Below are positions 1-64,000 of a DNA stretch of 64,000 nt, one piece after another. How positions within the stretch are numbered: the first letter of the stretch is position 1; every line of letters starts with the position of its first letter. The notes below the pieces were generated by a model. It was not told the DNA's origin and did no database searches. It saw only the letters and a list, made by a program, of their open reading frames with translations. The stretch covers positions 620,001-684,000 of the forward strand of contig NZ_JACHGU010000001.1 of assembly GCF_014202435.1 (NCBI RefSeq), in the 5' to 3' direction. The position numbers and the translations under genes were made by a program. Source of the DNA: Pseudoxanthomonas broegbernensis (GTDB lineage Bacteria; Pseudomonadota; Gammaproteobacteria; Xanthomonadales; Xanthomonadaceae).

Positions 1-1450
1 AGTTCTCCAGCCCGGTCAGCCGGACCTGGAACCGGTTCTCGGCCACCAGCGAGAGGATGTCGGAAAGCTTGCGCGGCCCGTCGCGCAGCAGCGACTGCAC
101 CTCCATCAGCTCGCTGGCCAGGTTGGGCGAGGACAGCGACTTGCGCAGCCGGGCGCGCATGACGTGCTGCAACTGGTCCTCCACCACCCGCTGGGTGTCC
201 AGGCTGGGGGAGAGGTAGTGGCACGCCGTGTCCAGGTTGAGCAGTGCCTTGCCCAGCAGGCTCAGTTCCGGCGAGGTGCGCAACCCGCAGCGCGTGCCGA
301 TGCGGACCAGTTCCAGCACGGTGCGCCCTTCGGACATCGAGCCGCGGTGCGCGGCGTAGCGCGAGATGAGCTGGCCGACCTCGCGCATGTAGCGCGGCTC
401 GTCGTAGTCCTCCAGGCGCACGCCCAGGGCGATGCTCTCCTCGGCCACCTGCTCGCCGCGTCCGTCCACCGCGGCGAACAGCAGCTTGAGCAGGCGGTCG
501 CGCTGCTTGGGCGGCACGTTGGCGACCATGCCCAGGTCGAAGATCGCCAGCCTGCCGTCGTCGGTCACCCGCAGGTTGCCGGGATGCGGGTCGGCGTGGA
601 TCTCGCCGTGCACGAACACCTGGTCCAGGAACGCGCGCAGCAGCTCCTCGGCCAGCGGCGTCATCGACTGCTCGGTGCGGCGCAGGCCCGGGATCTCGTC
701 CACGCGCACCCCGCCCGCCCGTTCCATCGTCAGCACCCGGCGCGCGGTGTAGTCCCAGTACGGCTGCGGTACCCACAGGCGCGGGAAGTGGCGCATGTGC
801 GCGCGGAAGCGTTCCAGGTTCTCCGCCTCGGCCACGTAGTCCAGCTCGGCCATGAGCGTGCGCGAGAACTCGTCCAGCCACTCGGCGAAGTGCACGTGCC
901 GGCCGATCCGGGTGAACCGGTCCGCCGCGCCGGCGAAGCCGCGCAGCAGGTCCAGGTCGCCGAGCAGGCGCTGGGCGACGTCGGGGCGCTGCACCTTGAC
1001 CGCGACCGCGCGCCCGTCGCGAAGGGTGGCGGCATGCACCTGCGCCAGCGAGGCGCAGCCTAGCGGCCGCTCGTCGAAATCGGCGAACGCCTTGCCGATG
1101 CGCACTCCCAGTTCGGCCTCCACCTGCGCGCGGATGAGCGGGAACGGCACCGCCGCCACGTTCTCCTGCATCCGTTCCAGGGCCTCGGCGTAGGCGGGCG
1201 GCACGATGTCCGGGCGCGTGGACAGCATCTGCCCGAGCTTGACGAAGGTCGGACCCATGGCCTCGAGCTCGTTGGCGAACTCGGCCGGGCTTCCTTCTCC
1301 CGCGGACTCGACCTCGGTGGGCGCGGAAATGGACAGGCCGGAGAACACGCCGGAATTCCGGTAGCGGAACAGGAAGCGGAGGATGGCGCCGCGCCGCGCC
1401 ATCTTCCCGGGTGCGTTGCCGGTGGCGACGGAATGTGCTTCGGAGTCCAT
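1..1450 (-). CDS. ABC1/UbiB (AarF)-family atypical protein kinase, C-terminus cut by window edge
   Basis: About 483 codons are visible; the 3' end lies outside the window. The family consists of atypical kinase-like proteins linked to ubiquinone biosynthesis and lipid homeostasis. Family marks are readable: the KLGQ motif of the KxGQ extension near residues 71-74, an Ala-rich nucleotide loop variant (GCASLAQVH, about 131-139), the ATP-lysine in VAVKVQRP (about 149-156), the HADPHPGN catalytic loop and a DLG in place of DFG. The start is the ATG complementary to 1448-1450, chosen because the N-terminal coding frame ends there. The true ubiB of this family usually has C-terminal membrane helices, which cannot be seen here, so a second AarF paralogue is equally possible. 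Divergent from the DUF3182 gene. Confidence 0.85.
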   Translation of the reverse strand, partial: MDSEAHSVATGNAPGKMARRGAILRFLFRYRNSGVFSGLSISAPTEVESAGEGSPAEFANELEAMGPTFVKLGQMLSTRPDIVPPAYAEALERMQENVAAVPFPLIRAQVEAELGVRIGKAFADFDERPLGCASLAQVHAATLRDGRAVAVKVQRPDVAQRLLGDLDLLRGFAGAADRFTRIGRHVHFAEWLDEFSRTLMAELDYVAEAENLERFRAHMRHFPRLWVPQPYWDYTARRVLTMERAGGVRVDEIPGLRRTEQSMTPLAEELLRAFLDQVFVHGEIHADPHPGNLRVTDDGRLAIFDLGMVANVPPKQRDRLLKLLFAAVDGRGEQVAEESIALGVRLEDYDEPRYMREVGQLISRYAAHRGSMSEGRTVLELVRIGTRCGLRTSPELSLLGKALLNLDTACHYLSPSLDTQRVVEDQLQHVMRARLRKSLSSPNLASELMEVQSLLRDGPRKLSDILSLVAENRFQVRLTGLEN

Positions 1451-1734
1451 GCCTGTCCTCGATCCCGGGGCGATCCGGATTGTCCACCGCACGTCCGTGA
1501 CCGGGGGATGAAGCCCATGGCCCGCACGCGCGGCCGCCACGCGCAATTCACGCGCTTGTTAGACCGGCGTGGATTCGGCGCGCCGCGCTCGTCATGGGAA
1601 ACGAATCCGCCCGCCCGGACGATGCTCGCGAGGCGGCCCAGGTGCGCCTGGCAGTGCGGCGCGCGTTTACGGACGCACCTGCCCACGGACGCGCGCCACG
1701 CCCCGCAATCCAGTATTCGAGGGAGGTCGACAGG

Positions 1735-2868
1735 ATGGGTCTTCTGCTGGCGGAAGCGAGGCAATCGATCGTGCCGGGCACCGTGGCCGGCGGCTTGCGG
1801 GCAGTGGCCGTGCTCCGTCCCGGCAAGGGCGGGGATGCCTCCGCCCACGAGGTCGCGACCGTGCGGTTCGCCGCCGCGCGCATCGCCGCGCTGCTCGGGC
1901 TGGACTATGCGCAGGCCGGGCGGCGGGCCGCGGGCAATGGCGGCGAATGCTACTGGCTGCCCCTGTCCACGCTGTCGCGCGAGCAGGCGGCGGCGGCCGG
2001 GATCCTCGACGAGTCGCGGCTGTGGGGCGGCGTGGTGCCGTTCGCGTTCGTCGCCACCAAGCTGGTGAGCCATCCGCTGTGGCGCAAGGACGCCGCCGCG
2101 CCGGCGGGATGGAAGGCCGTGCGCGGGATCGAGGACTGCACCTTGCCCGGCTACTCGGTGTTCGCCCGCCAGGATGCCGAGGAGGCCGGCATCCATCTGC
2201 TGCAGGCCGGCGACATCCGCCTCAAGTGCGCGCATGCGCGCGGCGGCCACGGCCAGGTCGTGATCCGCGGCGAGCGGCAGCTCGCGCAGTGGCTGGACTC
2301 GGCCGCCGGCGAAGCGGTGGCCGACGGCCTGGTCGTCGAGCGCCACCTGGTGCAGTCCATCACCTACAGCATCGGCAGCACCCGCCTGCCGGGGCACGAC
2401 ATCGCCTACCACGGCGAGCAACGCAACGTGGTCGACCGCGCCGGCGCGGAGGTATACGGCGGCTCGGTGCTGACGGTGTGGCGCGGCGACTTCTCCACGC
2501 TGTGCGCCGAGCTGCCGGAAGGCGAGGTCGCCGGCGCGGTACGCGCGGCGATGCGCTACGACCGCCTGGTCCGGGCGAACTACCAGGTGCTGGCCTCGCG
2601 GCGCAACTACGACGTGATCGCCGGCGTGGACTCGCGCGGGCGCCGGCACCTGGGCGTGCTGGAGCAGTCCTGGCGCTTCGGCGGGGCGAGCATGGCCGAG
2701 GTGCTGGCGATGGAGCGCTTCGCCGAACGGCCCGGGCTGCCATGGGCGATCGCCGAGACCGTGGAGTCCTACGGGGACGGCCCGCTGCCGCCCGGCGCGG
2801 TGGAATACTGGCCGGGCGACGCGAAGTCTCCGCGCAAATACGCCAGGATCGTCCGCGATGGATGTTGA
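1735..2868 (+). CDS. DUF3182 family protein (ATP-grasp-like), function unknown
   Basis: Encodes 377 residues. I recognise the protein as DUF3182-like, a family of conserved proteobacterial proteins often described as related to biotin carboxylase/ATP-grasp folds; no reaction is established to my knowledge. The reading frame is open upstream to an ATG at 1594, but the ATG at 1735 is preceded by a strong GAGGGAGG ribosome site and the protein starts cleanly there (MGLLLAEARQ). The middle region (GYSVFARQDAEEAG, then LVVERHL) looks like an ATP-grasp central segment. It overlaps the downstream alpha/beta hydrolase by 11 bp, so the two are very likely co-translated and work together. Confidence 0.8.
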   Translation: MGLLLAEARQSIVPGTVAGGLRAVAVLRPGKGGDASAHEVATVRFAAARIAALLGLDYAQAGRRAAGNGGECYWLPLSTLSREQAAAAGILDESRLWGGVVPFAFVATKLVSHPLWRKDAAAPAGWKAVRGIEDCTLPGYSVFARQDAEEAGIHLLQAGDIRLKCAHARGGHGQVVIRGERQLAQWLDSAAGEAVADGLVVERHLVQSITYSIGSTRLPGHDIAYHGEQRNVVDRAGAEVYGGSVLTVWRGDFSTLCAELPEGEVAGAVRAAMRYDRLVRANYQVLASRRNYDVIAGVDSRGRRHLGVLEQSWRFGGASMAEVLAMERFAERPGLPWAIAETVESYGDGPLPPGAVEYWPGDAKSPRKYARIVRDGC

Positions 2869-3661
2869 GCTGGACCGCCTGGACATCGAAGTGGCCCAGG
2901 GCGACGCCGTCCAGGCGACGGTGCTGGTGCCGCAGCGGGAACTGCCGGGCGCGCTGTTCGTGCACGGCTGGGGCGGCAGCCAGGGGCAGGACCTGAGCCG
3001 CGCCCGCGAGGTGGCCGGGCTGGGCTGTGTCTGCCTGACCTTCGACCTGCGCGGGCACCGCGCCAACGCGGCGCGCAAGGACGTGATCACCCGCGGCCAG
3101 AACCTGCAGGACCTGTGCGCGGCGTACGACTGGCTGGCCGGCCGGCCGCACGTGGACGCCGCGGCCATCGCCGTGGTCGGGGTGAGCTATGGCGGCTACC
3201 TGGCGGCGATCCTGTCCGAGCTGCGGCCGGTGCAGTGGCTGGCCCTGCGCACCCCGGCCCTGTACCTGGACCGCGACTGGGAACTGCCCAAGAAGCGCCT
3301 GCACGACGACCCGGAGCTGGCGCGCTACCGGCGCCAGCCGGTGGCGCCGCAGGACAACCGCGCGCTGCGCGCCTGCGCCCGCTTCGGCGGCGACGTGCTG
3401 CTGGTGGAGGCCGAACACGACCGCATCATCCCGCGCCAGGTGATCGACAACTACGCCGGCGCGTTCGGCAAGGCGCGCTCGATGACCCGCCGCCTGATCC
3501 GCGACGCCGACCACGGTTTCAGCGAGAAGGCCGCGCAGCGCGGCTACACCGACGTGCTCATGGCGTGGATGACCGAGATGGTCGTCGGCTCGCGCGGCGC
3601 GATCGCGGCCGACAAGGTGCGCGCCGACAAGCAGGAGCGCCGCGTACGCGCGCCGGCCTAG
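2858..3661 (+). CDS. alpha/beta hydrolase (S9/dienelactone-hydrolase-like)
   Basis: A 267-residue cytoplasmic hydrolase without a signal peptide. The oxyanion strand HGWGGS (about 36-41), the nucleophile elbow GVSYGGY (about 107-113) with Ser as nucleophile, an acid in VEAEHDR (about 185-191) and the late His in ADHGFS (about 225-230) form a complete Ser-Asp-His triad. Its start codon lies inside the end of the DUF3182 gene, which indicates an operon. Substrate is not predictable; the family includes peptidases, esterases and thioesterases. The Lys/Arg-rich C-tail is probably disordered. Confidence 0.85.
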   Translation: MDVELDRLDIEVAQGDAVQATVLVPQRELPGALFVHGWGGSQGQDLSRAREVAGLGCVCLTFDLRGHRANAARKDVITRGQNLQDLCAAYDWLAGRPHVDAAAIAVVGVSYGGYLAAILSELRPVQWLALRTPALYLDRDWELPKKRLHDDPELARYRRQPVAPQDNRALRACARFGGDVLLVEAEHDRIIPRQVIDNYAGAFGKARSMTRRLIRDADHGFSEKAAQRGYTDVLMAWMTEMVVGSRGAIAADKVRADKQERRVRAPA

Positions 3662-3676
3662 CGCGTGCCACGGCCC

Positions 3677-4240
3677 TTACCCGCGGCCGTTCGCCCATGC
3701 CGAGGCGCCGCGGCTGGTCACCAGCCTGGCCGCCTTGGACCCGGCCAGGACCTTCAGCGCGCTCGCCCGCAGTTCCGGCAATCCGGCCACCGCGTCCTTC
3801 GCCACCGCCACCTCGAACTCGCGCGCGTTGGCGTCCATGGCGGTGGCCAGGATGCAGCTCTCCAGCGCCATCCCGGCCAGCAGCAGGCGCCGTACGCCGA
3901 GCTTGGCCAGCAGCACCGCCAGCGGCGTGGACAGGAACGCCGAGTGCTTGGGCTTGAGGACCAGGTAGTCCTGCGGCAGGGGGGCGAGCAGTTGGGCGAT
4001 CTGCGCCGCCGCGCCGCCGGCCGCCGCGGCCATGGCCACCAGCCCGTGGAAATCCGAGTGCCAGCGCGCGAAGTTGTCGTTGGCGAACACGACCGGCCAG
4101 CCGTGCGCGTGGCACCGCCGGCGCAGCGCGTGGATGCGGCGCGCGGCATCCACCGGCGCCATGCGCGCGGCGCCGGGGAAGTCCAGCAGGCTGATCATGT
4201 CGACGATGAGCAGCGCGGGCGGCGCCTGGCCTGCGGCCAC
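3677..4240 (-). CDS. isochorismatase-family cysteine hydrolase
   Basis: A 187-residue protein of the isochorismatase/nicotinamidase fold. The Asp-Lys-Cys triad is readable: D14 in LLIVDM, the Lys of LKPKHSAF (K96 or K98) and C129 in ESCILATAMDA. The family hydrolyses amides or enol-ethers such as isochorismate, nicotinamide or ureidomalonate; the exact substrate cannot be assigned from sequence. It converges on the alpha/beta hydrolase gene (15 bp between stop codons). Downstream of the small gene on the same strand by only 3 bp, so the two are probably one transcript. Confidence 0.85.
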   Translation of the reverse strand: MAAGQAPPALLIVDMISLLDFPGAARMAPVDAARRIHALRRRCHAHGWPVVFANDNFARWHSDFHGLVAMAAAAGGAAAQIAQLLAPLPQDYLVLKPKHSAFLSTPLAVLLAKLGVRRLLLAGMALESCILATAMDANAREFEVAVAKDAVAGLPELRASALKVLAGSKAARLVTSRGASAWANGRG

Positions 4241-4243
4241 CGG

Positions 4244-5547
<1,304 letters not shown>

Positions 5548-5701
5548 CCGGCCGCCGCGGGCATCGGTACGGCCGCCCGGGCCCGGCCGCCCGACCGCCG
5601 GCATCGGCGAGTTCAGGGCGGTGGTGGAGCAGATTCTGGAAACGGGCGCGCGCTGCCTGGGGCAGGGGCGCGGCCGGCGGGAGACGACGAGGACCGAGGA
5701 C

Positions 5702-6019
5702 ATGAGGCAGGAACAGGAATGGAAAGAGGGCAGGGACGCGGCGCGGCGCGGGTACGAGGAACGGCGCGGGGCGGCTGACGACGCCGAGCGGCAGCCGTAC
5801 CGGCATGGGCCGGACGGCGGCGCCGGCGCCCAGGCCGTCGGCTGGGCGCGCCCGGCACCGCGCTACGCGGGCCAGGGCGAGGCGGAGCCGGAGGGCCCGG
5901 TATCCGCCCCGGCACCCGAAATTCGCAGCGCGGAAGAGCGCGCCGTGGCCGTGGAGCCGCCCGCCGCGGGCGCGCGAAAGGACGCGCCGGGACGGGCGGC
6001 GCCACCCCGTGAGCGGTAA
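5702..6019 (+). CDS. possible small disordered protein (105 aa)
   Basis: An open frame starting at an ATG that follows GAGGACCGAGGAC, a plausible ribosome site. The product (MRQEQEWKEGRDAARRGYEE at its start) is rich in Arg, Glu, Gly, Pro and Ala and has no recognisable domain. The frame is open back to 5540, but the upstream part has the composition of translated non-coding DNA. I keep it because the first 35 residues are coherent and helical (Glu/Arg/Lys heptads) and the gap between the SDR and DUF421 genes is otherwise 550 bp. It could equally be a spurious GC-rich frame. Confidence 0.35.
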   Translation: MRQEQEWKEGRDAARRGYEERRGAADDAERQPYRHGPDGGAGAQAVGWARPAPRYAGQGEAEPEGPVSAPAPEIRSAEERAVAVEPPAAGARKDAPGRAAPPRER

Positions 6020-6099
6020 CCGCGGCGGCTTCGGCTGCCCGGCCGGCGCCATGCCGGACTGCCCGTGCGGCACGGCGCCGGCCAGGAGCGGAGGTGCGT

Positions 6100-6624
6100 A
6101 TGGATGACGTCATTGACCGGTTGTTCTCGCTCAGCGGCCCCTGGTGGGAGTTCCTGCTGCGCGGAATCGTGGTCTACGTCGCGGTGCTGGTGCTGGTGCG
6201 GATCGTGGGCAAGCGCACGGTGGGGCAGTACACGCCGTTCGACATGATCGTGGTCGTGCTGCTGGGCACCGCCGTGCAGAATTCGCTCATCGGCGAGGAT
6301 GTCTCGCTCATCGGCGGGCTGATGATCGCGGCCACGCTGCTGGGGCTGAACTGGCTCGTCGGGTTCTTCGGTGCCCGCTACCGCGCGTTCGACGCCTTTG
6401 TGGAGGGGCGGCCGGTGGTGCTGGCCCGGGACGGCACCGTGTTCCACGACCAGTTGCGCCGGCAGTCGGTGAGCGAGGAGGACCTGGCCATCGCGCTGCG
6501 CAAGGCCGACTGCCACCAGGCCGCGGACATCCGCCTGGCGATGCTGGAGACCTCGGGCGAGATCACCGTGCTCAAGTGCGAAAGGCCGGAGGCCGGGGCA
6601 GGCCGCGGCCTGCCTGAACACTGA
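6100..6624 (+). CDS. DUF421/YetF-type membrane protein
   Basis: A 174-residue protein with a short N-terminal amphipathic piece, three hydrophobic segments in the first about 90 residues (around 17-36, 45-60 and 67-90) and a soluble C-terminal DUF421 domain. The segment GKRTVGQYTPFDMIVV (about 34-49) is the family signature. DUF421 proteins resemble Bacillus YetF/YrbG and are often found with spore, stress or envelope genes; the molecular role is unknown. GTG at 6094 is an alternative start, but GGAGG lies five bases before the ATG at 6100, so I prefer that one. Confidence 0.85.
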   Translation: MDDVIDRLFSLSGPWWEFLLRGIVVYVAVLVLVRIVGKRTVGQYTPFDMIVVVLLGTAVQNSLIGEDVSLIGGLMIAATLLGLNWLVGFFGARYRAFDAFVEGRPVVLARDGTVFHDQLRRQSVSEEDLAIALRKADCHQAADIRLAMLETSGEITVLKCERPEAGAGRGLPEH

Positions 6625-6713
6625 CGCGGGACGAGCGGATATTTCACCTCGGAGGAAGGTTTCCGGCGCTAGCGTGGAATCGCGACGATCCGTCGCGCAT
6701 CGGGCTTACGAAG

Positions 6714-6857
6714 ATGAACCAGCCACGTCGACCGGGCGAACAGGACCCGGCCCAGAAAGGTCGCACCGACGACCAGAAGAACCAGAAGAACCCACAGCAG
6801 GCGCAGGGCCAGGGCCGCGGCAAGGAGAACCAGCCGCGCAACCACCCCCGCGGCTAG
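6714..6857 (+). CDS. putative small Gln/Asn/Lys-rich protein (47 aa)
   Basis: A 47-codon frame encoding a very polar peptide (MNQPRRPGEQDPAQKGRTDD at its start, then many Gln, Asn and Lys). Composition resembles the disordered heads and small KGG-like stress proteins, and the Gln-rich head of the SDR gene nearby. The opposite strand shows a leucine-rich frame, as expected for the complement of CAG-rich codons. The ribosome site is weak (ACGAAG). No homologue can be claimed. It sits alone between the DUF421 gene and topoisomerase IB. Confidence 0.4.
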   Translation: MNQPRRPGEQDPAQKGRTDDQKNQKNPQQAQGQGRGKENQPRNHPRG

Positions 6858-7030
6858 CGATGTAGGGACAGTGCAAGTGCGATAGCGGGGACGGGTGCGC
6901 TCGGGACGGGCGCGCCCGCACCGCGGGGACGGGGAACAGGAATATCCGCATGCGGCGATCTCCGGCAATGAAGATCGCGTCCCGGCCATCCGCCGGCCGG
7001 GTGGGGCCGGGCCATCGGAGGAACCGTCGG

Positions 7031-8110
7031 CTAGCCCGGCGCGCGGCTCCCGGCCGATGCGCGATGGGCGCGGACCAGGAAGCGCCGCGCGGCCGTTTCC
7101 CACTGCCGGGCGCCGCGTGCGTTGCCGGCGGCGGCGTGCAGGCGGCCGTCGCGCCAGCCGGGGAATACGCAGGGATCGATGTAGGACGTGCGGCAGACGG
7201 CGGCGGTATTGCCCAGCAGCGCGGCGACTTCGGCGACCGTGGACCGCTCGGCGTCCGCCAGCGCGCGCGCGGATGGCGGGTCCGGCAGCGGCGTGGCCGC
7301 CAGCAGGCGGAAGGCGGCGAGCGTGGCGCCCCAGGTGCGGAAATCCTTGGCGGTGAAGTCCTCGCCCATGCGCTCGCGCAGGTAGGCGTTGACCGCGCCG
7401 GAATCCACGGGCTGCAGCACGCCGTCGCCGTCGCGGTACTGGAACAGCGCCTGGCCCGGAAGCTGGTGCATGCCGCGTACCAGCCTGGCCAGGCGCCGGT
7501 CGTGGACGTCCACGTCCTGCACGCGCCCGCCCTTGCCCGGGAAGTGCAGGCGCAGGCCGTCGGCGAGGAAGCGGGCGTGGCGGTTGCGCAGCGTGGTCAG
7601 CCCGAAGGAACCGTTGTCGCGCGCGTATTCGGCGTTGCCGACCCGCAGCAGCGTGGCCGACATGATCCGGACCACCGCGGCGAGCGCCTTCGGCTGCGGC
7701 AATCCGGGCAGGGCCAGGTCGGCGCGCACGGCGCGGCGCAGCCGCGGCAGCGCGGCCGCGAAGGCCGCCAGCCGGTCGAACTTGTGGCTGTCGCGCCGGG
7801 TCCGCCATTGCGGGTGGTAGCGGTATTGCTTGCGGCCGCGGGCGTCGCGCCCGGTCGCCTGCAGGTGCCCGCGCGCCGAGGCGCAGATCCACACCTCGCG
7901 GTACGCCGGCGGGATCGCCAGCGCGCGGATGCGGTGGAGCGTTGCCCGGTCGCGCACGGCGGTGCCGTCGGCGTGGAGGTAGCGGAATCCGCGGCCGCAG
8001 CGGACCCGGCGGATGCCGGGCGCGGCGTCGCCGACGTAGTGCAGCCCGGCGTCCGCCGCGGCGCCGGACAGGGCGTCGTCCGCGGGTGGCGCCTGGGATG
8101 ATGCGGCCAT
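7031..8110 (-). CDS. DNA topoisomerase IB (poxvirus/eukaryote-type)
   Basis: A 359-residue bacterial type IB topoisomerase, which relaxes supercoils through a 3'-phosphotyrosyl intermediate. The catalytic Tyr is in TSYIDP, about 60 residues from the C-terminus, matching the family's SYxxP-type site. Other conserved pieces are RYHPQWRTRRDSHKFDR (about 96-112), RVGNAEYARDNGSFGLTTL (about 158-176) and the active-site KDFRTWGAT region (about 253-261). The ATG at 8110 gives the usual length; upstream frame is filler. It is divergent from the DUF6496/ku/ligD genes, so a shared stress or repair role is plausible. Confidence 0.93.
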   Translation of the reverse strand: MAASSQAPPADDALSGAAADAGLHYVGDAAPGIRRVRCGRGFRYLHADGTAVRDRATLHRIRALAIPPAYREVWICASARGHLQATGRDARGRKQYRYHPQWRTRRDSHKFDRLAAFAAALPRLRRAVRADLALPGLPQPKALAAVVRIMSATLLRVGNAEYARDNGSFGLTTLRNRHARFLADGLRLHFPGKGGRVQDVDVHDRRLARLVRGMHQLPGQALFQYRDGDGVLQPVDSGAVNAYLRERMGEDFTAKDFRTWGATLAAFRLLAATPLPDPPSARALADAERSTVAEVAALLGNTAAVCRTSYIDPCVFPGWRDGRLHAAAGNARGARQWETAARRFLVRAHRASAGSRAPG

Positions 8111-8238
8111 GGCGGAAACGCTACCGGGCCGGCGTGATCGCGCGATGAATCCGCCGGCCTGCGGCCGCGTTCGCGCGACCTTGACCTGGCGCTTGCTATA
8201 GCAGCCGCAGCCCACCACGCCATGCGCACGGAGCCGCC

Positions 8239-8745
8239 ATGCCCGAGAAGAAGACCACCCAGCGCGCGCAGAAGGCCAAGCGCGAAGGCAAGTCCGCCAG
8301 CACCCAGGCCGGGGAATACGTGCGCGAGGAAATCCACCACGTGCGCGAGGGCAAGCATGGCGCCAAATCGACCCAGCAGGCCATCGCCATCGGCCTGTCC
8401 AAGGCGCGCCGCGCCGGGGTCGAGGCCAAGCCGGGCAAGGACGCCTCCGCGGCGACGAAGAAGAAGGCCGCCCAGGACAGCGCCAAGGCCGGCCTGGAAA
8501 AGAAGCCTTCCGCCGCGCGCTCGCGCGCGGCGAAGAAGGCGTTGAAGACCGCCAGCAAGGGCACGTCGCGCAAGAGCGTCGCCGGCAAGAAGGCGCTGTC
8601 CGGGCAGGCTGGCGAGGCCGCCTCCAAGCGCAGCGCCACCCGCCGTTCGCAGGCGGCGAAGAAGGCCGCCAGGACCCAGGGCGCCCAGGGGCGCAAGACC
8701 GCGGCCAGGAAGGCCGCCCGCACCCGCGCGCGCAAGGCCGGGTGA
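8239..8745 (+). CDS. DUF6496 protein with histone H1-like Lys/Ala tail
   Basis: A 168-residue basic protein. The N-terminal 60 residues (TQAGEYVREEIHHVREGKH and the following STQQAIAIGLSKARRAG) match my recollection of DUF6496. The rest is a low-complexity Lys/Ala/Arg/Ser tail (AAKKA, KTAAR, RKAG units) like bacterial histone H1-like proteins, and should bind nucleic acid. The same tail style ends Ku and links LigD domains in the next two genes, which is notable. Role unknown; a chromatin-like or DNA-end-protective role is an inference from context. Confidence 0.8.
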   Translation: MPEKKTTQRAQKAKREGKSASTQAGEYVREEIHHVREGKHGAKSTQQAIAIGLSKARRAGVEAKPGKDASAATKKKAAQDSAKAGLEKKPSAARSRAAKKALKTASKGTSRKSVAGKKALSGQAGEAASKRSATRRSQAAKKAARTQGAQGRKTAARKAARTRARKAG

Positions 8746-8785
8746 GGGCCGTGTCCCTGCCGTGCGGCGGGCCCACCGGCCGTGG

Positions 8786-8901
8786 TCCTTCCGGGCGGCC
8801 CGCCGCGTGCGCCGTTTCCGGGCCGCGGGCCGCCCTGCCTGTCCTTCCCGCGCGGTGGACCGCCGCGCATGTCGTTTTCGGGCGGCCTGCCGCCGTCGTC
8901 G
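8786..8901 (+). repeat. degenerate 30-bp tandem repeat upstream of ku
   Basis: Three 30-bp units (from 8812, 8842 and 8872) preceded by a 26-bp partial unit. The shared core is a T-rich CCTTTCC-like stretch followed by GGGCGG and CCGCCG. The period equals ten codons, and the frame that enters ku stays open through it, encoding FPxGGPPRxS-like decapeptides; the complementary strand also reads as GGPP-type decapeptides. No other feature is visible in the DUF6496-ku gap. Confidence 0.7.
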
Positions 8902-8913
8902 CGAGGTGATGCC

Positions 8914-9858
8914 ATGGCGCGTCCCATCTGGACCGGAACGCTGTCGTTCGGCCTGCTCAACATCCCGGTCAAGCTGATGTCCGGCGAGCGGCGGGTGGAC
9001 CTGCAGTTCCGGCTGCTCGACAGCCGCGACAACGCGCGCGTGCGCTACGAGCGGGTCAACGAGGAGACCGGCGAGGAAGTGCCCTGGAAGGAGGTGGTCA
9101 AGGCCTTCGAGTACGACAAGGGCAGCTACGTGGTGCTCGAGGAGGACGACATCGCCGCGGCCGCGCCGGACCGCAAGGAGACCGTCGACATCGACACCTT
9201 CGTCGATGCGGCGCAGATCGGCCCCGAATACTTCGACAAGCCCTACGTGCTGGAGCCGGCCGGCAAGGCGGAGAAGGGCTACGTGCTGCTGCGCGACGTG
9301 CTGGCGCGCACCGGCAAGGCCGGCGTGGGCCGGGTGGTGATCCGCACCCGCGAGTACCTGGCCGCGGTGCTGCCCAAGGGCGATGCGCTGGTGCTGATGG
9401 TGCTGCGCTTCGCCCAGGAGCTGGTGGACCCGGCGGACTACCGGCTGCCGGAGGGCTCGTCGTCCAAGTGGAAGATCACCCCGCGCGAGACGCAGATGGC
9501 CGAGCAGCTCATCGAGTCGATGAGCGGGGAGTGGAACCCGGAGGAGTTCAAGGACGACTTCCGCGAGCGCCTGCAGAAGGTGATCGAGCAGCGCGTGCGT
9601 TCCAGCCAGGTGGTGCAGCCGCAGGCCGAGGAGGACGAGCGCCCGCCCGAGGGCGCGGCGACCAACGTCATCGACTTCGCCGAATTGCTCAAGCGCAGCC
9701 TGGAGAAGAAGGGCGGCGGGAAGCGCGCCGCGAAGGCCGCCAAGACCGCCACCAAGACCGCCCCGAAGGCCGCCGGGCCGGGCAGGCCCACCAAGGCGGC
9801 GGCCAAGAAGGCGGCGCCGGCCAAGACGGCCAAGAAGCGCCCGCGCAAGGCCGGCTGA
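8914..9858 (+). CDS. ku: Ku, non-homologous end-joining protein
   Basis: A 314-residue bacterial Ku homodimer subunit that binds double-strand DNA ends and recruits LigD. The N-terminus MARPIWTGTLSFGLLNIPVK is the family hallmark and fixes the start at this ATG, with GAGGTGAT as ribosome site, although the frame is open upstream. The Ku core runs to about residue 255; the last 60 residues are a Lys/Ala-rich tail (KRAAKAAKTATK and on), typical of extended Ku C-termini that interact with DNA. Only 3 bp separate it from ligD, so the two are one operon. Confidence 0.96.
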   Translation: MARPIWTGTLSFGLLNIPVKLMSGERRVDLQFRLLDSRDNARVRYERVNEETGEEVPWKEVVKAFEYDKGSYVVLEEDDIAAAAPDRKETVDIDTFVDAAQIGPEYFDKPYVLEPAGKAEKGYVLLRDVLARTGKAGVGRVVIRTREYLAAVLPKGDALVLMVLRFAQELVDPADYRLPEGSSSKWKITPRETQMAEQLIESMSGEWNPEEFKDDFRERLQKVIEQRVRSSQVVQPQAEEDERPPEGAATNVIDFAELLKRSLEKKGGGKRAAKAAKTATKTAPKAAGPGRPTKAAAKKAAPAKTAKKRPRKAG

Positions 9859-9861
9859 GCC

Positions 9862-12363
9862 ATGAGCCTGCGCGATTACGCGCGCAAGCGCAGCTTCGAC
9901 GCCACGCCCGAGCCGTCGGCCGAGTCGCGCCCGCGCCGCCGCCGCGCCGGTGCGCCCATCTTCGTGGTGCAACTGCACCATGCGCGCGCCCGGCACTACG
10001 ACTTCCGCCTGGAGGCCGACGGCGCGCTCAAGAGCTGGGCGGTGCCGAAGGGGCCTTCCATGCGCGCCGGCGAGCGCCGGCTGGCGGTGCAGGTGGAAGA
10101 CCATCCGCTCGACTACGCCGCCTTCGAGGGCGAGATTCCCGAAGGCCAGTACGGCGCCGGCCACGTGGCGCTGTTCGACCGCGGGACCTGGGCGCCGGAA
10201 GGCGACGCGCTGGAGCGCATCGCCGCCGGCCGGCTCGATTTCGCGCTTGCCGGCACGCGCCTGCGGGGACGCTTCACCCTGGTGCGCACCGCCTCGCCCG
10301 CGCGCCAGCCGCAGTGGCTGCTGATCAAGCGCAGCGACGAGTACGCGGGCGACACCGACGCCGACGCGATGGTCGATGCGCCGCCGCCGGCCACGCCTTC
10401 GCCGGCCGCGAGCGGGAAGCGCGCGGCGAAGGGGACGGCGAAGGCGGCGCGGACCGCCGGCCGTCGCGTGGCGGGCCCCGGGCCGGCGCACGCGGACTGG
10501 ACGGCGCAGGCGCGGGCGTTGCCCGGCGCGGCTGCCGCATCGATGCCGCGCGGGATCGAACCGCAACTGGCGACGCTGCGCACCCGGCCGCCCGTCGGCG
10601 AGGGCTGGCTGCACGAGGTCAAGTGGGATGGCTACCGCCTGCTCGCCTACCGCGACGAAGCGGTGGAGCTGTGCTCGCGCAACCACCTGCCCTGGGCGCC
10701 GCGCCTGCCGCACCTGGTCCAGGCATTGGCGGAGCTGCCGGTGCGCGAGGCGGTCGTCGACGGCGAGCTGGTCGCCATCGACGATCGCGGCCGCAGCGAT
10801 TTCGGCCTGTTGCAGCGCCTGCTCGAACGCGGCGATACCACCGGCCTGCGCCTGGTCGCGTTCGACCTGCTGCATATCGACGGCATCGACCTGCGCGGCG
10901 TGGCGCAGGTGGAGCGGCGGCGGCTGCTCGCCGCGCTGGTCGCACGGGCGGCCTCGCCGGCGCTGGCGTTCAGCGCCCACGTCGAAGGCGATGCGGCGGC
11001 GGTGCTGGAGGCCAGCGCCCGCGCCGGGCTGGAGGGCATCGTCTGCAAGCGCGCCGACGCGCCGTACCGCAGCGGCCGTCACCAGGCCTGGATCAAGCTC
11101 AAGCACGTGGCCGACGAATCGTTCCTGGTGGTCGGCCACACCCGGCCGCGCAACGGCCGCCACGGGTTCGGCTCGCTGCTGCTGGCGCAGCGGCGGCGCG
11201 GCGGGCTGCAGTACGTGGGCCGCGTCGGCAGCGGCTTCGGCGACGCGTCCCTGCGCATGCTGGCGCGCCGGTTGCAGGCGCTGCATGCCGACGCGGCGCA
11301 GGTCGAGCTGCCGGCGCACGTCCCGTTCTCGCCGCGCGAGGTGCGCTGGGTCCGGCCGGAACTGGTGGTCGACGTGCATACCCGCGGCCGCGGCAAGGAG
11401 GGCCTGGTCCGCCAGGCCAGCTTCGTGCGCGTGCGCGAGGACCTGGACGCGCGCGGCCTGGGGCCGCGGTCACCGCGCGCGGCCCCACGACAGGAGAACG
11501 ACATGGCCGCATCCCGGCTCAGCAGTCCCGAACGCGTGGTCTATCCCGACGCCGGCATCACCAAGCAGGACGTGGCCGACTACTACACGGCGGTGGCCGC
11601 CTGGCTGCTGCCCGAGCTGGCCGACCGGCCGCTGTCGCTGCTGCGCTGCCCGGACGGCGTCGAGGGGCAATGCTTCTTCCAGAAGCACCATCGCGACAGC
11701 CTCGGGCCGGGCGTGCATCCGGTCCTGCTGGACGAGCGCGACGGCCAGGACGAGTACCTCTACGTGCGCGACATCGAAGGCGTGCTTTCGCTGGTGCAGA
11801 TGAACGCGATCGAGTTCCACCCCTGGGGCGCGAAGCGCACCGCGCCCGACCGGCCCGACCGGCTGGTCTTCGACCTGGACCCGGCGGATGAGCTGCCGTG
11901 GGCCGAGGTCAAGCGCGCCGCGCGCGAGGTGCGCGACCGCCTGGCGCAGGTCGGGCTGCGGAGCTGGCCGCGGCTGTCGGGCGGCAAGGGCATCCACGTG
12001 TGCGTGCCGATCGCGCCGGGGCCGGGCTGGGACACGGCCAAGGACTTCTGCGAGGCCTTCGCCAAGGCGATGGTGGCGCAGTCGCCGCTGCGCTATGTCG
12101 CCGTCGCCTCCAAGCAGGCGCGCCGCGGACGCATCTTCATCGACTGGCTGCGCAACGGGCGCGGCGCCACCAGCGTGGCCGGTTGGGCGCTGCGCGCGCG
12201 CGCGGGCGCGCCGGTGGCGATGCCGCTGCGCTGGGAGGAACTGTCGCGCACGGCATCGGCCGCGGAGTACGGCCTGGCCCGTGCCAGGCAGCGCGCCGCG
12301 CGGCTGCGCAGCGATCCCTGGGACGGGTTCGCGGCCCTGCGCCAGGCATTGCCGGGAAGCTGA
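9862..12363 (+). CDS. ligD: LigD, multifunctional NHEJ DNA ligase/polymerase/3'-phosphoesterase
   Basis: An 833-residue three-domain enzyme in the order phosphoesterase-ligase-polymerase. Phosphoesterase: H40, H45, D47 and R49 in LHHARARHYDFRLE, plus H81. A basic linker (about 175-205) follows. Ligase: the adenylated Lys is K254 in EVKWDGYR, with later ligase motifs EGIVCKR (about 391-397) and IKLKH. Polymerase (about 550-830): opens with ERVVYPDAGITKQDV, metal-binding Asp pair in FDLDP (about 669-673) and LSGGKGIHV. This is the full Pseudomonas-type architecture. It is translationally coupled to ku. Confidence 0.96.
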   Translation: MSLRDYARKRSFDATPEPSAESRPRRRRAGAPIFVVQLHHARARHYDFRLEADGALKSWAVPKGPSMRAGERRLAVQVEDHPLDYAAFEGEIPEGQYGAGHVALFDRGTWAPEGDALERIAAGRLDFALAGTRLRGRFTLVRTASPARQPQWLLIKRSDEYAGDTDADAMVDAPPPATPSPAASGKRAAKGTAKAARTAGRRVAGPGPAHADWTAQARALPGAAAASMPRGIEPQLATLRTRPPVGEGWLHEVKWDGYRLLAYRDEAVELCSRNHLPWAPRLPHLVQALAELPVREAVVDGELVAIDDRGRSDFGLLQRLLERGDTTGLRLVAFDLLHIDGIDLRGVAQVERRRLLAALVARAASPALAFSAHVEGDAAAVLEASARAGLEGIVCKRADAPYRSGRHQAWIKLKHVADESFLVVGHTRPRNGRHGFGSLLLAQRRRGGLQYVGRVGSGFGDASLRMLARRLQALHADAAQVELPAHVPFSPREVRWVRPELVVDVHTRGRGKEGLVRQASFVRVREDLDARGLGPRSPRAAPRQENDMAASRLSSPERVVYPDAGITKQDVADYYTAVAAWLLPELADRPLSLLRCPDGVEGQCFFQKHHRDSLGPGVHPVLLDERDGQDEYLYVRDIEGVLSLVQMNAIEFHPWGAKRTAPDRPDRLVFDLDPADELPWAEVKRAAREVRDRLAQVGLRSWPRLSGGKGIHVCVPIAPGPGWDTAKDFCEAFAKAMVAQSPLRYVAVASKQARRGRIFIDWLRNGRGATSVAGWALRARAGAPVAMPLRWEELSRTASAAEYGLARARQRAARLRSDPWDGFAALRQALPGS

Positions 12364-12454
12364 AGGCGGGCCCGCCGCCGTTGCGAGGGCAGCGAAATCC
12401 CCGGCCCGGTTCCACCCACGGTTAACGGCAGCGGCCGCAGCATCGGGCTTTCAG

Positions 12455-12473
12455 GTGCACGAGCCGAGTGCAC
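12455..12473. promoter_or_regulatory. paired GTGCAC palindromes before the BON gene
   Basis: Two copies of the palindromic hexamer GTGCAC are separated by eight bases, giving a 19-bp symmetrical element 59 bp upstream of the BON-domain start. Such spaced palindromes can be operators, but nothing in the sequence identifies a binding protein. The rest of the ligD-BON gap shows nothing else. Confidence 0.3.
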
Positions 12474-12531
12474 ATTCCAGGCCGGGATCCGCACACGGCG
12501 CGGCCACCGGCACGACGAAGGAGGACGCCCC

Positions 12532-12990
12532 ATGAACGCCGCATTGAGATGGATCGTCGGGCTCGCAGCCGGTGCCGCGGCGATGTACCTGTTCGATCCC
12601 CGTTCCGGCCGCCGCCGCCGCGCCCGCGCGCGGGACCAGGGTGCGGCGGCCTGCCGCAAGGCCGCCCGCTACGCGACGGGCAAGTCGCGGCGCCTGGCCG
12701 ACCACGCCAAGGGCAGCCTCGCTCGGATACGGGCAAGGGCCACGATCGGTCCGGTCGACGACGAGACCCTGGTCCAGCGCGTCCGCGCGGGGCTGGGCCA
12801 CGTGGCCGCCCATCCGGGCGCGATCGCGGTGGAGGCGCGCGAAGGACGCGTCGTGCTCAAGGGCGATGTGGGTGCCGACGAACTGCGGGACATCGTCGGC
12901 CGGGTCGCGGCGATCGCGGGCGTGGTGGAGGTGGACGACCGCCTCTTGCCGCAGGAGGCCGGGCCCGGCGGGGCGCAGGCATCGCATTGA
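12532..12990 (+). CDS. BON-domain protein with N-terminal membrane anchor
   Basis: A 152-residue protein. Residues about 6-22 form a single hydrophobic helix followed by YLFDPRSGRRRRARAR, a YtxH-like stop-transfer motif rich in Arg. Residues about 80-145 form a BON domain (DETLVQRVRAGLG, then VVLKGDV and the final VVEVDDRL), which in other proteins binds lipids or envelope components and is common in osmotic or stress proteins. The ATG follows AAGGAGG, a strong ribosome site. It closes the stress/NHEJ block and ends before the tRNA terminator. Confidence 0.82.
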   Translation: MNAALRWIVGLAAGAAAMYLFDPRSGRRRRARARDQGAAACRKAARYATGKSRRLADHAKGSLARIRARATIGPVDDETLVQRVRAGLGHVAAHPGAIAVEAREGRVVLKGDVGADELRDIVGRVAAIAGVVEVDDRLLPQEAGPGGAQASH

Positions 12991-13022
12991 ACGGGCGCGC
13001 GCCGCGACGGCGGCGCGCCGGA

Positions 13023-13050
13023 AAACAAAAAACCCCGCTGGCGCGGGGTT
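13023..13050 (-). terminator. Rho-independent terminator of tRNA-Leu
   Basis: Reading the minus strand, a CCCCGC/GCGGGG stem with a four-base loop is followed by TTTTTTGTTTT. It lies 27 bp beyond the tRNA 3' end, so it terminates the tRNA transcript. The stem could also stop the convergent BON transcript, but the T-run is on the minus-strand side. Confidence 0.85.
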
Positions 13051-13076
13051 CTTGCGGGGCCATGCGGCCTTGTGTC

Positions 13077-13161
<85 letters not shown>

Positions 13162-13277
13162 AGGTGAGGCCGCGCATTTTGCGGGGTGCCGTAAATCTTG
13201 TCAACGCCTTGCCAGGGCTGGCGCGCGCCGCGATGGCGGTCACCTGGCGGTGCGGAAGCGGGGTGTACCATCCGCCC

Positions 13278-15731
13278 ATGAAAAACAACGGTGATCGCAG
13301 CGGGAAAACCACGGGCGGCTCGGGCCGCAAGAGTAGCGCGACGGGCGAGCGCCCCCGCGGCGGGCAGGACCCGGCGGCGGCGGGCAAGCCCGGCGGCGGG
13401 GGCAAGGGAACCCGGGTGCCGCCCTGGATGCCGCCACCGCCACCGGGGCAGGCCGAGCGCGCATCCCGTTCCAAGGCGCCGCCGCCGCGGCCCGGCGACT
13501 TCCAGGACCCGCACGCCGCGCGCGAGGCCGTGCGCTACGCCAATCCCATCGCCAGCCGCGAGGCCATCCTCGCCACGCTGGAGGCGGCCGGCGGCCCGCG
13601 CACCGCCGCGGAACTGGCGCAGGCGCTCGGCCTGGCCGCGCCGGATCGCCTCGACGCGCTGGGCAAGCGCCTGGGGGCGATGGTCCGCGACGGGCAACTG
13701 GTGCAGAACCGCCGCGGCGGCTTCGCCCCGGTCGAGCAGACCGACCTGATCGCCGGCGTCATCATCGCCAACCCGGACGGTTTCGGCTTCCTGCGCCCGG
13801 ACGCGGGCGGCGGCGACGACCTGTTCCTGCCGCCCTACGAGATGCGCAAGGTCATGCATGGCGACCGGGTGCTGGCCAACGTCACCGGCATCGACCGCCG
13901 CGGGCGCCGCGAGGGCAGCATCGCCCGCGTGCTCGAGCGCGGCGTGACCCGCCTGATCGGCCGCTTCGGCAGCGAGGCCGGGATCAGCTTCGTGGTCCCG
14001 GACGACAAGCGCATCCAGCGCAACGTGCAGGTGCCGCCGGACGGCACCGGCGGCGCCCGCGAGGGGCAGTTGGTGGTGTGCGAGCTGACCCAGCCGCCGG
14101 AGGCGCGGCGGCCGCCGATCGGCCGGATCATCGCGGTGCTGGGCGACAAGCTCACGCCCTCGCTGGTGGTGGAGACGGCGATCCACGGCCACGACCTGCC
14201 GCACGAGTTCCCGCAGGAGGTGCTGGACGAGGCGACGGCCATCCCGCTGACGGTGGAGCCGGCCATGATTGGCGGCCGCGTGGACCTGCGCGCCACCGCG
14301 CTGGTGACCATCGACGGCGAGGACGCCAAGGACTTCGACGACGCGGTCTGGTGCGAACCCAACCGGGCCGGCTTCCGCCTGGTGGTGGCCATCGCCGACG
14401 TCTCGCACTACGTGCGCCCGGGCACGCCGCTGGACGACGAGGCGCAAAAGCGCGCCACCTCGGTCTACTTCCCCGGCTTCGTGGTGCCGATGCTGCCGGA
14501 AACGCTGTCCAACGGCATCTGCTCGCTCAACCCCCGGGTCGACCGGCTGTGCTTCGTCTGCGACATGCAGGTGGACCACGAGGGCGAGGTGACCGGCTCG
14601 AAGTTCTACGAGGCGGTGATGAACTCGCACGCGCGCCTGACCTATGCCCAGGTCTGGCAGGCGGTGGGCGAGGACGACCCGCAGGCGCAGGCGCAACTGG
14701 GCCCGGTGCTGCCGCAGGTGCAGCGGCTGCACCAGCTCTACCAGGTGCTGGCCAAGGCGCGTGCGCGGCGCGGGGCGATCGAGTTCGAGACCTCGGAAGT
14801 GCGCTTCGTGCTGGACAACCGCGGCGAGGTCGCCCAGGCCGGCATGCTGGTGCGCAACGACGCGCACAAGCTGATCGAGGAGTGCATGATCGCCGCCAAC
14901 GTGCAGGCGGCGTGGCACCTGACCGGCGCACAGGTCCCCGCGCCGTACCGCATCCACGACAAGCCGCCGGAGGCCAAGTACGCCGACCTGCTGGAGTTCC
15001 TCAAGGAGTTCAAGCTGAGCCTGCCGGCGTGGGGCAAGGTGCAGCCGGGCGACTACACCCGCCTGCTGAAGAAGGTGCGCGACCGTCCCGACGCCGCGCT
15101 GCTGGAGTCGGTGCTGCTGCGCAGCCAGAGCATGGCGGTGTATTCGACCGACAACGCGGGCCATTTCGGCCTGGCGCTGGACGCCTACGCCCACTTCACC
15201 TCGCCGATCCGCCGCTATCCCGACCTGCTGGTGCACCGAGCGATCAAGCACGCGCTGACCGGGCGCAAGCCCGAGGCGTTCGCGTATTCGCCGCGCGACA
15301 TGGCCGCACTGGCGCTGCAGTGCTCCGAGCGCGAGCGCCGCGCCGACGAGGCCGAGCGCGAGGTGGACGAGCGCTTCCGCGCGGCGTGGATGGAGAAGCA
15401 CGTCGGCGGCAGGTTCGACGGCGTGATCAGCGGGGTGACCAGCTTCGGCCTGTTCGTGGAGCTGGACGAGTCCAAGGTCAACGGCCTGGTCCACGTCACC
15501 CAGTTGCCGCACGACTACTACCACTTCGACCCGGTGCGCAAGACCCTTTCGGGCGAGCGCCGCGGGATGGAGTTCCGGCTCGGCGACCGGGTGCGCATCG
15601 TCGTGCTCAAGGCCAGCCTGGAGGAGCGCAAGATCGACTTCCGCCTGGTCGAGGAGAACGAGGCCGAGGGCGGCCCGCCGCCGCCGCCGCCGCGCGGCCG
15701 GCCGGCGAAGCGGACCAAGCAGAAGTATTGA
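13278..15731 (+). CDS. rnr: ribonuclease R
   Basis: An 817-residue 3'-5' exoribonuclease of the RNB family that degrades structured RNA and acts in rRNA and tRNA quality control. After a disordered Gly/Pro/Lys head (1-75) come a winged-helix segment (about 80-155), cold-shock domains (about 160-320), the RNB catalytic core with DGEDAKDFDDAV (about 345-356), and a C-terminal S1 domain (about 700-780, GVISGVTSFGLFVEL) with a Pro/Lys tail. The start is the ATG at the beginning of the polar head; the frame is open into the tRNA gene, which is not coding. It heads a run toward rlmB, its usual neighbour. Confidence 0.95.
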   Translation: MKNNGDRSGKTTGGSGRKSSATGERPRGGQDPAAAGKPGGGGKGTRVPPWMPPPPPGQAERASRSKAPPPRPGDFQDPHAAREAVRYANPIASREAILATLEAAGGPRTAAELAQALGLAAPDRLDALGKRLGAMVRDGQLVQNRRGGFAPVEQTDLIAGVIIANPDGFGFLRPDAGGGDDLFLPPYEMRKVMHGDRVLANVTGIDRRGRREGSIARVLERGVTRLIGRFGSEAGISFVVPDDKRIQRNVQVPPDGTGGAREGQLVVCELTQPPEARRPPIGRIIAVLGDKLTPSLVVETAIHGHDLPHEFPQEVLDEATAIPLTVEPAMIGGRVDLRATALVTIDGEDAKDFDDAVWCEPNRAGFRLVVAIADVSHYVRPGTPLDDEAQKRATSVYFPGFVVPMLPETLSNGICSLNPRVDRLCFVCDMQVDHEGEVTGSKFYEAVMNSHARLTYAQVWQAVGEDDPQAQAQLGPVLPQVQRLHQLYQVLAKARARRGAIEFETSEVRFVLDNRGEVAQAGMLVRNDAHKLIEECMIAANVQAAWHLTGAQVPAPYRIHDKPPEAKYADLLEFLKEFKLSLPAWGKVQPGDYTRLLKKVRDRPDAALLESVLLRSQSMAVYSTDNAGHFGLALDAYAHFTSPIRRYPDLLVHRAIKHALTGRKPEAFAYSPRDMAALALQCSERERRADEAEREVDERFRAAWMEKHVGGRFDGVISGVTSFGLFVELDESKVNGLVHVTQLPHDYYHFDPVRKTLSGERRGMEFRLGDRVRIVVLKASLEERKIDFRLVEENEAEGGPPPPPPRGRPAKRTKQKY

Positions 15732-15753
15732 GGCCCGGACGCGAGGGGCGGCG

Positions 15754-16236
15754 ATGGACGAGGGCGTACCGGTGCATACGGGTGGCTGCCAGTGCGGTGC
15801 GGTGCGCTTCCGCGTCGCCGGCGTACTGGAGGATGCGTCCGTCTGCCACTGCCGGATGTGCCAGAAGGCCTTCGGCGCCTACTACGCGCCGCTGGTCTCC
15901 ACCCGCGGCGCGGCGCTGGCGTGGACCCGCGGGGCGCCGCGGCATTTCCAGTCCTCCAACCTGGTCCGGCGCGGCTTCTGCGCCGGCTGCGGCACTCCGC
16001 TGACCTACGAGGGCCCGGATGGCGTGGCCCTGGCCGCCGGCGCCTTCGACCGCCCGGCCGCGCTGGCGCCGCGGATCCAGTACGCCATCGAGGGCCGGCT
16101 GCCCTTCGTGGACGGCCTGGCCGCGCTGCCGGCGCGGCGCACCGAGGAGGACGAGGCGGCCGCGGATTTCCTCGCCCGGATCGTTTCCTGCCAGCACCCG
16201 GACCACGACACCGGCGACTGGCCGCCTGCCCGCTGA
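15754..16236 (+). CDS. GFA-family (Mss4-like) zinc protein
   Basis: A 160-residue protein of the family named after glutathione-dependent formaldehyde-activating enzyme. Zinc-binding Cys groups are at GGCQCGAVRF (about 10-19), CHCRMCQ (about 32-38) and CAGCGTP (about 76-82), the complete set for this fold. Family members other than the original Gfa usually have no proven activity, so a specific reaction should not be assumed. It lies 22 bp after rnr on the same strand. Confidence 0.85.
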   Translation: MDEGVPVHTGGCQCGAVRFRVAGVLEDASVCHCRMCQKAFGAYYAPLVSTRGAALAWTRGAPRHFQSSNLVRRGFCAGCGTPLTYEGPDGVALAAGAFDRPAALAPRIQYAIEGRLPFVDGLAALPARRTEEDEAAADFLARIVSCQHPDHDTGDWPPAR

Positions 16237-16539
16237 CCCCGCACCTCTCCCTCCAGGAGGACGAGCATATGGTCCGGCGGGAAGCGCTTCCGGGCCGCCG
16301 CGGGCGGACCATCCAGCAGGCTTGCCTTCCTTGCAGGCCTCTCAGCCAAGCTTGTGGAAGTGGTGGCCCGAACGCCGCGGAGAACGACGGCCCCTTCCGA
16401 AGCCGCCGCAACCCGAACGCCGTTGCCGTTGCTCCCGCGTACGCCCTTGCTTCGCTCTCTCCCGTATCTCCGCCCCCACCCAGCCCCGCCCGCGCCGGGC
16501 GATGCGATAATGCCGGCCTTCCTCCGGCGGTCGCGCGGC
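16237..16539 (+). other. 303-bp gap before rlmB; probable rlmB promoter
   Basis: No gene is supported here. Near the end, GCGATAATG resembles a -10 element about 35 bp upstream of rlmB. Early in the gap a near-perfect AGGAGG lies eight bases before an ATG at 16269, but the frame behind it has no protein-like features and runs out of frame into rlmB. A short palindrome (GGAAGCGCTTCC) follows that ATG. Confidence 0.4.
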
Positions 16540-17283
16540 ATGAGCAAGCAGAACCAGTGGATCGTCGGCGTCAACGCGGTGGCCTCCGCCGTCGAGAACG
16601 ATGCCGAGCACGTGCGCGAGGTGCTGATCGATTCCGGCGCGCGCAATCCGCGCCTGGTCGAGATCGAGGAACAGGCGCGGCGGCGCGGGATCGAGGTGCG
16701 CAAGGTCGCCGCTCAGGCGCTGGACGGCATCGGCGGCAGCGTGCGCCATCAGGGCGTGGCCGCGCGCTATGCTGCCGCGCGCACCTGGGACGAACACGAA
16801 CTGGCCGGGCTGGTCGAGGCCGCCGACGGCCGCGCGCTGCTGCTGGTGCTGGACGGCGTGCAGGACCCGCACAACCTCGGCGCCTGCCTGCGCAGCGCCG
16901 CCGCCGCCGGCGCCACCGCGGTGGTGATCCCCAAGGACAAGTCCGCGCCGGTCAACGCCACGGTGCGCAAGACCTCGGCCGGCGCCGCCGACCGCCTGCC
17001 GGTGGTGGCGGTGACCAACCTCTCGCGCACCCTGCGCGAGCTGCAGAAGCTGGGCGTGTGGATCTACGGCCTGGCCGGCGAGGCGCAGCCTTCGCTGTAC
17101 GGCCTGGACCTGGCCGGCAACGTGGCGCTGGTGCTGGGCGGCGAGGCCGAGGGATTGCGCCGGCTCACCCGAGAACACTGCGACGGGCTGGTGCGGATTC
17201 CGATGCCGGGCGACATCGAGAGCCTGAACGTGTCGGTCGCCGCCGGCGTTTGCCTGTTCGAGGCGGTACGGCAGCGGAGCTGA
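16540..17283 (+). CDS. rlmB: 23S rRNA 2'-O-methyltransferase RlmB (SpoU family)
   Basis: A 247-residue SPOUT methyltransferase that methylates G2251 of 23S rRNA in E. coli. An N-terminal substrate-binding domain (1-80) is followed by the knotted catalytic domain with SpoU motifs: DGVQDPHNLGACLRSA (about 104-119), ALVLGGEAEGL (about 193-203) and IPMPGDIESLNVSVAAG (about 218-234). The frame is open upstream, but MSKQNQWIVG is the natural N-terminus and length fits the family. The rnr-rlmB pairing is conserved in proteobacteria. Confidence 0.94.
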   Translation: MSKQNQWIVGVNAVASAVENDAEHVREVLIDSGARNPRLVEIEEQARRRGIEVRKVAAQALDGIGGSVRHQGVAARYAAARTWDEHELAGLVEAADGRALLLVLDGVQDPHNLGACLRSAAAAGATAVVIPKDKSAPVNATVRKTSAGAADRLPVVAVTNLSRTLRELQKLGVWIYGLAGEAQPSLYGLDLAGNVALVLGGEAEGLRRLTREHCDGLVRIPMPGDIESLNVSVAAGVCLFEAVRQRS

Positions 17284-17323
17284 CGGAAGCGCAGGCATGA
17301 TGGCCGAACCGCAGGGAGGGGGG

Positions 17324-20300
17324 ATGCCGGCCACGACACGCGGCCGGCGCGTCCGGTGCGCGATGCGATGGAGGGGATGGCCGCCGGTGTGCGCGGCGGC
17401 GCTGCTGTCGATGGCGCTGCTGGCGTCTTCGGCGATGGCCGCCGAGGGAAACGCCGTCGCGCCGAAGGCGGCGCCGGCCGCGGCCGATGGCGCCGCCACC
17501 GCCCCGCCGCCGCTGCGCGACTACGCCATCGACGCCTGGAGTTCGCGCAACGGGCTCCCGCACAATTCGCTGCGCGACATGGCCCAGACCCCGGATGGCT
17601 ACCTGTGGTTCGCCACCTGGGAAGGCGTGGTCCGCTACAACGGCGTGGCCTTCACCGTGTTCGACCGCGGCAGCGAGCCGGGGCTGCGCGACAACGGCGT
17701 GGGGGCGCTGTACGTCGACCCGCAGGGACGGCTGTGGCTGAGCGACTCGCGCGGCAACCTGGCGTGGCTGGCCGGCAACGGCCGCTGGGAATTCGTCGAG
17801 CGCACGCCGCAGTGGCCGCAGGCGCTGATCCACGACCTGGCGATGGATGGCCGCGGACGGCTGTGGCTGCTGTTCGAGGGCCATGGCCTGGGCTGCCTGC
17901 ATCCGGACGGGCGCTTCGACTACCTGGCCGCGCCGCCGCAGGTGCCGTTGCGCGCCAGCTTCCCGCGCATGGCGATCGACGCCGGCGACCGCATCTGGAT
18001 CGGCACCCTCGACGGCCTGGTGATGCGCGACGACGCGGGCCGCTGGCATCGCTTCGGCGCCGATGCCGGCCTGCCGTCGGGGCTGGTGTGGCCCTACGTG
18101 GCGCCGGACGGCACGCTGTGGGTGGCCGCCGAAGGACAGGTATTCCGCCACCACGGGAACGGCTTCGCCCGCGTGCACGCGCTGCCCGGCGCCGGCCATT
18201 TCACCTCGATGCTGCAGGACCGCCACGGTGCACTGTGGCTGGGCACCGAGAACCGCGGCGTGGCCCGCATCGGCGTGCACGGCGTCGAATGGCTGGCGCC
18301 CGGCCCGGTACTGCCGCGCGGCCGCATCGCCAGCCTGCTGGAGGACGCGGAAGGCAGCGTGTGGGTGGGCGCCAACGGTGGCCTGTTCCGCCTGCGCGAG
18401 ACCCTCTTCAGCAGTTGGACTCGCCGCGACGGGCTCGGCGGCGACTACGTGCGCGCGGTACTCGAGGACCGCGATGGCACGCTCTGGGTGGGCGGCGGCG
18501 GCGGCCTGGACCGGCAGGTGCCCGGCGGCGGCTTCCGGCCGGTGCCGCTGCCTGGCGCCGGCGGGGAAACGGCATCGGTGCTGAGCCTGGCCCAGGGGGC
18601 CGACGGCGACCTGTGGGTGGGCACCTTCGCCGATGGCGTCTACCGCCTGCGCGATGGCGTCCTGCTGCGCCGCTACGGCCAGGCCGACGGCGTGCCCAGC
18701 GGGCACGTGCGCGCGCTGGCGGCCGACCGCGGCGGCGCGGTGTGGGTCGGGACCCGGCGCGGGGTGGTGCGCATCGATGCGGCGGGCGTGCATCCGCCGC
18801 CGCCGGTGCCGGACCTGCCGGACGGATTGGTGACCGCGCTGGCGGTCATCGGCGAGGACCTGTGGATCGGCTCGGTGGCCGGCGCCAGCGTGCTGCGCGG
18901 CGGCACCCGGGTGGAGCGCCTGGACCTGGACGCGGCCGGCGGCGGCGCGCGCACGGTGTTCGGCTTCCAGCAGGTGGACGGCCGGACCTGGATCGCCACC
19001 GACCGCGGCCTGTTCCGCCATCGCGACGGCGGCCTGGCCCGCATCGGCCTGGAGCAGGGGCTGCCGGTGGACGCGGTGTTCCAACTGGTGCCCGACCGCG
19101 AGGGCGCGGCCTGGATCACCAGCAACCGCGGCGTGCTGCGGGTGCCGATGGCGGCGCTGCGGGAACATGCCGACGGCACCGCGCGGCGGCCGCTGGCGGT
19201 GCAGCGCTATACCGAGATCGACGGGCTGCCCAGCGCGCAGGGCAACGGCAGCTCGGCGCCGGCGGCGATCCTGCGCCGCGACGGTACGCTGTGGGTGGCC
19301 ACCGCCGCGGGCATCGCCAGCGCCGATCCCGCGCGCCTGCGCCGCTACCTCGACCGGCCGCCGCCGCCGGCGGTGATCGAGTCGGTGCAGTTGGACGGAC
19401 AGGCACTGGACTGGAGGAGCCGCGATTCGCTGCCCGGAGGCGCGCGGGTGACCGTGGCCTATGCGGGCCTGAGCTATCTGCTGCCCGAGCGCATCGGCTA
19501 CCGCACCCGCCTGCACGGCCTGGACGAGGACTGGATCGAGCGCGGCACCCAGCGTGCCGTGGAGTTCATCGGCCTGCCGCCGGGCGAGTACACCCTGGAG
19601 GTGGCCGCCGCGCATCCGGAGGGCGGCTGGAGCGCGCAGCCGGCGCGCTGGACGTTCGGCGTGCGGCCGCTGTGGTGGCAGCGCACCGACGTGCGCGCCG
19701 CGGCGCTGCTGGCCGTGCTGCTGGGGCTGTTCGCCCTGGTGCAGCGCTACCGCGCCAGCAACCGGCGGCTGGCGCGGCTGGTGGACGAGCGCACCGACGA
19801 CCTGCGGCACCAGGCCAGCCGCCTGGAAGCGGCCGATCGCGAGAAGCAGGAACTGCTGGACCGCCTGAGCGCCCACGCCGAGCTGCTGGAGCGGCACGCC
19901 TACCAGGATGCGTTGACCGGCCTCCCGAACCGGCGCGCGTTCGAGGAGGTGGCCACGCGCCAGCTCGCGCAGGCCAGCGCCGGTGGCGCGCCGCTGGCGC
20001 TGGCGATCCTGGACATCGACCACTTCAAGCGCATCAACGACGAGCGCTCGCACGCCGTGGGCGACGAGGTGCTGCGCGACTTCGCCCGCGTGATCCGCCA
20101 GGCCTGCCGGCCCGAGGATTTCCTCGCCCGCACCGGCGGGGAGGAGTTCGTGCTGCTGCTGCCGGGCGTGGAGCTGCCGCGCGCGCGCGAGGTGTGCGAG
20201 CGGGTCCGCCGCGCGGTCGAGCGCTCCGGCCTGGAGCGGACCGCGCAGGGCCTGGCGGTGACGGTCAGCGTGGGCGTGGCCGAGCGTGCCGGCGCCCACG

Positions 20301-20392
20301 GCCTGGACGTGCTGATGCAGGCCGCCGACCAGGCGCTCTACCGCGCCAAGCGGCTGGGCCGCAACCGGGTGCAGGCGGCCGGCGAGGCCTGA
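17324..20392 (+). CDS. periplasmic propeller sensor diguanylate cyclase (Reg_prop, Y_Y_Y, GGDEF)
   Basis: About 1022 residues. A signal peptide (about 15-40, ending AMA) is followed by repeated beta-propeller motifs (LWFATWEG, RLWLSDSRG, LWVGTF, VWVGTRRG and similar) to about 690, a Y_Y_Y immunoglobulin-like segment, one membrane helix near 785-810, a coiled coil and a C-terminal GGDEF domain. The active loop reads GGEEF (about 938-942), a functional variant, and RPED nine residues before it matches the RxxD inhibitory site, so c-di-GMP synthesis with product feedback is predicted. ATG ATG at 17297 is an alternative start; the chosen one has GGGAGG before it. Ligand unknown; such sensors often detect sugars. 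Confidence 0.9.
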   Translation: MPATTRGRRVRCAMRWRGWPPVCAAALLSMALLASSAMAAEGNAVAPKAAPAAADGAATAPPPLRDYAIDAWSSRNGLPHNSLRDMAQTPDGYLWFATWEGVVRYNGVAFTVFDRGSEPGLRDNGVGALYVDPQGRLWLSDSRGNLAWLAGNGRWEFVERTPQWPQALIHDLAMDGRGRLWLLFEGHGLGCLHPDGRFDYLAAPPQVPLRASFPRMAIDAGDRIWIGTLDGLVMRDDAGRWHRFGADAGLPSGLVWPYVAPDGTLWVAAEGQVFRHHGNGFARVHALPGAGHFTSMLQDRHGALWLGTENRGVARIGVHGVEWLAPGPVLPRGRIASLLEDAEGSVWVGANGGLFRLRETLFSSWTRRDGLGGDYVRAVLEDRDGTLWVGGGGGLDRQVPGGGFRPVPLPGAGGETASVLSLAQGADGDLWVGTFADGVYRLRDGVLLRRYGQADGVPSGHVRALAADRGGAVWVGTRRGVVRIDAAGVHPPPPVPDLPDGLVTALAVIGEDLWIGSVAGASVLRGGTRVERLDLDAAGGGARTVFGFQQVDGRTWIATDRGLFRHRDGGLARIGLEQGLPVDAVFQLVPDREGAAWITSNRGVLRVPMAALREHADGTARRPLAVQRYTEIDGLPSAQGNGSSAPAAILRRDGTLWVATAAGIASADPARLRRYLDRPPPPAVIESVQLDGQALDWRSRDSLPGGARVTVAYAGLSYLLPERIGYRTRLHGLDEDWIERGTQRAVEFIGLPPGEYTLEVAAAHPEGGWSAQPARWTFGVRPLWWQRTDVRAAALLAVLLGLFALVQRYRASNRRLARLVDERTDDLRHQASRLEAADREKQELLDRLSAHAELLERHAYQDALTGLPNRRAFEEVATRQLAQASAGGAPLALAILDIDHFKRINDERSHAVGDEVLRDFARVIRQACRPEDFLARTGGEEFVLLLPGVELPRAREVCERVRRAVERSGLERTAQGLAVTVSVGVAERAGAHGLDVLMQAADQALYRAKRLGRNRVQAAGEA

Positions 20393-20399
20393 GCGGGGT

Positions 20400-21056
20400 T
20401 CAGCCCGGCAGCGCCGCGGGCCAGGCGTTGGCGATCTTGCAGAACAGGCGCGCGGTCTGCTCGGCGTCGTACACGGCCGAGTGCGCGTCCTCCGCGTTCC
20501 AGTCGAAGCCGGCCGCGGCCATCGCCCGCGCCAGTACGGTCTGGCCGTAGGCGACGCCGGCCAGGGTCACCGTGTCGAACACGCTGAAGGGGTGGAACGG
20601 GTTGCGCTTGTGTCCGCTGCGGGCCACCGCGGCGTTGACGAAGTTCAGGTCGAAGTGGGCGTTGTGGCCGACCAGGATCGCGCGCTGGCAGCCGTGCCGG
20701 CGCACCGCGGCGCGGACCTGGTTGAAGATGTGGCCCAGCGCGTCGCGTTCCGGCTTGGCCAGGCGGAACGGGTGGTCCAGGTCGATGCCGGTGACTTCCA
20801 GCGACTTGGGGTCGATCTCGGTGCCGGGCGCGGGGACGAAGTGCGCGCTGGCGGTCTGGCCGGGCACGAAAAGGCCCTGTTCGTCCAGCTCGATCGGTAC
20901 GGCGGCCATCTCCAGCAGCGCGTGCCGGTTCCAGTCGAAGCCGCCGGTCTCCACGTCCACCACCACCGGCAGGAAGCCGCGGAAGCGGCGCGCCATCGCG
21001 CTGTTGACGGCAGGGGGCTCGGCTTCGGCCGGGATTTCCAGATCGCTCTCGCTCAT
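20400..21056 (-). CDS. rnt: ribonuclease T
   Basis: A 218-residue DEDDh exonuclease that trims tRNA CCA ends and matures stable RNA 3' ends. Exo [15 protein letters not shown] (about 32-45); Exo [18 protein letters not shown]; Exo III with catalytic His: [14 protein letters not shown]. The ATG at 21056 gives the family length with a short acidic head. It converges on the diguanylate cyclase (stop codons 7 bp apart) and is downstream of the hvfABC genes on the same strand by 107 bp. Confidence 0.94.
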
Positions 21057-21163
21057 GCACGAAGGGTAGCAGAGCGGACTGCCGGGCCGGCGCCGGAATC
21101 GCCGCGCGCCACGCCAGCGCGACGGCCCGCCGCGATCGTGCCGCCCGGCGGTCCGGCTGGCCG

Positions 21164-21913
21164 CTACCGGGGCGGGGCGGTGCCCAGCACGGTGCCTTCC
21201 GCGCGCAGGCGTTCGAGCATCGCCGCGCCCTGGGCCAGGAAGCCGTCGTCGGCCGGCACGCCCGCCTCCGCGGCCAGCGCGCGTACCTGCTCGCCGCCGC
21301 GCAGGCCGCCTTCGCCCAGGCGTTCCAGCAGGCGATGGACCAGCGGCGAGATCGCGGCGAACCGCGCCTGGCCCTGGGCATCGCGATGGACCAGCAGCAG
21401 CGTCGGCGCCTCCGGCGGGTGTTCGGGGCGGTGCCCCGGGCCGATCGTATGCACGGGCCAGCGGTAGGCCAGCGCGCGCGCGCACGGCGCGACCACGGGC
21501 ACGCCGTGCATCAGGTCGCCGTGCGGCGCGTGCGCCGGCGTCGGCGTGTCGTCGATCCGCACCGCCAGCTCGATCCACTCGTAGTGCGCCAGCTCGGCCA
21601 GCCATGGCGGGTCGCCGGGGGCGCCGCCGCCTTCGTCGAGGAAGCGGACGAACTCGCGCGGGAGTTCCGGGAACAGCGGCGTGCGGCTGCGATGGCCGGC
21701 GTGGAAGCGGCGGACCAGCGCGGTCCAGGCGTCCTCGCCCAGGGTGCGGCGGATCACCGGGAAGCCGCCGCCGAGCAGGCCGGCGACGCCGTTGAAGAAC
21801 AGCTCGCGGTAGACCGCCATGCGCCGCGGTTCGATGCCCGGCGGCGGCGGGTTGGCCTGCGGGTCGCGCAGGTGCGCGGCGAAGGCGAACTGCTGCGCGC
21901 GCAGGTCAGGCAT
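21164..21913 (-). CDS. HvfC-like DUF2063 partner protein
   Basis: A 249-residue protein of the DUF2063 'putative DNA-binding domain' family, which almost always accompanies DUF692 enzymes. The N-terminal DUF2063 helical region includes [20 protein letters not shown] (about 30-49) and the following [10 protein letters not shown]; the C-terminal half is a mixed domain. In characterised systems this partner assists peptide recognition by the MNIO enzyme rather than binding DNA. Its first codons overlap the end of the DUF692 gene by 8 bp, so it is translationally coupled. Confidence 0.85.
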
Positions 21914-22757
21914 GCGTGGCGCCCCGGGCGCGGGGCGCGGTCGCGGCGTCGTGCTGCAGCGCGCGGATGCGCGCGACCTCGGCCAGCAGGTCGGCCAGCG
22001 GCGGCAGGTTGAAGTCGCGTTCCAGCAGGGTGGGGCGCACGCCGTGCACGCGGTAGGCATGGGCCAGCAGCGCCCACACGTCGTCCTTCACCGGCGCGCC
22101 GTGGGTGTCGATCTTCAGGTCCTCGGCCTGGTCGTAGTGCCCGGCCACGTGATAGGAGGCGACCCGCCGCGAGGGCATGCGCTCCAGGAACGCACGGGCG
22201 TCGTAGCCGTGGTTGATGGCGTTGACGTAGACGTTGTTCACGTCCAGCAGCAGGTCGCAGTCGGCCTCCTCCAGCACCGCGAGCACGAAGTCGGCCTCGT
22301 CCATCGCCTGCCAGGGCGCGGCGTAGTAGGAGACGTTCTCCACCGCGATGCGCCGTCCCAGCACGTCCTGCGCACGGGCCACGCGCGCGGCGACGTGGCG
22401 CACCGCCTCCTCGGTGAAGGGGATCGGCATCAGGTCGTAGAGGTGGCCATCGTCGGCGCAGTAGCTCAGGTGCTCGCTGTACAGCGCCACCCGGTGGCGG
22501 TCGAGGAAGCGGCGGGTCTTGTCCAGGAAGCCCTCGTCCAGCGGCTCGACCCCGCCCAGCGACAGCGACAGCCCGTGGCAGGTCAGCGGATGCCGGGACG
22601 AGAGTTCGTCCAGCGCCTCGCCCAGGCGGCCGCCGACGCCGATCCAGTTGTCGGGCGCGCACTCGAGGAAATCGAAGGCGCCGGCCGGCGCGACGCGCAA
22701 TGCGTCGAGCATCGCGCGCCGCAGGCCCAGCCCGGCGCAGGCGTCGGGCAGGCTCAT
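21906..22757 (-). CDS. HvfB-like MNIO (DUF692) peptide-modifying iron oxidase
   Basis: A 283-residue TIM-barrel enzyme of the multinuclear non-heme iron-dependent oxidative (MNIO, formerly DUF692) family; relatives install oxazolone-thioamide or related groups on Cys of precursor peptides. Candidate metal ligands are all present: H61, E95-H96 (SEHLSY), E140-N141 (VENVSYY), D172/N174 ([10 protein letters not shown]), H183, H203 and H207 (SYHVAGHYD), D217 and E246. Length is normal. It follows the precursor gene by 91 bp containing a stem-loop and overlaps the DUF2063 gene. Confidence 0.9.
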
Positions 22758-22797
22758 CGGCAGCCGGAAGCCGATGCCGGCCGGGCGACGGAGCCGA

Positions 22798-22841
22798 TCC
22801 CTCGACCGCCCGCACCTCGATGCGCGGGCTCTTGCGAGGGA
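22798..22841. promoter_or_regulatory. two-tiered stem-loop between precursor and MNIO genes
   Basis: An outer 7-bp stem (TCCCTCG with CGAGGGA) encloses an inner 6-bp stem (GCCCGC with GCGGGC) and a 10-nt loop, with small internal bulges. There is no T-run, so full termination is unlikely. In the hvfA-hvfB intercistronic gap, such a structure would be suited to partial termination or 3'-end stabilisation of the precursor mRNA, keeping precursor above enzyme. That role is inference. Confidence 0.6.
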
Positions 22842-22848
22842 CCCGCGC

Positions 22849-23268
22849 CTACGCCATGCCGCCGCACTTGCCCTCGCCGCACTTGCCTTCCCCGCACTTG
22901 CCTTCCCCGGCCTTGTCCACGGCGCCGTGCGCGCCGCAGCCGCCCTCCGGGGTGCCGGCGTGGTAGGCCTTCATTTCCTCGGTGTCGATGTAGCCGTCGC
23001 CGTTGGCGTCGGCCTGGGCGAAGCGGTCGGCCTCGGCCGGCCAGGCGGCGGCGAACTCCTGCGGCGAGACGCGCCCGTCACCGTCGGTGTCGGGGATGGA
23101 CACGCCGCACATGCCCTCGCCGCAGCGGCCTTCCACGGCCTTGCCCGCCTCGCCGGCGGCGAGCATGTAGCCCTGGGCCAGCGGCTGCATGGCGAAGGCC
23201 GATCCGGCCAGGGTCAGGCCGGCCAGGGCGCCGCCGAGGGCGAGGGCGGCGGATTTCTGCTTGGACAT
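22849..23268 (-). CDS. secreted EF-hand RiPP precursor with EGKCG repeats (HvfA/bufferin-like)
   Basis: A 139-residue precursor. Residues 1-26 are a Sec signal peptide ending SAFA. Then come EGRCG and EGMCG (46-55), an EF-hand loop at 60-71 ([12 protein letters not shown]), a second at 87-98 ([12 protein letters not shown]), a lone Cys at 111, and three head-to-tail EGKCG units at 122-136. All calcium-ligand positions of both EF loops are filled. EGKCG-type Cys is the site modified by MNIO enzymes in the Haemophilus hvf system, giving copper-binding peptides. Six Cys in total. An EF-hand fused to the modifiable repeats suggests a calcium-folded periplasmic metal buffer; this is inference. Confidence 0.85.
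22861..22905 (-). repeat. three 15-bp units encoding EGKCG
   Basis: Three adjacent 15-bp units at the 3' end of the precursor gene encode EGKCG each, the second and third nearly identical in DNA. Tandem identity suggests recent unit duplication and a route for copy-number change. Two diverged copies ([10 protein letters not shown]) lie before the EF-hands. Confidence 0.85.
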
Positions 23269-23411
23269 GGTGTTCTCCGGAAGAAGGGCGGGCACGCTTT
23301 CCCGGCACGGGGCGTGCCATGCCGGGCCGGGGGGAGGGCCAGAGTCTACCCCGCGCCGGCCGGTCTCCGTCCATGCCCGGTTGCCATACCCGACCGTGTC
23401 CACGTCCTGCG

Positions 23412-23429
23412 GACGCGCCGCGGCGCGTC
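23412..23429. other. perfect 18-bp palindrome between phoU and the precursor gene
   Basis: GACGCGCCG followed directly by its reverse complement. It lies 24 bp past the phoU stop and 144 bp upstream of the precursor start. It may form a small hairpin in the phoU 3' end or serve as an operator for the hvf operon; no T-run follows. No clear promoter can be read in this gap. Confidence 0.35.
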
Positions 23430-23452
23430 GCGCGCGGAGGCCGCGGCGCCGT

Positions 23453-24163
23453 TCAGGCCGGGCCGGCGGTGCTGGTGTCGTCGCGCTTGTCGCGCGGCGG
23501 CAGCGGGCGATCGCCGTGCAGCAGGAACCACACGTTCTCGGCGATGTTGGTGGCGTGGTCGCCGATCCGCTCCAGGTTCTTGGCCATGAACAGCAGGTGC
23601 GTGCACGGGGTGATGCTGCGCGGGTCCTCCATCATGTAGGTCAGCAGCTCGCGGAACAGCGCAGTGTACTGGCGGTCGAGCTGGGCATCGTTCTCGCGGA
23701 CCCGCAGGGCCAGTTCGTCGTCGTCCTCGCTGTAGGCGCGCAGCGCCTGCCGGACCTGGCCGGCGGCCAGCAGGCCCAGCGCGCGCAGCCCGGCGACGTG
23801 CGGCATGGGCGGGGAGGCGTTGAGCGCGATCGAGCGCTTGGCCACGTTGGAGGCGTAGTCGCCGATGCGCTCGATGTCCGACGGGATGCGCAGGCCCGCC
23901 AGGATCTCGCGCAGGTCGCGCGCCATCGGGCCGCGCAGGGCCAGGCGCATCACGTCCTGGCTGATGCGCCGCTCGGCCGCGTCGATGGAGTCGTCGTTGG
24001 CCACGATCCGGCGCGCGGCGCTGTCGTCGCGCCGGTCGACCACGTCCAGCGCCGCCTCGAGCTGGGCCACCGCGGTCTGGCCCATGCGCACGATCTCCTC
24101 GACCAGACGGCGCTGCTCCTCGTCGTAGCTCTTGACGATGTGTTCGTGGGGCTGGGTAGTCAT
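23453..24163 (-). CDS. phoU: PhoU, phosphate uptake regulator
   Basis: A 236-residue two-repeat helical bundle that links the Pst transporter to PhoR signalling and represses the Pho regulon when phosphate is ample. Both metal/phosphate-binding helices are recognisable: PSDIERIGDYASNVAKR (about 77-93) and AKNLERIGDHATNIAEN (about 190-206). It ends the pst operon, 100 bp after pstB. The N-terminus MTTQPHEHIVKSYDEE fixes the start. Confidence 0.96.
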   Translation of the reverse strand: MTTQPHEHIVKSYDEEQRRLVEEIVRMGQTAVAQLEAALDVVDRRDDSAARRIVANDDSIDAAERRISQDVMRLALRGPMARDLREILAGLRIPSDIERIGDYASNVAKRSIALNASPPMPHVAGLRALGLLAAGQVRQALRAYSEDDDELALRVRENDAQLDRQYTALFRELLTYMMEDPRSITPCTHLLFMAKNLERIGDHATNIAENVWFLLHGDRPLPPRDKRDDTSTAGPA

Positions 24164-24263
24164 GGCGATTCCGGGTGTCGAAAGGGAGTGGGCCGCCGTC
24201 CCTGGCGGGGCGCGGCGGGCGGTGGACGGCCGGGCCCGGTCGCCGCCGGGCATGCGCCCGGCC

Positions 24264-25127
24264 TCACCCGAACCGCCCGGTGATGTAGTCCTCGGTCTGG
24301 CGCTTGGAGGGGCTGGAGAAGATGACCTCGGTGCGGTCGTGCTCGATCAGGTCGCCCAGGTACATGAAGGCGGTGTAGTCGCTCACGCGCGCGGCCTGCT
24401 GCATGTTGTGGGTGACGATGACGATGGTGTATTCGGACTTCAGCTCCTCGATCAACTGCTCGATGCGGCTGGTGGAGATCGGGTCCAGCGCCGAGGTCGG
24501 TTCGTCCAGCAGCAGCACGTCCGGCCGCAGGGCCACGGCGCGGGCGATGCACAGGCGCTGCTGCTGCCCGCCGGACAGGCCCAGCGCGCTCTGGCCCAGC
24601 TTGTCCTTCACCTCGTCCCACAGCGCGCCCTGGCGCAGGGCCTGCTCGACCCGCTCGTCCATCCGCGGGCGCGAGAGCTTCTCGTGGTGGCGGATGCCGT
24701 AGGCCACGTTTTCGTAGATCGTCATCGGGAACGGCACCGGCTTCTGGAACACCATGCCGACCTTGCTGCGCAGCCGGTTGATCGGATACCTGGGCGAGAG
24801 GATGTCCTCGCCGTCCAGTAGTACCTCGCCGCGCGCCTCCAGCTTCGGGTACAGCGCGTAGATGCGGTTGAAGACGCGCAGCAGGGTCGACTTGCCGCAG
24901 CCGGAGGGGCCGATCAGCGCGGTGACCCGCTTCTCCGGCATGTCCAGGTCGATGCTCTTCAGTGCGTGGAAGCGGTCGTAGTGGAAGTCCAGGCCGCGGG
25001 CGGCCAGCTTGACCGGCGCGGCGGCGGACGCGGCGCGGGAAGGGGACACCGAGATGCGCTGCATCTCGGGCGCGCGCGCGGCGGAGGGAAGCTCGTTCAT
25101 GGCCAGGTTCCGGGAAGGGTCAGTCAT
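24264..25127 (-). CDS. pstB: PstB, phosphate ABC transporter ATPase
   Basis: A 287-residue ABC ATPase. Walker [10 protein letters not shown] (about 73-81), Q-loop FQKPVPFPM, signature LSGGQQQR, Walker [12 protein letters not shown] and the switch His in VTHNMQQA are all present. The phosphate-type [10 protein letters not shown] segment is specific to PstB. The first about 35 residues are a variable head; ATG at 25100 is an alternative start. The 5' end overlaps pstA by 8 bp. Confidence 0.96.
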
Positions 25128-25998
25128 GGGTGATCCTGTTGCGCAGGAGCAGGGCGCGCGCGGTCAGGCTGACCAGCAGCACGAACACGGTCAGGACCAG
25201 GGCGCCGGCCCAGGCCAGCACCTGCCACGATTCGTAGGGGCTGCCGGCGAACTGGTACATCACCACCGGCACCGAGGCCATCGGCTGGAACACGTTGCCG
25301 TTCCAGTACTGGTTGCCGAAGGCGGTGAACAGCAGCGGCGCGGTCTCGCCGGAGATGCGCGCCAGCGCCAGCAGGATGCCGGTGAGGATGCCGGCGCTGG
25401 CGCTGCGGTACAGCACCTGCACGGTCACCTTCCATTGCGGCACGCCCAGCGACAGCGCCGCCTCGCGCATCTGCACCGGCACCAGGCGCAGCATCTCGTC
25501 GGTGGTGCGCACCACCACCGGCAGCACGATGAAGGCCAGCGCCAGCGCGCCGGCGAAGGCGGAGAAGCTGCCGCCGGTCTGCATCACGTACAGGGTGTAG
25601 ACGAACAGGCCCAGGACGATGGACGGGGCCGACAGCAGGATGTCGTTGACGAAGCGCACCACGGTGCCGGCCTTGCGCGCGTTGCCGTACTCGGCCAGCC
25701 AGGTGCCCGCCGCGATGCCCAGCGGCGTGCCGATGGCGATCGCCAGCGCGCACATCACCGCGCTGCCGAAGAAGGCGTTGGCCAGGCCGCCTTCCTGCAG
25801 CGGCGGCGGGGTCATCCGGGTGAACAGGTTCCAGTCGATGCCGGCGATGCCGCGGGCGGCCAGGGTCCACAGGATCCAGCCCAGGAAGAACAGCCCGAAC
25901 AGCGCGGTGGCGCAGGACAGCAGCAGGGCGGCGACGTTGACGATGCGGCGGCGCGCGTACAGGCGCCCGGGGGAGGCGCGGAAGAGGGAGACGGACAT
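25120..25998 (-). CDS. pstA: PstA, phosphate ABC permease
   Basis: A 292-residue inner-membrane permease with six predicted membrane segments, beginning with [20 protein letters not shown] (about 21-40). The ABC coupling loop [19 protein letters not shown] (about 190-208) is clear. Start ATG overlaps the pstC stop codon by one base (TGATG), a typical translational-coupling arrangement, which fixes it. Confidence 0.95.
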
Positions 25999-26960
25999 CA
26001 GTTGCCCTCCTTGCGCGCCAGGCTCATCAGCATCAGCCGGGCGATGGCCAGGACCACGAAGGTGACGATGAACAGCACGAAGCCCAGCAGCAGCAGTGCC
26101 GAGCGGTAGGTCTCGGTGGCCTCGCCGAAGTCGTTGGCGATCAGCGCGGCGATGGTGGTGCCCGGCTCCAGCAGCGAGGGCGACAGGCGCACCGCGTTGC
26201 CGATCACGAAGGTCACCGCCATGGTCTCGCCCAGGGCGCGGCCCAGGCCCAGGAAGATGCCGCCGATCACCGCCGAGCGGGTGTAGGGCAGGACGATGTC
26301 CCAGCTCACCTCCCACTTGGTGGAGCCCAGCGCGTAGGCCGATTCCTTCAGCCGGGTGGGCACGGTGAGGAACACCTCGCGCATCACCGAGGAAATGAAC
26401 GGCACCACCATGATCGCCAGCACGAAGCCGGCGGTGAGCATGCCGATGCCCAGCGGCGGGCCCTGGAACACCGGCCCGACCAGTGGCAGGGTGCCGGCGT
26501 GGTCGTTGAGCCAGGGGGTGACGTACTCGGTCATCACCGGCACCAGCACGAACAGGCCCCACATGCCGTAGATGATCGACGGGATGCCGGCCAGCAGCTC
26601 GATCGCCGTGCCGACCGGGCCGCGCAGCCAGCGCGGCGCGACCTCGGTCAGGAAGAAGGCGATGCCGAAGCTGACCGGCACCGCGATCAGCATCGCGATC
26701 AGCGCGGTGACCAGGGTGCCGTAGATCGGCGCCAGCGCCCCGAACTTGTTCTCCACCGGGTTCCATTCGGCCGAGTAGAAGAAGCTTAGCCCCTGCGCCT
26801 CCAGCGCGTGGCGCCCGCCCCACAGCATCGACAGCGCCGCGCCGGCCAGGGCCACCATCACGAACGCCACGCACCCGATCAGCGCATAGCGGAACAGGCG
26901 GTCGGCGCGGGCGTCGCGCCCGCCGGCGGCGGGGAGTGCATCGAGGGCGGCGGTGTTCAT
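25998..26960 (-). CDS. pstC: PstC, phosphate ABC permease
   Basis: A 320-residue permease partner of PstA. Six membrane segments are visible, with the periplasmic WNPVENKFGALAPIYGTL motif (about 66-83) and coupling loop ESAYALGSTKWEVSWDIVLP (about 211-230), both typical of PstC. It lies 7 bp after the first pstS stop codon, in the same operon. Confidence 0.95.
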   Translation of the reverse strand: MNTAALDALPAAGGRDARADRLFRYALIGCVAFVMVALAGAALSMLWGGRHALEAQGLSFFYSAEWNPVENKFGALAPIYGTLVTALIAMLIAVPVSFGIAFFLTEVAPRWLRGPVGTAIELLAGIPSIIYGMWGLFVLVPVMTEYVTPWLNDHAGTLPLVGPVFQGPPLGIGMLTAGFVLAIMVVPFISSVMREVFLTVPTRLKESAYALGSTKWEVSWDIVLPYTRSAVIGGIFLGLGRALGETMAVTFVIGNAVRLSPSLLEPGTTIAALIANDFGEATETYRSALLLLGFVLFIVTFVVLAIARLMLMSLARKEGN

Positions 26961-26967
26961 CCGATGG

Positions 26968-28026
26968 TCACTCGAACTCGGCCGCCCAGTACGCCTCGAT
27001 CTGCCGCACCAGCTCCGGCGGCAGCGGCACGTAGTGCAGTTCCTGCGCCTGCGCCTGGCCCCGCTCGAACGCCCACTCGAAGAACGCCAGGGTCGCCCGG
27101 CTGCGGGCGGCGTCCTTCGGCCGCTTGGGCATCAGCATGAAGTTGGTGGCGGTGATCGGCCAGGCATCCTGGCCCGGCGCATCGGTGATCACCAGGTCGA
27201 AGTCGCCGGCGCCGGCCCAGTCGGCGCTGGCCGCGGCGGCGGCGAAGCTTTCCGCGTTCGGCTGCACCCACTGCCCGGCCGCATTGCGCATCGACGCATA
27301 GGGCATGCCGTTCTGCAGCGCGTAGGCCAGCTCGACGTAGCCGATGCCGCCCTTGATCTGCTTCACGTACGCGGCCACGCCCTCGTTGCCCTTGCCGCCC
27401 ACGCCGCCGGGCCACTGCAGCGAGGTGCCCTCGCCGATCCCCCGCTTCCACTCGGGGCTGACCTTGGACAGGTAATTGCTGAAGTTGAAAGTGGTGCCCG
27501 AGCCGTCGGAGCGGTGGACCACGGTGATCTTTTCCGCCGGCAGGGCCAGGCCGGGGTTGGCGGCGGCGATGGCCGGGTCGTCCCAGGCGGCGACCTTGCC
27601 CAGGAAGATGTCGGCCAGCAACGGGCCGGTCAGGCGCAGCCGGCCCGGCTCCATGCCCGGCAGGTTGAACACCGGCACCACCCCGCCGATGGCCGAGGGG
27701 AACTGGCCCAGGCCGGCGGCGGCCAGCTCGTCGCTGGGCAGCGGCTTGTCGGAGGAGCCGAAGTCCACGGTGCCGGCCTTGATCTGGGCGATGCCGCCGC
27801 CCGAGCCGATGGACTGGTAGTTGATCTTGTTGCCGGTGGCGGCGTGGTAGTCGGCCGACCACTTGGACACCAGCGGGTAGATGAAGGAGGCGCCCGCGCC
27901 GGAGATTTCGGCGACGGCCGGAGCGCCGGCGGCGGATGCCTCGCCGGCGTTGTCGGCGGGCTTGCACGCGGCCAGGGCCACGGCGGCCAGCGACAGGACG
28001 AGGAGGTGGACCGTTGAGGGTTTCAT
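26968..28026 (-). CDS. pstS: PstS, phosphate-binding lipoprotein
   Basis: A 352-residue substrate-binding protein. The signal peptide ends in a lipobox (LAAC, Cys at 20), so this copy is lipid-anchored. Phosphate-ligand motifs are present: GAGASFIYP (about 43-51), YQSIGSGGGIAQIKAG (about 69-84), FGSSDKPL and HRSDGSGTTFNF. It is the promoter-proximal gene of pstSCAB-phoU and has a Pho box 62 bp upstream. It shares most of its sequence with the next pstS, a clear local duplicate. Confidence 0.95.
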   Translation of the reverse strand: MKPSTVHLLVLSLAAVALAACKPADNAGEASAAGAPAVAEISGAGASFIYPLVSKWSADYHAATGNKINYQSIGSGGGIAQIKAGTVDFGSSDKPLPSDELAAAGLGQFPSAIGGVVPVFNLPGMEPGRLRLTGPLLADIFLGKVAAWDDPAIAAANPGLALPAEKITVVHRSDGSGTTFNFSNYLSKVSPEWKRGIGEGTSLQWPGGVGGKGNEGVAAYVKQIKGGIGYVELAYALQNGMPYASMRNAAGQWVQPNAESFAAAAASADWAGAGDFDLVITDAPGQDAWPITATNFMLMPKRPKDAARSRATLAFFEWAFERGQAQAQELHYVPLPPELVRQIEAYWAAEFE

Positions 28027-28087
28027 GGGCTCATGGCGCCGTGCGGGGCCGGGCTGTCCGGCGGTGCGTACATGGAATGATGTTTTT

Positions 28088-28105
28088 GTTACATCCGTAT
28101 GACGG
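28088..28105 (-). promoter_or_regulatory. Pho box of the pstSCAB-phoU operon
   Basis: On the minus strand CCGTCAT-ACGG-ATGTAAC: two 7-bp half-sites with 4-bp spacing, matching the PhoB direct-repeat layout. A relaxed second half-site suggests moderate affinity. It ends 62 bp before the pstS start. Confidence 0.75.
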
Positions 28106-28154
28106 CGCTCGCCGGCGACGGCGGCCGGCCGGTGGCCGCCGCGCATCGGTGCCG

Positions 28155-28187
28155 GAAAAGACGGACGCGGGCCGGTGGCCCGCGTCC
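28155..28187 (-). terminator. Rho-independent terminator after the second pstS
   Basis: A perfect 11-bp stem (GGACGCGGGCC/GGCCCGCGTCC) with a 3-nt loop, followed on the minus strand by GTCTTTTCC. It lies 36 bp past the stop codon and separates this gene from the pstSCAB-phoU operon, which therefore has its own promoter. Confidence 0.85.
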
Positions 28188-28222
28188 GGTGACGAACGGC
28201 GAGGGGGAGAGGAACCCGCCGT

Positions 28223-29245
28223 TCAGTACTTCATGTTCTGCGACCAGTACGCCTCGATCTGCCCGACCAGCGCATCCGGCAGCGGCACGTAGTCCAGTTG
28301 GCGGGCCTGGGCGTCGCCGTTGGCGTAGACCCACTGGAAGAAGGCCTTGGCGTTCTTCGAGCCGGCCACGTTCTTCGGCTGCCGGTACATCAGGATGAAG
28401 TTGGTGGCGGTGATCGGCCAGGCGTCCTCGCCCGGGGCATCGGTCATCACCAGGTGGAAGTCCTTGCTGGCGCCCCAGTTGGCGCTGGCCGCGGCGGCGG
28501 CGAAGGACTCCTGGCCGGGCTGCACGAAGCGGCCGGCGGCGTTCTTCAGCGAGGCATGGGACAGCTTGTTCTGCAGCGCGTAGGAAAGCTCGACGTAGCC
28601 GATGCCGCCCTTGATCTGCTTCACGTAGGCGGCCACGCCCTCGTTGCCCTTGCCGCCGATGCCCGCCGGCCACTGCACCGAGGTGCCTTCGCCGACCTTG
28701 CTCTTCCACTCCGGGCTGACCTTGGACAGGTAGTTGGCGAAGTTGAAGGTGGTGCCCGAGCCGTCGGAGCGGTGGACCACGGTGATCTTGGTGTCCGGCA
28801 GGGCCAGGCCCGGGTTGAGCGCGGCGATGGCCGGATCGTTCCACTTGCCGACCCTGCCCAGGAAGATGCCGGCCAGGGTTGGGCCGTCCAGCTTCAGCGC
28901 GCCCGGGGCGATGCCCTGCACGTTGAGGATCGGCACCACGCCGCCGATCACCGACGGGAACTGGGCCAGGCCGAACTTGGCCAGTTCCTCCGGCTTGAGC
29001 GGCGCGTCGGAGGAGCCGAAGTCCACGGTGCCGGCCTTGATCTGGGCGATGCCGCCGCCCGAGCCGATGGACTGGTAGTTGACCTGCTTGCCGGTGGCGT
29101 CCTTGTAGTCGGCCGACCACTTGGACATGACCGGATAGATGAAGGAGGCGCCCGCGCCGGTGACGTCGTTGGCGTGGGCGAAGGGGATCGATGCGGAAGC
29201 CGCGATCAGTGCGGCGGCGACGCGGAACTTGAACCTGGCGTTCAC
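28223..29245 (-). CDS. pstS: PstS paralogue, soluble periplasmic phosphate-binding protein
   Basis: A 340-residue phosphate-binding protein with a Sec signal ending in AHA near residue 25 and no lipobox, so it should be free in the periplasm, unlike the lipoprotein copy. The phosphate-site motifs match those of the neighbour: GAGASFIYP, YQSIGSGGGIAQIKAG, FGSSDAPL, HRSDGSGTTFNF. The start is GTG, chosen because AGGAG lies seven bases before it and no ATG fits. It is a monocistronic unit between its own terminator and two upstream Pho boxes. Confidence 0.95.
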   Translation of the reverse strand: MNARFKFRVAAALIAASASIPFAHANDVTGAGASFIYPVMSKWSADYKDATGKQVNYQSIGSGGGIAQIKAGTVDFGSSDAPLKPEELAKFGLAQFPSVIGGVVPILNVQGIAPGALKLDGPTLAGIFLGRVGKWNDPAIAALNPGLALPDTKITVVHRSDGSGTTFNFANYLSKVSPEWKSKVGEGTSVQWPAGIGGKGNEGVAAYVKQIKGGIGYVELSYALQNKLSHASLKNAAGRFVQPGQESFAAAAASANWGASKDFHLVMTDAPGEDAWPITATNFILMYRQPKNVAGSKNAKAFFQWVYANGDAQARQLDYVPLPDALVGQIEAYWSQNMKY

Positions 29246-29320
29246 GTGGGACTCCTGCAAGTGCGTGGAACGGACGAGGGGGGTGCGGACGCGGCCGGGC
29301 GCGTCCATCCCGTCCATTGC

Positions 29321-29338
29321 ATAACCGCGCGATGACAG
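29321..29338 (-). promoter_or_regulatory. Pho box 2 for pstS paralogue
   Basis: Minus strand CTGTCAT-CGCG-CGGTTAT. The first half-site is a perfect consensus, the second is degenerate. It is the gene-proximal member of a pair whose starts are 33 bp apart. Confidence 0.6.
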
Positions 29339-29353
29339 CAGTGCGTATTCCGG

Positions 29354-29371
29354 ATGACGCCCGCATGACAG
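29354..29371 (-). promoter_or_regulatory. Pho box 1 for pstS paralogue
   Basis: Minus strand CTGTCAT-GCGG-GCGTCAT: both half-sites near consensus with exact 4-bp spacing. This is the clearest Pho box in the window. Confidence 0.85.
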
Positions 29372-29418
29372 TGCGCGGCATCGCGCGCGCGGGGCGGCCG
29401 CGAGGGTGCGCGCCCTCC

Positions 29419-29436
29419 GGGTCACATTTCCGTCAT
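29419..29436 (+). promoter_or_regulatory. Pho box 1 for the porin gene
   Basis: Plus strand GGGTCAC-ATTT-CCGTCAT, two half-sites with 4-bp AT-rich spacer, 123 bp upstream of the porin ATG. Confidence 0.7.
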
Positions 29437-29451
29437 GCCGCCGCAGCGTGG

Positions 29452-29469
29452 CTGTCAGATTCGCGTCGC
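29452..29469 (+). promoter_or_regulatory. Pho box 2 for the porin gene
   Basis: Plus strand CTGTCAG-ATTC-GCGTCGC. First half-site is close to consensus; second is weaker. It starts 33 bp after box 1, the same spacing as the pair on the other strand, i.e. three helical turns. Confidence 0.6.
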
Positions 29470-29559
29470 AAGCTGCGCGGCGTCTTGACGGGTGCTTCAC
29501 GTCGCCGCCGGGGAACGGGGCATCCGCACGCCACCACCATCACCATCCGGAGAGCTCCC

Positions 29560-30855
29560 ATGCGTCATTCCTACCTCGCCGTCGCGCTCGCCGCGGCCCT
29601 GGGCACCACCGCCTCGTTCGATGCCGCCGCCGACAACGCCGGGCTGGCCGAGCTGAAGGCGCAACTGGCCGCGCTGCAGGCCAAGGTGGCCGAACTGGAG
29701 ACGCGCACCGATGCGCAGTCGGACATCAACGTCGGCACCCAGCAGAGCCTTGAGAGCATCGCCGCCAGCGCGCCCAAGGTCGAGACCAAGGGCGGGCTGA
29801 AGGTCACCTCGGCGGACAAGAAGTTCGAAGTCTCCCTCGGCGGCCGCATCCACTTCGACGCCTACGCCTTCGACCGCGACCTGGCCGCCAGCACCGGCAC
29901 CAGCGAGTTCCGCCGCGCGCGCCTGACCCTGGCCGGCAAGGCCTACGGCTGGGACTACAAGGTCGAGCAGGATTTCGCCGCCGGCACCAACCTCGACGGC
30001 CTGCGCGACCTGTACATCAGTACCGGCTTCCTGGGCGGCAAGGCCACCATCGGCCACTTCAAGCCGTACCGCTCGATGGAGGAACTGACCAGCTCCAACG
30101 AGATCCTGATGATGGAGCGCCCGTTCGCTTCGGCCACCGGCCTGTTCAGCGGCCGCCAGTTCCAGCAGGGCGTGGGCTACCAGCGCGCCGGCGACAACTA
30201 CAGCGCCGGCTTCACCGTGTTCAACCTGCGCGGCGCCGCGGGCGCCCGCAACGAGGGCATGGGCGTGGCCGGCCGCGTCACCTTCGCCCCGATCAACACC
30301 GACGACAGCACCCTGCACTTCGGCGGCTGGGCCAGCCAGGAGAACAACAACCAGGGCTCGGCCGACCTGGCCGCCACCGCCAACTACGCCGGCCGCCGCG
30401 GCCCGGCGCAGGCCATCGCCATCACCACCGGCGCCAGCCGCAACACGGTCACCGCCTACGGCCTGGAAGCGGCCGGCTCGTTCGGCCCGCTGTTCTTCCA
30501 GGGCGAGTACGTCAACGCCACCTTCGGCCAGCCGGCCGGCGCCGACCAGGACGTGGCCACCTGGTACCTGCAGGGCAGTTGGCTGCTCAACGGCGGGCAC
30601 AAGGCCTACAAGCCGGCCACCGGCGTGTTCGCCTCGCCCAAGGTCGCCGGCAAGGGCCTGTGGGAGCTGACCGCGCGCTACGACACCATCGAGAACAAGG
30701 ACATCGCCAACCGCGAGGCGACCAGCGTGATCCTGGGCGTGAACTACTACGTCAACCCCAACCTGCGCTTCATGTTCAACTACACCCAGGGCGACAACGA
30801 GTTCACCGGCGACGAGACCGGCCAGTACGCGCTGCGCACGCAGTTCAGTTGGTAA
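29560..30855 (+). CDS. OprO/OprP-like phosphate-selective porin
   Basis: A 431-residue outer-membrane porin. A signal peptide (about 1-24) is followed by a periplasmic coiled coil (LAELKAQLAALQAKVAELE, about 29-47), then a beta-barrel whose strands end with the C-terminal aromatic RTQFSW. The barrel opening FEVSLGGRIHFDAYAFD (about 88-104) and RRARLTLAGKAYGWDYKVE match the phosphate/polyphosphate porin family. It is divergent from pstS and has its own Pho boxes and terminator, so it supplies outer-membrane phosphate entry. The ATG after GGAGAGC is preferred over in-frame upstream codons. Confidence 0.9.
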   Translation: MRHSYLAVALAAALGTTASFDAAADNAGLAELKAQLAALQAKVAELETRTDAQSDINVGTQQSLESIAASAPKVETKGGLKVTSADKKFEVSLGGRIHFDAYAFDRDLAASTGTSEFRRARLTLAGKAYGWDYKVEQDFAAGTNLDGLRDLYISTGFLGGKATIGHFKPYRSMEELTSSNEILMMERPFASATGLFSGRQFQQGVGYQRAGDNYSAGFTVFNLRGAAGARNEGMGVAGRVTFAPINTDDSTLHFGGWASQENNNQGSADLAATANYAGRRGPAQAIAITTGASRNTVTAYGLEAAGSFGPLFFQGEYVNATFGQPAGADQDVATWYLQGSWLLNGGHKAYKPATGVFASPKVAGKGLWELTARYDTIENKDIANREATSVILGVNYYVNPNLRFMFNYTQGDNEFTGDETGQYALRTQFSW

Positions 30856-30887
30856 GCGGCGGCATCGGCGCCGATGGACGGACGCCC

Positions 30888-30923
30888 CGCTTCGGCGGGG
30901 CGTCCGTGTTTTTGCGCCCTCGT
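30888..30923 (+). terminator. Rho-independent terminator of the porin gene
   Basis: A perfect 13-bp stem (ACGGACGCCCCGC with its complement), TTCG loop and GTTTTTG run, 33 bp past the stop codon. Confidence 0.92.
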
Positions 30924-30984
30924 CCGCCGCGCGCCTGGGTACCTGGGCGCCGCCGGCATGGCGATTCGCGGTTCCCGTCCGGGC

Positions 30985-31830
30985 CTACCCCGGTGGGGTT
31001 TTGTCCGGAAACCGGCAGATGTCGCGGATCACGCACTGCGGGCAGTCCGGCTTGCGCGCCTTGCACACGTAGCGGCCGTGCAGGATCAGCCAGTGGTGCG
31101 CGTCCTGCATGAATTCGGCCGGCACCACCTTAAGCAGGCCGTCCTCCACCGCGCGCACGTCCTTGCCCGGGGCCAGCCCGGTGCGGTTGGCGACGCGGAA
31201 GATATGCGTGTCCACCGCGATGGTGGGCTCGCCGAAGGCGGTGTTGAGCACCACGTTGGCGGTCTTGCGGCCCACGCCCGGCAGCGCTTCCAGCGCGGCG
31301 CGGTCGCGCGGCACCTGGCCGCCGTGCCGTTCCACCAGGATGCGGCAGGTGGCGATCACGTTCCTGGCCTTGGCGTTGAACAGGCCGATGGTGGCGATGT
31401 GCTTCTTCAGCCCCTCCTCGCCCAGGCCGAGGATCGCCTGCGGCGTGTTGGCCAGTGGGTACAGGCGGCGGGTGGCCTTGTTCACGCCCACGTCGGTGGC
31501 CTGCGCGGACAGGATCACCGCCACCAGCAGCTCGAACGCGGTGGTGTATTCCAGCTCCGTGGTCGGGTGCGGGTTGAGTTCGCGCAGGCGTACGAACATT
31601 TCGCGTACTTCCTCGGGCCGGAGCCGGCCGGCACGGGCGCGCGGCTTCTTGGCGGCGCTGGCGGGGGCGGGCCCGCCGGCCGTGGCCGCGGGGGCGCCCG
31701 CGGTCTTCCGCCGGCCGGCGGGAACGGCCGCGGCGCGGTCGGCGGCGCGGCGCGTGGAGGCGTCCTCCGTGCGCCCGCCGGGGGCGGTGCGGGCCGCGGC
31801 GCCGGGGCGCCGCCGGTCGTGCGGGCTCAT
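30985..31830 (-). CDS. nth: endonuclease III with long N-terminal extension
   Basis: A 281-residue DNA glycosylase/AP lyase that removes oxidised pyrimidines. Helix-hairpin-helix LPGVGRKTANVVLN carries the catalytic K189; D207 is in VDTHIFR. The 4Fe-4S cluster Cys are C256, C263, C266 and C272 (6-2-5 spacing). Typical Nth starts near residue 72 here (EEVREMFVRLRELNPHP); the first 70 residues are an Arg/Ala/Pro-rich disordered extension. The start overlaps the upstream gene by 4 bp (ATGA), which supports the long form, though a later start cannot be excluded. Confidence 0.93.
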   Translation of the reverse strand: MSPHDRRRPGAAARTAPGGRTEDASTRRAADRAAAVPAGRRKTAGAPAATAGGPAPASAAKKPRARAGRLRPEEVREMFVRLRELNPHPTTELEYTTAFELLVAVILSAQATDVGVNKATRRLYPLANTPQAILGLGEEGLKKHIATIGLFNAKARNVIATCRILVERHGGQVPRDRAALEALPGVGRKTANVVLNTAFGEPTIAVDTHIFRVANRTGLAPGKDVRAVEDGLLKVVPAEFMQDAHHWLILHGRYVCKARKPDCPQCVIRDICRFPDKTPPG

Positions 31831-32210
31831 GCCGGACCGCCCTTGGCGGCGCGCGCCCGCGCCCGCGCCAGCGCGGCGGCGGCGGCGGCCGGAAGCGCCG
31901 GTGCGGTGCGCGGTGCGGCATCGGCCGCGGGCGGCGCGGCCGGCGGTGCGGCCAGGCGCCGCGACTGGCGCTCGGCGGCGATGCCGGCCAGCCGGGCGGC
32001 GCGGGCGCGATGGCGTTCGCGCGCGTCCCAGGCCTGGCGCAGGCGCGCCTGCGCCTGCCGCAGCGGTGCGTCCTCCGCCGCGGCGGCACGGGCCGGGTAA
32101 TCCATCAGGCCGGCCTGCAGCGCGGCGTCCACGTCGCCGCCCGCCAGCAGCGCCAGCAGGCGCAAGCGCAGTTCGTCGGGAGCAGGGCCGGCAGCGGGCG
32201 GGCGCGTCAT
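31827..32210 (-). CDS. conserved-context Ala/Arg-rich protein (127 aa)
   Basis: An unrecognised 127-residue protein. Residues 10-50 look ordered (DELRLRLLALLAGGDVDAAL, then LMDYPAR), followed by a long Arg/Ala helix (about 52-85) and a Pro/Ala-rich end. It overlaps nth by 4 bp and follows the crotonase gene by 16 bp, so it lies within a three-gene operon; this coupling is the main support for it being real. No function assigned. Confidence 0.65.
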   Translation of the reverse strand: MTRPPAAGPAPDELRLRLLALLAGGDVDAALQAGLMDYPARAAAAEDAPLRQAQARLRQAWDARERHRARAARLAGIAAERQSRRLAAPPAAPPAADAAPRTAPALPAAAAAALARARARAAKGGPA

Positions 32211-32226
32211 GGCGGTGCGGGGGCGC

Positions 32227-33009
32227 TCAATGGCCGCCGAACCGCGGCGTGCGCTTCTCGAGGAATGCGGCGGTGCCTTCGCGCATGTCCTGGCTGGCGA
32301 ACAGCAGGCCGAACCGCGCGCTCTCGAAGGCCAGGCCTTCCTCCAGCGGGCACTCGCCGCCGGCCAGCACCGCGTCGAGGATGCCGCGCAGCGCCAGGGG
32401 CGCGGCGGCGGCCAAGCGTGCGGCCAGTTCCATGGTGGCCGTTTCCAGGTCGGCGGCGGCCACGACCCGCTGCACCAGGCCCAGTTGCAGCGCGCGCGCC
32501 GCGTCGATGGGCGCGCCGAGCAGGCACAGTTCCAGGGCCGCGCCGCGGCCGGCCAGGCGCAGCAGGCGCTGGGTCCCGCCGAAGCCGGGCATCAGGCCCA
32601 GGCCCACCTCCGGCTGGCCCAGGCGCGTGCCCTCGGCGGCGATGCGCAGGTGGCAGGCCAGGGCCAGTTCCAGCCCCCCGCCCAGCGCATAGCCGTTCAC
32701 CATCGCCACCACCGGCTTGGGCAGCCGCTCGATCCGGCGCATCAGGCGCTGGCCCAGGGCGGAGAACTCGTGGGCCTGGATCGGCGTCAGCGCGGCCATC
32801 TGGGCGATGTCGGCCCCGGCGACGAAGGCTTTCGGGCCGGCGCCGGTCAGCACCACCACCCGCACCTGCGGGTCGTCCTCGGCGGCCGTGAAGGCCACGT
32901 CCAGCGCTTCCAGGGTCTGCCGGTCCAGCGCGTTCAGGCGCTCGGGCCGGTCGATGGTCAGGACCCGGACGCCGTCGGCGTCGCGGCTGAGGACGGGGCT
33001 GGCCGTCAT
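32227..33009 (-). CDS. enoyl-CoA hydratase/isomerase family protein
   Basis: A 260-residue crotonase. Oxyanion-hole segments are KAFVAGADIAQM (about 60-71) and NGYALGGGLELALACHLRI (about 104-122); both catalytic Glu positions of hydratases are present (GLELAL and QPEVGLG). It is therefore a competent 2-enoyl-CoA hydratase rather than a degenerate member. It heads the operon with the 127-aa gene and nth, a combination without obvious functional logic. Confidence 0.9.
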   Translation of the reverse strand: MTASPVLSRDADGVRVLTIDRPERLNALDRQTLEALDVAFTAAEDDPQVRVVVLTGAGPKAFVAGADIAQMAALTPIQAHEFSALGQRLMRRIERLPKPVVAMVNGYALGGGLELALACHLRIAAEGTRLGQPEVGLGLMPGFGGTQRLLRLAGRGAALELCLLGAPIDAARALQLGLVQRVVAAADLETATMELAARLAAAAPLALRGILDAVLAGGECPLEEGLAFESARFGLLFASQDMREGTAAFLEKRTPRFGGH

Positions 33010-33184
33010 GTAAGGGCTCCTGGCTGAATCGGGGGGCCTGTGGGGCGGGTGGGCGGAACTTCCCGGCGCGGCGGGTGTCGGAAAGCCCAGGCCGCGCTGG
33101 CGGGCCGCCGGTGCGGCGGCTATCCTATCGCGTCCGCTACGGCCGGGTATCCCCCGGCATTTCCCTTCTCCGGAGAAGAACTAG

Positions 33185-33886
33185 ATGAAGTTGCGTCCCA
33201 TCGCTGTCGCCGTTGCCGCCCTGTTCCTGGCCGGTGGCGCCTTCGCCCAGGACACCACGTCCGAGAAGGGCAAGCTGAGCTACTACTTCGGCTACGACTA
33301 CGGCAACAACCTGGCCGAGCTGGCCGACCGCGGCGAGCAGTTGGACGTCAACTCGGTGGTCAAGGGCCTGCAGGACGCGCTGGGCAAGAAGCAGCCGTCG
33401 ATCACCGCCGAGCAGCTCAAGCCGGCGCTGGAAGCGTTCCAGAAGCGCGAGCAGGCCCGCGCCGAGCAGGCCAAGGCGCAGTACGACCAGGCCGCCGCCG
33501 AGAACAAGACCAAGTCCGACCAGTTCCTCGCCGGCTACAAGGGCCAGGCGGGCGCCAAGACCCTGCCCAGCGGCGTGGCCTACAAGATCGTCGAGAGCGG
33601 CACCGGCGCCAAGCCGACCCAGGCCAGCACCGTGCAGTTGGAAGTCGCCGGCCCGTACCCGTTCGGGCAGAAGCCGGAGCAGGCGCGCCCGGCGCAGCAG
33701 ATCCCCAGCATCAAGGTCAGCGAGGTCGAGATGGCCGCCATGCGCGAGGTGCTGCTGCAGATGCCGGCCGGTTCCAAGTGGGAAGTGGCGCTGCCGCCGG
33801 ACAAGGCCTACGGCGCCGATCCGCGCACCCCGTTCCCGCCGAACGTGGCGGTGGTGTTCGAGATCAGGCTGGTCGCGATCAAGTAA
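33185..33886 (+). CDS. FKBP-type (FkpA/Mip-like) periplasmic protein with degenerate PPIase domain
   Basis: A 233-residue secreted protein. Signal peptide 1-21 (GGAFA), an FKBP_N dimerisation domain (about 25-120: KLSYYFGYDYGNNLAEL and a Lys/Glu/Gln helix) and an FKBP_C-like domain (about 127-233) ending QMPAGSKWEVALPPDKAYG and NVAVVFEIRLV. The central FKBP active-site part (YxGxLxDGxxFDSS and VIPGW) is not recognisable, so chaperone function without isomerase activity is more likely. It is transcribed alone, with a terminator downstream. Confidence 0.85.
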   Translation: MKLRPIAVAVAALFLAGGAFAQDTTSEKGKLSYYFGYDYGNNLAELADRGEQLDVNSVVKGLQDALGKKQPSITAEQLKPALEAFQKREQARAEQAKAQYDQAAAENKTKSDQFLAGYKGQAGAKTLPSGVAYKIVESGTGAKPTQASTVQLEVAGPYPFGQKPEQARPAQQIPSIKVSEVEMAAMREVLLQMPAGSKWEVALPPDKAYGADPRTPFPPNVAVVFEIRLVAIK

Positions 33887-33909
33887 TCCGCGTCACGGTC
33901 GTTCCCCCC

Positions 33910-33941
33910 TGCGCCGGCTCCATGCCGGCGCAGTCGTTTCT
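33910..33941 (+). terminator. probable terminator after the FKBP-like gene
   Basis: A 9-bp perfect stem TGCGCCGGC/GCCGGCGCA with a 5-nt loop followed by GTCGTTTCTG. The T-run is short but the stem is strong and lies 23 bp past the stop codon. Confidence 0.65.
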
Positions 33942-33987
33942 GCGCGGCGCATTCCGCGCTACGCTTCCCGTACATGCCACGGTTCGC

Positions 33988-34824
33988 GTGCACTCCCTGC
34001 CTTCCCCGCCCACGGACGTCCCGCCCGCGGACGCCGCGCCGTCCAGTCCATGCGTGCGCGCCTGCCGGCTGGGCACGGATGGCCTGTGCGGCGGCTGCCT
34101 GCGCAGCGGCGCGGAGATCGCGCAATGGACGCGCCTGGACGCGGCGACGCGCCGGCGCATGATGGAGACGGTGTTGGCAGGCCGCGAGCGCGAGCGTTAC
34201 CGCTTCCTCGACCAGTTGCAGGAGCGGCAGGCGCTGCGCGGCGTGCTGCATCCCCTGCCGCGGCCGCCGGCAGGCGAGGGCTGGAACCGCTCGGAACTGG
34301 ACGACCTGCTGCCGCCCGCGCCGCTGGCCGAGGCCGCGGTGCTGGTGGGCCTGGTACCGCGTGCCGGCAGCGGCACGCAGGTGCTGCTGACCCTGCGCAC
34401 CGACACCCTGCGCCACCACGGCGGCCAGGTCAGCTTCCCCGGCGGCCGGGTGGAGCCGCAGGACGCGGGCGTGCTGGCCGCCGCGTTGCGCGAAAGCCGG
34501 GAGGAGATCGCGCTGTGCGACCGCCAGGTGGCGCCGCTGGGCTATCTCGATCCGTTCCTCACCATCAGCGGGTTCCGGGTGACGCCGGTGGTCGCGGCGG
34601 TCGATCCGGACTACGTGCCGCGCCCGGAACCGGGCGAAGTGGCCGCGGTGTTCGAGGTTCCGCTGGACTACCTGATGTCGGCCGCGCATCTTCGCCAGGT
34701 GGAGATCGACTACGGCGGCCGCCCGCGCAGCGTGCTGGAATACGACTGGCCGGGCCAGCGCATCTGGGGCGCGACCGCGGCGATCCTCTACAACCTGCGG
34801 CGCCGCCTGGAGGCGGGACCATGA
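33988..34824 (+). CDS. DUF1289-Nudix fusion, CoA-pyrophosphatase-like hydrolase
   Basis: About 278 residues. The N-terminus holds a DUF1289 zinc-like module (SPCVRACRLGTDGLCGGCLR, about 20-39, then WTRLDAATRRRMM). After a helical linker comes a Nudix domain: the UPF0035/CoAse motif LRHHGGQVSFPGG precedes the Nudix box GGRVEPQDAGVLAAALRESR, whose continuation REEI carries the metal Glu. The two parts are usually separate genes; here one frame joins them with no stop. The start is uncertain: GTG at 33988 is favoured because the in-frame ATG at 33922 lies within a terminator hairpin. It overlaps the next gene by 4 bp. Confidence 0.8.
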   Translation: MHSLPSPPTDVPPADAAPSSPCVRACRLGTDGLCGGCLRSGAEIAQWTRLDAATRRRMMETVLAGRERERYRFLDQLQERQALRGVLHPLPRPPAGEGWNRSELDDLLPPAPLAEAAVLVGLVPRAGSGTQVLLTLRTDTLRHHGGQVSFPGGRVEPQDAGVLAAALRESREEIALCDRQVAPLGYLDPFLTISGFRVTPVVAAVDPDYVPRPEPGEVAAVFEVPLDYLMSAAHLRQVEIDYGGRPRSVLEYDWPGQRIWGATAAILYNLRRRLEAGP

Positions 34825-35687
34825 GCGATCCGGCCTGGACCACCCTGATATCGGTCGAGCGGCTGCACGCGGCGCTGGACGACGAGGCGCTGCGCCTGCT
34901 CGACGCGCGCGCGGTACTGGCCGATCCGGCCGCCGGCGCGGCCGCCTGGGCGGTCTCGCACCTGCCCGGTGCGGCCCATGCCGACCTGGATCGCGACCTG
35001 TCCGACCCTTCGCGCCTCGGGCAGGGACGGCATCCGCTGCCGGATGCGGCGGCCTTCGTGCGCCGGGTCGGCGAGTGGGGCATCGGCCCCGCGCACCCGG
35101 TGGCGGTGTACGACGCCGGCGACGGCAGCATGGCCGCCGCGCGGGCGTGGTGGCTGCTGAAGCTGCTTGGCCATGCACGGGTGGCGGTGCTCGACGGCGG
35201 CCTGGCCGCGTGGCGCGCCGCCGGCCTGGCCGAGACCGCCGATCCGGCCGTGCCGGCGCCGCTGCCGCGGTATCCGGCCGTCGGTTTCGAGGGTTCGCGC
35301 ATCGCCGATGCGGCCGAGGTGCTGTCGCGGCTGGGCCAGGCGCCGGGCTGGCTGCTCGACGCGCGCGGCGGCGAGCGCTTCCGTGGCGAAGTCGAGCCGA
35401 TCGACCCGGTCGCCGGCCACGTGCCCGGCGCGCTCAACCGGCCGTTCGCGCTGAACCTGCGCGACGGCCGCTTCCGCCCCGCCGCGGAGCTGCGTGCCGA
35501 GCTGGAGCCGCTGCTGCACGGCCGTGCTCCCTCCGAAACGCTGCTGATGTGCGGTTCCGGGGTGACCGCCTGCCACCTGCTGCTGGCGATGGAGCATGCC
35601 GGCCTGGCGGGCGCGCGGGTGTATGCCGGTTCGTGGAGCGGCTGGATCGCCGATCCCTCGCGCCCGGTGGCGACCGGCCCGGCGTAG
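34821..35687 (+). CDS. thiosulfate/3-mercaptopyruvate sulfurtransferase (tandem rhodanese)
   Basis: A 288-residue two-domain rhodanese. The N-domain (about 1-140) has LLDARAVLADP and HLPGAAHADLDRDLS; the C-domain has the active loop CGSGVTAC, whose Cys accepts the sulfane sulfur. The CGSGVTA form favours 3-mercaptopyruvate as donor. Start overlaps the Nudix stop (ATGA), so the pair is one operon. Cytoplasmic, no signal peptide. Confidence 0.9.
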   Translation: MSDPAWTTLISVERLHAALDDEALRLLDARAVLADPAAGAAAWAVSHLPGAAHADLDRDLSDPSRLGQGRHPLPDAAAFVRRVGEWGIGPAHPVAVYDAGDGSMAAARAWWLLKLLGHARVAVLDGGLAAWRAAGLAETADPAVPAPLPRYPAVGFEGSRIADAAEVLSRLGQAPGWLLDARGGERFRGEVEPIDPVAGHVPGALNRPFALNLRDGRFRPAAELRAELEPLLHGRAPSETLLMCGSGVTACHLLLAMEHAGLAGARVYAGSWSGWIADPSRPVATGPA

Positions 35688-35733
35688 GCGCCGGTCTCGC
35701 CGGCGACCGCTGGCTGGCGGAGTGCCGACACTT

Positions 35734-35765
35734 CTCGTAGCGCGGGGCTTGCCTCGTTCTACGAG
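35734..35765. repeat. REP-like palindromic element with GTAG head
   Basis: CTCGTAG and CTACGAG bracket an 18-bp interior containing GGGGCTTGCC. GTAG-headed imperfect palindromes are typical REP sequences of the Stenotrophomonas/Xanthomonas group. Only one copy is visible in this window, so assignment is tentative. The surrounding 243-bp gap shows nothing else. Confidence 0.35.
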
Positions 35766-35930
35766 GAGGCCCGAGGAGCCTCTCGCGGATGCCCTGGGAA
35801 CTCGGTCCGATGTGGCAGGCGACGACGCCCGCGCATGCGATCCGGACGCACTTGTCCGGAACGAAGGCATGGCGGCCGACGGCAAGCCGGCGCATGCGGT
35901 CCAGGCCGCATCGCCGCGCGCCGCTCCGCG

Positions 35931-36704
35931 CTACAGCATCATTCCGCCCGAGGCCTCGATCCGCTGCGCGTTGATCCAGCCGGTGCCCGGCGCCAGCAGC
36001 GCGGCGACCACCGCGCCGATGTCGTCGGGCAGGCCGACCCGGCCCAGCGCGGTCTGCGAGGCGATGAAGGCGTTGACCTGGGCGTTGTCGCGCACGGTGC
36101 CGCCGCCGAAGTCGGTCTCGATCGCCCCCGGTGCCAGCGTGTTCACCCGTATCCCGCGCTCGCCCAGTTCCTTGGCCAGGTAGCGGGTCAGGACCTCGAT
36201 GCCGCCCTTCATCGTCGCGTAGGCGGCGTAGCCGGGCAGGGCGAACCGGGCCAGGCCGCTGGAGACGTTGAGGATGCGGCCGCCGTCGGCGATCAGGGGC
36301 AGCAGCGCCTGGGTGAGGAAGAACGGGCCCTTGAGGTGGATCTTCACCAGTTCGTCGAACTGCGCCTCGCCGGTGTCGGCGAAGGCCGCGTGCACGCCGG
36401 TGCCGGCGTTGTTGAGCAGGTGGTCGAAGCGCTCGCGGCCCCAGCCGGCCAGCACCTGGCGCACCTGCGCGGCGAAGGCGGGGAAGCTGGCGCTGTCGGC
36501 CACGTCCAGCGGCAGCGCCGCGGCCTGGCGGCCGAGCGCGCGGATCTCGGCCGTCGCCGCCTCGGCCTCGGCCTGCGCGCTGCGGTAGGTCAGGATCAGG
36601 TCGCTGCCCTGGCGGGCCAGGTGCAGGGCGGCGTTGCGGCCCAGGCCGCGGCTGCCGCCGGTGATCAGGGCGATGGGGGCGGACGGGGAGGGGGAGCGGT
36701 GCAT
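35931..36704 (-). CDS. SDR-family oxidoreductase
   Basis: A 257-residue classical short-chain dehydrogenase: TGGSRGLGR cofactor motif (about 15-23), NNAG (about 97-100), catalytic Ser in VSSGLAR and YATMK, and a C-terminal IEASGGMML. Resembles 3-oxoacyl-ACP reductase-like enzymes with NADP preference suggested by Arg after the Gly motif. AGGAGT precedes the ATG by seven bases. It is divergent from a LysR regulator, which probably controls it. Confidence 0.9.
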   Translation of the reverse strand: MHRSPSPSAPIALITGGSRGLGRNAALHLARQGSDLILTYRSAQAEAEAATAEIRALGRQAAALPLDVADSASFPAFAAQVRQVLAGWGRERFDHLLNNAGTGVHAAFADTGEAQFDELVKIHLKGPFFLTQALLPLIADGGRILNVSSGLARFALPGYAAYATMKGGIEVLTRYLAKELGERGIRVNTLAPGAIETDFGGGTVRDNAQVNAFIASQTALGRVGLPDDIGAVVAALLAPGTGWINAQRIEASGGMML

Positions 36705-36784
36705 GCCGGCGACTCCTGCGTGGAAGATGGCGTAGAGGTTATTGCCCTGTACGGGGCGGATAAATTTGCAGGTAACGATCAATT

Positions 36785-36803
36785 TGTTCGCTGATTGCGA
36801 ACA
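36785..36803. promoter_or_regulatory. inverted repeat operator between SDR and LysR genes
   Basis: TGTTCGC-tgatt-GCGAACA, a perfect 7-bp dyad with a 5-bp centre, 17 bp before the LysR start. The surrounding DNA is AT-rich for this genome. Position and symmetry fit a LysR autoregulatory site. Confidence 0.65.
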
Positions 36804-36820
36804 GTCTCTACGAGGGCGCC

Positions 36821-37735
36821 ATGGACCAGCTCGAGCAGTACCGGATCTTCCTGCGCGTGGCCGAGCTGGGCGGTTTCACCCGTGCGGCCAATGCCCTGGG
36901 CCTGCCCAAGTCCAGCGTGTCCACCGCCGTGCGCAGGCTGGAAGCGTCGCTGGGTGCGCAGTTGCTGCACCGGACCACGCGCCGGGTGCAGCTCACCCGC
37001 GAGGGCGCGCTGTTCCTGGAGCGCTGCCGCGACCTGCTCGGCGAGGCCGAAGAACTGCAGGCGCTGTTCCGCGAAGAGCCGCGCCTGCTGCGCGGGCGGG
37101 TGCGGGTGGGCATGTCCGGGAGCATGGCCGCGCGGCTGGTGCTGCCGCGGTTGGGCGCTTTCCTGCAGGCCCATCCCGGGCTGGAGATCGAACTGGGCGC
37201 GGGCGAGCGCCGGGTCGACGTGGTGCGCGAAGGCTACGACTGCGTGGTTCGCACCGGCGGGGTCGGCGACGACAGCCTGGTGGCGCGGCCGCTGGGACTC
37301 GCGCCGGTGGTGAGTTGCGCCAGCGTGGACTACCTGCGCCGCCATGGTGTGCCGCGCTCGCTCGCTGACCTGGCCGGGCATCGCCTGGTGCATTTCGCCG
37401 GCCGCTTCGGCCAGCGCCCGGCCGGGTGGGAATATCCGCTGCCCGGTGGCGGCTACGCCAGCTTGGAGATGGCCGGCGCGGTCACGGTCGATGGCGGCCA
37501 GGCCTATGTCGGCGCGGCCCTGGCCGGACTCGGCCTGATCCAGGTGCCGCGCCTGGGCGTGCAGGCGGCGCTGGAGGACGGGCGCCTGGTGGAGGTGCTG
37601 GCCGACCTGCCGGCCGAGCCGATGCCGGTGGCCCTGCTGTATCCGCAGCAGCGCCACCTGCCGCGGCGCGTGCGCGAGGTGATGGACTGGCTGGCGCAGG
37701 TGCTGGCGCCGTACCTGCTGCCGCTGCCGCGTTGA
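36821..37735 (+). CDS. LysR-family transcriptional regulator
   Basis: A 304-residue regulator. The N-terminal winged helix-turn-helix (GGFTRAANALGLPKSSVSTA, about 16-35, then VRRLEASLGAQLLHR) is followed by a periplasmic-binding-fold effector domain (about 90-300). It belongs to the AaeR/DmlR-like group that often controls a divergent dehydrogenase. Divergent from the SDR gene with a dyad in between. Confidence 0.92.
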   Translation: MDQLEQYRIFLRVAELGGFTRAANALGLPKSSVSTAVRRLEASLGAQLLHRTTRRVQLTREGALFLERCRDLLGEAEELQALFREEPRLLRGRVRVGMSGSMAARLVLPRLGAFLQAHPGLEIELGAGERRVDVVREGYDCVVRTGGVGDDSLVARPLGLAPVVSCASVDYLRRHGVPRSLADLAGHRLVHFAGRFGQRPAGWEYPLPGGGYASLEMAGAVTVDGGQAYVGAALAGLGLIQVPRLGVQAALEDGRLVEVLADLPAEPMPVALLYPQQRHLPRRVREVMDWLAQVLAPYLLPLPR

Positions 37736-37833
37736 GGGCATGCGCATCGGGCGCGTCCGGTCCTACCGGTTTGCCGTCGCCGACCGCCGCTTCCACAGGC
37801 GGCCTGGCTGCCGCCGGGCCGGAAGCCGGCCGC

Positions 37834-38613
37834 TCAGCCCTTGCCGAGCCTGGCCAGCAGCGCGTGCAGGCCGGCCTGTGTATCCGGCTCGTACCAGCCC
37901 TCGACGAAGCGGTCCAGGTGCAGGTGCTCCGGGTCCAGCGCCTGTATCAGGTCGGCGCGGGCCAGGGCGCGGGTCTGCAGCATCGGGGCGCGTGGCAGGC
38001 GCAGCAGGTCGTCCAGCCAGGCGACCGCGCGCGCGACCGCCGCATCGCCGTCGGCCAGCTCGTCGACCAGGCCGATCCGCAGCGCCTCCTCGGCCGCGAC
38101 CATGCGGCCGGCCACCAGCAGCCGCTCGGCACGGTGGCGGCCAATCACGCGGCGCATCAGTTGCTGCGCGCCGTCGGGTACGGCCAGGCCCACCTGGGTC
38201 TCGTTCATGCCGATCGCGTAGGGCCGGGCCGGGTCCGGCGAGCGCGCCATCACCCGGTAGTCGCAGCACAGCGACAGCACGCAGCCGCCCGCGGGCGCGT
38301 GGCCGGTGATCGCCGCGGCCACCGGCACGCGCAACCCGGCCAGCGCCCGCGCCGCGCCGAAGAACGCACCCCAGGCCGCGCGCAGCGCGTGGCGGTCCTC
38401 GCCCAGCGACAGCAGGTGCGGCACGTCCAGCCCGGCGGAGAACACGCCCGGGGTGCCCGACAGCACCACCGCGTCCGCATCGCCGGCCACCGCCGCGTCC
38501 AGCGCGGCGATCAGGGCGCGGCACAGCGCCGGATCGAGCGCGTTCACCGGCGGCCGCGCCAGGCGCAGCTCGCGGACGCGGCCGTGGTCGAAGGTCTGCA
38601 CGTGCGAGGTCAT
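37834..38613 (-). CDS. delta3,delta2-enoyl-CoA isomerase-like crotonase
   Basis: A 259-residue crotonase. The segment HAPAGGCVLSLCCDYRVM (about 103-120) and then GMNETQVGLAVP (about 134-145) resembles mitochondrial ECI1/DCI isomerases: the first hydratase Glu is absent and the single catalytic Glu is in NETQ. This predicts isomerisation of 3-enoyl-CoA in unsaturated fatty-acid oxidation. An ATG five codons upstream is an alternative start. It converges on the LysR gene and is divergent from the USP gene. Confidence 0.85.
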   Translation of the reverse strand: MTSHVQTFDHGRVRELRLARPPVNALDPALCRALIAALDAAVAGDADAVVLSGTPGVFSAGLDVPHLLSLGEDRHALRAAWGAFFGAARALAGLRVPVAAAITGHAPAGGCVLSLCCDYRVMARSPDPARPYAIGMNETQVGLAVPDGAQQLMRRVIGRHRAERLLVAGRMVAAEEALRIGLVDELADGDAAVARAVAWLDDLLRLPRAPMLQTRALARADLIQALDPEHLHLDRFVEGWYEPDTQAGLHALLARLGKG

Positions 38614-38710
38614 TGCGATCCGGTGCATGCGGGATGTGGCCGTATCATAGGCGCATGCGCGCGTCGCGCACGTTCGGCCCGCGCGACCCGGATCCGCCAG
38701 GAGAGACACG

Positions 38711-39637
38711 ATGCAGGGGGAGAGGCTACGCATGAACGCGCAGGCGAGGGGCCTGGCCGCGCCGGAACGCATCCTGCTGGCCACCGACCTGGGGCCGCGC
38801 AGCGACCGCGCGCTGGACCGTGCGGTGCAACTGGCCCGCGCCTGGGGCGCACAGATCGTCGCCGCCACCGTGGTCGAGGAGAACGCGAGCGAGGCGCGCG
38901 CGATGCTGCTGCGCGACCCGCCCTCCTGGTACCGCGGCGAGGACCCCGTGCGGCAGGCCGAAAGGCGCCTGCTCGACGACGCCTCGGCGCAGGATGTCGA
39001 AATCGTGGTGCGGGTGCGGCAGGGCGATCCGGCCGATCGCCTGCTGGAGCTGGCCCGGGCCGAGTGCTGCGGCCTCATCGTCACCGGGGTGGCGCGGCAG
39101 GAAGCGCTGGGGCGGATGCTGCTCGGCTCCACCGTGGATCGCCTGGCCAGGCGATCGCCGGTGCCGGTACTGGCGGTGCGCCGCCGGGTGCATGCGGCAT
39201 ACCGGCGCATGGTGGTGGCCAGCGACTGGTCCGATTCCTCCGTCCACGCGATGCGCACGGCCATGGACCTTTTCCCGGAGGCGGCGGCCAGCGTGCTGCA
39301 CGGGTACGAGGTGCCGATGGCCGGGCTGCTCGACACCGCCCGCGACGAGGCCATCGACCAGGCCGGCGAGCGGGCGCTGGCCGATGGGCGCGCCTTCATC
39401 GAGCGCGGCCGCCCGCCCGCCGGCGCGGACAGCGTGGGCCTGGTGGTGGAGCGCGGCGACCCGGCGCTGCTGCTTCCGCTCTACGCCAACCAGTACCCGG
39501 TGGACCTGGCGGTGGTCGCCAGCCATGGCCGCAGCGCGCTGTTCGACATCCTGCTCGGCAGCGTGGCCCAGCGCCTGCTGGAGGCCTCGCCGGTGGATAC
39601 GCTGGTGGTGCGCGACCCGCGCGCGCGCGCCGGCTGA
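38711..39637 (+). CDS. tandem universal stress protein (UspA-like, UspE type)
   Basis: A 308-residue protein with two UspA domains. Domain one has RILLATDLGPRSDRAL (about 20-35) and ends TGVARQEALGRMLLGSTVD; domain two starts RMVVASDWSDSS and ends ASHGRSALFDILLGSVAQRL. Both keep the Gly-x9-Gly-Ser/Thr type loop that binds ATP. AGGAGAG precedes the first ATG; the ATG at 38732 is also supported. Role: stress survival, mechanism general. Confidence 0.9.
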   Translation: MQGERLRMNAQARGLAAPERILLATDLGPRSDRALDRAVQLARAWGAQIVAATVVEENASEARAMLLRDPPSWYRGEDPVRQAERRLLDDASAQDVEIVVRVRQGDPADRLLELARAECCGLIVTGVARQEALGRMLLGSTVDRLARRSPVPVLAVRRRVHAAYRRMVVASDWSDSSVHAMRTAMDLFPEAAASVLHGYEVPMAGLLDTARDEAIDQAGERALADGRAFIERGRPPAGADSVGLVVERGDPALLLPLYANQYPVDLAVVASHGRSALFDILLGSVAQRLLEASPVDTLVVRDPRARAG

Positions 39638-39684
39638 CGCATGCCCGGGCCTTCTGCCGGGACCGCCCGTAGGAACCGGCGGGG

Positions 39685-40103
39685 TTACGCGGACGCCGCG
39701 CGGATGGCGTCCGGCAGCGGCGCGCTGCGGCCGGTGCGGGTGTCGATCCACACCACCACCACGTTCCCGTCCGAATACAGCACGCCCCCGTCCTTCTGGT
39801 CGACGATGCGATGGCCGATGGTCACGCTGCTGTTGCCCAGGCGCTCGACGAACAGTTCCACGACGATGTCGTTGGGCCACACGATCGGCGCGCGGTAGTT
39901 GACGTGGGTCGCGGCCACCACCGGAGCGACCGCGTCGGTCATCGACGCGCCGGGCACGCCCAGCATCCAGCGCACGCGCGCCTCCTCCAGGTAGGAGACG
40001 TACTTGGCGTTGTTGACGTGGCCCATCGCGTCCATGTCGCGCCAGCGCACGCTCATCGGGACGCGGGCCAGCAGCTTCGGCGCGCCGGCGGCCGGGACCT
40101 GGC

Positions 40104-40107
<4 letters not shown>
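39685..40107 (-). CDS. hotdog-fold acyl-CoA thioesterase (4HBT/YbgC-like)
   Basis: A 140-residue hotdog protein with the catalytic motif [20 protein letters not shown] (about 21-40); the Asp in RDMD is the nucleophile/base position of the 4-hydroxybenzoyl-CoA thioesterase type. It hydrolyses acyl-CoA thioesters; chain preference is unknown. Its start overlaps the uvrA stop by 4 bp (ATGA), so it is translated with uvrA. Confidence 0.9.
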
Positions 40108-43037
<2,930 letters not shown>

Positions 43038-43149
43038 CAGTTGGGGGGTCTGCGGAAGCCAATGGACCAGACTAGCGACTGGCCGATCCGGGGGCAAACC
43101 GTCCGTTGGGCGGGGCGGCGGGGCCCGCCTCTCGGAGGGGGGGGGCGGA

Positions 43150-43179
43150 TTGACCCTGGATGCCCCGGTGCCCTAGAAT
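43150..43179 (+). promoter_or_regulatory. sigma-70-type promoter of rplU-rpmA
   Basis: TTGACC and TAGAAT separated by 18 bp, ending 63 bp before rplU. The best consensus promoter in the window, consistent with a ribosomal-protein operon. It is divergent from uvrA. Confidence 0.75.
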
Positions 43180-43242
43180 TCCGCTTCTGTCCGCCCCGAG
43201 GGCTGGCAGGCGACCACAATAACAACAGAGGAATGCCTGGTC

Positions 43243-43563
43243 ATGTACGCAGTTCTGGTAACCGGCGGTAAGCAATACCGCGTGGCGCAGGGCGAATCGC
43301 TCCGCGTCGAGAAGCTCGAGGCCGAGGCCGGCAGCGAGATCAAGTTCGACAACGTCCTGCTGCTGGGCGACAGCGACGGGATCAAGATCGGCGACGCCCT
43401 CAAGGGCGCCAGCGTCACCGCCAAGGTCGTCGGCCACGGCCGCGCCGACAAGATCCGGATCATCAAGTTCCGCCGCCGCAAGCACCACATGAAGCGGCAG
43501 GGCCACCGCCAGTACTACACCGAAATCGAGATCACCGGCATTGCCGGTGGCGACAGCAAGTAA
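43243..43563 (+). CDS. rplU: 50S ribosomal protein L21
   Basis: A 106-residue ribosomal protein with the L21 signature [20 protein letters not shown] (about 72-91). Start [18 protein letters not shown] is universal. Followed by rpmA 12 bp downstream. Confidence 0.98.
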
Positions 43564-43575
43564 GGAGAAGCAGTC

Positions 43576-45145
<1,570 letters not shown>

Positions 45146-45163
45146 GCAAAGAAAGTTTTGGGT

Positions 45164-45174
45164 TTGAAGATAGC
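45164..45174 (+). promoter_or_regulatory. shared operator motif, copy A (lyase-symporter operon)
   Basis: TTGAAGATAGC, 64 bp upstream of the CitE-like gene. A CACACT hexamer begins 42-43 bp after the motif start, and a TATAGA element lies further down at 45221. The same motif precedes two other units in this region (51322 and 59998). Confidence 0.6.
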
Positions 45175-45237
45175 CGCCGCATGCTTCGCGGCCCGGGAAT
45201 GGCTCCACACTCCGGCTCCGTATAGAGGACCGGATCC

Positions 45238-46092
45238 GTGCGCAGCAAGCTATTCGTCCCGGGTTCCCGCGGGGAACTCTTCGCCAAGGCGTTCGCGGGT
45301 GACGCGGACGCGGTTTCCTTCGACCTGGAGGACTCGGTGCCCGGGTCCGGCAAGGCCGCCGCGCGCGAGCGCGTGGCCGGATTCCTGAAGGGGCTCGACC
45401 CGGGAACCAAGATGCTGGTCGTGCGCACCAACGCGGTCGACAGCGCGCACTTCGACGAGGACTTCCGCGCCCTGGCGCTGCCGTGCGTGGACCTGCTGAA
45501 CCTGCCCAAGACCGAGGACCCGGAGGCCCTGCACGGTGTCGGCGAGCGCCTGGACGCGCTGGAGCGCGAGCACGGCCGGCGCATGCCCGGCCTGCTGGTG
45601 AACATCGAGACGCCGCGCGGCCTGCGCCGGGCGCCCTCGCTGGCCGCCGCCCATCCGCGCGTGCGCGGCCTGCAGTTGGGGCTGGGCGACCTGTTCGAGT
45701 CGCAGGGGATCGACCGCGACGACCACGCGGCGGTCCATGCCGTGCAACTGGCGGTGCGCATGGCCGCCGGCGAGGCCGACGTGTTCGCCTGGGATGGCGC
45801 CCACCCGGACCTGGAACGGCCCGAACGCTTCCTGGCCGAGGCGCGCATCGCGCAGCGGCTGGGCTACTGCGGCAAGAGCTGCGTGCACCCGCGCCAGGTC
45901 GGGTGGGCGCACGAGGTGTTTTCCCTGCCGCCCATGGACGTGGAACTGGCGCGGCGGATCGTGGCGGCGGCCGAGGAGGCCCAGGCCCAGGGACGGGGCG
46001 CCTTCGTCGTGGACGGCCGCATGGTCGACCTTCCGTATCTGCAACACGCGCGCCGGGCACTGGTCTGGTCCGCGGAAAAGGCCAATGCCTGA
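45238..46092 (+). CDS. HpcH/HpaI aldolase / CitE-like lyase
   Basis: A 284-residue protein of the CitE/malyl-CoA-lyase family. MRSKLFVPGS, AVSFDLEDSV (metal-facing Glu/Asp, about 25-34), RTNAVDS, LVNIETPRGL (about 118-127) and LGLGDL are the family's Mg2+ and CoA-ester binding motifs. Stand-alone CitE-like enzymes cleave beta-hydroxyacyl-CoA such as malyl- or citramalyl-CoA. Start is GTG. A symporter gene follows by 12 bp and a family III CoA-transferase sits later in the region, a pair that would make a CoA-activation and cleavage route. Confidence 0.85.
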   Translation: MRSKLFVPGSRGELFAKAFAGDADAVSFDLEDSVPGSGKAAARERVAGFLKGLDPGTKMLVVRTNAVDSAHFDEDFRALALPCVDLLNLPKTEDPEALHGVGERLDALEREHGRRMPGLLVNIETPRGLRRAPSLAAAHPRVRGLQLGLGDLFESQGIDRDDHAAVHAVQLAVRMAAGEADVFAWDGAHPDLERPERFLAEARIAQRLGYCGKSCVHPRQVGWAHEVFSLPPMDVELARRIVAAAEEAQAQGRGAFVVDGRMVDLPYLQHARRALVWSAEKANA

Positions 46093-46104
46093 GGAAACGT
46101 GCCA

Positions 46105-48477
46105 ATGACCAAGTCGATGAGCCGATCGAGCGCCGGCTGGCTGCTCCTGCTGCTGGCGGCCTTGATGGCGCCGCCGGTGCAGGCCGAGGACCTGGTGTCG
46201 GTGGAGTCCACGCGGCTGCCGGATTGGGACGCACGGCGCCCGGTCGATGCCGGCCTGGCCATCGGTGGCCAGCCGGTCGTGGTCAGCGGGACGAGCGCCT
46301 GGGAACTCAAGGACGGGCAGTGGCAGGACGCCGGCTGGCGCGTGCCGGACGGGCTGCGCATCGCTTCGGTCGCCACCGGCGAAGTGCCGTACCTGGTGCT
46401 GGAGGACGGTGCCGGCCGGGCCCTGCAACTGGCGAAGATGGTCCGTACCCAGCGTGGACTCTCGCACGAGCCGTTGCCTGCCTTGCCGCAGCCGCTTTCG
46501 CAGGTGCGCGCGGCGGGATTCGGCAACACGGTGACCGTCGCGGGCCTGGACGCGGAAGGCGCGCCGGGGCTGTGGCAATACGATGGGCGCGCGTGGCGCC
46601 GGCTGGGCGCGTGGTCGCCCGCCGCCGCGCCGCAGCGCCTGATGGTGCAGGGCGGCGGCACCTGGCTGGCGGTCGCCGGCGAGGGGGGCGACCACCTGCT
46701 GCACCGGGATGCGGATGGTGCGTGGACCGACCGGGGCGCGTTGCCCGAGGGCACGGATGCGGCCACGGGACGCACGCTGGGCCAGGCCCACCTGTTGTTC
46801 CTGGTGCGCGGCGCCGGCGGGACCGCGGCGCTGGCGCGCTACCATGTCATCACCGATTCCTGGGCCAGCCTGGACGCCCCCGTGCCGGCATCGGCGCGCG
46901 TGGTCGCGCCGGCGGCCGGCGGGATGTACTGGCTGGACCCGGCCAGCGGCCAGTTCGCCCAGGTCGGCCTCGGTTCCGGCCAGCACCTGCTGCGGACCAC
47001 GGACTGGGTGGTGATCGTGCTGTACCTGGCGGCCATGCTCGGCATGGGCGCGTACTTCTACTTCCAGGGCCAGAACGCCAGTACCTCCGACTTCTTCGTC
47101 GGCGGGCGCAGCATCCCGTTCTGGGCGGCCGGCATCAGCCTGTACGCCACCAACACCAGTTCGATCAGCTACATCGCCATCCCGGCCAAGGCGTTCGAGA
47201 CCAACTGGCAGTACCTCACCAACAACCTCATGGCGGTGCTGGGCCTGGTGTTCGTCGCGATCTGGATCGTGCCGCTGCTGCGGCGGCTGGACCTGATGTC
47301 GGTCTTCACCTACCTGGAGACCCGCTTCCACCCGGCCATCCGCATGCTGGCCAGCCTGCTGTGCATCGTCATGCAGATCGGCAGCCGGCTGAGCGTGATC
47401 CTGTTCCTGCCGTCGCTGGCCATCGCCACCATCACCGGCCTGGACGTGGTCTGGAGCATCCTGCTGATGGGCGTGTTCACCATCGTCTACACCACCATCG
47501 GCGGCATGCGCGCGGTGGTGTGGACCGATGTGGTGCAGGTGATCGTGATGTTCGGCGGGGCGGCCTTCGCCATCGGCTACATGCTCATGCACATGGACGG
47601 CGGCGCCTCCGGGTTCGTCGCCGAGGCCCTGGCCCAGGACAAGACCAAGATCTTCGACTTCAGCTTCGACCTGACCAAGGCCACGGTGTGGGGCTTCATC
47701 TTCCTGGTGCTGTTCGACGTGGTCCTCACCTTCCCCAAGGACCAGGTACTGATGCAGCGGGTGCTGGCGACCCGCAACTCGCGGGACGCGGGGCGCTCGG
47801 TATGGATGTTCGCGGCGATCATGATCCCGGGCGGCTTCGTGTTCTACGGCATCGGCGCGGCGCTGTGGGGCTACTACCGCTCGCACCCCGAGCGCCTGGA
47901 CCCGAGCCTTCCGATCGACGCCACCTTCCCGCTGTTCATCGCCGCCGAGCTGCCGGCGGGCGTCACCGGGCTGATCATCGCCGGCATCTTCGCCGCGGCG
48001 ATGTCGACCATGTCCTCGATCATCAACAGCGTGTCGACCCTGATCTCGGTGGATTTCTACGAGCGGATCGCGGCCCGGCCCTCGCAGGAGACCTCGGTGC
48101 GCATCGCCGAATGGAGCGGCGTGCTGGTGGGCGCGGCCGGCATCGCCATCGCGCTGGTGATGAGCCGCTACGACATCCACTCGCTGTTCGACGTGTCCAT
48201 CGAGCTGGCCGGGCTGCTGGGCGGCGGTTTCGCCGGCGCCTATACGCTGGGCATGTTCACCCGCCGGGCGAACGCCAAGGGAGTGGCCATCGGCGTGGTG
48301 GGCAGCATCGTCATCACCCTGGGCTGCTGGCTGATGGACCTGGTGCACCCGTATTTCTACCTGGCCATCTCCATCATGCTGTGCATCGTGATCGGCTACC
48401 TGGCCAGCCTGCTGTTCCCAGCGCCGCAAACGCAGGCGCTGGACGGCCTGACCATCCACCACCCGCGACAAGGCTGA
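46105..48477 (+). CDS. periplasmic beta-propeller fused to sodium:solute symporter
   Basis: About 790 residues. A signal peptide (about 8-25) and a roughly 270-residue kelch-like beta-propeller (units such as GLWQYDGRAWRRLG, HLLHRDADGAWTDRG, ALARYHVITDSWASL) precede an SSS-family transporter starting near 300 (WVVIVLYLAAMLGMGAYFYF). The transporter has the SSS markers FVGGRSIPFWAAGISLYATN and GGMRAVVWTDVVQ. NanM-like propellers fused to SSS transporters occur in some sialic-acid systems; here the propeller may bind or epimerise the ligand before import. Two codons upstream GTG is an alternative start. Confidence 0.88.
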   Translation: MTKSMSRSSAGWLLLLLAALMAPPVQAEDLVSVESTRLPDWDARRPVDAGLAIGGQPVVVSGTSAWELKDGQWQDAGWRVPDGLRIASVATGEVPYLVLEDGAGRALQLAKMVRTQRGLSHEPLPALPQPLSQVRAAGFGNTVTVAGLDAEGAPGLWQYDGRAWRRLGAWSPAAAPQRLMVQGGGTWLAVAGEGGDHLLHRDADGAWTDRGALPEGTDAATGRTLGQAHLLFLVRGAGGTAALARYHVITDSWASLDAPVPASARVVAPAAGGMYWLDPASGQFAQVGLGSGQHLLRTTDWVVIVLYLAAMLGMGAYFYFQGQNASTSDFFVGGRSIPFWAAGISLYATNTSSISYIAIPAKAFETNWQYLTNNLMAVLGLVFVAIWIVPLLRRLDLMSVFTYLETRFHPAIRMLASLLCIVMQIGSRLSVILFLPSLAIATITGLDVVWSILLMGVFTIVYTTIGGMRAVVWTDVVQVIVMFGGAAFAIGYMLMHMDGGASGFVAEALAQDKTKIFDFSFDLTKATVWGFIFLVLFDVVLTFPKDQVLMQRVLATRNSRDAGRSVWMFAAIMIPGGFVFYGIGAALWGYYRSHPERLDPSLPIDATFPLFIAAELPAGVTGLIIAGIFAAAMSTMSSIINSVSTLISVDFYERIAARPSQETSVRIAEWSGVLVGAAGIAIALVMSRYDIHSLFDVSIELAGLLGGGFAGAYTLGMFTRRANAKGVAIGVVGSIVITLGCWLMDLVHPYFYLAISIMLCIVIGYLASLLFPAPQTQALDGLTIHHPRQG

Positions 48478-48521
48478 ACGGGCGTTTTTCCGGCGCCGGC
48501 GCCGGCCCGTATGATGGACCC

Positions 48522-49406
48522 GTGGAGACTTCGTTCCTGCAGACGCTGGTGCTGGTGGCCGAGCACGGCTCCATGGCCGCGGCTGCGCGCAAGCTGAACA
48601 TCACGGCGGCGGCCGTGGCCCAGCAGATCCGCGCGCTGGAGCGCGAGATGGGCACGCCGCTGGTAACCCGCGCCGGCCGCACCGTGGGCCTGACCGAGGC
48701 CGGCGCGCGCATGCTGGAACCCACCCGGCAGTTGCTGCGCGACGTGGCCGACCTGCGCAGCTTCGCCAACGACGGCACCCTGTCCGGCGAGCTGCGCCTG
48801 GGCGCCTGTCCCACCGTGCTGGCCGGCCTGGTCCCGGACGTGCTGTCGCGGATGGTGGCCGACTTCCCGCAGATCAACGTCTTCATCAAGCCCAGCTACT
48901 CGGCCGAGCTGTACGCCGACGTCGAGCGCGGGGTACTGGATGCGGCCATCGTGCTGCAGGCGCCCTACGACCTGCCCAAGACCTGCCGCTTCGAGGTGTT
49001 GCGCGAGGAGCCGCTGGTGGTGCTGGTGCCGGAGCGGTTCGCCGGCCGCGACGCGCACGAGGTGCTGCGCGAGGAGCCGCTGATCCGCTACGACCGCCAC
49101 CAGTGGGGCGGCCGTCTCGCCGACGACTACCTGCGCCGGGTCGGCATCGCCCCGCGCGAGCGCTTCGAGCTCAACGCACTGAACGCGATCGCGGTGATGG
49201 TCGATCGCGGGCTGGGGGTGTCGCTGGTGCCGGACTGGGCGCCGCCCTGGCCGGAAGGCATCCGGGTGGCGCGCCTGCCGCTGCCCGAACCGTGCGAGCC
49301 GCGGCGCATCGGCCTGGTCTGGTCGCCGGGCGGGGTGCGCGCGCGCGCGGTGACCGCGCTGCGCGAGGAATGCCTGCGCGCCTGCGAAGCGCAGCGCGCG
49401 GGTTGA
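48522..49406 (+). CDS. LysR-family regulator, candidate controller of the surrounding regulon
   Basis: A 294-residue LysR protein with winged HTH (GSMAAAARKLNITAAAVAQQ, about 18-37, then IRALEREMGTPLVTR) and a C-terminal effector domain. Start is GTG (ETSFLQTLVLVAEHG). It lies just downstream of the symporter and convergent to the phosphatase, with no own copy of the TTGAAGATAGC motif. Its location makes it the natural candidate to bind that motif, but this is inference. Confidence 0.88.
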   Translation: METSFLQTLVLVAEHGSMAAAARKLNITAAAVAQQIRALEREMGTPLVTRAGRTVGLTEAGARMLEPTRQLLRDVADLRSFANDGTLSGELRLGACPTVLAGLVPDVLSRMVADFPQINVFIKPSYSAELYADVERGVLDAAIVLQAPYDLPKTCRFEVLREEPLVVLVPERFAGRDAHEVLREEPLIRYDRHQWGGRLADDYLRRVGIAPRERFELNALNAIAVMVDRGLGVSLVPDWAPPWPEGIRVARLPLPEPCEPRRIGLVWSPGGVRARAVTALREECLRACEAQRAG

Positions 49407-49439
49407 TCCCGCCCCCGGCGGGGCGGGGCCATCGAGGCT

Positions 49440-51131
49440 TCAGCGGAAGTCGGCCGGGTCCGGCAGGCGCACGGGGGTGCCGTCGGCGTCGCAGGTGCCC
49501 GCCGCGCACAGGCGCTCGCGCAGGCGCGGGGCGGACTGGACGATCACGTGGTAGAGCACGTTCTGCTCCATGGTGCCGCGGAACGCCTCGCTGCCCGGGC
49601 CGACCGCCCACACGCCCACGTCCTCGCCGCCATGGGTCTCGTCGCGCATCGGCACCAGCGCTTCCTGCAGGTAGTCCGGGTGGGCGGTGTCCACGCCGCG
49701 CAGGTCCGGCCGGCCGGTGCCGGCCTGGTAGGCGCGCGGCTTGTGCGGCAAGTGCTTGGGGCCGGCGGGCTGCTGTTCGCTGGCACCGGTGTAGCCGGCG
49801 CCGTTGGCGTAGCTCAGCGTGGTGTAGGGCAGGCCCAGGCCGTCCAGCATCTCCCCGTCGCTCCGCCCATCGTCGGACAGGCGTCCGCGCACCGTGCCCA
49901 GGATCGGGTTGCCGCGACCGGGATAGCCGGCGAAGCTCATCGTGTGCGAGTGGTCGGCCGTGACCACGATCAGGGTGTCCTCGCGCGAGGTCGCCTCCAG
50001 CGCCGCCTCGACCGCGCGCGACATGGCGATGGTCTCGTCCAGGGCGCGGAAGGCGTTTCCGGCGTGGTGGGCGTGGTCGATGCGCGCGCTCTCCACCATC
50101 AGCACGAACCCGTCGTTCCCGCCGGACAGCTTCTCGATCGCGAAGCGGGTCATCTCCGCCAGGTCGGGCGTTTCCGGATCGTCGCCGGTGCGGTCGTGGT
50201 GGTAGGGCATGTGCTCGAAGGCGAACAGCCCCAGCACCGCGCTCGCGCCGGCGGCCTGGCGCATCTGCGCCGCGTTCCATGCCAGTGCGCCGCCCGGATG
50301 GGCGGCCAGCCATTCGGCGGTCAGGTCGCGGCCGTCGCGGCGCAGGCCGGTGAGCGAGGCGTCCTGCGGGTCGGCCGCCGTCGTCGGCAGGAAGCGGCCG
50401 CGGCCGCCGCCCAGCGCGACCGACGGCCCGCGCCCGGGCGCGAAGTCCAGCAACTGCCGGGCGATGTCGCGGCAGCCCGCCTCGATGGCCGCGGCGGGCA
50501 TGTTGCGGTCGCTTTCCCATTCGCGGTTGGGAACGTGGGCATAGGTGGCGGCCGGGGTGGCGTGGGTGAGACGGGCGGTGGTCACGATGCCGGTGGCCAT
50601 GCCGGCGCTGGAGCCCAGGCGCAGCCACGACAGCACGTGGCGCGCGTGGCTGCCGGCGCAGTCGTCCACGTGCCCGGCCGAGACGCCGATTGCGCCCATG
50701 TGCGTCTTCACGCCGGTGGCGATGGCGGTCATGGTGCCGGCCGAGTCCGGCGTCTGGTGGTCGGTGTTGTAGGTCTTGCTCAGCGCGGTGTGCGGGAAGC
50801 GCTCCCAGGCCAGCAGGTTCTCCTCGCCGTTCTCGCCGCGTCGCTGGCCTTCCATGATCCGCGCCGCGGCCACGGTGGCCAGGCTCATGCCGTCGCCCAG
50901 GAACAGGATCACGTTGCGCGCGCGGGCCTTGCCCGCACCATTGGCGTGGGCGTGAAGGGCGCCGTTGCGGTACCACCAGGCCGCGCTCTCGCGGACCGGA
51001 GGCGCATCGTCGACGGCCGTGTCGACGGCCGTGGCGGCGCGCGGTCGCACGGGTGCGTGCGCGGAGGCGGCGCAGCCGCACAGGAGGGTGGTTGCCAACA
51101 GCGGGAAAATCCAGGTGCGGGAGAGTTTCAT
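49440..51131 (-). CDS. PhoA-type alkaline phosphatase lipoprotein
   Basis: A 563-residue periplasmic phosphatase. Lipobox LLCGC with Cys 20 implies membrane anchoring. Metal and nucleophile motifs: NVILFLGDGMS (D80), DHQTPDSAGTMTA (Ser 130), ESARIDHAHHAGN and TADHSHTMSF. It is of the E. coli PhoA type rather than PhoX/PhoD. No Pho box is visible upstream, unlike the pst and porin genes, so it may serve the neighbouring catabolic locus or be regulated otherwise. Confidence 0.93.
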   Translation of the reverse strand: MKLSRTWIFPLLATTLLCGCAASAHAPVRPRAATAVDTAVDDAPPVRESAAWWYRNGALHAHANGAGKARARNVILFLGDGMSLATVAAARIMEGQRRGENGEENLLAWERFPHTALSKTYNTDHQTPDSAGTMTAIATGVKTHMGAIGVSAGHVDDCAGSHARHVLSWLRLGSSAGMATGIVTTARLTHATPAATYAHVPNREWESDRNMPAAAIEAGCRDIARQLLDFAPGRGPSVALGGGRGRFLPTTAADPQDASLTGLRRDGRDLTAEWLAAHPGGALAWNAAQMRQAAGASAVLGLFAFEHMPYHHDRTGDDPETPDLAEMTRFAIEKLSGGNDGFVLMVESARIDHAHHAGNAFRALDETIAMSRAVEAALEATSREDTLIVVTADHSHTMSFAGYPGRGNPILGTVRGRLSDDGRSDGEMLDGLGLPYTTLSYANGAGYTGASEQQPAGPKHLPHKPRAYQAGTGRPDLRGVDTAHPDYLQEALVPMRDETHGGEDVGVWAVGPGSEAFRGTMEQNVLYHVIVQSAPRLRERLCAAGTCDADGTPVRLPDPADFR

Positions 51132-51432
51132 CGGCTCGATGCGTGCGGAGTGAGCGGCGATCCTACAAAAGATGCGGGACGACGGAAGGCGTTCGAGGCC
51201 GGCGCGGAAGCGGCACGGGAGTCGCCGGATTACAGGCGGATGCGCGGAAAGGCATGTGCCACATGAGATTGCTGCAAAGCAACACGAATTAAGTTGTTTG
51301 AAAGGCAAAAAAATCTTTCGATTGAACATAGCTGCGCGTCCTGCGTTCGTCGCTCACGCACACCTAACATGCGCTCCGTTGCGGAAGGTCGCTGTGGCGT
51401 TCCGCACTTAGCCAACCAACGGAGCTCAGGTA
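51132..51432. promoter_or_regulatory. AT-rich divergent promoter region of phosphatase and receptor
   Basis: The 301-bp gap contains the most AT-rich stretch of the window (about 51290-51330). A 13-bp palindrome CATGTG-c-CACATG lies at 51253-51265 and a small TTGCT-gcaa-AGCAA dyad follows it. Copy B of the shared motif is at 51322 and a TAACAT -10-like element at 51365. No gene is supported. Confidence 0.5.
51322..51332 (+). promoter_or_regulatory. shared operator motif, copy B (receptor operon)
   Basis: TTGAACATAGC, 101 bp upstream of the TonB-dependent receptor; differs from copies A and C at one base. The -10-like TAACAT begins 43 bp after the motif start, as for the other copies. Confidence 0.6.
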
Positions 51433-53574
51433 ATGCTCAAGCCGTTAAGCCTCGCCATCGCCGGTGTGCTCGCCACCGCCTTCATCCAGCCCGCCCATGC
51501 CGACGAGGCCGAAGCCGCGCCGGAAGGCGAAAGCGTGCGCACCGCCTCGCCGACCACGCTGGACAACGTGATCGTCACCGGCACGCGCATGCCGCGCGCC
51601 GCCGACCGCATCCCCGGCGCGGTGAGCGTGATCACCAAGCAGGAGATCTCCAACTCCCTGAGCCTGACCGAGGACGCGACCGCGGTGCTGTCGCGCATGA
51701 TCCCCGGCTATTCCGAGTCCACCCAGGCGCTCACCAACTCGGGCGAGACGCTGCGCGGACGCATCGCGCTGCGCCTGTTCGACGGCGTGCCGCAGACCTC
51801 GCCACTGCGCGAGACCAACCGTGCCGGCAGCTTCACCGACCTGGGCATCATCGAGCGCATCGAAGTCATCAACGGCCCGTCGGCGGCCGAGGGCATCGGC
51901 GCGGCGGGCGGCATCATCAACTACATTTCCAAGCGCCCGGTGCACGGCACCGAAGCCACGCTCAGCACGCGCTGGAGCACCCAGGGCTACGGCGACAGCG
52001 ACGGCTGGAAGGTCGGCCTGACCGTGGGCCACGGCCAGGACGAGTACGACGTGCTGGTGTCGGCCTCCTTCGTCGAGCGCGGCATGGCCTACGACGGCAA
52101 CGGCCGCGCCATCGGCATGCGCGGTTCGGGCACGATCAGCGACTCCGACGCCAAGAACCTGTTCCTGAAGTACGGCATGAACTTCGGCGAGAACGACATG
52201 CAGCGCATTCAGGCCACGATCAGCAAGTTCAACCTGGTCGGCAAGGGCAACTACACCGGCGTGGACGGCGACCGCGCCAACAACCGCACCAACACCGCCG
52301 TGCGCGGCACCCCGCTGGGCGCCAAGACCGAGTTCAACGACTTCGACCAGATCCAGTTGCAGTACCGGCACGACGACCTGTTCGGCGGCAGCCTGCTGGT
52401 GGACGCCTACCGCGCCGACCAGGCCATGCGCTACCCGGCGGAGAACGGCAGCGACAAGCAGGACCCGGACATCGCGCCGCTGGGCACCCTGATCGACCAG
52501 TCCGAGGTCAACTCCGCCAAGCGCGGCCTGCGCGCCTCCTATGCGCGCACGGACGCGTTCGGCATCTCCGGCCTGGAAGTGCGCGGCGGCGTGGACCGCG
52601 TCGAGGACGTCACCGACCAGCGCCTGGCGCTGACCCAGCGCGTGTGGGTGCCGCCGATGGAGTACACCAGCACCGCGCCCTACATGCAGGTGTCCTACGA
52701 CCTGGACAAGCTGACCCTGAGCGCAGGCGTGCGCCGCGAGCGCGGCGAGCTGTCGGTCGACGACTACACCACCACCTGGTTCAACAACCGCGTGTTCGTG
52801 AAGGGCGGTTCGCTGGACTACCGGGCCACGCTGCCCAACGTCGGCATGGTCTGGCGCTTCACCGACCAGTGGTCGGCCTACGCGTCGTACGCCGAAGGCT
52901 TCAGCCTGCCCAACGTCGGCATCCCGCTGCGCAACATCAACAAGCCCGGCTACACCGTCGCGGGCATCCTCGACCTGGAAGCGATCATCGTCGAGAACAA
53001 GGAAGTGGGCGCCAACTTCCGCGGCGACCGCGTGACCGCGGGCGTTTCGGTGTACCGCAGCTTCTCCGAGTTCGGCGTGTCGCTGAGCACCGATCCGGTC
53101 ACCGGCGACTTCGTGATGAACCGCGGCCCGGTCGAGGTCGACGGCGTCGAGCTGCTCGGAAGCTTCGCCCTCAGCGACACGCTGAGCGCCACCGCGATGT
53201 ACTCGCGCATCCTGGGCAGGACCTGGTGGACGACCGGCGGCCCGCTGACCAAGCAGATGGGCGCCAGCGACATCGGCCCGGACAAGCTGGGCATGAACGT
53301 GCAGTGGCGCTTCGTGCCCAACGCCGAGTTCGTGCTGGCCTCGACCACCTACCGCGGGCGCACGCTGAACACCGGCGAGCACACCTCAGGCCGGACCCTG
53401 CTGGACCTGACGATGGGCTACGACACCGGCCGCTTCGGCAAGCTGAGCCTGGGCGTGGAGAATCTGCTGGACAAGCAGTACATCCTGTTCGGTTCCGAGT
53501 CCAGCACCAGCAACAGGGACTGGATGGCCGGCCGCGGCCGCATGTACTCGCTGAGCCACACGGTCACGTTCTGA
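51433..53574 (+). CDS. TonB-dependent receptor
   Basis: A 713-residue outer-membrane receptor. Signal peptide 1-23 (PAHA), a TonB-box-like TTLDNVIVTGTR (about 41-52), plug domain with GAVSVITKQEI and IERIEVINGPSAAEGIGAAGGIINYI (read as IEVINGPSAAEG, then GGIINYIS), then a 22-strand-type barrel ending with aromatic F. Its size and style resemble siderophore and vitamin receptors, but its position heading sugar-related genes favours a glycoside ligand. A string of hairpins separates it from the next gene. Confidence 0.92.
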   Translation: MLKPLSLAIAGVLATAFIQPAHADEAEAAPEGESVRTASPTTLDNVIVTGTRMPRAADRIPGAVSVITKQEISNSLSLTEDATAVLSRMIPGYSESTQALTNSGETLRGRIALRLFDGVPQTSPLRETNRAGSFTDLGIIERIEVINGPSAAEGIGAAGGIINYISKRPVHGTEATLSTRWSTQGYGDSDGWKVGLTVGHGQDEYDVLVSASFVERGMAYDGNGRAIGMRGSGTISDSDAKNLFLKYGMNFGENDMQRIQATISKFNLVGKGNYTGVDGDRANNRTNTAVRGTPLGAKTEFNDFDQIQLQYRHDDLFGGSLLVDAYRADQAMRYPAENGSDKQDPDIAPLGTLIDQSEVNSAKRGLRASYARTDAFGISGLEVRGGVDRVEDVTDQRLALTQRVWVPPMEYTSTAPYMQVSYDLDKLTLSAGVRRERGELSVDDYTTTWFNNRVFVKGGSLDYRATLPNVGMVWRFTDQWSAYASYAEGFSLPNVGIPLRNINKPGYTVAGILDLEAIIVENKEVGANFRGDRVTAGVSVYRSFSEFGVSLSTDPVTGDFVMNRGPVEVDGVELLGSFALSDTLSATAMYSRILGRTWWTTGGPLTKQMGASDIGPDKLGMNVQWRFVPNAEFVLASTTYRGRTLNTGEHTSGRTLLDLTMGYDTGRFGKLSLGVENLLDKQYILFGSESSTSNRDWMAGRGRMYSLSHTVTF

Positions 53575-53581
53575 CCGCGCC

Positions 53582-53701
53582 GCGGGCGCGGTGCCGGTTC
53601 CCCGGTGCCGCGCCCGCACCGACCGACCGCCACGGCGGTCGGCCGCCCTCTCCCCTGCGGCGGGTGCCGCACCGTCTTCCCCCTTCCTTGGACGGTGCGG
53701 C
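53582..53701. other. three consecutive hairpins between receptor and hydrolase genes
   Basis: Hairpin 1 (53582-53617): 10-bp plus 4-bp GC stem. Hairpin 2 (53623-53642): 9-bp arms CCGACCGCC/GGCGGTCGG. Hairpin 3 (53666-53701): 11-bp GCCGCACCGTC/GACGGTGCGGC around a C/T-rich 14-nt loop. None has a clear T-run. They would be suited to partial termination or stabilisation of the receptor mRNA. Confidence 0.7.
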
Positions 53702-53713
53702 GCCTGCCCTTTC

Positions 53714-54940
53714 ATGGCCATGTCGCTACGTCGCTCGCGTGCCTTCCTCTTCATCGTGCTGTGGCTTGGATGCGCCATGGGCGGCCATGCCGCCGCCGCG
53801 CAGGCCGGGGCCGGCGCATGGCTGCACAGGCACGTTCTGGAACAGGGCCATCCGGGCGCGCACTTGGTCGTGGCCACGGCCGATGCGGCGCCGGTGGACC
53901 TGGCCGTCGGCAGCGCCGACACCGAGCGCAGGCATCCGCTGCGCGGCGACGCCATCTACCGCATCTACTCGATGACCAAGCCGGTGGTCTCCGCGGCCGT
54001 GCTGCGCCTGATCGGCGAAGGCCACGGCGGGCTGGACGACGCGGTGGCCCTGCACTTGCCCGAACTGGCCGCGCTGCGGGTCCTGGACCGGGACGGCCTG
54101 CGCGCGCCGCGCCGCCCGCCGACCCTGCGCCACCTGCTCACCCATACCGCCGGCTTCCCGGTGGTGCCGGGACAGGCCTTGCTCCGGCGCGAGGCGGTGC
54201 GGCTGGAGGACAGCGATTCGCTGGCGACCTACGTCGCGCGTGCGGCCCGGGTGCCGCTGGCGCACGATCCGGGCACCGTCTTCGCCTACGACGGCATGGC
54301 CACCGAGATCCTGGGGCGTCTGGTCGAGGTCTGGAGCGGCCAACCCCTGGGGCGTTACCTGGATGCGACGTTCTTCGAACCCCTGGGCATGGCCGACACC
54401 GGTTTCGTCGTGCCCGAGGCCGGGCGCGGGCGCGTGGTCGAACTGACCTGCCTGCGCGACGGCGCGCTCGTGCGTGCCGACCAGGCGCACGCTCGCGACC
54501 CAGGCATTGGCCTGCGGCCGTACGCGTCCGCCGCCGGGGGGCTGTATTCCACCGCGCACGATTACCTCGCGTTCGCGCGGATGCTGCTGGCCGGCGGTCG
54601 CCATGGCGACCGCCAGTACCTGCCGCGTCCATTGGCCGAGGCCATGTTCCGGGACCAGTTGGCGGCGATGGGCCTGGACCGGCCGCACGTGGATGCCGGC
54701 GCGGGACGCGGATTCGGTCTGGGCGTATCGGTATTGCTGGACCCCCCCGCCATGGGAAGGCTGGGGGCGCCGGGGCAGGTCGGCTGGAGTGGCGCGGCCT
54801 CGACGTATTTCGTGATCGATCCGGTGCGCGGGCGCATCGGCCTGCTGCTGCTCCAGCACCTGCCGTGCGGTGGGCGGGAGCGGCTGCCCTCGGTCGCGCT
54901 GCCGTTCTACAACTTCGTGCAAGAGGTGGAGTTCCCATGA
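53714..54940 (+). CDS. serine hydrolase, beta-lactamase class C fold (esterase-like), secreted
   Basis: A 408-residue periplasmic or envelope enzyme. Signal peptide about 5-29 (GHAAAA). The SxxK motif is S86-M-T-K89 in YSMTKPVV; the second motif is Y192-D-G instead of YxN, and HTAGF marks the conserved loop after it. The YxG form is common in esterases of this fold (EstB type) rather than beta-lactamases. Last codons overlap the ribokinase start by 4 bp. Confidence 0.88.
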   Translation: MAMSLRRSRAFLFIVLWLGCAMGGHAAAAQAGAGAWLHRHVLEQGHPGAHLVVATADAAPVDLAVGSADTERRHPLRGDAIYRIYSMTKPVVSAAVLRLIGEGHGGLDDAVALHLPELAALRVLDRDGLRAPRRPPTLRHLLTHTAGFPVVPGQALLRREAVRLEDSDSLATYVARAARVPLAHDPGTVFAYDGMATEILGRLVEVWSGQPLGRYLDATFFEPLGMADTGFVVPEAGRGRVVELTCLRDGALVRADQAHARDPGIGLRPYASAAGGLYSTAHDYLAFARMLLAGGRHGDRQYLPRPLAEAMFRDQLAAMGLDRPHVDAGAGRGFGLGVSVLLDPPAMGRLGAPGQVGWSGAASTYFVIDPVRGRIGLLLLQHLPCGGRERLPSVALPFYNFVQEVEFP

Positions 54941-55899
54941 GCCAGGCTTCCTCTCCGACGGTGCTGGTCGCCGGCTCGGCCAATCTCGATTTCGTGGTGC
55001 GCGCGCCGCGCATTCCCGCCCCGGGCGAGACCGTGCTGGGCGGCGGCTTCCGTACCTATCCGGGCGGCAAGGGCGCCAACCAGGCCGTTGCCTGCGCACG
55101 CGCGGGCGGCGTGCGCACGCGCATGCTGGTGGCGATGGGGCAGGACGCGCACGCCGTGCCGCTGCTCGGCTCGCTGCAGGCGGCGGGCGTGGAAACCGAG
55201 CTGCTGAAGCGCGATGGCGCCGCCACCGGCGTGGCCTTCGTCTGCCTCTCGGAAGATGGCGAGAACGCCATCACCGTCGCGCCCGGCGCCAACATGACCC
55301 TGTCCGCCGCCGACCTGCCGTCGCTGGACGGCGTGGCCTGCCTGCTGCTGCAACTGGAGTCGCCGCTCGAGGCGGTGACGGCCTGGGCGCGCCGTGCGCG
55401 CGCCGCCGGCGTGAAGGTGGTGCTCAATGCGGCACCGGCCTGCAGGCTGCCGGAGGAACTGCTGGACGCGGTCGACGTGCTGGTGGTCAACGAGGGCGAG
55501 CTGGCGGCCGTGGCCGGCATCGCCGATCCCGGCCGTGCGCTCGCCGCGCTGGCGGTGCCCATGGTGGTGGTGACCCTGGGGGGCGCCGGCGCGGTCGCGC
55601 GCCGCCGCGACGGGCGGCGATGGATGCAACCGGCCTACGATGTGGTCCCGGTGGACACCACCGGGGCGGGCGATACTTTCTGCGGCGCCCTGTGCGCGGC
55701 GCTGGCGCGCGGCGCGGACGCGGGCGACGCCATGCGCGAGGCCGCCGCCGCCGCCGCGCTGGCCTGCACCCGCGCCGGTGCGCAGACCGGCGTGCCGGCG
55801 CGCGCCGAGGTGCTGGCGCTGGTCGCCGCGGGCCGGCTGCGCGACGGCGCGGCGCTGCATGCGCGTTTTCCCTCTCCCCCAACAGGTAGCCCGACATGA
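54937..55899 (+). CDS. ribokinase-family (PfkB) sugar kinase
   Basis: A 320-residue PfkB kinase. N-terminal VAGSANLDFVVR and PGGKGANQAVACARAG (about 41-56), and the catalytic DTTGAGDTFCGALCAAL with the base Asp in GAGD, are complete. Pentose or similar sugars are likely substrates. The overlap with both neighbours (4 bp each) shows tight coupling. Confidence 0.9.
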   Translation: MSQASSPTVLVAGSANLDFVVRAPRIPAPGETVLGGGFRTYPGGKGANQAVACARAGGVRTRMLVAMGQDAHAVPLLGSLQAAGVETELLKRDGAATGVAFVCLSEDGENAITVAPGANMTLSAADLPSLDGVACLLLQLESPLEAVTAWARRARAAGVKVVLNAAPACRLPEELLDAVDVLVVNEGELAAVAGIADPGRALAALAVPMVVVTLGGAGAVARRRDGRRWMQPAYDVVPVDTTGAGDTFCGALCAALARGADAGDAMREAAAAAALACTRAGAQTGVPARAEVLALVAAGRLRDGAALHARFPSPPTGSPT

Positions 55900-58088
55900 C
55901 TTCCTCCCCCTACCGGTTCCACGATCCCGGCCACGCCGGGCACGACCACGGCCCGCAGCCGGTGGGCACCGAGTACAAGTTCTCCCACGTCACCACCGGG
56001 CGCTATTTCCCCACCCCGGGCAAGTGGCCGGCGTGGCCGTTCTCCGACATCGGCGGGTGGATGGTCGATGCCCAGGCCAGCTCGGCGGACTGGCTGCAGG
56101 AGCTGAAGGACTGGCGCCGCGAGCACCTGGTCAGGATCGGCTACACCGACCACAACTACCGGCGCCCGGAGCTGCAGTGGGCGCAGCGCAACTTCGTCCA
56201 CGCGCAGATGATGGTCGAGGACCGCTACTTCTACGACCCGGTCCGGGGCGAGTACACGGTGGACCGCTACCTGGACGACCTGGTCGCGCGCTACGGCGGC
56301 ATCGACAGCGTGCTGATCTGGTACGTGTATCCCAACATCGGCGTGGACGACCGCAACCAGTTCGACCTGGCCGGCGACATGCCCGGCGGCCTGGAGGGCC
56401 TGCGCCGCGCGGTGGATGCCTTCCACGCGCGCGGGGTGAAGGTGTTCCTGCCGGCCAAGCCCTGGGACCACGGCACCCGCGACCCGGGCTGCACCCATTG
56501 GGACGGACTGGCGGAGGTCATCGAGAAGGTCGGCGCGGACGGCATCAACGGCGACACCTTCAACGGCGTGCCGCACGCGTTCTTCGACGCCTGCCTGGAG
56601 CGCGGGCGGCCGGTGGTGCTGCAGCCGGAGTCCACCATCAGCGCCGAGGAACAACTGATCTGGAACGTGCAGAGCTGGGGCAAGAAGGCCCCGGACGGCC
56701 CGGTGCCGCCGGTCTCCAAGTGGAAGTGGCTCGAGCCCCGGCACATGGTCAACTACGAGAACCGCTGGGGCCGCGACCGCACCCACGACCTGCAGTACTG
56801 CTTCCTCAACGGCATCGGCTACAACGCCTGGGAGAACATCTGGGGCATCTGGAACGGCTTCACCGCGCGCGACGGCGAGGTCCTGCGCCGCATCGCCACG
56901 ATCTACCGTCAGTTCCCGGACCTGGTGGTGAGCATGGACTGGGAGCCGTACCAGCCCTGCCTGCAGAAGGGCGCGTTCGCCAGCCGCTTCCCGGGGCGCG
57001 GCATCGGCCTGTGGACCCTGGCCAACCGCAACGAGTACGCGCTGGACGGCGAGCAGCTCGCGCTGGTGCATGCGCCGGGACGCCGCTACTACGACGCCTG
57101 GCACGGCACGCCTTTGCAGCCGCGCATCGAGGGAGAGCGTGCGGTGCTGTCGTTCGCCCTCGAGCGGCGCGGCCTCGGCGCGGTGCTGGCGGTGGACGTG
57201 GGCGTCCAGGCGCCGGGCCTCGATGCCTTCCTCGACACCGTGCGCCGCCAGGCCGGCGTGCCGCTGTCCGCGCACTCGGCGACGTGGAAGCCGCTGCCGC
57301 AGTCGATGGTGGAGGTCGCGCCGACGCCGCCGTCGGCGCAGCCGCCGCAAGGCATGGTCGCGATCCCGGCAGGCGAGTTCGATTTCGCCGTCGGCGGCAT
57401 CGAGATCGAGGGCTTCACCTGGGCGGGCGTGGACGTGCAGTTCCCGTGGGAGGACTGCCCGCGCCGCCACCATCGCCGGCGCATGTCCCTGCCCGCGTTC
57501 CACATCGACCGCCACCCGGTGACCAACGCGGGGTTCAAGGCGTTCCTGGACGCCACCGGCTACCGGCCCGGCGACGGCCGCAACTTCCTCCTGCACTGGG
57601 AGCAGGGGCGTCCGCGCCCGGGCTGGGAGAACAAGCCGGTGACCTGGGTCTCGCTGGAGGATGCGCGCGCCTACGCGGCCTGGGCGGGCAAGCGCCTGCC
57701 GCGAAGTTGGGAGTGGCAGTACGCGGCGCAGGGCAGCGACGGGCGCGCCTATCCCTGGGGCGACGCCTGGGACGAGGCGCGCGTGCCGCGCACCAACCGC
57801 GGCCGGCGCCTGGCCGCACCCGACGACGTCGACGCGCATCCGGACGGGGCCAGCCCGTTCGGCGTGATGGACCTGGTCGGCAACGTCTGGCAATGGACCG
57901 ACGAGTTCGTCGACGAGCACACCCGCGCGGCGATCCTGCGCGGCGGGTCGAGCTACCAGCCGCAGACCTCGCACTGGTACTTCCCGCAGGCCTACCGCCT
58001 CGACCAGCACGGCAAGTACCTGCTGATGGCGCCGTGCAAGGACCGCTCCGGCACGATCGGCTTCCGCTGCGTGGTGGATGCGGCATGA
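55896..58088 (+). CDS. TIM-barrel glycosidase-like domain fused to FGE/SUMF1-like domain
   Basis: A 730-residue cytoplasmic-looking fusion. Residues about 25-400 read as a (beta/alpha)8 glycoside-hydrolase-like barrel (LIWYVYPNIGVDDRNQF, GVKVFLPAKPWDHGT), with D220 (INGDTF) and E245 (LQPEST) as possible catalytic acids. About 400-485 is a beta-rich linker. Residues 485-730 form a formylglycine-generating-enzyme-like domain (MVAIPAGEFDF, RHPVTNAGFKAF, LPRSWEWQYAAQGS, GNVWQWTDEF, RGGSSY). The Cys pair of true FGEs is missing from the segment after RGGSS, so this domain is probably a binding or structural one. I know no family for the fusion. Overlaps both neighbours by 4 bp. Confidence 0.75.
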   Translation: MTSSPYRFHDPGHAGHDHGPQPVGTEYKFSHVTTGRYFPTPGKWPAWPFSDIGGWMVDAQASSADWLQELKDWRREHLVRIGYTDHNYRRPELQWAQRNFVHAQMMVEDRYFYDPVRGEYTVDRYLDDLVARYGGIDSVLIWYVYPNIGVDDRNQFDLAGDMPGGLEGLRRAVDAFHARGVKVFLPAKPWDHGTRDPGCTHWDGLAEVIEKVGADGINGDTFNGVPHAFFDACLERGRPVVLQPESTISAEEQLIWNVQSWGKKAPDGPVPPVSKWKWLEPRHMVNYENRWGRDRTHDLQYCFLNGIGYNAWENIWGIWNGFTARDGEVLRRIATIYRQFPDLVVSMDWEPYQPCLQKGAFASRFPGRGIGLWTLANRNEYALDGEQLALVHAPGRRYYDAWHGTPLQPRIEGERAVLSFALERRGLGAVLAVDVGVQAPGLDAFLDTVRRQAGVPLSAHSATWKPLPQSMVEVAPTPPSAQPPQGMVAIPAGEFDFAVGGIEIEGFTWAGVDVQFPWEDCPRRHHRRRMSLPAFHIDRHPVTNAGFKAFLDATGYRPGDGRNFLLHWEQGRPRPGWENKPVTWVSLEDARAYAAWAGKRLPRSWEWQYAAQGSDGRAYPWGDAWDEARVPRTNRGRRLAAPDDVDAHPDGASPFGVMDLVGNVWQWTDEFVDEHTRAAILRGGSSYQPQTSHWYFPQAYRLDQHGKYLLMAPCKDRSGTIGFRCVVDAA

Positions 58089-59971
58089 GCGGCCTGCAGC
58101 CCCGCATGACGCCGCTTCCGCCCCCGGCGCTGCGCCTGGACGGCCTGCTGGGCGAGGCGATGGAGGCCAACCGCCGCGGGCGCCTGTCGACTTTCGTCAC
58201 CGGCCCCGGCAGCCCGGCCATCGCCATCTTCGATCCGGCGCGCCGCGCGGGCAACGAGGGCGGCGACTGGTACGGCGAGCATGCCGGGAAGTGGCTGGTG
58301 GCCGCCTCGCGCGCGGCGCAGCGCAGCGGCGACGAGGCGCTGCGCGGCCATGTGGCCGCGGTGGCCGACCACCTGGCCGCGTGCCAGGAGCCGGACGGCT
58401 ACCTGGGCAACTACCCGCCGCACCGCCGCTTCGACGTACCGCAGCCGCCGCGTCCGGAAAGCTGGAACGGCGAGCCGGCCCTGCGCACCTGGGACGTGTG
58501 GACGCACAGCTACCTGGTCCTGGGACTGGTGGAGGCCTGGAGGCTGACCGGCGACGCCGGCCACCTGCGCGCCGCCGCCCGCATCGGCGACCTGTGCCAC
58601 GACACCTTCGTGGTGCGCGGGCTGGACATCACCACGGTGGGCAACCACCACGGCATGTCGGCCACGGTGCTGCTGGACCCGGCCGTGGAGCTGTACCGGG
58701 CGACGGCGGCGCCGCGCTACCTCGAACTGGCCGAGACGATCCTGGCCCAGGCCGACGCCCATCCCCGACTGGCGCTGCTGCGGCAGGCGCTGGACGGCGC
58801 CGACGCCTCGGAGATCGCCACCGGCAAGGCGTACCAGTTGTGCTGGAACCTGGTCGGGCTGGCCAAGCTGCATCGCGCGACGGGCCGCGCCGAACTGGGC
58901 GAGGCGGTCGACCGCCTCTGGCGCAACATCCGCGACCACCACCTCAGCCTGGGCGGCGGCCCGTTCGGCGGCATCGGCCACCGCTCGCGCGAGGTCTTCA
59001 ATCCCGCGTTCGTCTTCGACCCCGGCGCCTACATCGAGACCTGCTCGGTGCTGGCCTGGATGCAGCTCAACCGCGAGCTGCTGCTGCTCACCGGGCAGGC
59101 CCGCTATGCCGAGGAACTGGAGCGCAGCGCCTACAACGACCTGCTCGGCGCCGCCGCGCCCAATGGCGAGGACTGGTGCTACTACAGCTTCGCCAACGGC
59201 CGCCGCATCCACACCAAGTACTGGCGCTGCTGCAAGTCCAGCGGCGCGATGGCGCTGGAGGAACTGCAGGCGGTCGCATGGACGCGGCGGGGCACCGACG
59301 GCGTATCGCTGAACCTGCTCGCGCCCGGGCGGGCGGAGTTCGAGCTGGGCGGGACGCCGGTGGCGTTCCAGGTCCGGACCGGCTATCCGCACGCGGGCAC
59401 GCTGGCCGTCGCGGTGGCGCCTGCGCAGGCCTGCGAATTCGAATGGCAGTGCCGCCTGCCGGCCTGGGCCGGCGCAGCGGTGCTGCGGGTCAACGGCGAG
59501 GTCGCGCCCGTTTCCGCGGCGGACGGCTGGCTGCGGCTGCGCCGGCGCTGGCAGCCGGGCGACCGGATCGAGATCGAACTGTCGATGTCGCCGCGGCTGG
59601 AGCGGCGCACCTATCGCAACGTGCAGGAGTCCCTCGCGCCGGACGGATCGCCGGTGCGCCAGCAGGTGCTGCTGCGCGAGTACGTGGCCCTGGCGCGCGG
59701 GCCGCTGGCCTATGCCACCGGGCTGATCGACGGCTATCGCACCGGCGAGACCGTGCTGCCGCCCGAATGCGGCGAGGCGTGGGTGGCCGCGCTGCCCGCG
59801 GACCCGGACGGCAGCGTGCCGCTGGAGCTTCGCCCGGCGCGGCGCGCGCCCATCGTGTTCCGGCCGTACTACGGCATCGACGGGCGCACCGACGGCGCAT
59901 GGCGGATCACCTGGCTGGAGCACGCGCCCGCCGCCGACCACCGCGGCGGGAACGACTGTGGCGACATGTGA
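58085..59971 (+). CDS. GH127-family glycoside hydrolase (beta-L-arabinofuranosidase type, DUF1680)
   Basis: A 628-residue enzyme. The alpha/alpha barrel (about 60-400) carries the zinc/cysteine site of GH127: E318 and C320 in YIETCS, C382-C383 in RCCKSSGAMAL, all present. GH127 members remove beta-L-arabinofuranose or unusual sugars such as aceric acid. A C-terminal beta-sandwich follows (LLAPGRAEFELGG onward). No signal peptide, so it acts in the cytoplasm after import. Its ATG overlaps the previous stop. Confidence 0.88.
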   Translation: MSGLQPRMTPLPPPALRLDGLLGEAMEANRRGRLSTFVTGPGSPAIAIFDPARRAGNEGGDWYGEHAGKWLVAASRAAQRSGDEALRGHVAAVADHLAACQEPDGYLGNYPPHRRFDVPQPPRPESWNGEPALRTWDVWTHSYLVLGLVEAWRLTGDAGHLRAAARIGDLCHDTFVVRGLDITTVGNHHGMSATVLLDPAVELYRATAAPRYLELAETILAQADAHPRLALLRQALDGADASEIATGKAYQLCWNLVGLAKLHRATGRAELGEAVDRLWRNIRDHHLSLGGGPFGGIGHRSREVFNPAFVFDPGAYIETCSVLAWMQLNRELLLLTGQARYAEELERSAYNDLLGAAAPNGEDWCYYSFANGRRIHTKYWRCCKSSGAMALEELQAVAWTRRGTDGVSLNLLAPGRAEFELGGTPVAFQVRTGYPHAGTLAVAVAPAQACEFEWQCRLPAWAGAAVLRVNGEVAPVSAADGWLRLRRRWQPGDRIEIELSMSPRLERRTYRNVQESLAPDGSPVRQQVLLREYVALARGPLAYATGLIDGYRTGETVLPPECGEAWVAALPADPDGSVPLELRPARRAPIVFRPYYGIDGRTDGAWRITWLEHAPAADHRGGNDCGDM

Positions 59972-59993
59972 GGCCACAGGCAAGTGCAGCCCG

Positions 59994-60008
59994 GCTATTG
60001 AAGATAGC
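59994..60008 (+). promoter_or_regulatory. shared operator motif, copy C (CoA-transferase), perfect dyad
   Basis: GCTAT-TGAAG-ATAGC, a perfect 5-bp dyad that contains TTGAAGATAGC (59998-60008). It is 75 bp upstream of the CoA-transferase start; TACACA/CACACT follows at the -10-like distance seen at the other copies. Copies A and B keep the right half and are weaker on the left. Confidence 0.6.
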
Positions 60009-60082
60009 GCCGCCGGGTTGGTCGCGAGCCTTCCCCCCTACACACTGACTGCGAGCACGGATTGCATGGAGACGACGAGCAG

Positions 60083-61255
60083 ATGAGCGCACGATCCCCC
60101 TTCGATTTCCCCAGGCAGGGCCCCGCCGGGCCGCTGACCGGGGTCAGGGTGCTGGACCTGAGTGCCTACATCGCCGGCCCGTACGGCTGCTCGCTGCTGG
60201 CCGACCAGGGCGCGAGCGTGCTCAAGGTCGAACCGCCGGCCGGCGACAACCTGCGCCGCTATCCCTCCACCCTGGAGGCGGAGAGCCGGGCCTTCCTCGG
60301 CGTCAACCGCAGCAAGCGCGGCGTGGTGCTGGACCTCAAGGCCGATGGCGACCACGCGCGCCTGCTGCGCCTGGTGCGCGAGGCCGACGTGCTGGTGCAC
60401 AACTTCCGACCCGGCGTGCCCGAGCGCCTGCGCATCGACCATCCGACGCTGCAGGCGATCAACCCGCGCCTGGTCTACTGCGCGGTGACCGGCTACGGCG
60501 AGACCGGGCCGCTGAAGGACAAGGCCGGCTACGACCAGGTCCTGCAGACCATGACCGGCATGTGCGTGGAGCAGGGCGACCGTCGCGGCGCGCCGGAGGT
60601 CCTCTACGGCTCGGTCGTGGACTACTACGCGGCGGCGCTGGTGGCCGCGGGCGTGTCGTCGGCCCTGTACGAGCGCGAGCGCAGCGGCGAAGGCCAGTAC
60701 GTGGGCGTGTCCCTGCTGCGCGCGGCGCTGGCGATGCAGTCGGCGCGGCTGGTCTGGGCCGAGGGCGAGCCGGCCAACGTGCGCCGCGACATGCGCTCCG
60801 GCGGCATCACCGGCCTGCATCCCACCCGCGAGGGCTGGCTGTACCTGTCGGCCAACACGCCGCACTTCTGGCAGGCGCTGTGCGAGCTGGTCGGATTGCC
60901 GGCACTGGCCGAGGACCCGCGCTACGACAGCGTGCGCAAGCGCGCCGAGCACACCGACGAACTCGTCCCGCGGCTGCACCAGGCCCTGTCCGCGCGCACC
61001 GCGCTGGAATGGGAGGCCGTGTTCGGGGAACGCGTGCCCTGCGCGGCCGCGCGCCGGGTCGAGGAGATGTTCGACCATCCGCAGGTGGCGGCCGAGGGCA
61101 TCGTCGAGACGATCCCGCATCCGCTGCTGTCCAGCTACCGCGGCGTGGCCCACCCGATCCGGTTCGGGCGCACCCCGGGCCCGGCGCCGTTCGCCGCGCC
61201 GATGCTGGGCGAGCACAACGGCCTGCTTCCCGGCGAGGACGGCGCGGTCGCCTGA
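60083..61255 (+). CDS. family III CoA-transferase (CaiB/BaiF/FRC type)
   Basis: A 390-residue CoA-transferase. VRVLDLSAYIAGPYGCSLLA (about 21-40) binds CoA, FLGVNRSKRGVVLDLK is the family signature, and the catalytic Asp is D151 in GYDQVLQTMTG. It moves CoA between carboxylic acids. TTG at 60062 is an upstream alternative, but GGAGACGACGAG precedes the ATG. It has its own promoter region with motif C and a terminator, so it is a separate unit from GH127. Confidence 0.9.
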   Translation: MSARSPFDFPRQGPAGPLTGVRVLDLSAYIAGPYGCSLLADQGASVLKVEPPAGDNLRRYPSTLEAESRAFLGVNRSKRGVVLDLKADGDHARLLRLVREADVLVHNFRPGVPERLRIDHPTLQAINPRLVYCAVTGYGETGPLKDKAGYDQVLQTMTGMCVEQGDRRGAPEVLYGSVVDYYAAALVAAGVSSALYERERSGEGQYVGVSLLRAALAMQSARLVWAEGEPANVRRDMRSGGITGLHPTREGWLYLSANTPHFWQALCELVGLPALAEDPRYDSVRKRAEHTDELVPRLHQALSARTALEWEAVFGERVPCAAARRVEEMFDHPQVAAEGIVETIPHPLLSSYRGVAHPIRFGRTPGPAPFAAPMLGEHNGLLPGEDGAVA

Positions 61256-61318
61256 CCTCGGCCCGTCCGTCCCGCCGCTGGGCCGCCTCGCCCAGGGCGG
61301 GCGGAACGCGGACACGGA

Positions 61319-61350
61319 AAAGGCCCGGAGACGATCCGGGCCTTTCGTTT
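61319..61350. terminator. bidirectional terminator between CoA-transferase and rpsT
   Basis: AAAGGCCCGGA and TCCGGGCCTTT around a 5-nt loop; TTTCGTTT on the plus side and AAAA on the minus side. Serves the convergent CoA-transferase and rpsT genes. Confidence 0.88.
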
Positions 61351-61398
61351 GCTTGCCGTTTCGTCAGCGCGCGCGGCCGGGCCGCGCGGCGCGAGGAA

Positions 61399-61668
61399 TC
61401 AGGCGGCGGCCAGCGCCTTGATGCGCGCGCTCAGGCGGCTCTTGTGGCGGGCGGCCTTGTTCTTGTGGATCAGGCCGCGGGAGCTGAGGCGGTCGAGCAG
61501 CGGCTGGGCCGACTTGAAGGCTTCCTGCGCGGTCGCCGCATCGTTGGCATCGAGCGCTTTGATAACCTTCTTGACGGCGGTGCGAAGCATCGAGCGCTGG
61601 CTGTTGTTGCGCTGGTTGCGCACGACGGTCTGCTTGGCGCGCTTCTTGGCGGACTTGATGTTGGCCAC
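61399..61668 (-). CDS. rpsT: 30S ribosomal protein S20
   Basis: An 89-residue S20: [20 protein letters not shown] and later [14 protein letters not shown]. The start is GTG, not ATG, with AGGAT upstream; E. coli rpsT also uses a non-AUG start, linked there to translational autoregulation. Divergent from murJ. Confidence 0.97.
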
Positions 61669-61804
61669 GGTGGAAATCCTGGAAACTGGGATGGAATTTT
61701 ACGGCACGCAGCCCGGCAGATGCCGGGCGCGGGCAACGGAAGAAGGAAATTATGGTGTATTCAGGGACTTGCGTCAACCGAGCCGGTGCCCGGCGGAGCC
61801 TGGC

Positions 61805-63466
61805 GTGAGCCGACCCAGCGACGGGGCCGGCCGGGCCGGGGAGGCCCGGCCACCGGCGCGGCAATCCGGGCTGCTGCGCTCGACCGCCGTGTTCAGCGCG
61901 ATGACCCTGTTGTCGCGGGTATCGGGCCTGGTCCGCGACCAGGTCTACGCCCACGTCTTCGGCGCCGGCGCGGCGATGGACGCCTTCTTCGTCGCCTTCC
62001 GCCTGCCCAACTTCATGCGCCGGCTCTCGGCCGAGGGCTCGTTCTCCATGGCCTTCGTGCCGGTGCTGGCCGAGTACCGGCAGACCCGCGACCACGCCGA
62101 GGTCAAGGAGCTGGTCGACCGGGTGGCCGGCACCCTGGCCGCGGCGCTGCTGGTGGTGACCGCGGCGGTGCTGCTGCTGGCGCCGTGGATCGCCCGCCTG
62201 GTCGCCCCCGAGTTCGCCCCCGAGCAGCAGCGTCTGCTGGCCGACCTGCTGCGCATCACCTTCCCGTACGCGCTGTTCATCTCCCTGGCCTCGCTGGCCG
62301 GCGGCATCCTCAACACCTGGCGCCGCTTCGCGATACCGGCGCTGTCCCCGGTGCTGCTGAACCTGTCGATGATCGCCGCCGCGCTGGGGCTGGCGCCGCT
62401 GATGGGCGGCTCGGTGCTGGCCCTGGGCTGGGGCGTGCTTGCCGCCGGCATGCTGCAACTGGCGTTCCAGTTGCCCTGGCTGGCCCGGCTGGGGCTGCTG
62501 CCGCGGCCGCGCTGGGGCGCCGCGCACGCCGGCGTGCGCCGGATCATGACGCTGATGGTGCCGACCCTGTTCGGTTCGTCGGTGGTCCAGTTCAACCTGC
62601 TGTTCAACACCTGGGTGGCCGCGTTCCTGGCCGGGGGCAGCGTGAGCTGGCTGTACTACAGCGACCGATTGCTGGAATTCCCGCTGGGCATGTTCGGCGT
62701 GGCGATCGGTACGGTCATCCTGCCGCACCTGTCCTCGCGGCACGCGGCGACCGACCCGGAAGGGTTCTCGCGCGGGCTCGACTGGGGCTTCCGCCTGTGC
62801 GTGCTGATCGGGGTGCCAGCGGCGCTGGGCCTGGTCGTGTGCGCGCAGCCGCTCATCGCCACGCTGTTCCAGTACGGCCGGTTCGACGCACTGGATGCGC
62901 GCATGAGCGCCTGGAGCCTGATGGCGCAGTCCATCGCGGTGCCGGCCTTCCTGCTGGTGAAGGTGCTGGCCCCGGCCTTCTATTCGCGGCAGGACACGCG
63001 CACGCCGGTACGCGCGGCGGTGGCGGCGGTGCTGGTCAACGCGGCCTGTACCGCGGTGCTGCTGGGGCTGCTGCTGTATGCCACCGATGCCGGGCGCGCG
63101 GCGCTGGATGCGGCCGGAGGCCGTATCGGCCAGGCGCTGGCCTCCCTGCAGGGGGCGCACGCGCTATTGGCCCTGGCCATCGCGATTGCCGGCTGGACCA
63201 ATGCCCTGCAACTGGCCTGGCTGCTGCGCCGGGCCGGGGTCTACCGGCGCTCGCCGGGCTGGGGGCGTCTGCTGGTCCAGGTGGCGGTCGGGGCGGCCGG
63301 GCTGCTGGCGGTGGTGCTGTGGCTGCGCGGTCTGTGGCCGGACTGGGACCACTGGGCCTGGTGGGAGCGGGGGTGGAGGCTCATGGCGCTGGTCGGCGGC
63401 GGCGCGGTGGCGTACGCGGGGTTGCTGCTCCTGCTGGGCCTGCGGCCGCGCCATCTGCGCGCTTGA
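61805..63466 (+). CDS. murJ: MurJ, lipid II flippase
   Basis: A 553-residue MOP-superfamily flippase with about 13-14 membrane segments. Hallmarks: LLSRVSGLVRDQVYAHVFGA (about 35-54), MDAFFVAFRLPNFMRRLSAEG and GSFSMAFVPVLAEY. Start is GTG; in-frame upstream sequence is the rpsT promoter region and gives no protein-like residues. Usual neighbour of rpsT and ribF in this group. Confidence 0.95.
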   Translation: MSRPSDGAGRAGEARPPARQSGLLRSTAVFSAMTLLSRVSGLVRDQVYAHVFGAGAAMDAFFVAFRLPNFMRRLSAEGSFSMAFVPVLAEYRQTRDHAEVKELVDRVAGTLAAALLVVTAAVLLLAPWIARLVAPEFAPEQQRLLADLLRITFPYALFISLASLAGGILNTWRRFAIPALSPVLLNLSMIAAALGLAPLMGGSVLALGWGVLAAGMLQLAFQLPWLARLGLLPRPRWGAAHAGVRRIMTLMVPTLFGSSVVQFNLLFNTWVAAFLAGGSVSWLYYSDRLLEFPLGMFGVAIGTVILPHLSSRHAATDPEGFSRGLDWGFRLCVLIGVPAALGLVVCAQPLIATLFQYGRFDALDARMSAWSLMAQSIAVPAFLLVKVLAPAFYSRQDTRTPVRAAVAAVLVNAACTAVLLGLLLYATDAGRAALDAAGGRIGQALASLQGAHALLALAIAIAGWTNALQLAWLLRRAGVYRRSPGWGRLLVQVAVGAAGLLAVVLWLRGLWPDWDHWAWWERGWRLMALVGGGAVAYAGLLLLLGLRPRHLRA

Positions 63467-63565
63467 GCCGCCCCGGCGCTTGGCGGCGGCTATACTTCGG
63501 GGTTCGGCCCCGGGCCGGCGCCGTCGTGGCGCCGCGGGGCGCCGCAACCGGTCATAAGCGAGTAG

Positions 63566-64000
63566 ATGAGCAGGCTGTTCCGTGACGTCGATGGCGGGTC
63601 GCTGTGCCCGCGCGGCAGCGTGGTCTGCATCGGCGCCTTCGACGGCCTCCACCTGGGCCACCGGGCGCTGCTGCGGCACGCGGTCGCGCGCGCGCAGGCG
63701 CTGGGCCTGCCCGCGGTGGCGCTGAGCTTCGAGCCGCTGCCGCGCGAATTCTTCGCCAGGGCCGCGCCGCCGCCGCGCCTGACCCTGCCGCGCGACCGGA
63801 TAGAGGGCCTGCTGGCCCTGGGCATCGACAAGCTCGGCCTGCTGCGCTTCAACGCCGCATTGGCGGCGATGCCGGCGGAGGAGTTCGTCCGCCGCGTGCT
63901 CGCCGGGCGCCTGGGGGCGCGCGAGATATGGATCGGGCCGGAGTTCCGCTTCGGGTACCGCCGCGGCGGCGACCTGGCGCTGTTGCGGGCGATGGGCGCG
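63566..64000 (+). CDS. ribF: RibF, bifunctional riboflavin kinase/FAD synthetase, cut by window edge
   Basis: The first 145 codons: the FAD-synthetase nucleotidyltransferase domain with VVCIGAFDGLHLGHRALL (about 19-36) and the later WIGPEFRFGYRRGGD. A TATACT -10 element lies at about 63491 upstream. The kinase domain lies beyond the edge. Confidence 0.95.
   Translation, partial: MSRLFRDVDGGSLCPRGSVVCIGAFDGLHLGHRALLRHAVARAQALGLPAVALSFEPLPREFFARAAPPPRLTLPRDRIEGLLALGIDKLGLLRFNAALAAMPAEEFVRRVLAGRLGAREIWIGPEFRFGYRRGGDLALLRAMGA

Follow-up and report, generated by a model that had tools for sequence, protein, structure and literature searches.

An MNIO-associated peptide of Pseudoxanthomonas broegbernensis carries an EF-hand pair between two EGKCG-type cysteine arms

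In a 64,000-nucleotide stretch of the Pseudoxanthomonas broegbernensis genome (hereafter the window), three genes on the minus strand run in the order precursor, MNIO enzyme, HvfC-type partner, from the precursor ATG at 23268 to the hvfC stop at 21164 (Table 1). The locus raises the question of what a small peptide that joins EF-hands to EGKCG repeats does, and of how far it departs from systems already described. A reading from sequence alone (the sequence-only reading) had proposed a secreted, EF-hand-containing peptide that is modified by the MNIO enzyme; family membership and synteny support such a product well.

Table 1. Features of the precursor operon, in window coordinates
Feature	Position	Strand	Basis
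Precursor, 139 aa, EF-hand and EGKCG, EfhP/HvfA-like RiPP precursor	22849..23268	-	ORF and translation; Pfam/NCBIfam matches; orthologues
Sec signal-like segment, residues 1-26, ending between AFA and MQ	23191..23268	-	Read from sequence; conserved in relatives
N-terminal Cys arm (Cys49, Cys54)	23104..23133	-	Sequence; Cys54 6 residues before loop 1
EF-hand loop 1, residues 60-71	23056..23091	-	Pfam and sequence
EF-hand loop 2, residues 87-98	22975..23010	-	Pfam and sequence
Sixth motif EGGCG (Cys111), between EF-hand 2 and the triple repeat	22933..22947	-	Translation
C-terminal Cys arm, (EGKCG)x3 (Cys125, 130, 135)	22861..22905	-	Translation, NCBIfam
HvfB-family MNIO enzyme, 283 aa	21906..22757	-	PF05114, NF003818, 3BWW, metal-site residues
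HvfC-type partner (DUF2063 and NGO1945_C), 249 aa	21164..21913	-	PF09836, PF22106, NF050145
Precursor-enzyme gap, 91 nt, foldable into a long hairpin	22758..22848	-	RNA fold
TAGACT, -10-like element, ~75 bp upstream of the precursor ATG	23343..23348	-	Kept in aligned relatives

Translation bears out the elements first noted in the precursor, namely a Sec signal, two full EF-hand loops, three EGKCG units and two diverged upstream copies. The earlier inventory of cysteine motifs was correct in what it listed and overlooked a sixth motif, EGGCG; several relatives carry EGTCG, EGMCG, EGNCG, EGSCG or EGKCG at the equivalent site. The six cysteines (49, 54, 111, 125, 130 and 135) are each followed by glycine, so that all read xCG. 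Four of them, including those of all exact EGKCG units, lie C-terminal to the EF-hands, and two lie on the N-terminal side. Pfam EF-hand_5 matches the precursor with 44.9 bits (E 5.9e-12, cut-off 25.9), and the segment at the end of the signal is conserved in an alignment of relatives. Orthologues occur in loci L002-L009 and L015 of our collection and in many others, and the position and order of the open reading frame are kept across many genomes, which argues that it is not a chance reading frame.

Both companion genes pass curated cut-offs, confirming the DUF692/MNIO enzyme and DUF2063 partner that had been recognized beside the precursor. The MNIO enzyme matches PF05114 with 343.7 bits and scores 429.8 bits against NCBIfam HvfB (NF003818, cut-off 360); its nearest solved structure is PDB 3BWW (E 6e-69). 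Residues of the iron-site type are present (H61, H96, E140, D172, N175, H203, D217, H219 and E246). N175, D242 and H244 are essential in HvfB (PMC13419390), and the window enzyme has counterparts of all three together with the iron-ligand positions, as matched by motif and by alignment to 3BWW rather than by structure. The partner scores 284.7 bits against NF050145 (cut-off 142) and also matches PF09836 and PF22106; PDB 3DEE is its nearest solved structure (E 1.5e-5), and its ATG lies inside the end of the MNIO gene in an 8-nt overlap. With a precursor of EGKCG-type repeats, an HvfB-type MNIO and an HvfC/PME1 (DUF2063 plus RRE) partner, the locus has the composition of an hvfABC/captophorin biosynthetic gene cluster. 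The genes, their motifs and their family membership are thus established here, as are the conserved order and geometry described below.

Among characterized systems, HvfABC/oxazolin and fontiphorin (captophorins; PMC13097082, PMC13419390) share with the window locus the EGKCG substrate, the HvfB-type MNIO and the HvfC/PME1 partner. Descriptions of HvfA and FonA include no EF-hands, in contrast to the window precursor. The precursor belongs to the HvfA family as defined by KCGExKCG_twice (NF050137, 28.4 bits, cut-off 19.5), but it is not HvfA itself, since it misses the cut-off of the HvfA equivalog NF050188 (25.9 against 95 bits). Bufferins (Buf1/DUF2282 and Buf2) have in common with it an MNIO, a DUF2063 protein and a Sec-exported cysteine peptide. 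We rejected a bufferin proper: DUF2282 is absent from the precursor, where Pfam finds EF-hand families only, and the MNIO scores too low for BufB (271 bits, cut-off 310). A weak NCBIfam match of XopAW lies far under its cut-off.

The fusion of EF-hands to EGKCG units is not wholly new. Our literature search for EF-hands together with MNIO returned PMC12452194 alone, in which chimaeras of EGKCG and EF-hand_5 beside MNIO genes were described in 2025. The accessible text of that report places the EF-hands after a short EGKCG domain, joined to its C-terminus, and, citing EfhP, suggests roles in copper and Ca2+ homeostasis. Its Buf_EGKCG|EF-hand_5 type shares with the window locus a signal or hydrophobic N-terminus, one or more EGKCG units, two EF-hand_5 domains, and an MNIO gene and a DUF2063 gene adjoining downstream. 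The window precursor differs in that it adds a C-terminal EGKCG arm while its N-terminal copies have diverged; it does not fit the published pattern of EGKCG units only N-terminal of the EF-hands. The sequence-only reading had allowed that the EF-hand form might already be described. This holds for the chimaera, while the split layout is absent from the main text, which (supplements aside, and as far as that text is accessible) describes neither an EF-hand pair flanked on each side by a cysteine arm, nor a fixed distance from cysteine to loop, nor the frequency of the form in a family. It is these three features that appear to be new here.

The studied example of the same gene trio is EfhP-PA4106-PA4105 of Pseudomonas aeruginosa (PMC4053335), which likewise combines an EF-hand pair and EGKCG precursor with an MNIO and a DUF2063 protein in one operon. 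In the Pseudomonas homologues that we surveyed, the starts of the two loops are spaced by 27 residues, as in the window precursor. Their cysteine units stand only before the EF-hands, with the last cysteine 9 residues before loop 1 rather than the 6 of the window precursor, and they end in a tail without EGKCG where the window precursor has its second cysteine arm.

To place the split layout we combined 40 named loci with the precursor loci detected in 395 genomes from the window's own family and with some 60 additional regions taken from these, which together yielded 114 non-redundant EGKCG precursors. Cysteine units stand both before and after the EF-hand pair in 77 of the 114, only before it in 34, and 3 have no EF-hands; these fractions hold for our sample and not for the frequency of EF-hands among all EGKCG precursors, because the search profile contained EF-hands, the regular expression demands EF-hand ligands, and genomes were drawn evenly and not randomly. 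An MNIO gene begins less than 300 bp downstream of the precursor in 76 of the 77 split cases. The family-wide survey that had been proposed thus finds EF-hand-EGKCG precursors widespread just upstream of MNIO genes. The claim of a distinct architecture holds in part: EF-hands do lie between two cysteine clusters, an arrangement that is frequent in this sample and not unique to the locus.

The geometry around the EF-hands is narrowly kept. In 97 of 108 precursors the two loops begin 27 residues apart, and the last N-terminal-side cysteine precedes loop 1 by 6 residues in 69/75 split precursors, as Cys54 does in the window, and by 9 in 33/33 N-only precursors. Both layouts conserve the ligand positions of the EF-hands, in part because the regular expression requires them. 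Outside the columns so imposed, split precursors have a phenylalanine directly after loop 1 (66/67) and another 4 residues before loop 2 (67/67). A shared C-terminal sequence ending is common among them. Homologues differ widely in how many EGKCG units they carry. In one locus (L003:5001-5946, equivalent to L078 and L102), a tandem pair of split-type precursors stands ahead of a single MNIO gene; the first of the pair has extra cysteines (DHC, HAC) and has lost one, with GKGG replacing GKCG.

The split form comes chiefly from the window's own family, and N-only precursors come from Pseudomonas, Lysobacter, Bordetella and Cupriavidus. When 143 genomes drawn from across the class were searched, the profile also matched in four further families, and cysteine units flank EF-hand-like loops in all of these matches; an MNIO gene is adjacent in two of them, and in the other two the MNIO genes all lie in other parts of the genome. 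Two split-type precursors (L164:1489-1905 and L166:1480-1893) have no MNIO gene within 1.5 kb, with MNIO genes far off in the same genomes, and may be modified in trans. In a tree of the MNIO enzymes the two layouts are interleaved. Lysobacter-like split precursors L108 and L110 fall among the N-only branches and share the N-only context, with cysteine 9 residues before loop 1, which argues for more than one gain or loss of the C-terminal arm. These two, and also L107, L109 and L115, combine N-only spacing with C-terminal cysteine-arm sequence. To judge from the sequences, the arm of L108/L110-type precursors was apparently gained separately.

What might the product do? We think it probable, by analogy with characterized relatives, that this is an hvfABC/efhP-type RiPP operon whose product is a captophorin-type periplasmic copper ligand with a Ca2+-binding core. 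The precursor would be made in the cytosol, where HvfC, as the RRE partner, would present the flexible cysteine arms to HvfB. The MNIO could then oxidize up to six E-G-x-C-G cysteines to 5-thiooxazoles, for a loss of about 4 Da each and up to 24 Da in total. The modified precursor would be exported by Sec and its signal removed, the EF-hand pair would fold around Ca2+ in the periplasm, and the two modified arms that flank the pair would bind a soft metal, most likely Cu(I). The 5-thiooxazole chemistry, the binding of copper and of calcium, and the cellular role in this scheme are all taken over from relatives. Calcium binding is a measured property of the relative EfhP (PMC9132961), and copper binding, in the accessible text of PMC13097082, of other EGKCG products.

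Substrate data fit this scheme in part. As far as the accessible text of PMC13097082 goes, FonBC, HvfBC and NgoBC convert EGKCG cysteines to 5-thiooxazole and the products bind Cu; FonBC tolerates Lys, Ala, Arg or Thr before the cysteine, requires a small residue after it, and modifies a double repeat. Given that tolerance and that requirement, the EGRCG and EGKCG units of the window precursor are plausible substrates. EGMCG and EGGCG lie outside the variants whose tolerance this text covers, a point against a copper peptide. In its favour are the xCG form of all six cysteines, the HvfB and HvfC assignments with the metal-site and essential residues of the MNIO, the adjoining MNIO genes of nearly all split precursors (76/77), and the model described below, in which a confident EF-hand core is predicted between disordered arms. 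Against it stand the direction of work on EfhP, which has not been on copper, and the flanks of the operon, the pst-phoU genes and an RNase-T exonuclease gene, where no copper-responsive regulator is adjacent.

The work on EfhP invites another explanation, that the peptide is primarily a periplasmic Ca2+ sensor or regulator, which would alter its conformation and its binding of partners when it takes up Ca2+, and whose modified cysteines serve signalling or iron sensing instead of copper buffering. EfhP, predicted to be periplasmic, binds Ca2+ selectively with a Kd of 13.7 uM and becomes more hydrophobic on doing so (PMC9132961). It controls Ca2+-dependent virulence and iron-uptake genes, and the studies point to a role in the regulation of calcium, virulence and iron and not to one in copper (PMC11559002). 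The conserved ligand positions noted above, partly imposed by our search, would suit a sensor as well. However, the recombinant EfhP was a truncated protein from E. coli, presumably made without its MNIO, so the modified cysteine part lay outside that work; and the wide variation in EGKCG unit number is expected of a metal-loading tail and not of a precise sensor. We consider a primary role as sensor unlikely.

Alternatively, the peptide may bind a metal other than copper, for example iron, gold or zinc, or a lanthanide at the EF-hands. The metal specificity of EGKCG peptides is unsettled in the accessible text of PMC13097082, and the EF-hands bear a weak likeness to lanmodulin; with 19.2 bits against a cut-off of 135 (NF053806), this match is far too low for membership, and the characterized EGKCG products bind Cu. 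Lanmodulin EF-loops have proline at position 2. The window precursor has T and A there, which speaks against lanthanides. A target metal other than copper seems to us very unlikely.

Within the copper-ligand reading, the part played by the EF-hands can be approached from the predicted structure. An AlphaFold2 model of the precursor, built with 17 sequences, gives a core of about residues 61-100 at pLDDT 86-92 (overall pLDDT 57.5, pTM 0.41). The cysteine arms are predicted to be disordered (pLDDT <50), and the model yields neither a distance nor a contact between them. In Foldseek the matches are paired EF-hands, among them polcalcin and lobes of calmodulin, with a best E of 4.6e-3. Dockerin-like EF-hands, which the short spacing had suggested, were rejected, as the matches were to classic EF-hand pairs with no dockerin among the best 50.

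The EF-hand pair could be a folding and stability module only, locked by Ca2+ after export and shielding the tails from proteolysis or aggregation, with neither sensing nor an effect on copper affinity. Cu-loaded EGKCG peptides aggregate, according to the accessible text of PMC13097082, a tendency that a soluble core would counter; calcium in the periplasm is said to mirror the level outside the cell or to lie above it (PMC9132961); and disordered arms around a compact core, as predicted, are consistent with such a role. A loose tether would not need a distance between cysteine and loop as fixed as the 6 or 9 residues observed, but shared ancestry could account for it. We regard this as a reasonable possibility that falls somewhat short of probable. 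Another reading, in which the Ca2+-folded pair would unite both thiooxazole arms for joint binding of Cu(I) as a calcium-gated clasp, we hold to be quite unlikely.

The surroundings of the operon are conserved. Upstream, on the same strand, lies phoU of the pst cluster, and downstream an RNase-T-type exonuclease gene; the same arrangement of phoU, precursor, MNIO, HvfC and exonuclease recurs in L002, L003, L005-L009 and L015, from relatives named Pseudoxanthomonas, Xanthomonas and Luteimonas and one Lysobacterales MAG (L004 ends within the MNIO gene, and phoU of L015 is about 4 kb upstream). Best-segment identities in these relatives are 52-71% for the precursor, 78-84% for the MNIO and 60-75% for HvfC. 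The phoU/pst genes directly upstream occupy 23456-28146 of the window, and close relatives retain them. BfmR is a strong activator of the efhP operon in P. aeruginosa and, at other genes, reportedly acts together with PhoB and CzcR (PMC8025907). Positions 17297-20392, convergent with the exonuclease gene, encode a 1031-aa protein that by eye looks like a beta-propeller sensor ending in a GGDEF diguanylate cyclase domain.

Two non-coding elements accompany the trio. Aligned close relatives retain the TAGACT element ahead of the precursor ATG, with TAGAAT in L005. The gap between precursor and MNIO folds with -54.7 kcal/mol (z -1.99), and many relatives, though not all, have hairpins there; the hairpin may be an expression step-down or a REP-like element. 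A pattern search for it as a repeat within the window found no excess over chance. Sequence resembling CCCTCGC...AGCCCGC occurs at the equivalent gap position in L074 and L079.

The usual DoxX-like fourth gene had been reported missing. Its absence is confirmed in the cluster and in the whole assembly (99.99% complete), where no DoxX match was found, but it is not unusual: of the 62 genomes in which a precursor was located, 6, all of one genus, have DoxX within 4 kb, and the other 56 have none at that distance. DoxX is therefore not obligatory, and its lack, as the ordinary state in this branch, carries no special meaning and is ruled out as a special trait.

The split precursor is a natural construct in which putatively modified metal-binding arms flank a core predicted to fold with Ca2+, so that a link between calcium and copper is directly titratable. 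If the calcium-gated clasp were true, periplasmic copper capture and release would be coupled to calcium. Because the Ca2+ data come from a truncated, presumably unmodified protein, the natural EfhP product may differ in its behaviour. The locus thereby joins two literatures that barely meet, one treating EfhP as a Pseudomonas calcium sensor, the other treating MNIO-modified EGKCG peptides as copper ligands.
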